DNA from: Synergistes sp.
Lineage (GTDB): Bacteria > Synergistota > Synergistia > Synergistales > Synergistaceae
Assembly (NCBI GenBank): GCA_017537925.1
Contig: JAFYJW010000015.1
Location: forward strand, 1 to 36,983
Direction: 5' to 3'
DNA length: 36,983 nucleotides
The notes under the pieces were generated by a model that ran no database searches, was not told where the DNA came from, and worked only from the letters and a program-made list of their open reading frames with translations. Shown one piece after another: positions 1 to 36,983 of the stretch (positions are counted from its first letter, which is position 1; each line of letters starts with the position of its first letter). Both the position numbers and the translations under genes were made by a program.

Positions 1-467
1 AGGATGTCGGGGCACTGTTTGGCGATGTTGGTAAGGTCGTAGAGGGGCGAGGCCTGGGACTCGGCGCAGAACCCGCCGCCGTGAATCCACACCATGACCG
101 GCTTTTTGCTGTCGGTGCAGTTGGTATTGCGATATACGTTCAGCACAAGGCAGTCCTCGCCGAACTCCGCCGTTCCCATCGAGTCGTTAAGGGGCCCAAT
201 CGGAACGTGGCCGGGATTTATCGCTTCGTACACGCCGTCATCGTCTGCGGCAGGAAGTGCCTTCTGCCAACGAAGCTTCCCCACCGGCTGAGTTGCGTAG
301 GGGATGCCCTTCCAGATAATCAGTTCGTCTGTCTGTTTGCCGACGAAGGTGCCGTTGTTGCACTTCACTGCATGGGCCTCGTCGCAGTCTCCCGTGATTT
401 CGCTGTTCAGGTACTCGTAATGCTCGAATTTGACTAAATCCCTGAACTCTCTTTTCATGTCACTCAT
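1..467 (-). CDS. Type B carboxylesterase, N-terminal part (runs off the window)
   Basis: This is the first 155 codons of a type B carboxylesterase (alpha/beta hydrolase), cut by the window edge. The motif KGIPYATQPVG (residues 53-63) and the oxyanion-hole motif HGGGF (129-133) are both intact. The nucleophile elbow would lie outside the window. The start at 467 is preferred because AGGAG sits about nine bases upstream; a second in-frame ATG lies three codons downstream. The N-terminus resembles the esterase at 2176-3711 (shared AVKC-NGTFVG and DDGVYEA segments), so the two are paralogues. It lies 60 bases downstream of the amidohydrolase ending at 528 and is probably the same transcript. The substrate cannot be told from sequence. 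No signal peptide is visible, so a cytoplasmic location is likely. Confidence 0.88.
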   Translation of the reverse strand, partial: MSDMKREFRDLVKFEHYEYLNSEITGDCDEAHAVKCNNGTFVGKQTDELIIWKGIPYATQPVGKLRWQKALPAADDDGVYEAINPGHVPIGPLNDSMGTAEFGEDCLVLNVYRNTNCTDSKKPVMVWIHGGGFCAESQASPLYDLTNIAKQCPDI

Positions 468-527
468 TATTTTGTTCTCCTATATTATTAGTTTTTAATA
501 TTTAATGCGCGGCTAAATTTCATTTCG

Positions 528-2162
528 TTAATATAGCCCAGTATCATACACCCAGTTGCCGCTCACCATGGTACGTAATACCTTGGTATCGGCAATGTGC
601 TCCGGGTCGCAGGCGGTGATGTCCTCTGCCAGCACCACCAGGTCGGCCTCTTTGCCTGCTGTGATGCTGCCCAGGCGGTCTTCACACAGCAGCTGATAGG
701 CCTCGTTCAAGGTGGTGGCCTCGATCATCTGCACCACCGTAACCCTTTCGGCGGGCCAATGCAGGGTTTCCGGCTGGCCGGGAACATGGCGAGTAACGCC
801 TTTCTGTATGCCTGTGAGCGGATAAGCCGGATTCTCAACGGGAAAGTCGCTGGCCGATGTCACTACTACGCCGGCATCGAAGAAGGATTTCATAGGCAAT
901 TGGGCCTCGGCACGTTCCTTTCCCAGAATCGCCGCCATCATATCGAAGTAGCCGTTGTCCATACTGAACCAGTGCGGGTCAGTGACGGCAATCACTCCCA
1001 GTTTAGCCATACGGGGAATGTCCGCCGGATCCACCAACTGCAGGTGCGTGACGGCATCCCTGTAGTCGTGCGGTCCGGTCTGCTCCAGTGCTTTCTCCAT
1101 GGCATCCAGGGTAAAGGCCAGCGCTCCGTCGGCCATGGTATGGGCGTGCACGGTAAAACCTAATTCATGGGAGCGTCTGAAAACGGCTGTGAGGGTTTCC
1201 AGGTTGAAACGAAGCTGCCCGCGGTGCTGATGTTCCCGGGACCATGGATCGCTGTAAGGCTCTTTTACATAGGCGGTCGCGGGCGGTATGCCGATGGTTC
1301 CGTCCACCTGAACTTTGATATTGCTGAGTTCAAACATGGGGCCTCTGGTTCGCTCCCTGAGCGCTGCCGCATGTTCTATCTCAGCCATAGTATCATGCCC
1401 CTCAGCCTGGAAAACCTGGTAAGCAGCATAGATATGCATGCGCAGCTTCCCTTCCATGTCCAGCTGGTGACAGGCTTCCGCCGCGTTGTCGGTGGAGTCC
1501 CAGTTGATAATGGGATCCAGGATCAGGGTCTCTCCGTGGGCCAGGTATTCTTTCTGAAAATACAGGACAGCTTCCTTGTACTGCTCTACGGAGAAAACGG
1601 TGAGCGGTTTCAGCAGGTCCATGGCGCCTTCGCGGAAATAGCCAACGGGGTTCCCCTCCGCGTCCCTGACGATGATACCGTCGCTCACATCCGGCGTGTT
1701 CTTATCAATGCCCAGACGGTCCATGGCGGCATGGTTCACCCAGTAGGAGTGGTGGCCGATGTCGGCCAGAACAATGGGCCTGTCCGTGAGGCCTTCCAGC
1801 ATATCGGCGGTAAACTCCCCGGTGGGCATAAAACCTGCTCCCTGGATAACCTCCAGTTCCGGATGCTTGTCCGCAAACTCCCTTATGGCTTTCAGTTGTT
1901 CTTCCCGGGTACCGTTGGGATCCAGGTGCACCGTGAAAAGCGTCTCGGTACCTCCGGGAGCGATATGACCATGTCCTTCTCCGAAGCCCGGCAGGATGAA
2001 CTTGCCGCCAAGGTCGGTGACGTCGCCTTCATAATTGGCGATGCCGGCTTCATCGCCCACATAGACGAACTTGCCGTCCTTTACAACAAGGGCGGTCGCC
2101 AGGGGGTTATTCTTGTCTGAAGTATAGATTTTTGCGTTTTTTATGATTTTATCAGCTTTCAT
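528..2162 (-). CDS. YtcJ-type metal-dependent amidohydrolase
   Basis: This 544-residue protein is a full-length member of the Amidohydro_3 (YtcJ-like) family, which hydrolyses C-N bonds, often in N-acyl or cyclic amide compounds. Metal-site elements visible are HGH (64-66), Lys283 in KVQVDG, HAH (339-341), His373 and Asp439 in SASDFP. The usual IDSHxH context is changed to GEGHGH, though both histidines remain. The start has GGGAGAAG close upstream. The first 59 residues are about 83% identical to the fusion protein at 5678-8278, while the rest is much less similar. It lies 13 bases after the esterase at 2176-3711 and is surely co-transcribed. Substrate unknown; cytoplasmic. Confidence 0.9.
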   Translation of the reverse strand: MKADKIIKNAKIYTSDKNNPLATALVVKDGKFVYVGDEAGIANYEGDVTDLGGKFILPGFGEGHGHIAPGGTETLFTVHLDPNGTREEQLKAIREFADKHPELEVIQGAGFMPTGEFTADMLEGLTDRPIVLADIGHHSYWVNHAAMDRLGIDKNTPDVSDGIIVRDAEGNPVGYFREGAMDLLKPLTVFSVEQYKEAVLYFQKEYLAHGETLILDPIINWDSTDNAAEACHQLDMEGKLRMHIYAAYQVFQAEGHDTMAEIEHAAALRERTRGPMFELSNIKVQVDGTIGIPPATAYVKEPYSDPWSREHQHRGQLRFNLETLTAVFRRSHELGFTVHAHTMADGALAFTLDAMEKALEQTGPHDYRDAVTHLQLVDPADIPRMAKLGVIAVTDPHWFSMDNGYFDMMAAILGKERAEAQLPMKSFFDAGVVVTSASDFPVENPAYPLTGIQKGVTRHVPGQPETLHWPAERVTVVQMIEATTLNEAYQLLCEDRLGSITAGKEADLVVLAEDITACDPEHIADTKVLRTMVSGNWVYDTGLY

Positions 2163-2175
2163 GATACTTCTCCCA

Positions 2176-3711
2176 TTAAAGCATGTAATACCTGGTGAGG
2201 AAATAACTCTTGTCCCAATCCACGATCTTGACCTCGGACTCCTTGGCCGGATGGATGTCGAACTCGTCCAGGACCATTACCTTCTTGTCCTTGAGGTCAT
2301 ACAACGGCCAGTCCTTTGCTTTACCGTCGGGAGAGATGTCTGCGGCGAGCGACGGGTTGCCGGTCTTGGCGAACTGAATCCACATCTTGCGCATGGTCTT
2401 TGAGAAGACGGCATCATACGGCCGTTCTTGAATCATTTCCAGATGATTGAATACGATGGGGACCTCCTCGAAATGTGCACTTTTCCGTATCGGATCGGAA
2501 GATTCCACCCTGTAAAAATAGGTGTAGGATTTGCCGCCGCCCATGGTCTGGCACTCGGACATCCTGATAGCGCCCTCGATAAACCAGCTGTGGCCGAACA
2601 GGCGGCTGTCCGGTTCCCAGTCCTCTGCCGCGCCCTCCCTGCAGAAGCTGTCTATCTTAGCTTTCTCTTCATCCGTCAGCAGCTCGGCATATTTGTGCGT
2701 CTTGCGTTCAGCGGCCCATGCTTTGAATCCTTCCACAGTCCAGTCAGCCACGAAGCAGTTCATTTCGTCCTTGTTGCAGCCCTGGAGGAAGGTTATATCC
2801 CTGGCTGCGCCGCCGGCGTATGCCGCCCATGGATCCAACGGGAGGATGTGTCCGTCCCTTACAGGGAAGACGCGCAGTGTGACGGTCTTTGCCGCAGTAT
2901 CGATCAGCGTCCGGGCATCCAGCTTCATCAGGTCGGCAACGGTCTTGCAGCCGAGGGCCGCCATCAGGTCATTCGTGGCGGCGATGCTCTCTTCCAGAGA
3001 ATTGGTCTGACACGGTGCGCCGCTTTGCGCAATCACTTTCTTGAAATACTGCCGGGAGCCTTTGATGAGCGGCTGCATGGTCACGCTTGCGGCACCGGCG
3101 GATTCACCCCAGATGGTGACGTTATCCGGGTCTCCGCCGAAGGCTGCGATATTCTCATGAACCCATTTCAGCGCCATCTTCTGGTCCAGCAGCGCCAGGT
3201 TCTGAGCATCCGGATAGTCCCTGCCGTCCGGGAGATGTGACAGATGAAGGAGACCAAGGACGCTGAGCCTGTATGCGACGGTAACGAAGACCATGTCCGG
3301 ATTCTCTTTTGCAAGAGCAGTGCAGTCGAACAGGTCAAGACCTGTTCCGCCTGCCACAAAAGCACCGCCATGGATCCACACCATGACCGGTTTTTTCTCT
3401 GCTGATGCATCGTCGCTCTTCCATACGTTCAGATAGAGGCAGTTTTCTCCCTGATGCTCGATGATCTCCTTATCCTGGCAGGAGGCTTTTCCATAGTTAT
3501 AGGCCTCATATACACCGTCGTCCGGGACGTAGTCCTCCGGCGCCTTCCAGCGAAAGCTGCCGACAGGCTGTTCTCCCACAAAGGGAATGCCCTTGTAGCT
3601 AATGACGTTCTCAGTCTTCCTGCCGACGAAAGTTCCGTTAATGCACTTTACTGCCAGCGACTTATCATAATTGCCGTCTGTGATCTTTTTGTTCTCTTTC
3701 TGTTCGCTCAT
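2176..3711 (-). CDS. Type B carboxylesterase
   Basis: This 511-residue protein is a complete type B carboxylesterase of usual family length. The oxyanion hole is HGGA (114-117), the nucleophile elbow is GESAG with Ser204, the acid is Glu316 in GCNKDE, and the catalytic histidine is His413 in SAHFEE. All elements needed for ester hydrolysis are therefore present. No signal peptide is visible, which suggests a cytoplasmic enzyme. A strong ribosome site (AGGAGAAGG) precedes the ATG. It follows the SLC13-type transporter by 54 bases and precedes a YtcJ amidohydrolase by 13, so it probably acts on something the transporter imports. Bacterial members act on many carboxylic esters, and the natural substrate cannot be named. 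Confidence 0.93.
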   Translation of the reverse strand: MSEQKENKKITDGNYDKSLAVKCINGTFVGRKTENVISYKGIPFVGEQPVGSFRWKAPEDYVPDDGVYEAYNYGKASCQDKEIIEHQGENCLYLNVWKSDDASAEKKPVMVWIHGGAFVAGGTGLDLFDCTALAKENPDMVFVTVAYRLSVLGLLHLSHLPDGRDYPDAQNLALLDQKMALKWVHENIAAFGGDPDNVTIWGESAGAASVTMQPLIKGSRQYFKKVIAQSGAPCQTNSLEESIAATNDLMAALGCKTVADLMKLDARTLIDTAAKTVTLRVFPVRDGHILPLDPWAAYAGGAARDITFLQGCNKDEMNCFVADWTVEGFKAWAAERKTHKYAELLTDEEKAKIDSFCREGAAEDWEPDSRLFGHSWFIEGAIRMSECQTMGGGKSYTYFYRVESSDPIRKSAHFEEVPIVFNHLEMIQERPYDAVFSKTMRKMWIQFAKTGNPSLAADISPDGKAKDWPLYDLKDKKVMVLDEFDIHPAKESEVKIVDWDKSYFLTRYYML

Positions 3712-3765
3712 AGTTTTCCTTCTCCTTATTTCTTAACAGATTTATCATAACCGGGCGGATGGTTT

Positions 3766-5562
3766 TCACTGCAGCGGTGTTAACGGATATATGACGGTAA
3801 CGATGAAGATGTTGGCTGCAAGGATGATGAAGTTCATCGGCAGGCCGATGCGCATGAAGTCGCTGAACCGGTAGCCGCCGGGGGCATATACCAGCATGTG
3901 CGTGGGCGATCCGATGGGCGTGGCAAAGCTGCTGCTTACGCTAATCATCAGCGCGATGAGGAAAGGATATGGGTCGCAGCCCAATTTCTCTGCCGCCTCG
4001 TACATGATAGGAAAGAACATGGCTCCCGCTGCAGTATTGGAGATGAACTCGGTAGCGAAGGTAGCGACCAGACAGATGGCGGTCATCACCACGATCGGAT
4101 TGGTCCCGCAAACATTGAGGATGCCGTTGGCCAATCGCTCGGCGATGCCAGTATTCTGAATGGCGAGGCCGAGGACGGCACTGCCGGCGAAGACCATCAG
4201 GATATCCCAGTTGATGGCCCGCATGGCCTGATCCATGCTGCAGCAGCGGCAGATGAGCATGGCGGCGGCTGCGAGGAAGGCACACTGCAGCAGCGGCAGG
4301 ACTTTGAGTGCCGAGAGTACTACCATGGCAATCATGATGACGGTTGAGACGATCGTGCCGTAGCCGATGTTGGGTACGGCATCGGAGTCAAAGAAATGGA
4401 GGTCTCTCTCCATGAAAGAAGTGTTGACGTTGATATGCTTCGGACATATCAGCAGCAGCGTGTCGCCGGCCCGCAGCACCACGTTTCGCGGCGCCTGGTT
4501 GATGCGCTCGCCGCGTCGGGCTACAGCCGCCAACATCACATTGTTGTCCTTCTCAAACGAACTGCCGCCGATGGTCTTCCCTATCAGACTGCTGCCGAAG
4601 TTGACGTATGCCGTGTGCAATTGGAAACTATCGTCTATCTCGTCGTAGGAAAAGACCTGGTGGTCGGCGCTCACCAGCTGGTGGGTATACGCCGCCTCGA
4701 TTAGCTCGTCTATCTGGCCGGCGTAGACGAGATGGTCACCGCTCATGATGGGTTCGTCCTCCGTGACTGGCAACGGGGAATCGCCGTAGTGATACATCTC
4801 TATCAGACTGCCGCCTTTGACATGGAAGAGTCCGGCCTCGCCCAGTGTCTTGCCGATATAAGGATTGTCCGGCGGAACCTGCAATTCCACGGTGTAGTCG
4901 CTCGTCGATTCGAAAGCGCTCTCGGGAACTTTGCGGTCGGGCAGCAGTCTGCGCATGGCAATGACCGACAGCACGCCGACGGCCAGACAGAACAGTCCGG
5001 GGACGGTCGTGGCCAGGATATTCATGGCCACGCCCGTCTTTTCCTCGTAGAGTCCGCTGATGATCAGGTTCGGCGGGGTGCCGATGAGGGTACACACGCC
5101 GCCCATGCCCGAAGCGTAGCTCAATGGAATCAGCAGCTTTGAGGGCGACACATTCAGCTTCTTAGCCCACATCCTGACGATGTTGACGAAGAGCGACACG
5201 ACCGTTGTGTTGCTCAGAAACGAACTGAGCACAGCTACAGGTATCATCAGCCGCACCACTGCCTTCGGGTAACTGCCGGGCGTGCCGAGCAGGAACCTCA
5301 CAATACAATGCAGCACACCTGTATGCATCAGGCCTGCTACGACCACAAAGAGCACTCCGACGGTTACGACCGAGGTGCTGCTGAAGCCCGAGAAGGCTTC
5401 CTTTGCATCGAGAACGCCTGTGACATAGAGTACGCCGATGGCGCCGAGGAAAACAATGTCGCTGCGCCACCTGGTGAACAGCAGCACAGTAAACATCGAA
5501 AATACCGTCACGATAGTTATCCATGCATGGAGACTAAAGCCCCAAAATTCAATCGTTTCCAT
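3766..5562 (-). CDS. SLC13/DASS-type anion permease with two RCK_C domains
   Basis: This 598-residue integral membrane protein has the CitMHS/SLC13 (ion transporter superfamily) architecture. Hydrophobic helices occupy about residues 10-205 and 405-595, with a hydrophilic insert between them. The signature TLIGTPPNL lies at 158-166 and its pseudo-repeat ATPIGSPTH near the C-terminus, as in inverted-repeat DASS carriers. The insert carries two TrkA-C/RCK_C modules (about 222-292 and 313-375), which bind small regulatory ligands in related proteins. Family members carry di- or tricarboxylates, sulfate or similar anions; the cargo here is unknown. It is followed by an esterase and an amidohydrolase, so it may import their substrate. 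The ribosome site (GGAG) lies rather far, about 13 bases, from the ATG. Confidence 0.9.
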   Translation of the reverse strand: METIEFWGFSLHAWITIVTVFSMFTVLLFTRWRSDIVFLGAIGVLYVTGVLDAKEAFSGFSSTSVVTVGVLFVVVAGLMHTGVLHCIVRFLLGTPGSYPKAVVRLMIPVAVLSSFLSNTTVVSLFVNIVRMWAKKLNVSPSKLLIPLSYASGMGGVCTLIGTPPNLIISGLYEEKTGVAMNILATTVPGLFCLAVGVLSVIAMRRLLPDRKVPESAFESTSDYTVELQVPPDNPYIGKTLGEAGLFHVKGGSLIEMYHYGDSPLPVTEDEPIMSGDHLVYAGQIDELIEAAYTHQLVSADHQVFSYDEIDDSFQLHTAYVNFGSSLIGKTIGGSSFEKDNNVMLAAVARRGERINQAPRNVVLRAGDTLLLICPKHINVNTSFMERDLHFFDSDAVPNIGYGTIVSTVIMIAMVVLSALKVLPLLQCAFLAAAAMLICRCCSMDQAMRAINWDILMVFAGSAVLGLAIQNTGIAERLANGILNVCGTNPIVVMTAICLVATFATEFISNTAAGAMFFPIMYEAAEKLGCDPYPFLIALMISVSSSFATPIGSPTHMLVYAPGGYRFSDFMRIGLPMNFIILAANIFIVTVIYPLTPLQ

Positions 5563-5583
5563 AATTTTATGTGTTCTCCGTAC

Positions 5584-5658
5584 TCAGTAGATAAAATACT
5601 TTGTCAGCGGATATGTTCTCTCCCTTACAATGCTGTTCACGTCTTTTGAATCGCTCAT
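5584..5658 (-). pseudogene. 24-codon relic of a carboxylesterase gene
   Basis: A short open frame begins MSDSK and ends YPLTKYFIY. It keeps a GAGG ribosome site nine bases before its ATG and a TGA stop. Its first residues resemble the starts of the neighbouring esterases (MSDMK, MSEQK), and its last eleven (RTYPLTKYFIY) match the C-terminus of the esterase at 2176-3711 (KSYFLTRYYML). It is therefore best read as an esterase gene whose whole middle was deleted in frame. It may still be translated, but a 24-residue product has no evident function. It sits between the amidohydrolase-DUF3089 fusion and the SLC13 gene, where an intact esterase would fit the local gene order. Confidence 0.6.
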
Positions 5659-5677
5659 GGTTTCGAGCCTCTATTTG

Positions 5678-8278
5678 TTATTTTCTATGCGACATATAGG
5701 CAGCGATGCGCTTGGCCACGTTGTCCTTGATGTTGTTGTAGAAGAACGCGTAGTCTTCACCGTGACGGCCATCGGGTCCGAAGAACTCGGCGGCCACCTT
5801 TTTGTTTTCCTCCGGCATCGCCTCGGGTTGGGCGTGTGTCACCACCACGCCGCGGTCGGGGAAGACCTGGGCGTCTGCGCCGATATCCTGAATCTCCAGC
5901 TCGCCGGTTTTATCGTTCGGCCAGAGTGACCCCAAGTTCTCGTTCGCCGGAGCGTAGGTATTGTCCAGTTTCCAGTTCAGCGGGTTGATGCTGATGGCGC
6001 CGGGCTGCAGCACGGCGGTCCTGGCGTTTACTTCCCTGTTCCCGGGGCCCTCGGTGTTCCATGTGATGATAACGCCCGTGTCGCACTCGCCCGTCGCAAA
6101 CTTCATGTGCGGATAGGTCTTGAACTCGTCCTTCGTGAAGGAATAGCCGATCGGGTAGGCCGCGACCATGCGCTTGTAGTAGTCGGGATGCTCCGCGAAG
6201 TAGTTTTTAAGCAGCATCTTGATGATTGCCGAACCCTGACTGTGGCCCGCTATGATGAACGGGCGGCCGTTGTTGTAGTGCTCGAAATAGTAGTCCAGCG
6301 CAGCAACGATGTCGTTATATGGCATACCGGCGATGGCCGCGTCGAAAATCCCGTCCCTCTTCCAGACAACACCGGCATACCGCAGACCCACCTGGCGGTA
6401 GTACGGCATGAACACGTTGGTAGATTCGGCGTATGCAGATGCGTGCAGGAGATATTCGCCCGCAGCGCCTTCCAGCATCTCGACATTGTCCATGTCGGCA
6501 TAATCGGGATCGCCCGCTGCCATGCTCCCCATGATGTACTCGGTGGCGTAAACGTAGAACGTGTCGACGTCTTTGGTAATCTCAGGGATCTGGTACCAGC
6601 TTTCCTTCCTGGAATAGTCGATTGAATTCATCTTCTTTCCGCCGAAATATACCATGGTGGGCTTGTTGCAGCTGAATCCTTCATGCTCTGCTGTCAGCAG
6701 GTCGTTGTCGAACACCAAGAAGTCAGCGTCCTTGCCGGCCTCGATGGAGCCTTTTTTCGCTTCGATGCCTAACTGTTTCGCGCCGTTGATGGTAAAGCCA
6801 ATCAGCATCTCTTCAATGCTCATTCTCTCGTCTACAGGAGGAAATACTTCATTGAATCTGTTAAATTCGTAATTTTTGGTCTTTTCGGTGATCAAACGCG
6901 TCATTCCGACTTCCATGCCGAGATACGGGTTCCAGGTCATAAAGTCACCGAAGACGATGTTGTCGCTTGAAAATGCCACCGTCGCGCCGCTGTCCCAAAC
7001 CGTTTTGCAGCGAAACTGCTTCTTGGAGCGTTCCTCACCAAGCCATGCAGCACTGACTCTGGTGTCTCCGGCATGCCAATGCGGTGTAAAGTTTGCAAAC
7101 ACGCCAAGCTTGGCAAAACGACCCAGATCATCGTCGCACTCAATTTCAAGATGGGCGCAGGTGACTCTCACATGCAGGTCATCTCCCATTTCCTTTTTTG
7201 CCATCTCTACGCCATCCAGTACGGTACGCGACGCACGCTCGCCGACGGTGTGAAGGTGAAGGTCAAGATTCGCTTCATTAAGCTCCTTCAAAAGCTTCGC
7301 AATGCCCTCGGCGGAGAAAGCGGTAGACCCCGTCGTATGGACATCCACGTATGGCGTGACCATGGCTGCGGTGTGGATCTTCTGGGTACCGTCCATGAAA
7401 ATCTTCATGGTATGGACCTTCACGTGCTCGGTGTTATACTCACGCTGCATGCGCTTGAGCTCCTTCAGCCCTTCCTCTGCATCCCGCTCTGCGTTGACCA
7501 CAAGGCAGCCGTCGACATAAACGGGCAGTTTTCCCTGCTTGTCTAATTCGCACAGACGCTTATAAACCTTCTCGTGGAACTTCATATCACCGGGAAGTCC
7601 CGCATCAAATACCGCAGAAACTCCGTGTTCGACTGAAAAATCGATCCAACGTTGAAGCGCTGCATCAACCTGCTCATCGGTGAGCTGCATTCCATTGTCT
7701 AAAATGACCTTGACTTCCGTTGCGCCTTCATACATGTTTCCGGTCACATGGCCGTCCTTACGCACGTAAAAGGCAAGTCCTGGGATGGGGTCCGGTGTTT
7801 CGTCTGTAATGCCGTGCTTCTGAAGGATCTTTGAGTTGACCCAGATGCTGTGTCCTTCGCCTTCCTGAATCTGAAGCTCGGCATCGGGGCAGATGGCGTC
7901 AAGCTCTTCTTTTACGATATCCTCACCTTTGAGGAACCTTTTCTCCATTACGAATCTGTAACGCTTCTGACCGGGATGTGCTTTGATAAACTTCGCCATC
8001 ATGGCAAATGCTTCCTGTTTGCCGTCGGGCTCAAGGCGTTCATCGATCACTGCATACTCAAAACCCACGGGGATGGTCACATGCACATGGCTGTCGATGA
8101 TGCCGGGCATGATGAATTTGCCGCCGAGGTCTGTGACCTTACCTTCGTAAGCCGAAAGGCCGGCCTCGCCGCCGACATAGACGAATTTGCCGTCCTTCAC
8201 CGCAAGCGCGGTGGCCTGCGGGTTGTTCTTGTCAGATGTAAAAATCTTCGCGTTTTTGATGATTTGATCTGCTTTCAT
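5678..8278 (-). CDS. YtcJ-type amidohydrolase fused to a DUF3089 alpha/beta-hydrolase domain
   Basis: This 866-residue protein joins two hydrolases. Residues 1 to about 550 are a complete YtcJ-like amidohydrolase: HVH (64-66) in IDSHVH, Lys292 in KIFMDG, HLH (341-343), His376 and Asp439 in SSDN. From about residue 555 it continues as a DUF3089 (lipase-like alpha/beta hydrolase) domain. There DYSRKESW and VDTFYVYATEY resemble the start of stand-alone family members, and GHSQG (678-682) supplies Ser680. The frame is open throughout, so this is a real fusion, not a frameshift. AAAGGAG precedes the ATG. The gene starts 39 bases after the MATE gene ends. The fusion could hydrolyse an amide and an ester of the same compound; that is inference. 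No signal peptide is visible. Confidence 0.88.
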   Translation of the reverse strand: MKADQIIKNAKIFTSDKNNPQATALAVKDGKFVYVGGEAGLSAYEGKVTDLGGKFIMPGIIDSHVHVTIPVGFEYAVIDERLEPDGKQEAFAMMAKFIKAHPGQKRYRFVMEKRFLKGEDIVKEELDAICPDAELQIQEGEGHSIWVNSKILQKHGITDETPDPIPGLAFYVRKDGHVTGNMYEGATEVKVILDNGMQLTDEQVDAALQRWIDFSVEHGVSAVFDAGLPGDMKFHEKVYKRLCELDKQGKLPVYVDGCLVVNAERDAEEGLKELKRMQREYNTEHVKVHTMKIFMDGTQKIHTAAMVTPYVDVHTTGSTAFSAEGIAKLLKELNEANLDLHLHTVGERASRTVLDGVEMAKKEMGDDLHVRVTCAHLEIECDDDLGRFAKLGVFANFTPHWHAGDTRVSAAWLGEERSKKQFRCKTVWDSGATVAFSSDNIVFGDFMTWNPYLGMEVGMTRLITEKTKNYEFNRFNEVFPPVDERMSIEEMLIGFTINGAKQLGIEAKKGSIEAGKDADFLVFDNDLLTAEHEGFSCNKPTMVYFGGKKMNSIDYSRKESWYQIPEITKDVDTFYVYATEYIMGSMAAGDPDYADMDNVEMLEGAAGEYLLHASAYAESTNVFMPYYRQVGLRYAGVVWKRDGIFDAAIAGMPYNDIVAALDYYFEHYNNGRPFIIAGHSQGSAIIKMLLKNYFAEHPDYYKRMVAAYPIGYSFTKDEFKTYPHMKFATGECDTGVIITWNTEGPGNREVNARTAVLQPGAISINPLNWKLDNTYAPANENLGSLWPNDKTGELEIQDIGADAQVFPDRGVVVTHAQPEAMPEENKKVAAEFFGPDGRHGEDYAFFYNNIKDNVAKRIAAYMSHRK

Positions 8279-8301
8279 GATGTTTTCTCCTTTATTTATT
8301 T

Positions 8302-8315
8302 GTTTTTAAATGCAA
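8302..8315. repeat. 14-base leader repeat, copy 1
   Basis: The minus-strand sequence TTGCATTTAAAAAC lies just upstream of the fusion gene. An identical 14-mer occurs upstream of the amidohydrolase ending at 9662 (see 11369-11382). It is probably a leftover of duplication of these genes with their leaders. Confidence 0.5.
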
Positions 8316-8317
8316 TT

Positions 8318-9652
8318 TTAGTATTGATACTTTCTTCGCAGCGCAGCCATAAATATGCTTCCGACGACAGCTGCCGTCAATTCGGCGAAAACAATGGCAT
8401 ACCAGATGCCGTCAACGCCAAACAGCAGCGGCAGCAGCACCACAGCCCCAAGCTCAAACACAAACGTCCGCAAGAAGGATATCAGTGCCGATACCTGCCC
8501 GTTGTTCAGAGCGGTAAAGAAGGCCGAGCCGAAAATTGCCAACCCCGTGAAAAGGTATGCGACAGAGATAATCCGAAACGCGTGTACGGCACCCGGGAGC
8601 AGCTTCGGTGCGTCTTGCAGAAACAAGGCGGAAAACGGATAGGCAAGCGCTTCAGAAAGGACAAACATTGCAGCGGATACAATTCCGATGAGAGTCAGAG
8701 TCCTTTTTCGCAGGTTCCGGAGTTCTCTGTGATTCCCGGCGCCGTAATGATAGCTGAATACCGATCCTATCCCATTGGAATACCCTACAAATATGGCAGT
8801 GAAGATCAGGCTGACATACATCAGCACGCCATAAATGATTACGCCGTCTTCCCCCGCATACTTAAGCAGCTGTATGTTGTAGATGACCGCCACAATGGAC
8901 CAGGCGGCTTCAGCCATGAATTCCGAGGACCCGTTGGTCATGCTTTTGACGAGCGCCATGCCGTCCCATACAGGCTTTACCAGCCTCAGAAGACTGTCAT
9001 TCTTTCGCATGAAATAAATGAGAGGAAACACGCCGCCCACAATCTGGCTCAGGGCTGAAGCGGCTGCCGCGCCTGCAAGTCCCCAATGGAAACCGATAAT
9101 AAAAAGCGCATCGAATGCAATGTTGCTCAGTCCTGCGAGCACTGTGACAGCAAGTCCCAGACCGGGTTTTTCAGCAGTGACAAAGAAAAGCTGGAACTCA
9201 TACACCCATATCCATGCGGTCAGCGCCAGAATAAAGATCCTTCCGTACAGCACGCTGTCTTCAAGGAGCTTCCCCACTGCTCCCAGCATGGCTGCGATTT
9301 GAGGCATAAAGATAAAACCCGAAACCGTCATCAAAGCACCCAGGCAAGCAGCCACCAGCACGATCAGTGAAAACAGACGATTTGCTTGATCCGGCTTCTT
9401 TTCCCCCAGCGTCTTGGCAATCAGCGCACTGCCTCCCACACCGAACATATAGCCGATGGTCCCGAGGATATTCAGTACAGGCATGATCAGGTTGACCGCT
9501 GCAAATTCCGTCTTGCCCACATAATTAGCGACGAAATATCCGTCCGCAACGATGTACAGGGAAGCGAATATGTTCATCACAATGGATGGCAGCGTAAACC
9601 GCAGCAGCTTACTGTAGGTAAAATGCTCTGATAAATGGATCCGTGATTTCAT
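8318..9652 (-). CDS. MATE-family multidrug/organic-cation efflux transporter
   Basis: This 444-residue protein has about twelve hydrophobic helices and two homologous halves, the usual length and layout of MATE exporters. They expel drugs or metabolites in exchange for Na+ or H+. The N-terminal features (LLRFTLPSIVMNIFASLY, then VGGSALIAKTLGEKK) are typical of the NorM/DinF group. The ATG follows the stop of the preceding amidohydrolase by nine bases, with GAGAG as a weak ribosome site, so it is in the same transcript. In this setting it may export a hydrolysis product or a toxic analogue of the substrate. The cargo cannot be deduced. Confidence 0.92.
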   Translation of the reverse strand: MKSRIHLSEHFTYSKLLRFTLPSIVMNIFASLYIVADGYFVANYVGKTEFAAVNLIMPVLNILGTIGYMFGVGGSALIAKTLGEKKPDQANRLFSLIVLVAACLGALMTVSGFIFMPQIAAMLGAVGKLLEDSVLYGRIFILALTAWIWVYEFQLFFVTAEKPGLGLAVTVLAGLSNIAFDALFIIGFHWGLAGAAAASALSQIVGGVFPLIYFMRKNDSLLRLVKPVWDGMALVKSMTNGSSEFMAEAAWSIVAVIYNIQLLKYAGEDGVIIYGVLMYVSLIFTAIFVGYSNGIGSVFSYHYGAGNHRELRNLRKRTLTLIGIVSAAMFVLSEALAYPFSALFLQDAPKLLPGAVHAFRIISVAYLFTGLAIFGSAFFTALNNGQVSALISFLRTFVFELGAVVLLPLLFGVDGIWYAIVFAELTAAVVGSIFMAALRRKYQY

Positions 9653-9661
9653 CTCTTACTC

Positions 9662-11344
9662 TCAAATAGAGAATACTCTCTTTCCCTCAAAGTAAGTTGC
9701 GGCAGCCCTGGCCGTGTGAATCTCGGTCACAGGGCAGGAGAGCACGTCCTTGTCGACGAGGAGGAAATCCGCGTATTTGCCTTCGCTGATGCTGCCCCTT
9801 TCATTCTCGATGAGCATCTGTTTGGCGACGTTGATGGTCAAAGAGGCGATGGCCTGCTCGCGGGTCAGGAGCTCTTCAGACCACCATGGTGCGCCATTCT
9901 CGCCATGAAGCACGCCTGTCACAGCAATCTCCATAATGCCGAACGGGTCGTCAGGACTGCCGCTCAATGCCGGGAAGTCTGAGTGGGATGTCACATGGAT
10001 GCCGTTATCGAAGAAGGATCTCATCGGATATGACTTGTCCTCCACACCTGCAGGAGCCAGGCCATGCTCACGGATAAAATCAGCTGCATTCGAGGGGCAA
10101 TGATGCCATAGCATACCTGAGGTGACATACATATTATGGTCTGCCATACGCTGATAATCCTCCGTATTGACGTTGCGGACGTGCACCAGTGTATTGCGCA
10201 TCTCGTCCTTTCCGCCGTCCGCGTATGCGCTGACCACAGAATTGACGGCCTTGTTCCCCATGGTGTGGATATGCATTGTCATGCCATTAGCATTTGTCTT
10301 GCGCGTGATGTCTGTCAGTTCATCTTCCGTCCAGTTGGCGAGGCCCTGGTGCCCGTCGGGATAGAGCGGATCCACATATCCGGTACCGCCTTCCACTGTG
10401 CCGTCCATGAAGAGTTTGAGCCAGTTCGTCTTGACATGTGTGCTGGCGTACTTCTGGACGTCGGCGGCTTTTTTCAAAGCCTCATCCACATTCATCCAGC
10501 TTTCAACTTCGTAGGTCAGGCCAAGAACGAAGTTCATGTCACCGGAGCGGTCCAACTGGCGGGCGGCCTTAAAGAAATTGTCGTTATAGAAATAGTTTCC
10601 CCAGCCGTCGATATACATGGTGTAACCCTCTGACAGTAAATGCTCCTGAATCTTCCGGACGACCACTTTTGCTATGTCAACGGGATAGAGGTTCTCGTTG
10701 TCCAGGAAGGAACGGGTGTAAGTGCCGGCCTGTTCTTTCAGGAAACCGGCAGGCGTGCCGTCGGGCCCCATCACTATCTCGCCGCCGCGGATATCCTTGT
10801 CCTTTTTAAGCACAGTGCCGTCGGCCTTCATAATGCCTGCCTTTACCAGACAAATGGTATTCGCTAAGCCCTTGTGACCTTCATCATCTGCAAAGTAAAT
10901 CGGAATGTCGCTGCATATGGCATCCAGCTGTTGACGGGTAGGCATATTCTCCATGAAAGTGATGTAATTCCAGCCGAAGCCAAATATGGCCGTCGCCCCT
11001 GTTTCCTTAGCCTTCCTGACTGCGGCGGGAACAACTTCTTTAAGAAACGTTTCCGGGTCTTTCCCAAAGGCTACAGCCCCCACTATAGGCAGGGCGACGC
11101 CTATCGAATAATGGGCGTGACCGTTGCCGCAGGAGGGCATCACAAGACCCTTTCCCGAATGATCCAGGACCTCGGTCCTGCCTGCTTCAATAAATGCTTC
11201 GGCTCCTTTCCTGCCGCCTACATAGACGTACCTGCCGTCTTTAACGGCAAACGCTTCCGCGATCCGGCCGTTTTCGGAAGTAAATATCTTCCCGCAGACC
11301 ACAAGGTCGGCGCCGGTTTTTTCAAAAGTGCTGCGGTTATTCAT
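9662..11344 (-). CDS. YtcJ-type metal-dependent amidohydrolase
   Basis: A full-length YtcJ/Amidohydro_3 protein of 560 residues. Numbered from the chosen start, HAH lies at 76-78; further on are LKLFMDGT, MHIHTMGNK and the late Asp in SHSDFP. The usual IDSHxH context is replaced by GNGHAH. An ATG at 11359 would add five residues, but it lacks a ribosome site, and its GGAG instead lies nine bases upstream of the ATG at 11344, so 11344 is preferred. It is the first intact gene after the tandem-repeat promoter at 11665-11698 and is followed nine bases later by the MATE gene. It is clearly more distant from the other two amidohydrolases than they are from each other at the N-terminus. Substrate unknown. 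Confidence 0.9.
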   Translation of the reverse strand: MNNRSTFEKTGADLVVCGKIFTSENGRIAEAFAVKDGRYVYVGGRKGAEAFIEAGRTEVLDHSGKGLVMPSCGNGHAHYSIGVALPIVGAVAFGKDPETFLKEVVPAAVRKAKETGATAIFGFGWNYITFMENMPTRQQLDAICSDIPIYFADDEGHKGLANTICLVKAGIMKADGTVLKKDKDIRGGEIVMGPDGTPAGFLKEQAGTYTRSFLDNENLYPVDIAKVVVRKIQEHLLSEGYTMYIDGWGNYFYNDNFFKAARQLDRSGDMNFVLGLTYEVESWMNVDEALKKAADVQKYASTHVKTNWLKLFMDGTVEGGTGYVDPLYPDGHQGLANWTEDELTDITRKTNANGMTMHIHTMGNKAVNSVVSAYADGGKDEMRNTLVHVRNVNTEDYQRMADHNMYVTSGMLWHHCPSNAADFIREHGLAPAGVEDKSYPMRSFFDNGIHVTSHSDFPALSGSPDDPFGIMEIAVTGVLHGENGAPWWSEELLTREQAIASLTINVAKQMLIENERGSISEGKYADFLLVDKDVLSCPVTEIHTARAAATYFEGKRVFSI

Positions 11345-11368
11345 TGTTTTATTCTCCATATCAATATA

Positions 11369-11382
11369 GTTTTTAAATGCAA
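11369..11382. repeat. 14-base leader repeat, copy 2
   Basis: Exact second copy of the minus-strand 14-mer TTGCATTTAAAAAC found at 8302-8315. It lies upstream of the amidohydrolase ending at 9662. Confidence 0.5.
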
Positions 11383-11383
11383 T

Positions 11384-11660
11384 ACATCATGTGACGCATT
11401 GCAGCTGAACCATCCATGTCCTGCCGTGAGCAAGTCGCTGTCGAATACCATCTTTGATGCTCATTTTCTGTTTCGCAGGAGAAAATGACACATTGGATTT
11501 ATCTAATTCGGCGCTCCTGGTCTTTCCGGTGATTCAGCGTGACATTCAGACTTCCATGTCAGGATCAGGGCTCCGGCTTGAAAAAACCATGCAGGCGACG
11601 GTAGCACCGGCCATATGATTCTGCCTTCATGGTCCTCATTTCCTAAGTTGCCATGTTTTT
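11384..11660 (-). pseudogene. Decayed remnant of a YtcJ-type amidohydrolase
   Basis: This stretch has no intact gene but aligns by eye with the C-terminal half of the amidohydrolase domain encoded at 5678-8278. Bases 11399-11449 match about 40 of 51 positions of 6666-6716 and translate on the minus strand as FDSDLLTAGHGWFSCN, against FDNDLLTAEHEGFSCN in the intact gene. From about 11456 the similarity resumes with the segment near residues 470-490 of that protein and continues, with a further gap, to about residue 415. At least two internal deletions and several frame changes are present. The N-terminal part is missing altogether, and the promoter at 11665-11698 abuts the broken end. Confidence 0.75.
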
Positions 11661-11664
11661 CATC

Positions 11665-11698
11665 ATTCTACTCAAAATAATGTTAAAAGTCCGTTAAA
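11665..11698 (-). promoter_or_regulatory. Promoter with tandem 11-bp direct-repeat operator (catabolic operon)
   Basis: Read on the minus strand, TTTAAC occurs twice with an exact 11-base period (plus-strand GTTAAA at 11693-11698 and 11682-11687). Eleven bases later comes a -10-like TAGAAT (11670-11665). The layout is the same as at 15353-15386. No standard -35 box is present and the proximal repeat takes its place, as in activator-dependent promoters of PhoB/SARP-type regulators. It would drive the amidohydrolase at 9662-11344 and the genes after it. Confidence 0.6.
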
Positions 11699-11772
11699 AT
11701 GAGAGAATTACAGGGGCTGCGTCACAAAAGAACAGCAGAGTTTTGCATGTGCAGCAGCCTTTTTCGCTGCAC

Positions 11773-11806
11773 AAAAAATGGGCAGTCTGCCCATTGCGGA
11801 CTGCCC
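11773..11806 (-). terminator. Rho-independent terminator after the response regulator
   Basis: An 8-bp stem, GGGCAGTC (11780-11787) with GACTGCCC (11799-11806), is followed on the minus strand by six T residues. It lies about 35 bases beyond the stop codon of the response regulator and separates the signalling operon from the hydrolase operon. A second, weaker GTGCAGC/GCTGCAC hairpin follows at about 11749-11772. Confidence 0.75.
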
Positions 11807-11840
11807 AAAAATATGCAGATAAATTATTTTTACCATCTTG

Positions 11841-12629
11841 TCAAATACTGTTGTTATTCGACAGCTTTTTCTCCCGTGCCCATTCATATTGTGACATATA
11901 AGCGCCCTTATACAGATTTAAGGCGCCTGATTTTCCATCCATATAGTCAAAATAGTCGCACCTGACTTCTTTTCTGTTTATTCCAAGCACTCCCCATCCT
12001 GTGACCAGAATAGCTTCTTGGCCGATATCGCGAAGAACTCTCTTGAGGTCTTTTTTTGCAACACGAAGATAAGAATCGGAGCTGCCACGGAATATAGCGT
12101 TGCTGATTTCAGAGGAAGGACAGAGAGCACCCTCTTTATTTACCAGATAAGCCAAAAGTTCTTTGGAACGTTTTGTAAGCGATGTGAGAGGTTCTCCGTC
12201 ATAAAAGACTTCAAAATAGCCAAAGCATTGGATATATAATCCCCTGTCCGTACCCTTGTATACGGGAGTATGACGAAGCTGTGATAAAGCATGTTCTATT
12301 TTTTCCGCCGTGACAGGCTTCATAAGATAGTCGCTTGCGCCTATTTCAAAAGCCTGAGGGGCATAATCGCTGTATCCGGTGCAAAAAACTATGTCACAGT
12401 GCGGATATGCGGCTTTGATACGTTTTGCCAGATCGACTCCCGTCATATCCCCGATTGCGATATCCAAAAAGGCGATATCGACCGCCTCCTGTGATAAAGC
12501 AGCAAGAGCATCATCGGCGTTGTCAAAAGCCGCGATTTCCGCTTCCGGTAATGCCTCACGAATTCTATTGGTCAATTGCCTTAACAGTCTGATCTCATCT
12601 TCTACAGCAAGTACTCTCATTTTCCACAT
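11841..12629 (-). CDS. Response regulator with C-terminal winged-helix (OmpR/SARP-like) domain
   Basis: A 262-residue regulator. The receiver domain (about 1-118) has the acidic pair Glu10/Asp11, phospho-acceptor Asp56 in FLDI, Thr84 and Lys104 in MKP. Residues about 128-230 form a winged-helix DNA-binding domain of the kind found in OmpR- and SARP-type regulators (LTKRSKELLAYLVNKEG), but there is no room for a full BTAD domain. A second ATG three codons in is an equally good start. It is the last gene of the operon beginning at 15313, and its likely partner is the kinase at 15398-16849. Winged-helix regulators of this kind bind 11-bp-period direct repeats, which matches the two operators found here. 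It likely activates its own operon and the hydrolase operon. Confidence 0.9.
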   Translation of the reverse strand: MWKMRVLAVEDEIRLLRQLTNRIREALPEAEIAAFDNADDALAALSQEAVDIAFLDIAIGDMTGVDLAKRIKAAYPHCDIVFCTGYSDYAPQAFEIGASDYLMKPVTAEKIEHALSQLRHTPVYKGTDRGLYIQCFGYFEVFYDGEPLTSLTKRSKELLAYLVNKEGALCPSSEISNAIFRGSSDSYLRVAKKDLKRVLRDIGQEAILVTGWGVLGINRKEVRCDYFDYMDGKSGALNLYKGAYMSQYEWAREKKLSNNNSI

Positions 12630-12653
12630 CTTTCAAACATACACTAAGGTCGT

Positions 12654-13310
12654 TCATTCTTCCTGAATCGTTTTATTCACGTCTTTTTCGATCTCTGAGT
12701 ACAGCTTTTCAACGTCGCTCTCCGTGTAATTCGGAGATGCATAGCTTTCGGAGAAAACGACTTTGATGCTTGCCAGCCGTCCGGCCAGCCTCCTGTTCCG
12801 GCGAAGGTCATGCCCTGTCAGGAAGATATAGTCGCATAGGGTTTCCCCCATAAACCAGAACAATATGAAGAACAGCTCACGCGGTTCTTCCGCCAGGACC
12901 TGTGTCAGCCACAGTAAAACTCCTGAGATGATAAGGCCGAAAAACATACCGAAAAATATCCGCTTATGTTTTTTCTCTTCCTTTTCAACGATTCCCAGTT
13001 CATATGCAAATTGGTCAAGGATTACATCTTCAATGGTCTTTTTCTCCTCCTGCGACAGGCAGTTCCCGATGATATTCAGGACAAGAGGATACTCAGGCGG
13101 AGTCACTTCCGCAGCGGATTTGAGATAATCAACAAAGTCCGTATTCAGGGTCTCATAATCCTTCACGCTGTATGTACTGATCACATCATTGTAGTCGAAA
13201 ATACGACATGGAAGCGTCGCGATCCCATTCCTGATATAATCCCGTTTTATTCGATAATCGAGATTTCCCTTCCTTGATTCAAACAGCTTTAGAGTATTGC
13301 GGCTGACCAT
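12654..13310 (-). CDS. Unrecognised membrane protein with two transmembrane helices
   Basis: A 218-residue protein I cannot assign to a family. A hydrophilic N-terminal part (1 to about 115, ending in the charged run EKEEKKHKR) is followed by two close hydrophobic segments (about 118-135 and 143-162). A positively charged C-terminal cytoplasmic tail (DLRRNRRLAGR onwards) follows. The positive-inside rule puts both soluble parts in the cytoplasm. The start has GGGGGA seven bases upstream. It lies 26 bases after the dead esterase and 24 bases before the response regulator, so it is in the signalling operon. It may be a partner or adaptor of the membrane-anchored esterase-like protein or of the kinase; this rests on position only. 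Confidence 0.8.
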   Translation of the reverse strand: MVSRNTLKLFESRKGNLDYRIKRDYIRNGIATLPCRIFDYNDVISTYSVKDYETLNTDFVDYLKSAAEVTPPEYPLVLNIIGNCLSQEEKKTIEDVILDQFAYELGIVEKEEKKHKRIFFGMFFGLIISGVLLWLTQVLAEEPRELFFILFWFMGETLCDYIFLTGHDLRRNRRLAGRLASIKVVFSESYASPNYTESDVEKLYSEIEKDVNKTIQEE

Positions 13311-13336
13311 ATTGTTTCCCCCAAATCAACAACATT

Positions 13337-15313
13337 TCACATTTGTTTTATCATATAGTCGAATAAGCCTTTTATCTCTGACAGTCTGTTCTCTATCGCG
13401 CCGCACAGAAGCTTGTTGTCTGAAACGATGAGCGCCAGGGGAAATGGCTTCCAGTCAAAGGCATCGACGCCCTTGATCTCATTCGGATACAGCTGCAGGG
13501 CATTCCCGTTTATAAATTTGAAGAAAAGGCTCTGAAGTGTTTCGGACAGACCCGCATTCATCACGCTGCCGTACATCTGCAGTGCGTCGCTGTTTCCGAG
13601 CAATGCCGCCGCTGCATCTACCATGCCTGAACCCAGATTCTCGATCAGCGGTTTTTCATCCCAGTACATAAGATAAACCCTGTTTCCTCCCTCTGAAAGC
13701 TTCATTGCGCAGCGATAAATGCAAAGAGAGATCCATTGCTCGATTAACTTTGCTTTTGCTTCAAGTTCGCTCGCAGACACTGTCTGTGTCTCAATATACT
13801 CCTGTATTACGTTGCTTGCGGAAGCGTCTAAGTACTTTTGTATATCGGCCACAGCTATAGATATGTACTCTTCGTACTTCTCATTGCCGATAAAGGATCG
13901 TAATACCTTCATATCGTTACCCGGGAAGCCGATGATAAACTCGATGCCGGAAGCAGCTCCCTCTTTACAAGCAGTATAAATGTCAGCGGGAAGCCACGTT
14001 CCGTCACAGGTCGGCGCGCACATATTCTCCCAAAGCTTTTGCGCCGCATCCTTCAGCTCTTCTGTTTTCAGCTGCAGCAGTTCTTTTACTGTCGAGGTCT
14101 GAGTTTCCTTTAACAGTTTCCTTGCCAGAGCTCTGGAGGCCTCCGGCGTGTCAAATGCGTATACCGGGCTGCCGTTAAAAACAAAAGCTTTTGTAAACAG
14201 ACCTTTTGCATGTCTGCTTGCCGCAAGCAGAATGATGGATGTTGCTCCGGACTCGAAGCCTAATACTGTGATCCGGTCGGGATCTCCCCCGAAAAACGCT
14301 ATATTTTCTTTGATCCACTTTAACGCCGCGATCTGATCGAGCAGCCCGAGGTTTAATGCATCGGGACAGGCATCGCCGCCGGGAACCCCCGAAAAATCAA
14401 TGAAACCAAAAATACCAAGACGGTAATTAAAGCTTACAAACACAATGTCCGGGTGATCAGTTACAAATTTGTCGCCGTATAACAGTGGATCAACTGAGCT
14501 TCCATAGGTAAAATCGCCGCTGTGGAACAACACAAGAACCGGCTTTTTGGATTCGGTCTTTTGAGCGCCGATACAGATATTTAAGTAAAGGCAGTCCTCG
14601 CTCTGCCTGTGCTTCTTTACGATCGACCCCTTGTGCTCGACCTGTATGGCCGAAGCACCAAAATTGGTCGCCTCAAATACGGCATCCGATGGCGGAAGGG
14701 GTTTTGGCGCCTTCCATCGCAGGTTCCCGATCGGCGGTTCTGCGTAGGGGATGCCCAGGTAATCAATCGTTTCCTTATTTTTTTCTCCAACATAGATACC
14801 CGTTCTTGTCTTTACCGCAAGGTCAGCATCGCAGGTACCGGAGATCGGACGATTCTGCCTGTTTGTTTCCTCAATGTCCTCTTTTTTTATATCGAACACA
14901 TAACCTTTGCTTCCATCTCCATATAGTTTGCGGATCTTTCGGACACGGTATACACGTATTATCAGATTCACAATCAGACCGATAATGGGAAGTACGACAA
15001 CATACGCGAACTCCTCCTCAAGGTATTCCAGCATGGACACGCCCATCCACCGGACGGAAAAATACTGAGCTGCCAGAAAAATGAGGAGGATAGCGGCAAA
15101 TGTCATTATCCGGTTTCTTTTGCTTTTCTGTACGGCTTTGCTGAAAATGATCTTGCTGATGATCTCTTCAAGCGCGATTCCGAGGGCAAGGCACGCCGCC
15201 AGACACATAAGCTCCGACCAGCCCGAAAGCCTCGCAATCGTTTCTCCGAATCCGTAACCGAGGGCCGCAATAAAGGCAACCATAAAATCATCAACAGTAA
15301 ACAACTTTTTCAT
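13337..15313 (-). CDS. Membrane-anchored carboxylesterase-like protein, probably inactive
   Basis: This 658-residue protein has four predicted membrane helices (about residues 10-28, 33-52, 69-86 and 102-121) and then a type B carboxylesterase fold (about 160-655). Positive residues after helices 2 and 4 place the large domain in the cytoplasm. The catalytic residues are lost. The GESAG elbow reads GFESG (352-356), with Glu354 in the serine position. The oxyanion motif HGGx reads HSGD (264-267). The region of the catalytic histidine reads NLGSGMVD, with no histidine. It is therefore unlikely to be a normal esterase and may bind a ligand instead. It is the first gene of the operon with the response regulator and has the repeat-bearing promoter about 40 bases upstream. 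AGGAAA precedes the ATG. Confidence 0.87.
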   Translation of the reverse strand: MKKLFTVDDFMVAFIAALGYGFGETIARLSGWSELMCLAACLALGIALEEIISKIIFSKAVQKSKRNRIMTFAAILLIFLAAQYFSVRWMGVSMLEYLEEEFAYVVVLPIIGLIVNLIIRVYRVRKIRKLYGDGSKGYVFDIKKEDIEETNRQNRPISGTCDADLAVKTRTGIYVGEKNKETIDYLGIPYAEPPIGNLRWKAPKPLPPSDAVFEATNFGASAIQVEHKGSIVKKHRQSEDCLYLNICIGAQKTESKKPVLVLFHSGDFTYGSSVDPLLYGDKFVTDHPDIVFVSFNYRLGIFGFIDFSGVPGGDACPDALNLGLLDQIAALKWIKENIAFFGGDPDRITVLGFESGATSIILLAASRHAKGLFTKAFVFNGSPVYAFDTPEASRALARKLLKETQTSTVKELLQLKTEELKDAAQKLWENMCAPTCDGTWLPADIYTACKEGAASGIEFIIGFPGNDMKVLRSFIGNEKYEEYISIAVADIQKYLDASASNVIQEYIETQTVSASELEAKAKLIEQWISLCIYRCAMKLSEGGNRVYLMYWDEKPLIENLGSGMVDAAAALLGNSDALQMYGSVMNAGLSETLQSLFFKFINGNALQLYPNEIKGVDAFDWKPFPLALIVSDNKLLCGAIENRLSEIKGLFDYMIKQM

Positions 15314-15352
15314 TTTCCTGCTTCCCTGCGTTCATTATGAGATACTTTGGGA

Positions 15353-15386
15353 ATTATACTAATAATACCGTTAAAAATCCGTTAAA
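15353..15386 (-). promoter_or_regulatory. Promoter with tandem 11-bp direct-repeat operator (signalling operon)
   Basis: On the minus strand TTTAACGGATT is followed directly by TTTAACGGTAT (GTTAAA on plus at 15381-15386 and 15370-15375, an 11-base period). After an 11-base gap comes a perfect -10 TATAAT (15358-15353). The start codon of the esterase-like gene is about 40 bases downstream. Repeat sequence, period and distance to the -10 box match the site at 11665-11698, and no -35 box is present. This suggests autoregulation by the response regulator of this operon. Confidence 0.65.
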
Positions 15387-15397
15387 CAGTCATGATA

Positions 15398-16849
15398 TTA
15401 CAGCGTACGTTTAGGTATTTTTATGGTTACGGTCGTACCTTTCCCTGGAGCGCTTACAATATCGAGACTGCCGCCCACCATTTCCCGAATTCGATACCGG
15501 GTATTTTCTATGCCTAAATGCTGCCTGCCGTCATCAACAGCCTGTGAGGCGTCAAATCCCGCCCCGTTGTCAGAAACCGTAACGATATAGTACTGATCAG
15601 TATCAAACGAGCAGATTTTGACCGTTCCGCCCATCCTGGTCTTACAGATGCCGTGTCTTATGGCATTTTCAACCATCGGCTGCACCGACAGCGCCGGCAC
15701 AGGGAACGCATCCCGTTTTATATCGTATTCAATGCTCAGCTTGTTTGGAAAACGAAGCGTCTCAAGCCAGGCATAGATTTTTATGTGGCGCAATTCCTTC
15801 GAAAATGAAATGGGATCGCTTTTATTTGCAAAACTGATATTTTCACGAAGATAATCTGAAAATGTATTGGTAGCCTTCGCGGCAAGCCCCGGATCCTCTT
15901 CGCACAGCGCCGCAATGACAGACAGGGAATTATACAGGAAATGAGGCTGCATTTGTGAGATCATGGCAGAAACCTGAAGCTCTATCTGTTCTTTCTCATG
16001 CCTTAAAACATTCTTTTCAAGCTCATCACTGGCGTTAAAAAAAATAAGACAGATCGGCAGCATGACTACGACGGTTAGCAGGCCCCAAACTGAAATACTC
16101 CTGCTCAAAACTTCCAGATTCAAAGACAGTACCGAAAACAGGACAGGAGAAAAAATACAGCATAAAAATGATAGTTTGCGAGTCCTGCTCAATTTTGAAA
16201 GGAGCGTGGCGGCAGACAATGAAATAAGGCAGAATAAATCTATGGTGATGCTGATATAATCCTCCACGCTGTTGGAATAAATACCGTCATTTGTGATAAG
16301 AAAAAGAACCGGTCTGTACAGATTGATAATAATGGCGCCGGTATAAATGATGACCCCTGCGGAAATTAGTAATGTAACGGTGCGGGTAATGGCCGACTCT
16401 TTAATAAACTGTTTCTGATAAAGCCAAATTGTCAAAAAAAGCAAGATGGAAAAAAAATAAGTCAAAGATGCTAACAGGGCTATCTGGCGAGAATGGCCGT
16501 GCAGCCCGTAAATACTGCTCACAAGAGCGGAAAAGAAAAGCGCAATAAAAACATTAAGGAGAAAGAGCATAAAATAACGCATAACTCCGGCAGTTTCTTT
16601 TTTTACGATCAAATACCCTGCCAGCAGTGTTAAAAAAACGAGGCAGAGAATATGGGCGATTTTGGATAAGCACATAGAACTATCCCTGAAAATACCGCTT
16701 TTTATCACCACAGCTATGCAGGACAGCGACAGTAAGCACATGACTCCAAGAGCACCCAAAAGGAACGCCCTGTAATTGTCTGTTACCAGATTTTTACGTA
16801 TTTCACTTTTCTGCTTGAATTGCTCTTTTGCGATTGTATAACTTGACAT
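15398..16849 (-). CDS. LytS/YpdA-type sensor histidine kinase
   Basis: A 483-residue membrane sensor kinase. About eight hydrophobic helices fill residues 26-272, without a recognisable extracellular sensor domain. A short coiled linker leads to a His_kinase domain with His303 in QPHFLYNSL, then a HATPase_c domain with N-box ENAIRHG (394-400) and G-box DNGAGFD (427-433). The frame extends upstream to a TTG, but GGGGG followed by TAAAA lies directly before the ATG at 16849, so that start is chosen. It ends 84 bases before the esterase-like gene, and that gap holds a promoter, so the kinase can be expressed separately from the regulator. The likely partner is the response regulator at 11841-12629. 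The signal is unknown; the membrane part or a partner protein may sense it. Confidence 0.9.
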   Translation of the reverse strand: MSSYTIAKEQFKQKSEIRKNLVTDNYRAFLLGALGVMCLLSLSCIAVVIKSGIFRDSSMCLSKIAHILCLVFLTLLAGYLIVKKETAGVMRYFMLFLLNVFIALFFSALVSSIYGLHGHSRQIALLASLTYFFSILLFLTIWLYQKQFIKESAITRTVTLLISAGVIIYTGAIIINLYRPVLFLITNDGIYSNSVEDYISITIDLFCLISLSAATLLSKLSRTRKLSFLCCIFSPVLFSVLSLNLEVLSRSISVWGLLTVVVMLPICLIFFNASDELEKNVLRHEKEQIELQVSAMISQMQPHFLYNSLSVIAALCEEDPGLAAKATNTFSDYLRENISFANKSDPISFSKELRHIKIYAWLETLRFPNKLSIEYDIKRDAFPVPALSVQPMVENAIRHGICKTRMGGTVKICSFDTDQYYIVTVSDNGAGFDASQAVDDGRQHLGIENTRYRIREMVGGSLDIVSAPGKGTTVTIKIPKRTL

Positions 16850-17017
16850 TTTTACCCCCAAAAGATTACAAACATTTAAGACATTCAGACTGATACCGGT
16901 TTCTTGCTTACCTTTCCGAACAACAGCAATAAATACTGAATTGCGTTCAAAAACGGTTTCAGATTCTTATTTTATCAGTATTATGCCGTAAATATTATTT
17001 TTTAATAGGGATAAATT

Positions 17018-18028
17018 TTAGTTGGGGTTAGTCTTCTGCCTAACGATTCTGATATACTCCCTCAGTTCCTCCGGCAGGGGCTGTGTGAAGGACAGCCGTT
17101 CCCCGGTGCGGGGATGCCTGAAGGAAAGCTTCCATGAATGAAGGAAGAGACGTTCGGGGGGGAAGGGCGACGTTCTTGACGGGGCGTAGAGCCTGTCGCC
17201 GACGAGCGGGCAGCGGAGCGCCTGCATATGTACCCTTATCTGGTGTGTGCGGCCGCTGTGCAGCGTACAGCGGATAAAGGAAAAACCGCCATGGCTCCAG
17301 ATTGTTTGATAATCTGTCCATGCCTCGCGGCCGTCTTCAACGCAGGCCATTCTCTGCCTGTTGTAAGGGTCTCGCCCTATCGGGAATTTCACGCTGCCGC
17401 ACGGGGTTTTCGGCGTTCCGTAACAGAGCGCAAGATATTCCTTGTTTACGCGGCGTTCTTTGAAGTCTTTGAAGAGCCCTTCCTGCGCAAGGCCGTTTCT
17501 GGCAACGACCATAAGCCCGGAAGTCGTTGCGTCAAGCCTGTGGACTATGCCGGGGCGGCGCACGCCGTTTAACATGCCTATGTCCGGGTAGCGGAAAAGA
17601 AGGCCGTGCACGAGGGTGCTGCTCCAGTGCCCCGGAGCGGGATGCACTACGAGTCCTGCGGGCTTGTTTATGACTATCAGGTCTTTGTCTTCGTATACGG
17701 TCTCAAAGTCGATATCCTGCGGCTCAAGATCGAGAGTTTCGGGAGGCGGCACAGTGACGGAGATGATATCTCCTTCGGAAAGCTTTATCGACGGCTTTAT
17801 CCTGCGCTCCGGCAGAAGTTTTGTCTGCCCTTCTTTTATCAGCTTCTGGGAAAATGTGCGGCTTACGCCTAAAAGTCCCGAGAGGACATAATCAAAACGG
17901 TGCCCGCAGTACTCCCCTGTTACGGTGAACTGCTGCACCGAAATACCGGAAGGAGAAGGATCCGCTGTAAGATCCTTCTCCTCTTCCGGGAAAATGCTGT
18001 ATGTTTCGTTACTGTTTATCGAGCACAT
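17018..18028 (-). CDS. RluA/RluD-family 23S rRNA pseudouridine synthase
   Basis: This 336-residue protein converts uridine to pseudouridine in RNA, most likely large-subunit rRNA. An N-terminal S4-like RNA-binding domain (about 35-100) precedes the catalytic domain. The catalytic aspartate lies in HRLD, and the following residues are ATTSG where most relatives have KDTSG. The conserved SGRTHQIRVH segment is present near residue 265. Length and layout fit the RluD group. It overlaps the end of ileS by 20 bases and has no clear ribosome site of its own, so it probably depends on coupled translation. The exact target uridine cannot be told. Confidence 0.9.
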   Translation of the reverse strand: MCSINSNETYSIFPEEEKDLTADPSPSGISVQQFTVTGEYCGHRFDYVLSGLLGVSRTFSQKLIKEGQTKLLPERRIKPSIKLSEGDIISVTVPPPETLDLEPQDIDFETVYEDKDLIVINKPAGLVVHPAPGHWSSTLVHGLLFRYPDIGMLNGVRRPGIVHRLDATTSGLMVVARNGLAQEGLFKDFKERRVNKEYLALCYGTPKTPCGSVKFPIGRDPYNRQRMACVEDGREAWTDYQTIWSHGGFSFIRCTLHSGRTHQIRVHMQALRCPLVGDRLYAPSRTSPFPPERLFLHSWKLSFRHPRTGERLSFTQPLPEELREYIRIVRQKTNPN

Positions 18029-20792
18029 CGCGGCATCTGTCGCAGATGCCTTTTTCGGCCACTTCGGCGCGTCTCTTCCAGCAGCGCGGGCACTTCTCCG
18101 CCGTTGATTTTGAAACGCCTATCACAAGTCCCGTCGTTTCATCATTGTATATGACGTCGGCGTCTTTTACTTCATCCACGACTTTGCAGCCGGAAACTAT
18201 CAGGATATTCTCCCATGTGACGTCGTCTATCCCGGCTTTAAGTGATTTGTAGTAGTCGCTCAGGCAGACCTGCACGTTTGCGTCAAGCGGATGGCCTATG
18301 ACGCCCTTGCCGCGCGCGGCTTCAAGTCCGCGCAGAGCAGCCTGGCGCGCCATCATGAGCAGATCCCACTCTTCCTCGATAGCGGGGTCTATGCCGTCTG
18401 CTTCGCTGCCCGGCCAGTCGGCAAGCAGGACGCTCTTCGGGAGCCTCGGATCCATCTGAAGCATCTTCTGCCAGATCTCTTCAGCTGTGAATGAAAGGAC
18501 GCAGGACATCATCTGCGTTACGCCTTTGAGCACATGCCACATTACGGTGCGTATAGAGCGGCGGCTGTTTGCGTGCTGTTCGTCGGCGTAGAGCTTGTCT
18601 TTGCTCACGTCGATATAGAAGGACGAAAGCTCGTTGTCGCAGAACTGATGGATCAGCGTCATCGGCTGATGGAATTCATATTCGTCGAATCCTGCCGTTA
18701 CGCGCTGGCGCAGGCGCTCAAGCTTGAGCATTATATATTTGTCGACTGGCTCAAGCTGGTCGTTGGGCAGTATATCTTCAGCCGGATTAAAGCCCGCGAG
18801 GTTCGCAAGCAGGAAACGCGCGGTGTTGCGTATCCTTCTGTAGGACTCTATCAGGTTGCGGAATATCTCTTCGGAGATGCGCACGTCGCCTCTGTAGTCG
18901 GATGACGCGACCCAGAGACGCAGGATATCTGCTCCGTTTTTATCGATGATGTTCTCCGGCTTCATGACATTGCCGAGTGATTTTGACATCTTCTGTCCGT
19001 CCGGTCCCATGATGAAGCCGTGCGTGAGAACGATCTTGTAGGGAGCTGTGCCGCGCGTTGCCACGCTGTTCAGGAGCGACGTCTGAAACCATCCGCGGTG
19101 CTGGTCGCTGCCTTCGAGGTACATATCGGCAGGCCAGGAGAGATCTTCCCAGTTGTCAAGAACTGCCGAGTGGCTGGTGCCTGAGTCGAACCAGACGTCC
19201 ATTATGTCCGTATCCTTGCGCAGATGTTTGCTGCCGCACTTCGGGCATACCGCGAGGTCGCCCACCAGCTCTTCCGGCGAGAGAGTCCACCAGCAGTCGC
19301 TTCCCTCTTTGCGCACGCGGTCGGCTACGCGCAGCACACGGTCAGAAGTCAGTATGATCTCACCGCAGTCTTCGCAGTAGAAGGCCGGGATGGGCACGCC
19401 CCATGTGCGCTGACGGCTGATGCACCAGTCGGAGCGGTCGCGGACCATGTTTGTTATTCTTTCCTTGCCCCAGTCGGGCACCCACCTGACTTCGTCTATG
19501 CATTTGAGGGCCTCGTCGCGGTAGTCTGCGACGGAAACGAACCACTGAGGCGTGGCGCGGAATATGACCGGCTTTTTGCAGCGCCAGCAGTGCGGATATG
19601 AGTGCGTTATCTTGAGGCGCCCGAGCAGACGTTTTGATTCGCCTAAAAGCTCGAAGACCTTCTTTTCTCCCTCCGCAAGGCTCATTCCGCCGAATATCGG
19701 CGTGTCTTTGTAATAATGCCCTGTCTCGTCGACGGGGTTGTAGATCTCTATGCCGTATTTGACGCCCGTCTCATAGTCTTCGGTTCCGTGTCCCGGAGCG
19801 GTGTGGACGCAGCCTGTGCCCGCGTCAAGAGTTACATAGTCGGCAAGCACGAACGGGACGTCGCGGTCATAGAAGGGGTGCAGCGCCAGTGAATGCTCAA
19901 GCTTTTCACCGCGGCATACGAGTATAGGCTCGCCGAAGGAAAGCTGCGTCGCGCGCTCAACTTCTTCCTTAAGACCGCAGGCGATGAGGTATATCTTCTC
20001 CCCGACTTTGTAGAAGCCGTATTCGAAGTGCGGGTGTATGGCGACTGCCATCGATGCGGGAAGCGTCCACGGCGTCGTCGTCCAGATTATGACGTCGACG
20101 TCTTTGCCTTCGAGCTCAGGGAAGAGCTTTGCGGCATCCGTGTATTTATATGCCACGAAGATGGAGGGCGAAGTCTCGTCGCTGTATTCGATCTCCGCGG
20201 CGGCAAGAGCCGTCTGGCAGTCTGTGCACCAGTATATGGCCTTGCGTCCCTTGTAGACGTATCCCTTGTCGATCATCTTCGCGAAGCCTTCAAGCTGCGT
20301 GGCTTCGTAGGCGGGAATCAGCGTCATGTAGGGATGCTCCCAGTCGCCGATGACTCCGAGGCGTTTGAACTGACCTGTCTGTACGTCGGCGAATGAACGC
20401 GCGTATGCCGCGCATCTCTTGCGCAGGTCTACGGGATTTATCTTATCCTTGTCGAGATTCTGCTCTTTAAGGACCTTGAGCTCGATAGGCAGTCCGTGAG
20501 TGTCATACCCCGGCACATATGGCGCGAAATAGCCGCGCTGCCATTTGTACTTGACAACGAAGTCCTTGAGTATTTTGTTTGTCGCGGTGCCTATATGAAT
20601 GCTTGCGTTCGCGTACGGAGGGCCGTCGTGAAGTATGAATGACGGCTTGTCTTTGTTTTTCTTTTTGAGCTCGCCGTACAGATCCATATCCTGCCATAAC
20701 TTTAAAAACTCCGGCTCTCTCTGTGAAAGATTAGCGCGCATAGGGAAATCGGTTTTTGGAAGGAAGAGCGTATCCTTATAATCGTTTGCCAT
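18009..20792 (-). CDS. ileS: Isoleucyl-tRNA synthetase
   Basis: A 927-residue class I aminoacyl-tRNA synthetase that charges tRNA-Ile with isoleucine and edits valine. The HIGH-type motif reads HIGT (66-69) in PPYANASIHIGT, and KMSKS is intact in GQKMSKSLGN. The long insert between them is the CP1 editing domain. The C-terminus carries a zinc-knuckle-like CPRCW...CDRC pair, as in the E. coli-type enzyme. The frame opens at a TTG at 20825, but GGAGG lies seven bases before the ATG at 20792, which is the likely start. An extended -10 promoter lies upstream. rluD-like follows with overlap. Confidence 0.96.
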   Translation of the reverse strand: MANDYKDTLFLPKTDFPMRANLSQREPEFLKLWQDMDLYGELKKKNKDKPSFILHDGPPYANASIHIGTATNKILKDFVVKYKWQRGYFAPYVPGYDTHGLPIELKVLKEQNLDKDKINPVDLRKRCAAYARSFADVQTGQFKRLGVIGDWEHPYMTLIPAYEATQLEGFAKMIDKGYVYKGRKAIYWCTDCQTALAAAEIEYSDETSPSIFVAYKYTDAAKLFPELEGKDVDVIIWTTTPWTLPASMAVAIHPHFEYGFYKVGEKIYLIACGLKEEVERATQLSFGEPILVCRGEKLEHSLALHPFYDRDVPFVLADYVTLDAGTGCVHTAPGHGTEDYETGVKYGIEIYNPVDETGHYYKDTPIFGGMSLAEGEKKVFELLGESKRLLGRLKITHSYPHCWRCKKPVIFRATPQWFVSVADYRDEALKCIDEVRWVPDWGKERITNMVRDRSDWCISRQRTWGVPIPAFYCEDCGEIILTSDRVLRVADRVRKEGSDCWWTLSPEELVGDLAVCPKCGSKHLRKDTDIMDVWFDSGTSHSAVLDNWEDLSWPADMYLEGSDQHRGWFQTSLLNSVATRGTAPYKIVLTHGFIMGPDGQKMSKSLGNVMKPENIIDKNGADILRLWVASSDYRGDVRISEEIFRNLIESYRRIRNTARFLLANLAGFNPAEDILPNDQLEPVDKYIMLKLERLRQRVTAGFDEYEFHQPMTLIHQFCDNELSSFYIDVSKDKLYADEQHANSRRSIRTVMWHVLKGVTQMMSCVLSFTAEEIWQKMLQMDPRLPKSVLLADWPGSEADGIDPAIEEEWDLLMMARQAALRGLEAARGKGVIGHPLDANVQVCLSDYYKSLKAGIDDVTWENILIVSGCKVVDEVKDADVIYNDETTGLVIGVSKSTAEKCPRCWKRRAEVAEKGICDRCRDVLDKQ

Positions 20793-20848
20793 GAGACAAC
20801 CTCCGTTTAAGCGGAAATCCGCCAAAATGCGTAATGTACAACTAAAGT

Positions 20849-20857
20849 ATTATAGCA
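20849..20857 (-). promoter_or_regulatory. Extended -10 promoter of ileS
   Basis: Minus-strand TGCTATAAT is a perfect extended -10 element about 55 bases before the ileS start. No good -35 box is seen, which is normal for this promoter type. Confidence 0.5.
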
Positions 20858-20923
20858 GAAATGCCGGAAAAATAGTGTGCCGGAGCTGGGCTTCGGAATA
20901 TCCTTATTCGCTTCTCTTTCTTA

Positions 20924-20952
20924 TTGAATTATTATGGAAAAACTTATAGAAT
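20924..20952 (+). promoter_or_regulatory. Promoter of rubrerythrin
   Basis: TTGAAT (20924-20929) and TAGAAT (20947-20952) are separated by exactly 17 bases and lie 40 bases before the rubrerythrin start. GAGGGGGA at 20979-20986 is the ribosome site. Confidence 0.6.
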
Positions 20953-20991
20953 TACTATATACGGTAAATTTCATATTGAGGGGGAAATACC

Positions 20992-21525
20992 ATGGAGCTT
21001 AAAGGAAGCAAAACAGAGAAAAATCTGTGGGAAGCCTTTGCCGGAGAATCAATGGCGCGCAATAAGTATACATATTTTGCGTCAGCAGCGAAAAAAGCAG
21101 GTTATGAGCAGATAGCCGCTATATTCCAGGAAACAGCCGATAACGAGAAAGAGCATGCGAAGCTGCATTTCAAGGCCCTTTCGGGAATAGGCGATACGCT
21201 TGCTAACCTTCTTGCCGCAGCTGCCGGTGAAAATGAGGAATGGACCGATATGTATCCGCGCATGGCGAAGGAAGCCCGCGAAGAAGGCTTTGAAGATCTT
21301 GCCGTTATGTTTGAGGGCATTGCAAAGGTCGAGGCCGAGCACGAGAAGCGCTACCGCGCCCTTGCCAAGAATATAGAAGACGGGACCGTATTCGCGAAGA
21401 ACGGCAAGCTCTTCTGGAAGTGCCGCAACTGCGGAGCTGTCTTCGAACTGGACAAAGCCCCGGAAAAATGCCCGGTCTGCAGCCATCCGCAGGCCTACTT
21501 CGAGATCCAGGCGAAGAACTGGTAA
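20992..21525 (+). CDS. Rubrerythrin
   Basis: A 177-residue rubrerythrin, a non-haem iron peroxidase that removes hydrogen peroxide in anaerobes using reduced rubredoxin or NADH-linked donors. The N-terminal four-helix ferritin-like domain (1 to about 135) carries di-iron ligands in [21 protein letters not shown] and [10 protein letters not shown]. The C-terminal rubredoxin-like domain has two cysteine pairs (CRNC and CPVC) for a single iron. The length is slightly below the classical 190 residues. It is cytoplasmic and monocistronic, with its own promoter and a strong terminator. Confidence 0.95.
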
Positions 21526-21547
21526 GTTTTTTCCGAAAGAGCAATAA

Positions 21548-21584
21548 AAAAGAGGCGGCGCATGAGCGTCGTCTCTTTTCTTTT
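21548..21584 (+). terminator. Bidirectional terminator between rubrerythrin and fchA
   Basis: A 13-bp stem (21548-21560 with 21567-21579, two G-T pairs) and a six-base loop, flanked by A-rich sequence on the left and T-rich on the right. It can end the plus-strand rubrerythrin transcript and the minus-strand fchA transcript. Confidence 0.85.
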
Positions 21585-21606
21585 ACATTGCTGTACGCCT
21601 GACTTG

Positions 21607-22236
21607 CTATTTGAGGGCCGCTTCTACCAGCTCTGCCGTTTCGGCCGCGTACTTCCCCGCTTCGGCAAGCGCTTTTTCCATTCTTTCGCGGCAATCTTTC
21701 GCAAATGCTTCGTCCTTTATGCCCGGCAGGTTTATCTTTACGTTGTAGGCGGCCGCTTTTGCGGCGGCTTCAGCCAGGAGCGCGGCGACTCCGGCGTCGC
21801 TCACTGCGCTTGCATTGCCGTATTTCGCGGCGGCGACGGAAAGCACGGCTGCTTTCACGCAGCTTTCAAGAGTGCGGAGCGGCACTGCCGTCGCTGTCTT
21901 CGACGCCTCGGCCATTGCGGCTCTGCGCGCTGTTTTCTGTTCTTCCGTGTCCTTGGGCATTTTGAGCGCCTTCATGAAGATATTGAAGGACTCCGTGTCT
22001 TCGTTCATCAGATTCGTGAATTCGACGCCGAGTTTTCCTGCCGCTTCAAGTACCTTGCCCATCTCATCCCAGCCGTCTTTGTACTTTTCTTTGCCGATCG
22101 TCAGGTTTGCCACCATCGATTCGAGATTCGCCGCAAGCAGTCCGCATAACGCGGCTACGCTTCCGCCGCCGGGAGCGGGGGAATTAGAAGCAAGTTCGTC
22201 AGAGAATGCTTTGATCGTCATTTCTTCAAATTTCAT
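21607..22236 (-). CDS. fchA: Formimidoyltetrahydrofolate cyclodeaminase
   Basis: A 209-residue stand-alone cyclodeaminase (FTCD_C family, EC 4.3.1.4). It converts 5-formimidoyl-THF to 5,10-methenyl-THF and ammonia. The start MKFEEMTIKAFSDELAS and the glycine-rich PAPGGGSVAAL (21-31) are family hallmarks, and the length is typical of the separate bacterial enzyme. AAGGAGA precedes the ATG. It follows hutU on the same strand by 73 bases. It finishes the one-carbon branch of histidine degradation started by ftcD on the opposite strand, recovering the formimino carbon for folate metabolism. Confidence 0.94.
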   Translation of the reverse strand: MKFEEMTIKAFSDELASNSPAPGGGSVAALCGLLAANLESMVANLTIGKEKYKDGWDEMGKVLEAAGKLGVEFTNLMNEDTESFNIFMKALKMPKDTEEQKTARRAAMAEASKTATAVPLRTLESCVKAAVLSVAAAKYGNASAVSDAGVAALLAEAAAKAAAYNVKINLPGIKDEAFAKDCRERMEKALAEAGKYAAETAELVEAALK

Positions 22237-22309
22237 TGAGACGTCTCCTTATTTCTTGTTATTACATACAGGAAAGCGGACGCAGATATGCCGTTTTCCT
22301 GCCGTTTTG

Positions 22310-24328
22310 CTATTTGCTGTTTTTGACAAGCTCTGTCAGGTACGCGTCGTCCGCTATATAGGGCAGCGTTATGTGACCGTCCCCGCGCTTGCTGTTGAAG
22401 GTCTCGACTGTCTCTATCGCGTGCTCGTTGCGTGCCCACGCTCTGCGGGCGACGCCGCTTATGACGTCCCAGCTCATCGATTCCGTTATTATGCGGTCCA
22501 CTCTTTCGCTGCCGTCGAGCACGAGTCCGAAGCCTCCGTTTATCGCTTTGCCTGTGCCTACTCCGCCGCCGTTGTGCAGCGCGACAAGGCTCATGCCGCG
22601 CGCGCAGTTGCCCGCGAATGTGTGTATCGCCATATCGGCCATGATGTTGCTGCCGTCTTTGATGTTCGACGTTTCACGGTACGGGGAGTCCGTGCCCGAT
22701 ACGTCGTGGTGGTCTCTCCCGAGCATAACGGGCCCTATCTCGCCGTTTCTCACCATTTCGTTGAACTTGAGCGCTATGCGCATCCTTCCCTCTTCGTCCT
22801 GATAGAGGATGCGGCATTCTGTGCCTACTACGAGCTTGTTCTTCTCGGCGTCGCGGATCCAGACCCAGTTGTCGTGATCCTGGAAGCGGCGCTTCGGGTC
22901 GATGCAGTCCATAGCTGCCCTGTCTGTCTTTTTCAGATCCTCGTGGCTGTGGGAAAGGCAGCACCAGCGGAACGGACCGTAGCCGTAATCGAAGAGCAGC
23001 GGCCCCATTATGTCTTCTACGTATGACGGGAAGACGAAACCGTCGAAGGTGTCTTTGCCGTTTTTGGCTATTTCTTTCACTCCAGCGTCAAATACGGCGC
23101 GCATGAAGGAGTTGCCGTAGTCGAAGAAGTAAGCGCCCTTTGCGTGAAGAGCCTTGATGAGTTCAAAGTGTTTTCTGAGGCTCTTGTTGACCAGCTCGAT
23201 GAATGTCTTTTTATCTTCGGCAAGCAGGCGCGTTCTTTCCTCGAAGCTTATGCCCTGCGGGCAGTAGCCTCCGTCGTATACCGCGTGGCAGGACGTCTGG
23301 TCCGACAGCAGTTCGACTTTTTTATCGTTGTCGAGCGCGTACTGCAGAAGATCCACGACGTTGCCTTCATAAGCTATCGAAAGGGCTTCGCCCCTTGACA
23401 TTGCCTCTTCCGCCCATTTGAATGCTTCGGGAAGGTCTTTCGTTCTTCTGCTGACCCAGCCCTGGCTGTGCCTTGTGTCTATGCGCGACGGATCGACTTC
23501 TGCTATTATCGCGGCGGCTCCTGCGATCTCCGCTGCTTTGGGCTGTGCGCCGCTCATGCCGCCGAGTCCTGACGATATGAAAAGATGCCCCGCAAGCCCC
23601 TTTCCTTCCGGAAGGTGGAACATTTTGCGTCCCGCGTTGAGCAGCGTGTTGTATGTGCCGTGCACTATGCCCTGAGGGCCGATGTACATCCAGCCGCCGG
23701 CTGTCATCTGTCCGTAGTTCGCGACGCCTATGGCCGTAGCGCGGCGGAAGTTTTCGGGGTCGTCGAAGAGGCCAACCATAAGGCCGTTCGTAAGTATCAC
23801 GCGCGGCGCGCCCGGATGCGAACGGAAAAGTCCGAGAGGATGCCCGGACTGCACGACGAGCGTCTGATCCTGCGTCAGCACTTCGAGGTATTTTTTGATG
23901 AGCCTGTACTGCATCCAGTTCTGGCATACCTGCCCGGTCTCGCCGTATGTTACCAGCTCGTAAGGATAGAGAGCCACGTCAAAATCCAGGTTGTTGTCTA
24001 TCATGACCTGGAAAGCTTTGCCTTCTATGCAGCGCCCCTTGTACTCGTCTATCGGCTTGCCGTGGATGCGTCCCTGCGGCCTGAAACGATATCCGTAGAT
24101 GCGCCCGCGCTCCATGTATTCTTTAAGAAACTCCGGAGCCAGCTCTTTGTGGAACTTTTCCGGAATATAGCGCAGCGCGTTTTTCAGCGCGAGCACGGTA
24201 TCCTGTTCGCTCAGGACCTGTCCTCTGTTCGGCGCTCTTCTTATGCCTGCCTCAAACTCGGGTTTGGGCGGCAGTCCGTCCGGAAAATCAAGACGAAGTT
24301 CCAATGTTTTTCCTTCAGCATCAAACAT
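22310..24328 (-). CDS. hutU: Urocanate hydratase (long form)
   Basis: This 672-residue urocanase (EC 4.2.1.49) adds water to urocanate to give imidazolonepropionate, using tightly bound NAD+. The NAD-binding and active-site region contains NGGGVGTGKAINGG near residue 607. The protein is longer than the roughly 555-residue HutU of Pseudomonas or Bacillus and close to the about 670-680-residue form of animals and some anaerobes, with an extra N-terminal region (FPDGLPPKPEFEAGIRRAPN). GGAG lies about ten bases before the ATG. It is transcribed divergently from hutH and followed by fchA. Confidence 0.96.
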   Translation of the reverse strand: MFDAEGKTLELRLDFPDGLPPKPEFEAGIRRAPNRGQVLSEQDTVLALKNALRYIPEKFHKELAPEFLKEYMERGRIYGYRFRPQGRIHGKPIDEYKGRCIEGKAFQVMIDNNLDFDVALYPYELVTYGETGQVCQNWMQYRLIKKYLEVLTQDQTLVVQSGHPLGLFRSHPGAPRVILTNGLMVGLFDDPENFRRATAIGVANYGQMTAGGWMYIGPQGIVHGTYNTLLNAGRKMFHLPEGKGLAGHLFISSGLGGMSGAQPKAAEIAGAAAIIAEVDPSRIDTRHSQGWVSRRTKDLPEAFKWAEEAMSRGEALSIAYEGNVVDLLQYALDNDKKVELLSDQTSCHAVYDGGYCPQGISFEERTRLLAEDKKTFIELVNKSLRKHFELIKALHAKGAYFFDYGNSFMRAVFDAGVKEIAKNGKDTFDGFVFPSYVEDIMGPLLFDYGYGPFRWCCLSHSHEDLKKTDRAAMDCIDPKRRFQDHDNWVWIRDAEKNKLVVGTECRILYQDEEGRMRIALKFNEMVRNGEIGPVMLGRDHHDVSGTDSPYRETSNIKDGSNIMADMAIHTFAGNCARGMSLVALHNGGGVGTGKAINGGFGLVLDGSERVDRIITESMSWDVISGVARRAWARNEHAIETVETFNSKRGDGHITLPYIADDAYLTELVKNSK

Positions 24329-24390
24329 TACCGATCAGCTCCATTCCTTTAAATTGTCAGCAAATCTTTTGACGAATCCGATTTTCTGTC

Positions 24391-24418
24391 TTGACTAAGA
24401 TGAATTTTTTAATATACT
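24391..24418 (+). promoter_or_regulatory. Possible hutH promoter
   Basis: TTGACT (24391-24396) and TATACT (24413-24418) with a 16-base spacer point toward hutH and would give a leader of about 160 bases. An alternative -10-like TATTATAAC at 24529-24537, with no good -35, would start transcription much closer to hutH. Sequence alone cannot decide between them. Confidence 0.35.
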
Positions 24419-24467
24419 GATTGTAGCGCAAAGGTTTAGGATTGAAAAGTATTAAAGTGTGAAAATG

Positions 24468-24487
24468 TTTCATTGACCTTAATGAAA
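24468..24487. promoter_or_regulatory. Inverted repeat in the divergent hut regulatory gap
   Basis: TTTCATT (24468-24474) and AATGAAA (24481-24487) form a perfect 7-bp inverted repeat around six bases. Near-symmetry extends outward (ATG left, ACAT right). Its size and place between hutU and hutH suit the operator of a dimeric regulator controlling histidine use. No regulator gene is next to it in the window. Confidence 0.5.
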
Positions 24488-24584
24488 ACATGATTTCCCG
24501 CACCGCTGTAATTTTTTCAGCTGTGCTTATTATAACACAGAATCAGAAGATAAAAACTTTAAGCTTAATAAGGAGGGTTCTTAT

Positions 24585-26111
24585 ATGAACACAGTATCTT
24601 TGAACGGACAGTCGCTGACCTTTTCTGATATCGAAAACGTAGCCCGCAGGGGTTATGCGGTGGAGATAGCGCCTGAAGCGAAAGAGCTTATAAAGGAATG
24701 CGCCGCGTCGGTACAGAGATGGGTCGAAGAGGGGCGTATCGTCTACGGCGTTACGACCGGCTTCGGCGATCTTGCTTCTGTGGTCATCCCCCGCGACAAA
24801 AGCAGACAGCTCCAGGAAAACCTTCTTATGAGCCATTCGTGCGGATATGGCGAGGAATACCCCGAGGATGTGGTAAGGGCGATAATGCTCCTCAGGATAA
24901 ATACACTCACGCGCGGATATTCCGGCATAAGCCTTGCCACGCTGCAGCAGATGGTCGATTATCTGAACGCCGGCATCCATCCGGTGGTTCCGCAGCAGGG
25001 TTCGGTCGGAGCAAGCGGCGATCTCTGCCCTCTTTCGCATATTGCGATATCGCTCATAGGAAAAGGCGAAGTCAACTATAAAGGCAAGAAAATGTCAGCG
25101 TCGGACGCCATCGCTGCTGAAGGGCTGAAGCCCGTTGATCTGCAGCCGAAGGAAGGGCTCGCGCTCAATAACGGCACTACCGTAATGACGGCGGTGGCCG
25201 CCCTTTGCCTTATAGACGCGATGAAGATGGTAAAGAATGCGGATATTGCCGCGGCTATGTCCGCGGAAGCTCTGCATGCCGTTCCTTACGCGTTTGACGG
25301 CCGCACGCACGCCCTCCGCCCTCAGATAGGCCAGGGAATCGTGGCTGAAAATATACTCCGCCTCATCAAGGGAAGCGAGATCATAGAGAAGTATAAAAAG
25401 GACCGCGTACAGGACGCATACTCCCTGCGCTGCCTCCCCCAGGTCCATGGCGCAAGCCGCGACGCGCTCTGCTATGTAAGGGAGAAGATCGAGATAGAGA
25501 TAAATTCCGTAACGGACAACCCGATCATCTTCCATAAGGACGGCGAAGCCATAAGCGGCGGCAATTTCCACGGACAGCCTATCGCTATGGCCATGGACTT
25601 CTTCGGGATAGCCTGCGCCGAATTTGCGAATATCTCAGAGCGCCGCGTCGCCCGTCTTGTCGACCATAAGCTCTCGGATCTGCCACCGTTCATCGTATCC
25701 GACAGCGGTCTCAACAGCGGCTTTATGATACCGCAGTATACGGCGGCCGCCATCGTATCCGAGAATAAAGTCCTCTCGCATCCTTCGGTAGTGGATTCGA
25801 TACCCACGTCGGCAAATCAGGAGGACCACGTTTCGATGGGCGGCTACAGCGCGCGCAAGGGACGCCAGATACTGGACAATACGAACAGGGTGCTTGCGAT
25901 AGAAATGCTGAACGCGGCTCAGGGAATGGATTTCCGCGCGCCGCTCAGACCCGGAGCGGGCACGCTGGCAGCATTCACCGAATACCGTAAACATGTTCCC
26001 TTCTATGAAAAAGACCAGCTGATGTATCCCCTTATGAATAAATCGCTTGAAATTATAGAATCTGGAGCGATAATAGAAGCGGCCGAAGCAGCTGTCGGCA
26101 CACTGAAGTAA
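24585..26111 (+). CDS. hutH: Histidine ammonia-lyase
   Basis: A 508-residue lyase (EC 4.3.1.3) that removes ammonia from L-histidine to give urocanate, the first step of the pathway. The Ala143-Ser144-Gly145 triad in GSVGASGDLCPLSH cyclises to the MIO cofactor, and Tyr54 in VYGVTTGFG is the expected active-site tyrosine. Length is normal for the family. AGGAGGG lies eight bases before the ATG. It begins the plus-strand unit hutH-ftcD-hutI. The related phenylalanine/tyrosine lyases share the fold, but the neighbours make histidine the clear substrate. Confidence 0.97.
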   Translation: MNTVSLNGQSLTFSDIENVARRGYAVEIAPEAKELIKECAASVQRWVEEGRIVYGVTTGFGDLASVVIPRDKSRQLQENLLMSHSCGYGEEYPEDVVRAIMLLRINTLTRGYSGISLATLQQMVDYLNAGIHPVVPQQGSVGASGDLCPLSHIAISLIGKGEVNYKGKKMSASDAIAAEGLKPVDLQPKEGLALNNGTTVMTAVAALCLIDAMKMVKNADIAAAMSAEALHAVPYAFDGRTHALRPQIGQGIVAENILRLIKGSEIIEKYKKDRVQDAYSLRCLPQVHGASRDALCYVREKIEIEINSVTDNPIIFHKDGEAISGGNFHGQPIAMAMDFFGIACAEFANISERRVARLVDHKLSDLPPFIVSDSGLNSGFMIPQYTAAAIVSENKVLSHPSVVDSIPTSANQEDHVSMGGYSARKGRQILDNTNRVLAIEMLNAAQGMDFRAPLRPGAGTLAAFTEYRKHVPFYEKDQLMYPLMNKSLEIIESGAIIEAAEAAVGTLK

Positions 26112-26163
26112 TATCGGCATAACACCGGAAAAATTTCAGATATTGAAAGGCAGGAAGGTAAAA

Positions 26164-27087
26164 ATGGCATTACAGCTGATCGAGTGCGTACCTAATTTCA
26201 GTGAAGGCAGAAGGCAGGATGTTATTGAAGAGATAGTAAGCTGTTTCAGAGGCAAACGCGGAGTCTATCTGTTCGATTACCGCGCCGACGAAGACCACAA
26301 CAGGCTCGTAGTCAGCCTGGCAGGAGCGCCTGAGCCGATATGCGACGCCCTCATTGAAGCGGCCAAAACAGCGGAAAAACACATAGACATGAACAAGCAT
26401 CAGGGCGGTCACCCGCGTGTCGGCGCGGTGGACGTCGTACCCTTCACCCCTATCAAGGGCATTACGATGGAAGAGTGCATAACGCTGGCTCACTCCTTCG
26501 GCGAACGCTATTACAGAGAGACCGGCATCCCCGTTTATTACTACGAAGACGCGGCTCTGCGCCCCGAGAGGAAAAAACTCGAAGTAGTCCGCAAGGGACA
26601 GTATGAGGTGCTGAAGGAAGAAGCGAAAACAAATCCCGACCGCAAGCCGGACGTCGGGGAAGCCTGCCTGCATCCGACAGCCGGAGCCACCGTTATAGGG
26701 GCGCGCAAGTTCCTCGTCGCATTCAACGTCAATCTCGGCACGGCCGATGTGAACATTGCAAAGAAGATAGCTTCGGCAGTGCGCGCTTCATCCGGCGGTT
26801 TCTGCCATGTTAAGGGCATAGGCCTTTCGCTCGGCGAACGCGGCATAGCGCAGGTCAGCATGAACCTCACCGATTACGAGAAAAACTCCCTCTACCGTGT
26901 GCTTGAGACGGTCAGGATGGAGGCAAAGCGCTGGGGCGTACCTGTTATCGAAACAGAGGTATACGGCATGATCCCGATGAACGCGATACTGGAAAGCGCA
27001 GCTTATTATCTGCAGATAGCAGACTTCAAGCCGGAACAGGTACTTGAGCTCAAACTGCTCGACGTGATGGACGGGAAGGCCGAATAA
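26164..27087 (+). CDS. ftcD: Glutamate formimidoyltransferase
   Basis: A 307-residue stand-alone formiminotransferase (EC 2.1.2.5). It moves the formimino group of N-formimino-L-glutamate to tetrahydrofolate and releases glutamate. ECVPNFSEG at the N-terminus and the histidine-rich HQGGHPRVGAVD are characteristic. The frame opens at a TTG at 26143, but GGAAGG a few bases before the ATG at 26164 makes that the better start. In animals this domain is fused to the cyclodeaminase; here the latter is encoded separately as fchA. It lies 52 bases after hutH and three bases before hutI. Confidence 0.95.
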   Translation: MALQLIECVPNFSEGRRQDVIEEIVSCFRGKRGVYLFDYRADEDHNRLVVSLAGAPEPICDALIEAAKTAEKHIDMNKHQGGHPRVGAVDVVPFTPIKGITMEECITLAHSFGERYYRETGIPVYYYEDAALRPERKKLEVVRKGQYEVLKEEAKTNPDRKPDVGEACLHPTAGATVIGARKFLVAFNVNLGTADVNIAKKIASAVRASSGGFCHVKGIGLSLGERGIAQVSMNLTDYEKNSLYRVLETVRMEAKRWGVPVIETEVYGMIPMNAILESAAYYLQIADFKPEQVLELKLLDVMDGKAE

Positions 27088-27090
27088 AAA

Positions 27091-28335
27091 ATGAAAAAGC
27101 TTTACCGCAATATGCGCCTTTTCACGCCGGCGGACGGAGGGAGACCTCTTTGCGGCGCCGAACAGGCAAATGTAAAAGAGATAGAAAACGCTTCGATGCT
27201 GATTTCTGACGGCATTATCGAGCGTATAGGCACTGACGGCGAAGTTACCGAAGGGCTCTCCTGCAGCTGCATATCTTTTGAGAAGGATCTTAAAGGCGCG
27301 TGCGTGATCCCGGGCTTTGTAGACCCTCATACGCATATGTGCTTTGCGAAGTCGCGCGAAGAAGAGTTCGGTATGAGGCTGGCAGGGCTTCCCTATCTTG
27401 AGATACTCGCGCGCGGCGGCGGCATTCTTTCTTCTGTCAACGCGGTAAAAAAAGCTGACGACGAGCAGCTTTTTGAAGCTACGAAAAAAAATGTTCTTGC
27501 CGCGCTTTCAAAGGGCACTACCACCGTTGAGATAAAAAGCGGCTACGGCCTTGAAACAAAGACCGAGCTCAGGATGCTCGAGGTGATAAAGCGCGTAGGC
27601 AAAGAGACTCCGGCAGACGTTGTAGCAACGTTTATGGGGGCCCACGCCGTACCGCTTGAGTGGAAGAAAAAGGCGGACAGCTTTACCGACGAGATTCTGA
27701 TAAAGGAAATGCTCCCGCAGATAAAGGCACAGGGCATAGCGGAATTCTGCGACGTCTTCTGCGAAGAGGGAGTTTTTTCCGTGGATCAGAGCCGCAGGCT
27801 CCTTAAGGCGGCGCTTTCGCTGGGCTTCAGGATCAAGGTGCACGCCGACGAAGTAAACGATCTCGGCGGCGCCGGGCTTGCCGCCGAACTGCATGCGACA
27901 TCCGCGGAGCACCTTCTTGCGGCGTCTGAAGAAAACCTTAAGGCGATGGGCGCCTCCGGAACGGTCGCAGTGCTTCTTCCGGCAACGGCGTTCAGCCTGA
28001 AAAAGCCTTACGCAAGAGGCAGGGATATAGTCGACTGGGGCGTTCCCGTGGCGATAGCGACGGACTGCAACCCAGGCTCCTGCTTCTGCGAATCGATGCC
28101 GTTCGTTTTCAGCCTTGCGGTCATGAATATGGACATGACGGTAAACGAAGCACTCACGGCGGCAACGCTCAACGCTGCCTACGCGATAAACCGCGCAGAT
28201 AAAACAGGCAGCCTTGAGCGCGGCAAACAGGCTGACTTCGTCGTTCTTGACGGTGAAACGCCTACGGTACTCGCATACCACGCCGGAAGCACTTCGGTAT
28301 CGGAAGTCTATAAACTGGGCGAAAGAGTAGCTTAA
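27091..28335 (+). CDS. hutI: Imidazolonepropionase
   Basis: A 414-residue metal-dependent amidohydrolase (EC 3.5.2.7) that opens imidazolone-5-propionate to N-formimino-L-glutamate. HTH (80-82) in FVDPHTHMCFA supplies metal ligands. RGGGILSSV, KSGYGL, VHADEV and the aspartate in ATDCNPGS are typical of HutI. It starts three bases after the ftcD stop; GGGAAGG at the end of ftcD may serve as its ribosome site. It is the last gene of the plus-strand hut unit and is followed by a strong terminator. It belongs to the same broad superfamily as the YtcJ-like proteins of this window but is clearly distinct. Confidence 0.96.
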   Translation: MKKLYRNMRLFTPADGGRPLCGAEQANVKEIENASMLISDGIIERIGTDGEVTEGLSCSCISFEKDLKGACVIPGFVDPHTHMCFAKSREEEFGMRLAGLPYLEILARGGGILSSVNAVKKADDEQLFEATKKNVLAALSKGTTTVEIKSGYGLETKTELRMLEVIKRVGKETPADVVATFMGAHAVPLEWKKKADSFTDEILIKEMLPQIKAQGIAEFCDVFCEEGVFSVDQSRRLLKAALSLGFRIKVHADEVNDLGGAGLAAELHATSAEHLLAASEENLKAMGASGTVAVLLPATAFSLKKPYARGRDIVDWGVPVAIATDCNPGSCFCESMPFVFSLAVMNMDMTVNEALTAATLNAAYAINRADKTGSLERGKQADFVVLDGETPTVLAYHAGSTSVSEVYKLGERVA

Positions 28336-28357
28336 ACGTAATACGGATAAACAGCGC

Positions 28358-28404
28358 GCGTCCCGCTTTGCCGCAGCAAGTACGGCAGGCGGGACGCTTT
28401 TTTT
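28358..28404 (+). terminator. Rho-independent terminator after hutI
   Basis: GCGTCCCGC (28358-28366) pairs with GCGGGACGC (28389-28397). An inner GCCG/CGGC pair extends the hairpin, and seven T residues follow. On the minus strand no T-run follows, so it mainly serves the hut unit. Confidence 0.9.
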
Positions 28405-28421
28405 ATCTTCAGATCCGAACT

Positions 28422-30074
28422 TTATTCGGCAGCTTCCCTGCCGCCGTTTTCAAGGAGGGACTTTGCGTGTTCGAGCGCTTCGGGCGAATCTTCGTTGCCT
28501 GAGAGCATCCTTGCTATCTCTTTCTCGCGAGCGGCGCCGGAAACTTCAGTTATCTCGGTGTTATCGGCAGAACGTTTTACGACGAAATGCTGGTCTGCCA
28601 TTGCGGCTATCGAGGCCTGATGCGTTATCAGTATCGTGCGGCAGCGTTTGGATAGCGCGCGGAGCTTGTATCCCGCAAGAAGAGCCGTTCTGCCTCCAAG
28701 GCCTGCCTCGACTTCGTCGAAAACAAGTGTCCCGGGCAGTTTTTTATCCCCCGATGAAAGCTGCAGCGCTATTAATATACGGGAAAGTTCTCCGCCGGAA
28801 GCGTTCTTCCCCACCGGCAGAGGCTTCTGGTCCGGAAGGGCGAGCATGAACTGTATATTTTCCGCGCCGTTTGCTTTGATTCTGTCAAGCGGTTCGATAT
28901 CTATGCTGAAGTTCGCGTATTCCATCGCAAGCTCACGTAGATGCCCGTTCACTCGGCGTTCAAGCTCCGCCGCAGAAGCTGTGCGCAACGCCCTCAGGTT
29001 CATCGCGAGCCTCGATGTTTCGCGTCTTAACATCTGGGCTTTTTCGGAAAGTTCCTCTAATTTTTTGCGGCTTTCTTCAAGCCATTTCAGTTCATCCTGC
29101 GCGGCAGTCATATACTCAGTCAATTCCGCGGAGCTTCCGATGTTCAGCTTTCTTTTTATCCTGCGCAGGAGTCCCAATTTATTTTCGAGGCGCTCTTTTT
29201 CTTCGTCTGTATATTCTCTTTCTGCTCCGCGGCACCTTTCGCTTATAAGAGCCGAGAATTCCTGCACCCCGGCGAGGGCTTTTTCTGCCGCGTTTTCAAG
29301 AACACTGTCCTGCACCGCTCCGTGCAGCGTCATCACGATTCTTTCTATCTGTTCAAGTACGCCGTGCTCGGGGCCGTTGATGCTTTCCGCCGCAAGCTGC
29401 AGTATTTTGCGTTTTCTCTCGCCGCTTTCGAGAGCAGAGAGCTCATCTTCCCATTTTTGTTCGCATTCGGCTGAAAATCCGATATTTTTGAGATGTCTTA
29501 TTATTTCAGGCGCTCCGTCGTATTTTTTTTCGATCTCGGCGCGCCTTTTTTTCAGCGCGAGTATTTCCTTCTCCGCAGCAAGAGCGTCGGAGAATACTCT
29601 GCCGAGTTCCGCCGAGACGCGCTGAAGCTCTTCTCCGCCGCAGGAATCGACGAGCTCTGCCTGTATCTGCGGATCTATCAGTCCGAGCTGGGCGAACTGG
29701 CTCTGTATGACTATGTTGTTTTCCATGACAGCAGTGAGCACGGAAAGAGGCGCCGCCTGTTCCTGAACAGATGCGCGTCCTCTGCCGTTTCGTGAAAAAG
29801 AGCGTCTTACGATAAGGGTATGTTCCTGAGGCTGATATTTTTCAGAAACTCCTTCGATCACGTCTGACGTCATTACAGCGGATACTTCGCACGATTCTTC
29901 GTTCGAGTGGATATCCGCGGCCTGAGCGCGGCGGCCGGATATGAATTCCATGGCGCGGACGAGGCTGCTCTTTCCGGAGCCGCTTTCACCGGTTATGACG
30001 ATGAAATCTCCGCCGAAAGAGAGCTTAGCCCCGATTATCCCTCCTACGCCGCGTATCTCAAGCTCTTCTATCAA
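28422..30074 (-). CDS. recN: DNA repair protein RecN
   Basis: A 550-residue SMC-like ATPase for double-strand break repair. The Walker A motif is GESGSGKSS (29-37), and the ABC signature is in KNASGGELSRILIALQL. Two coiled-coil arms fill the middle (about 155-380), and a Walker B segment, GTLVFDEVEAGLGG, is near residue 455. The start is a TTG two bases after the nadK stop, giving MIEELEIRG, which fits the usual RecN N-terminus. It is the last gene of the xseB-to-recN operon. The argR often found before recN in Firmicutes is absent. Confidence 0.95.
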   Translation of the reverse strand: MIEELEIRGVGGIIGAKLSFGGDFIVITGESGSGKSSLVRAMEFISGRRAQAADIHSNEESCEVSAVMTSDVIEGVSEKYQPQEHTLIVRRSFSRNGRGRASVQEQAAPLSVLTAVMENNIVIQSQFAQLGLIDPQIQAELVDSCGGEELQRVSAELGRVFSDALAAEKEILALKKRRAEIEKKYDGAPEIIRHLKNIGFSAECEQKWEDELSALESGERKRKILQLAAESINGPEHGVLEQIERIVMTLHGAVQDSVLENAAEKALAGVQEFSALISERCRGAEREYTDEEKERLENKLGLLRRIKRKLNIGSSAELTEYMTAAQDELKWLEESRKKLEELSEKAQMLRRETSRLAMNLRALRTASAAELERRVNGHLRELAMEYANFSIDIEPLDRIKANGAENIQFMLALPDQKPLPVGKNASGGELSRILIALQLSSGDKKLPGTLVFDEVEAGLGGRTALLAGYKLRALSKRCRTILITHQASIAAMADQHFVVKRSADNTEITEVSGAAREKEIARMLSGNEDSPEALEHAKSLLENGGREAAE

Positions 30075-30075
30075 A

Positions 30076-30969
30076 TCAGTCGCCAGCCTCTCTTATTCCG
30101 TTGAAGCCCCAGCTGAGCTTTTCTCTGAGAAGGTCGTAATAGCTGCGTCCGGAAAGCTGTATCGTACGCACAAATATGCGGTTGTCGAGGGTAACGTGGA
30201 GTTCGTCGCCGGGCAGCAGCTCATAGCCTAACTGGCCGTCCTGTGTGAGCATGAGGCTGCGCGCGTCTCCTTTCGGTATGACGCGGATATTGTCGCTCTC
30301 GCTCAGGATGACCGGTCTTGCGTAAAGCGTATGCGCGCATATCGGCGCCATGATCATGCATGGGACATGAGGAGGTACGATGGGGCCGCCTGCGGAAAGA
30401 GAATATGCCGTGGAACCTGTCGGCGTTGAGAGTATCAGGCCGTCAGCCAGGAAAAGCGAGAGTACTTCGCTGCCCACCCTGACTTCTATGTCTATGACGC
30501 GGGCCAGGCTGCCCTTGGATATGACAAGGTCGTTCAGCGCGTAAAGCTCATGAGCGAGCCTGCCGCCGCGCCAGACCTGTCCCTTGAGCAGGCGGCGCAT
30601 CTGGACGTTGTATCTGCCTGAAACGATCTCTTCTATATCGTTTTCAGCGGATTCCGGATTGCCTGTCGCCATGAAGCCGAGGCGTCCGAGGTTTATGCCG
30701 TACAGCGGCACTGCGCAGCCGAATGTGTAGCGCGCAGCTCTCAGGAATGTACCGTCGCCGCCCAGCACAACCGCAAATTCCGTTTCGGTCCGCCATGTTT
30801 CGTCGTCTACGCCGGGGAGCGCGATCGCTGAAGCCTCATGCGGCGGCAGCAGAAAATTCATGCCTTTTTCTTTCCCCCAGCGCCAGAGCCTCATGGCCAT
30901 CTCTATAGCTTCCGGCTTTTGCGTGTTGAAGAGCAGACCTATTTTTTTATCTTTCTTTTTTTCCCCCAT
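30076..30969 (-). CDS. nadK: NAD kinase
   Basis: A 297-residue ATP-NAD kinase (EC 2.7.1.23) that makes NADP+. The GGDGT motif lies in VVLGGDGTFLRAAR (about 68-81). The second signature, TPTGSTAYSLSAGGPIV, lies near residue 208. AAGGAGA precedes the ATG. It starts 16 bases after tlyA and ends one base before the recN start codon, so the three are translated as a unit. Cytoplasmic and probably essential. Confidence 0.95.
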   Translation of the reverse strand: MGEKKKDKKIGLLFNTQKPEAIEMAMRLWRWGKEKGMNFLLPPHEASAIALPGVDDETWRTETEFAVVLGGDGTFLRAARYTFGCAVPLYGINLGRLGFMATGNPESAENDIEEIVSGRYNVQMRRLLKGQVWRGGRLAHELYALNDLVISKGSLARVIDIEVRVGSEVLSLFLADGLILSTPTGSTAYSLSAGGPIVPPHVPCMIMAPICAHTLYARPVILSESDNIRVIPKGDARSLMLTQDGQLGYELLPGDELHVTLDNRIFVRTIQLSGRSYYDLLREKLSWGFNGIREAGD

Positions 30970-30985
30970 TGCTGTCTCCTTGTCG

Positions 30986-31810
30986 TTATGGATGAGCTGA
31001 GCTTTTCATATGAGCTTCTTCTACAATTTTATCAAAGTCGGGGCGCTGCGGAGCTGAATCCGGCGTCCTGTGTCTTAAATAAAAAAGGAATTCTATATTG
31101 CCTTCCGGCCCGCGTATAGGCGAATAGTCGGCAGCTTCAAGCGAAAGGGCAGTATTTTCCTCGATAAATGAAGCCATTTCGTTCAGTATCGACAGGTGGA
31201 GCGCAGGATCGGTTATCACGCCCTTCCCTACCCTCTCCCGCCCCGCCTCGAACTGAGGCTTGACAATCAATATGATAGAACCGTCCTCTGCAAGAAGCTC
31301 CTGCATCTTAGGCAGCAAAAGTTTTGCAGATATGAACGAAGCGTCGGATACTATGATGTCGGCTCTTTCGCCGTCTATCATATCGACCGTAAGGTTTCTT
31401 GCGTTTGTGCGTTCGAGCACCGTGACCCTGCTGTCGCTGCGCAGTTTCCATGCGAGCTGTCCGTAGCCCACGTCCACAGAATATACGCGGGATGCGCCAT
31501 GTTCGAGCAGCACTTCCGTAAAGCCCCCTGTGGAAGCGCCTATGTCTATGCAGCGTTTCCCGCTGATATCTGCGGGAAAGCTGCTTACAGCCTTAAGCAG
31601 TTTATACGCGCCTCTGCTGACCCATTCCTTTTCCGGCGCGTCTATCCTGACGTCTGCGCCGCAGGAGACCATTGAAGAGGCTTTTGTCGCAACTATGCCG
31701 TTGACTGTCACGCGTCCCTCTTCTATGTAGTGCTGAGCAGCAGCGCGCGAAGGAACCATTTTTTTGTCCGTTATAAATTTGTCGAGGCGGATCGGTTTCT
31801 GCTTTGTCAT
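30986..31810 (-). CDS. tlyA: TlyA-family rRNA 2'-O-methyltransferase
   Basis: A 274-residue protein with an N-terminal S4 RNA-binding domain (1 to about 65, IRLDKFITDKKMVPSRA) and an FtsJ-like SAM-dependent methyltransferase domain. CIDIGASTGGFTEVLL is the SAM-binding loop. TlyA proteins 2'-O-methylate cytidines in rRNA, and some members are called haemolysin A for historical reasons. A longer frame begins at 31861, but the ATG at 31810 overlaps the dxs stop as ATGA, the typical coupled start, and gives the normal family length. It lies between dxs and nadK. Confidence 0.93.
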   Translation of the reverse strand: MTKQKPIRLDKFITDKKMVPSRAAAQHYIEEGRVTVNGIVATKASSMVSCGADVRIDAPEKEWVSRGAYKLLKAVSSFPADISGKRCIDIGASTGGFTEVLLEHGASRVYSVDVGYGQLAWKLRSDSRVTVLERTNARNLTVDMIDGERADIIVSDASFISAKLLLPKMQELLAEDGSIILIVKPQFEAGRERVGKGVITDPALHLSILNEMASFIEENTALSLEAADYSPIRGPEGNIEFLFYLRHRTPDSAPQRPDFDKIVEEAHMKSSAHP

Positions 31811-33681
31811 GAAAGAGCCAGCTTTTTGATGTTTTCGGCCGAAAGCCCGCATTCTTCCCACTGCTCGTTTCTTGACGCATGGGATATGAAGCGGTCGGGC
31901 ACGCCTGCCGAAAAGAGAGCGGCTGAAAATCCCATACGTTCGATGCGTGCTGCTATGGCTTCTCCGACTCCTCCCTCAAGCGCGTTCTCTTCCGCCGTGA
32001 CTATCCGCGAATGCGAAGAAAGAAGCCTGTCGAGGCTTTCGTAATCGAGCGGCTTGATAAAACGAAGGTCTGCTACAGTCGGGCGGATGCCTGATGATCT
32101 TTCTATCTCAGCCGCGCTTTCGAGCATCAGTTCAACGGTGCTGCCTATGCCTATCAGACATATCTCGCTGCCTTCGGAAAGCACTTCAAGCCTGCCCCAC
32201 GGCGCGGAATCTCTTGCCGTTAAAGTCCGCGGGACGCAGAGCGGCGCCTTTGAACGTGGGTAGCGCACGGCCATCGGTATTGAGCGTTTTTTCCATTCAC
32301 GGACAAGATATTCAAGCTCGGCTGCGTCTCTCGGCGCGGCAAAGGTAATGTTCGGCACCGCGCGCAGCCATGGCACGTCAAGTATCCCATGATGTGTTTC
32401 GCCGTCTTCGCCGACAAGGCCGCTTCTGTCTATCCCGAGCAGCACCGGCAGCTTCGGCAGGCATATATCGTGGACTATCTGATCGGCGGCACGCTGCAGG
32501 AAGGTGGAATATATGCAGACGACCGGCTTCATGCCGGCAGCCGCGAGCCCCGCGGCGAATACCAGCATATGTTCTTCGGCGATTCCCGTATCGAAGAAGC
32601 GCGTCGGATACTCTTTGGCAAAAGCGCCCAATTTTGTTCCGTCTTTCATTGCGGCCGTGCAGACAGCGATACGCGGGTCTTCCTTTGCAAGCCCGCAGAG
32701 CGTATCGGCCATAACGGCACTCCAGCTGCGGCCTGCATTGCCGTTATTGTCAGCCCGGGTTTCGGGCGCATCTATCGAAGTCCCCGGACCTATACCGTGG
32801 AAGAACGACGGATATTTCTCGGTTTGCGCGAAGCCCTTGCCTTTTTTTGTCATCACGTGTATCAGAAGAGATTCGTCATAGCTGCGCGCAAGTCCGAATA
32901 CTTTTTCCATCTCGGCGATATTGTGTCCGTCGAAGGGGCCCCAGTAGCTGATATTCATCTCTTCGAATATATTGGTAGGCAGCAGCAGCGATTTGATTTT
33001 AGTTTTTATGCCGGAGAGAGCGTTTTTTATGTTCTGTCCTTTTTCTGTGCCTTTGCACTGTGCCTTTATGCATTCTTTCAGTTTTTTGTAGGCAGGATTG
33101 ACGGCAAGCTGGGCCAGATGTCCTGCCATCCCTCCTATACGGGGGCTGATAGACATCTTGTTGTCGTTGAGTATGATTATTACCTTGCTGTGCAGGTCGT
33201 CAAGGTCGTTGAGCGCTTCGAACGATACGCCGTTGAGCAGCGCGCCGTCTCCTATGACTGCGACGACTTCGTGGTTTTCCCCTTTCAGATCGCGCGCTTT
33301 GGCGTATCCTGCCGCAGCCGATATGGACGTGCTGCTGTGCCCTGTTGTAAAAAAGTCGTAAGGACTGTCCCCCAGCCTCGGGAAACCGGCAAGTCCGCCT
33401 TTTTTTCGCAGCGTTTCAAAGGCCTGCATTCGTTTCGTAAGGATCTTGTAGGCATAACACTGGTGCCCGACGTCGAAGATGATCTTGTCCGCGTCGGGAT
33501 TGAATACGCGCAGCAGCGCGACCGTGAGTTCGACCGCGCCGAGCGAGGAGCTCAAGTGTCCGCCGTTTTTCAGCGAAACGTCGAGTATCTTCTGCCTCAG
33601 CTCTTTGCAGAGTATATTTAATTCTTTTTCAGAAAGGCCGTGAAGTCCTCTGAAATCAGAAACTTTTTCTAAAAGGGTCAT
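31807..33681 (-). CDS. dxs: 1-deoxy-D-xylulose-5-phosphate synthase
   Basis: A 624-residue thiamine-diphosphate enzyme (EC 2.2.1.7). It joins pyruvate and glyceraldehyde-3-phosphate in the first step of the MEP isoprenoid pathway. The N-terminal part has the DVGHQCYAYKILTKR and GDGALLNG motifs, the latter starting the ThDP-binding region that ends at NDNKMS. The transketolase-like middle domain has the catalytic glutamate in GIAEEHML. Length is normal. GAGGAAA precedes the ATG. It overlaps tlyA by four bases and follows ispA, which uses its pathway products. Confidence 0.97.
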   Translation of the reverse strand: MTLLEKVSDFRGLHGLSEKELNILCKELRQKILDVSLKNGGHLSSSLGAVELTVALLRVFNPDADKIIFDVGHQCYAYKILTKRMQAFETLRKKGGLAGFPRLGDSPYDFFTTGHSSTSISAAAGYAKARDLKGENHEVVAVIGDGALLNGVSFEALNDLDDLHSKVIIILNDNKMSISPRIGGMAGHLAQLAVNPAYKKLKECIKAQCKGTEKGQNIKNALSGIKTKIKSLLLPTNIFEEMNISYWGPFDGHNIAEMEKVFGLARSYDESLLIHVMTKKGKGFAQTEKYPSFFHGIGPGTSIDAPETRADNNGNAGRSWSAVMADTLCGLAKEDPRIAVCTAAMKDGTKLGAFAKEYPTRFFDTGIAEEHMLVFAAGLAAAGMKPVVCIYSTFLQRAADQIVHDICLPKLPVLLGIDRSGLVGEDGETHHGILDVPWLRAVPNITFAAPRDAAELEYLVREWKKRSIPMAVRYPRSKAPLCVPRTLTARDSAPWGRLEVLSEGSEICLIGIGSTVELMLESAAEIERSSGIRPTVADLRFIKPLDYESLDRLLSSHSRIVTAEENALEGGVGEAIAARIERMGFSAALFSAGVPDRFISHASRNEQWEECGLSAENIKKLALS

Positions 33682-33734
33682 TATTTCCTCACTTCAGGAC
33701 ATAGCGGCACGGCTGCCTGTTTGCCGCGGCGTGC

Positions 33735-34634
33735 CTAATTGCTTCTGTGAACAAGAAATTCAGGCAGAAGCACTAAAAAATCGTCATTGCCGAAAAAATC
33801 TCTTATAGCAGCGGAAGCGGCCGCAGACTCTTCGCGGGCCAACACCCGCGCCCTGTCGACGCCGTACTGGCTGACATACGTTATCTTATCCTGCAATACG
33901 TCTTTGCCGGGGGTTTTCCCTAACTCTTCCGCGGTAGACGTCGAGTCAAGTATATCATCTACTATCTGGAACGCGGCGCCGAGATGGACCGCGTATTCAT
34001 CGCAGGCCGCGAAGATGTCGCCGCCTGCTCCTGCGAGCGCGGCTCCTGTAAGTACGGCAGCCCTGATCAGAGCGCCGGTCTTTAGAGACGCTATCCTGCG
34101 GGCGCCGCAGCCGGGCTCCGCGTCTTTGAACATATCAAGAGTCTGTCCTCCGCATACTCCTGAAGGACCGACCGCGGCGGTAAATATGCCGAGCGCTTTA
34201 AGAAGGTTTGCCGCCGGCACCCCTTCCGTGTGGAACATAGGGAATTCGAGGGCCTGTGCAAGCAGCGCGTCTCCTGCCAGGACCGCCAGAGTCTCTCCGA
34301 AAAGCGCATGGTTTGACGGTTTGCCGCGCCTCATGTCATCGTTGTCCATGCATGGCAGGTCGTCATGTATCAGCGTTGCCGTATGCAGCATCTCAAGGCC
34401 GAGAGCCATCGGAAGAGCACTTCTTTCCGGCAGGCCGCACTTTTTTGCGGCGGCAATGCAGAGAATTGGACGAAGGCGTTTTCCTCCCGCGCACAGAGAG
34501 TATTCCATTGCTTCAAAGAGTTTATCGGGTACTCCGCGGGAGCGCAGCTCTTTTGTTTCTGTGATGTATTCCTCCACCAGAGAGTGACCTGACGCAAGCT
34601 GCTCTGTTACGAAGCGGAGCGCGCTGTCATTCAT
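33735..34634 (-). CDS. ispA: Short-chain polyprenyl (farnesyl/geranyl) diphosphate synthase
   Basis: A 299-residue trans-prenyltransferase that condenses isopentenyl diphosphate with allylic diphosphates. The first aspartate-rich motif is in IHDDLPCMDNDD, and the second is DDILD near residue 228. The layout fits IspA/FPP synthases of bacteria. The frame opens at a TTG at 34676, but the ATG at 34634 overlaps the xseB stop by eight bases and gives the normal N-terminus MNDSALRF. The product chain length (C10, C15 or C20) cannot be fixed with certainty. Confidence 0.93.
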   Translation of the reverse strand: MNDSALRFVTEQLASGHSLVEEYITETKELRSRGVPDKLFEAMEYSLCAGGKRLRPILCIAAAKKCGLPERSALPMALGLEMLHTATLIHDDLPCMDNDDMRRGKPSNHALFGETLAVLAGDALLAQALEFPMFHTEGVPAANLLKALGIFTAAVGPSGVCGGQTLDMFKDAEPGCGARRIASLKTGALIRAAVLTGAALAGAGGDIFAACDEYAVHLGAAFQIVDDILDSTSTAEELGKTPGKDVLQDKITYVSQYGVDRARVLAREESAAASAAIRDFFGNDDFLVLLPEFLVHRSN

Positions 34635-34839
34635 TTGGCGCGGCCCCTTCTTTATCTGCTTCCATTTCTTCGGCAAGCATCGTTACCTTCTGCTGCGCTT
34701 CGGAAAGATATGCGCGGCATTCGCGTATCAGTTTTATTCCTCTTTCGTATTCGGCAAGCGCTTTGTCAAGAGAGAGCGCTTCTCCGTCCATTTCCTGCAG
34801 TATTTTTTCAAGCTCCGCGATCTTTTCGGCAAAATCCAT
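34627..34839 (-). CDS. xseB: Exodeoxyribonuclease VII small subunit
   Basis: A 70-residue helical protein, the small subunit of exonuclease VII, which degrades single-stranded DNA together with XseA. The start MDFAEKIAELEKILQEMD and the LAEYERGIKLIRECRAYL segment are family hallmarks. The ATG follows GAAGGGAG. It is the first visible gene of the operon with ispA, dxs, tlyA, nadK and recN. xseA is not in the window, although it is often adjacent in other bacteria. Confidence 0.93.
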   Translation of the reverse strand: MDFAEKIAELEKILQEMDGEALSLDKALAEYERGIKLIRECRAYLSEAQQKVTMLAEEMEADKEGAAPNE

Positions 34840-34975
34840 CCGATATGACTCCCTTCCTCAGGATACCTTAAAACTATCTCCTAATTTTACATCAGGGCAT
34901 TTCCTGCTTCGCCCGCTATCCCCCACATATCGCCGCCGCATTTATAAACTTATCGATATTTCCTCCTGCAAACTG

Positions 34976-35005
34976 TTGCAGTTTCCGGTACTCATGTGAT
35001 AGAAT
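34976..35005 (+). promoter_or_regulatory. Promoter of rpmB
   Basis: TTGCAG (34976-34981) and TAGAAT (35000-35005) with an 18-base spacer. The -10 box is extended by a TG one base upstream (TGATAGAAT). Transcription would start about 35 bases before the rpmB ATG, which has AAGGAGGG as ribosome site. Confidence 0.6.
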
Positions 35006-35046
35006 ACTCGGGTTGACTGCTTTAAGCGAAGCAAGGAGGGAAACAA

Positions 35047-35241
35047 ATGTCAAAGTACTGTGACTGCTGCGGACGCGGCCCTGTAACCGGAAACGCCGTG
35101 AGCCATTCAAACCGCCATACAAGACGCCGCTGGCTCATCAATATTCAGAGCGTAAAGGTCGATATGGGCGGCGGTGAAACGCGCAGGCTTCATATCTGCA
35201 CCAAGTGCCTTCGTTCCGGAAAAGTACAGAGAGCCGTTTAA
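35047..35241 (+). CDS. rpmB: 50S ribosomal protein L28 (zinc-binding form)
   Basis: A 64-residue ribosomal protein of the large subunit. The start MSKYCDCCGRGP, the SHSNRHTRRRW stretch and the end CTKCLRSGKVQRA are typical of L28. The cysteine pairs near residues 5-8 and 52-55 mark the zinc-binding (C+) form, which many bacteria replace by a zinc-free paralogue when zinc is scarce. It has its own promoter and terminator and is a single-gene unit, convergent with ftsK. Confidence 0.97.
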   Translation: MSKYCDCCGRGPVTGNAVSHSNRHTRRRWLINIQSVKVDMGGGETRRLHICTKCLRSGKVQRAV

Positions 35242-35257
35242 TACGGCTCTTTTTTTT
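35231..35257 (+). terminator. Rho-independent terminator of rpmB
   Basis: GAGCCGT (35231-35237) pairs with ACGGCTC (35243-35249) around a five-base loop, followed by eight or nine T residues. The rpmB stop codon lies in the hairpin loop, so the stem begins inside the coding region. Confidence 0.88.
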
Positions 35258-36983
35258 ATTCCGCACCACCGCCGCTTCCGGCTTCTTCAAGAATCTCCTT
35301 CGCTGTATCCTCATCCACCAGTATCTCGCGCGGACGCGCGCCGTCTGCCGCTCCCACTATACCAAGCTGTTCCATCATGTCAATCAGCCGCGACGCACGC
35401 GAAAAGCCTATGCGAAGCCAGCGCTGCAGCCCGCTCGCGGATGCAATGCCTTTGCTCAGCACCATATCCACCGCTTCCTCAAGAAGCTCGTCGTCAAAGC
35501 TTCCCGCGTTTCCGCCTGACGAGCCGTTGCCCTGGTCTTCTATCTTTATAAATTGCGGCTCGCCGAAAGTATTTGTCATATACTTGAGCCAGTCCGCAAG
35601 GACCTGATCAGCTATCCACGGAGACTGCACGCGTATCGGCTTGGGGTGTTTTGTCGACGAAAAGAGCATGTCCCCTTTTCCCAAGAGCTTTTCCGCGCCT
35701 GCGCAGTCGATTATCGTGCGCGAGTCGGCGTTGCTCGGAAGAGTGAATGCCACGCGCGCAGGGATATTTGCCTTGATAAGGCCGGTTATTATATTTACCG
35801 ACGGCCGCTGTGTCGCGAGCATCAGGTGTATGCCTGTCGCGCGTGCCATCTGGGCCAGCCGGCAGATATATTCTTCGACCTCTTTGGCAGCTGTCATCAT
35901 GAGATCGGCAAGTTCGTCGACGACTACGACGATATGAGGGATGCGGTCCTTAGGCAGCACTTTTTCGTTATATCCGGTAAGGTTGCGCACGCGCAGCTTG
36001 GCGAATGCGGAATAGCGCTTTTCCATCTCACGTATCAGCCATGCCAGGGCCTGGACCGCCTTTTTGGGATCTGTCACCGGAGGCGTGAGCAGATGAGGAA
36101 GCCTGTCGTATACGGCCATCTCGACGCGCTTCGGGTCGACAAGTATCATGCGCAGCTCCTCCGGCGTGCGCTTTGAGCAGAGTCCGACTATGCATGAATT
36201 GACGAAAACGCTCTTGCCTGAACCGGTGGTGCCGGCTACAAGAAGATGCGGCAGCTCCTCAAGTCCAACGACGACAGGTTCTCCGTTGACGGCCACGCCG
36301 AAAGGCAGAGGCAGCATGAGGTCTGTCTCAGAAAAAGCGCGCCCTTCTATTACGGTCCTGAGCGGGATGCCGCGTCTCTTCGGGTTTGGTATCTCGATCC
36401 CAACGTAAGGCTTGCCGGGGATAGGCGCTTCTATGCGCAGGCTCGAAACGGCCATGGCAAGGGCTATATCATTGGAAAGAGCCGCAACTTTGCTGACTTT
36501 TACCCCGGGCGCAAGCTGTATCCTGAACTGTATTACCGTAGGGCCTACCAGTATCTCGGCAAGCTGTGATTCTATGCCGAACTGCGAAAGCGTAGAAACT
36601 ATCTTGCCGCCTAAGGTCTGAGCCTTTTCTTCGTCCATCTCTTCGTCAACGGCCTCGGGCGGGCCGAAGATATCAATGGGCGGCGGGAAGATCCCCTGTC
36701 TGATGCGTCCTGCGCCGGGGTATTCATAGCTGAAATTCGGGTCCTGGACAGCTTCGCAGTCATCCTGCACTTCCATATCCGCCGATATGTCTGACTCGCG
36801 TTCCTCCGCAAGCTTTATCGAGTCGGGATCGTTGTAATCTATTCCTTCTTCTTCAGCGTATTCGGCTGCTTCAACATATTTATTTTCAGGGACCGGCGCT
36901 TTTTCAGCTTTTACCGGCATATTTTTTACAGGTTCTGTTACTTTGGCGGGAGGCGTTTTGATTTTTGGAGCTTCCTCCTGCTG
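35256..36983 (-). CDS. ftsK: FtsK/SpoIIIE DNA translocase, C-terminal part (5' end outside window)
   Basis: About 575 codons of a DNA translocase that pumps chromosomal DNA through the closing septum. The frame stays open past the ATG at 36920 to the window edge (visible start QQEEAPKIK), so the gene is cut and the N-terminal membrane helices lie outside. An acidic, proline-containing linker is followed by the alpha domain, then the beta RecA-like motor with Walker A in AGTTGSGKSV and Walker B in HIVVVVDELADL. The gamma winged-helix domain (about the last 75 residues, LLEEAVDMVLSKG onward) reads polar KOPS-type sequences. The 3' end is convergent with rpmB. Confidence 0.95.
   Translation of the reverse strand, partial: QQEEAPKIKTPPAKVTEPVKNMPVKAEKAPVPENKYVEAAEYAEEEGIDYNDPDSIKLAEERESDISADMEVQDDCEAVQDPNFSYEYPGAGRIRQGIFPPPIDIFGPPEAVDEEMDEEKAQTLGGKIVSTLSQFGIESQLAEILVGPTVIQFRIQLAPGVKVSKVAALSNDIALAMAVSSLRIEAPIPGKPYVGIEIPNPKRRGIPLRTVIEGRAFSETDLMLPLPFGVAVNGEPVVVGLEELPHLLVAGTTGSGKSVFVNSCIVGLCSKRTPEELRMILVDPKRVEMAVYDRLPHLLTPPVTDPKKAVQALAWLIREMEKRYSAFAKLRVRNLTGYNEKVLPKDRIPHIVVVVDELADLMMTAAKEVEEYICRLAQMARATGIHLMLATQRPSVNIITGLIKANIPARVAFTLPSNADSRTIIDCAGAEKLLGKGDMLFSSTKHPKPIRVQSPWIADQVLADWLKYMTNTFGEPQFIKIEDQGNGSSGGNAGSFDDELLEEAVDMVLSKGIASASGLQRWLRIGFSRASRLIDMMEQLGIVGAADGARPREILVDEDTAKEILEEAGSGGGAE

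Follow-up and report, generated by a model that had tools for sequence, protein, structure and literature searches.

Introduction

Type B carboxylesterases (PF00135), such as Geobacillus Est55 and the B. subtilis pNB esterase, share their fold over about 490 residues with the protein described here, a pseudoesterase that, unlike them, lacks the catalytic Ser, the catalytic His and the HGG motif, carries four transmembrane (TM) helices and is encoded in a signalling operon. Membrane-attached, dead cholinesterase-fold domains are likewise found in neuroligin, gliotactin, glutactin and neurotactin. In these cholinesterase-like adhesion molecules the dead esterase domain lies outside the cell on a single-pass anchor. 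The pseudoesterase differs from them in being bacterial, in having four N-terminal helices and in the predicted cytoplasmic location of its esterase domain. The adhesion molecules are animal cell-adhesion ectodomains, and the non-catalytic members of the cholinesterase group listed in a review are all eukaryotic, comprising animal adhesion and chaperone proteins (PMC5943944).

RsbQ, an alpha/beta hydrolase whose signalling requires an intact catalytic triad, has PAS-linked phosphatases, kinases and cyclases as genomic neighbours, in some bacteria a histidine kinase (PMC3183031). It acts via a PAS domain, whereas the pseudoesterase is a membrane-bound protein of the type B kind without a triad, and Pfam matched no PAS domain in the kinase or the rest of its operon. 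The gibberellin receptor GID1 comes from an esterase lineage, has lost the catalytic His and serves as a small-molecule receptor (PMC3531792). GID1 belongs to the hormone-sensitive-lipase branch, in plants, and its Ser is retained for contact with the ligand, whereas the pseudoesterase has Glu or Asp in that place. Among accessory proteins of two-component systems, GraX of GraSR is an extra protein encoded with a kinase and a regulator, and has been described as forming a three-component system with them (PMC3128592). The likeness of GraX-type proteins to the pseudoesterase, whose function is putative, is one of gene context, and no sequence relation is claimed. The LytS/LytR system has a PF06580 kinase domain in common with the kinase of the present operon, but not its 5TM-LYT sensor or its LytTR output. 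Pseudoenzymes and receptors with a hydrolase fold are already known as a kind; the bacterial use considered here, a type B pseudoesterase in signalling, was not found described in the literature searched, which consisted of open-licence papers only.

In the present study we describe this pseudoesterase, encoded in a 36,983-nucleotide stretch of DNA from Synergistes sp. that was analysed as a whole (hereafter the window), together with its relatives, their genomic neighbours and its possible function. If our reading is true, the step from enzyme to receptor in the cholinesterase fold has also happened in bacterial signalling. The family would then offer a concrete way into kinases that lack a recognisable sensor domain, and into an uncharacterised guild of amidohydrolase and esterase genes in rumen and gut bacteria.

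Results

A four-gene signalling operon

The pseudoesterase gene is the second of four genes on the minus strand, in the order kinase, pseudoesterase, 218-aa protein and response regulator, separated by 84, 26 and 24 bp:

15398-16861, minus strand: sensor histidine kinase, PF06580 (E 8.6e-18) and HATPase_c, eight hydrophobic segments
13337-15313, minus strand: pseudoesterase, four N-terminal TM helices (residues 7-131) and a PF00135 domain (about residues 160-658)
12654-13310, minus strand: 218-aa protein, two TM helices (about residues 118-164) and a cytoplasmic alpha/beta part
11841-12629, minus strand: response regulator, receiver and weak winged-helix match (Trans_reg_C-like, E 0.001)
11777-11795, minus strand: intrinsic-terminator-like hairpin, 8-bp stem and T-rich tail, directly 3' of the response regulator
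11841-16861, minus strand: low-GC block, the four signalling genes at 43.1-47.9% GC, other window genes examined at 51.2-56.7%

The tight gaps, common strand and terminator-like hairpin bear out the first-pass annotation of a two-component operon; the terminator scan returned no more terminators than were found in shuffled sequence. The kinase had been called LytS-type, which holds for its PF06580 domain and not beyond it, as Pfam found neither the LytS sensor domain (5TM-LYT) in the kinase nor a LytTR output domain in the response regulator. No recognised sensor domain was found in the kinase at all (no Pfam match in residues 1-290), nor does it have a large extracellular loop. The 218-aa protein matched no known family or fold in sequence and fold searches.

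The remaining genes that enter the comparison lie at lower coordinates:

528-2162, minus strand: amidohydrolase (PF07969), member of the linked gene guild
2176-3711, minus strand: intact type B esterase keeping HGGA, GESAG, the KDE acid and the His, used as comparison for the lost residues
5678-8278, minus strand: amidohydrolase (PF07969) fused to DUF3089, member of the linked gene guild
8318-9652, minus strand: MATE exporter; in the relative locus L095 a MATE gene directly follows the response regulator (82% identity)
9662-11359, minus strand: amidohydrolase (PF07969), member of the linked gene guild

The low-GC island sits between the housekeeping genes rluD/ileS and the amidohydrolase cluster. 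Joint horizontal acquisition of the four operon genes is likely, as the simplest explanation of three features of the sequences: the low GC, the 60-82% identity of their homologues elsewhere when the best IleS match in the carrier genomes reaches just 44%, and the scarcity of four-helix relatives of the pseudoesterase in the same family, where only two of the 36 other genomes searched had even a 37% identical one. At the contig start, on the minus strand (15-374), there is a truncated further type B esterase (PF00135, E 2.4e-24), which possibly continues on contig C51. In relatives, the amidohydrolase and DUF3089 parts of the fused gene 5678-8278 are encoded apart (L125, L131) or within a larger fusion of 1205 aa (L121).

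An esterase fold without its catalytic residues

The open reading frame starts with an ATG at 15313, stops at 13337 and encodes 658 aa. Pfam matched PF00135 to residues 166-555 (E = 1.4e-73) and no family to the N-terminal four-helix part. An AlphaFold model built with 22 aligned sequences (mean pLDDT 81, pTM 0.77) has helices at residues 7-29, 34-56, 65-89 and 94-131, followed by a complete alpha/beta hydrolase; pLDDT is modest in the TM helices (about 50-70) and mostly 75-97 in the esterase domain. The top Foldseek matches of the model were active type B esterases, namely Est55 (2ogs), pNB esterase (1qe3) and human acetylcholinesterase, at target-normalised TM scores of about 0.73-0.84. Model, Pfam and Foldseek thus agree with the original description of four helices followed by a full esterase fold, and by PF00135 match and alpha/beta-hydrolase fold the protein belongs to the type B carboxylesterases. 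In the model the full fold is retained and residue 354 falls on the nucleophile elbow, in the exact turn between strand 343-353 and helix 355-365.

The features of an active type B carboxylesterase (Ser in G-E/Q-S-A-G, catalytic His, HGG) are absent. Alignment with 20 active esterases of this genome and related ones placed Glu354 at the nucleophile Ser, HSGD (264-267) at the HGGx oxyanion-hole motif (HHGD in most relatives) and Met564 at the catalytic His, so that all three losses noted at first from the sequence were correct; the acid position (Glu of KDE) is Asp467. The intact paralogue invoked at that stage does keep its motifs, but the gene lies about 9.6 kb away and not a few kilobases.

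The same losses run through the family. Across 29 homologues the nucleophile position is Glu in 22, Asp in 7 and Ser in none, and each of the 26 homologues that reach the catalytic His site has Thr, Ser or Met there; both Ser and His are retained in 20/20 active paralogues. Of the triad, only these two residues are missing throughout the family; the acid position is E in 18, D in 1, Q in 3 and G in 4 of 26 homologues. Asp566 is kept in 26/26 and Asp267 in 26/28. Loss of the nucleophile and the His is a family trait, not the mark of one broken copy; a single degraded copy or a sequencing error was rejected, given that 29 homologues share the losses and selection is purifying. A shifted nucleophile, with Ser355 acting instead, had been named as the finding that would restore an enzyme. 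It is unlikely because residue 355 is Ala in 12/29 homologues, and as a family-wide mechanism it was rejected.

Predicted topology

The loop between pseudoesterase helices 2 and 3 holds six Lys/Arg against two acidic residues, the stretch after helix 4 is basic, and the remaining loops are neutral or acidic. This charge distribution predicts that both termini and the esterase domain are cytoplasmic (N-in/C-in), the compartment also predicted for the intact paralogue 2176-3711. The comparison with neuroligins made in the first-pass annotation fails on location because the esterase domain is predicted to be cytoplasmic and hence no ectodomain receptor. An extracellular, neuroligin-like receptor is disfavoured by the predicted topology.

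Distribution, phylogeny and selection

A homologue search of GTDB r220, with a single genome for each species, found 26 loci. Of these, 22 were whole or partial orthologues, 60-73% identical and chiefly from Lachnospiraceae (Oribacterium) and other rumen metagenome genomes. Among 183 genomes of the window's class there were seven further carriers, which all belong to a single different genus of the window's order (g24, family f3), along with two 37% relatives (L006, L007) in genus g7 of the window's own family. The latter share the four-helix architecture but carry His in place of the nucleophile, and Ser where the catalytic His would be. The surroundings of these His-bearing relatives (L006, L007, L101) include genes that resemble LrgA/LrgB, as judged by eye, and an amidohydrolase gene. 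The pseudoesterase appears to move between distantly related bacteria, as a horizontally moving family of some rumen and gut bacteria.

When esterase-domain sequences were placed on a maximum-likelihood tree, the pseudoesterases all fell into one group separate from the active esterases (support 100/99), although the tree program warned that a long-branch effect could account for the joining of the two deep branches. Moderately diverged pseudoesterase pairs gave dN/dS of 0.14-0.28, with similarly low values in the esterase domain and the TM part (for example 0.074/0.518 and 0.033/0.285, respectively, in one pair), and the core fold motifs are invariant across pseudoesterases. Judged from these comparisons, the catalytically dead state is old and maintained, because the losses are family-wide, the tree group is separate and dN/dS is low. 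Intact copies are the large majority. Decayed copies occur in L040, L098 (fragments), L104 and L119 (two pieces); the L104 gene (1381-2358) has lost most of its esterase domain through an in-frame deletion and retains the four helices and the C-terminal part.

Genomic neighbours across carrier genomes

PF06580 kinases and Amidohydro_3 (PF07969) genes were mapped in 30 carrier genomes. In genomes having PF06580, a kinase of this type lay within 10 kb of the pseudoesterase at 10/25 sites against 0.73 expected (P 6e-10), and in genomes having Amidohydro_3 such a gene lay within 10 kb at 15/26 sites against 0.59 expected (P 2e-19); both P values treat sites as independent and ignore shared ancestry and joint horizontal transfer. 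Under a slightly different distance rule the kinase count was 11/25. Five pseudoesterase copies are by a kinase with no amidohydrolase within 10 kb, which weakens the idea that the kinase linkage is a mere artefact of the amidohydrolase linkage; PF06580 kinases far from pseudoesterases were weakly linked to amidohydrolases (5/70 against 1.8 expected).

The linkage to LytS-class kinases, which the first-pass annotation had proposed to look for among homologues, is therefore far above chance and frequent, but not general. Neither neighbour was found within 10 kb of 13/33 copies, some of them on short contigs, and PF06580 kinases are absent from 7/30 genomes, comprising five orthologue carriers (G080, G113, G114, G125, G135) and two genomes with 37% relatives (G008, G026). 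Kinase linkage as a universal rule was rejected on these grounds. An Amidohydro_3 match at E 1e-20 is likewise absent from the carriers G061, G062, G072, G073, G078 and G132.

The linked kinases fall into two subfamilies, the window's type and a second type with a 199-aa HTH-REC regulator. Relatives of the window's own kinase type were present in just 6/20 carrier genomes. At L095 the order is kinase, pseudoesterase, regulator and MATE, with the first three 75, 70 and 82% identical to those of the window; at L032 a kinase of the window type and a regulator lie about 3.5 kb from the pseudoesterase, and at L098 a window-type kinase adjoins the pseudoesterase fragments. The gene is thus encoded together with a kinase and a regulator, in the manner of an accessory component, in the window and at L095, and the linkage is recurrent. 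The second kinase type lies 0.3 kb from the pseudoesterase at L128 and 3-5 kb away at L130, L129, L123 and L127. The 199-aa regulators of these five loci (for example L127:2004-2603) have HTH_31 before REC, an unusual domain order.

The 218-aa protein was found in 11/20 carrier genomes, and at L026-L028 its gene lies immediately ahead of the pseudoesterase gene and overlaps the start of the latter. This 2-TM protein is also encoded along with a kinase where there is no pseudoesterase, at L096 and at L131 in the window's own genome. L131 (contig C48) is a second guild locus of that genome, in which an HTH-REC regulator and a PF06580 kinase of the second type are divergent from an amidohydrolase and a DUF3089 gene; its copy of the 218-aa 2-TM protein is 72% identical, and no pseudoesterase is present.

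Possible function

Encoded as it is within a two-component operon, the pseudoesterase probably binds a small molecule or a partner protein rather than cutting esters. Most likely its former active site now serves as a binding cleft, with which the protein would report on, or hold, a cytoplasmic component at the membrane. We tentatively read it as a dead, cytoplasm-facing receptor or scaffold that serves the amidohydrolase/esterase guild and, where linked, its kinase, and give this reading somewhat less than an even chance. A catalytically dead type B esterase domain would be held at the cytoplasmic membrane face by four helices, and its former active-site cleft, with conserved acids (Glu/Asp354, usually Asp267, Asp566), would bind a small molecule of the cytoplasm, possibly one that the neighbouring hydrolases consume or produce. 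That the pseudoesterase senses the substrate of the neighbouring esterases is plausible. The four helices may in turn engage the membrane region of the partner kinase, perhaps jointly with the 218-aa 2-TM protein; the response regulator would adjust expression of the guild and its transporters. Where a membrane kinase that lacks a sensor domain is encoded alongside, an accessory input protein is the natural reading, with precedents in RsbQ, GID1 and GraX-type accessory proteins. Carriers that lack the kinase would need a different partner for the module to signal to or hold. A broader proposal, which we regard as doubtful, is a class of receptors in which an acid-lined pseudoesterase reads cytoplasmic ester or amide metabolites and forms an exchangeable, horizontally spread input to at least two PF06580 two-component systems.

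The amidohydrolase linkage is stronger than the kinase linkage (15/26 against 10/25), and the main rival is for this reason a scaffold or regulatory subunit, in which the dead domain anchors or modulates active esterases or amidohydrolases at the membrane with no ligand sensing, and the signalling linkage would merely reflect co-regulation of the guild. Such a role would suit the gene order at L042/L105, where the pseudoesterase gene is flanked directly by those of an amidohydrolase (8-bp gap) and an active esterase, and the active esterase 2176-3711 of the window, in which no membrane anchor or signal peptide was evident; dimers are common among cholinesterase-fold proteins (PMC5943944). It sits less well with the window and L095, where the gene is between kinase and regulator and outside an enzyme operon, with the five kinase-linked copies that have no amidohydrolase within 10 kb, and with the six carriers that have no Amidohydro_3 match at E 1e-20. 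We consider a pure scaffold rather unlikely.

Two further explanations were weighed against the receptor or scaffold reading. Glu/Asp354 could be the nucleophile or the general acid/base of a different reaction, and Asp does serve as the nucleophile in haloalkane dehalogenases and epoxide hydrolases, which have this fold; those hydrolases still depend on a His, which counts against the idea, since the general-base His is gone in 26/26 homologues. The replacement is always acidic (22 Glu, 7 Asp), with Asp566 and usually Asp267 conserved, and proteins annotated as pseudoenzymes have turned out to be active elsewhere, namely USP53/USP54 (PMC12037411). However, the acid position is Q or G in 7/26, the oxyanion-hole motif has changed and the two 37% relatives carry His in place of the nucleophile, and we hold an unconventional enzyme to be improbable. 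Slightly more improbable still is that only the four-helix part is functional, the esterase domain being a structural or decaying remnant in a gene carried along by transferred clusters. The apparent horizontal transfer and the decayed copies, including the L104 deletion, the two pieces at L119 and the fragments at L098, are what a remnant would lead one to expect, but dN/dS is about as low for the esterase domain as for the TM part, the core fold motifs are invariant and most copies are intact by a large margin.

Further genes near carrier loci

Genes for large proteins of the AMP-binding (adenylate-forming) type adjoin pseudoesterase genes at three loci (L037:5300-7783, L039:5082-7823 and L128:11268-13658, the last assigned by sequence resemblance only), and two of these proteins have repetitive or proline-rich tails. 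The DUF3089-amidohydrolase-pseudoesterase operon of L125 has Condensation/AMP-binding and carrier/reductase-domain genes, NRPS-like in composition, upstream of it (7467-11901). Near guild or pseudoesterase genes there are also genes for large channel proteins of the MscS type, at L096 (9470-12703), L104 (2355-5234) and L038 (11128-13746); one of these proteins matches Cache weakly.
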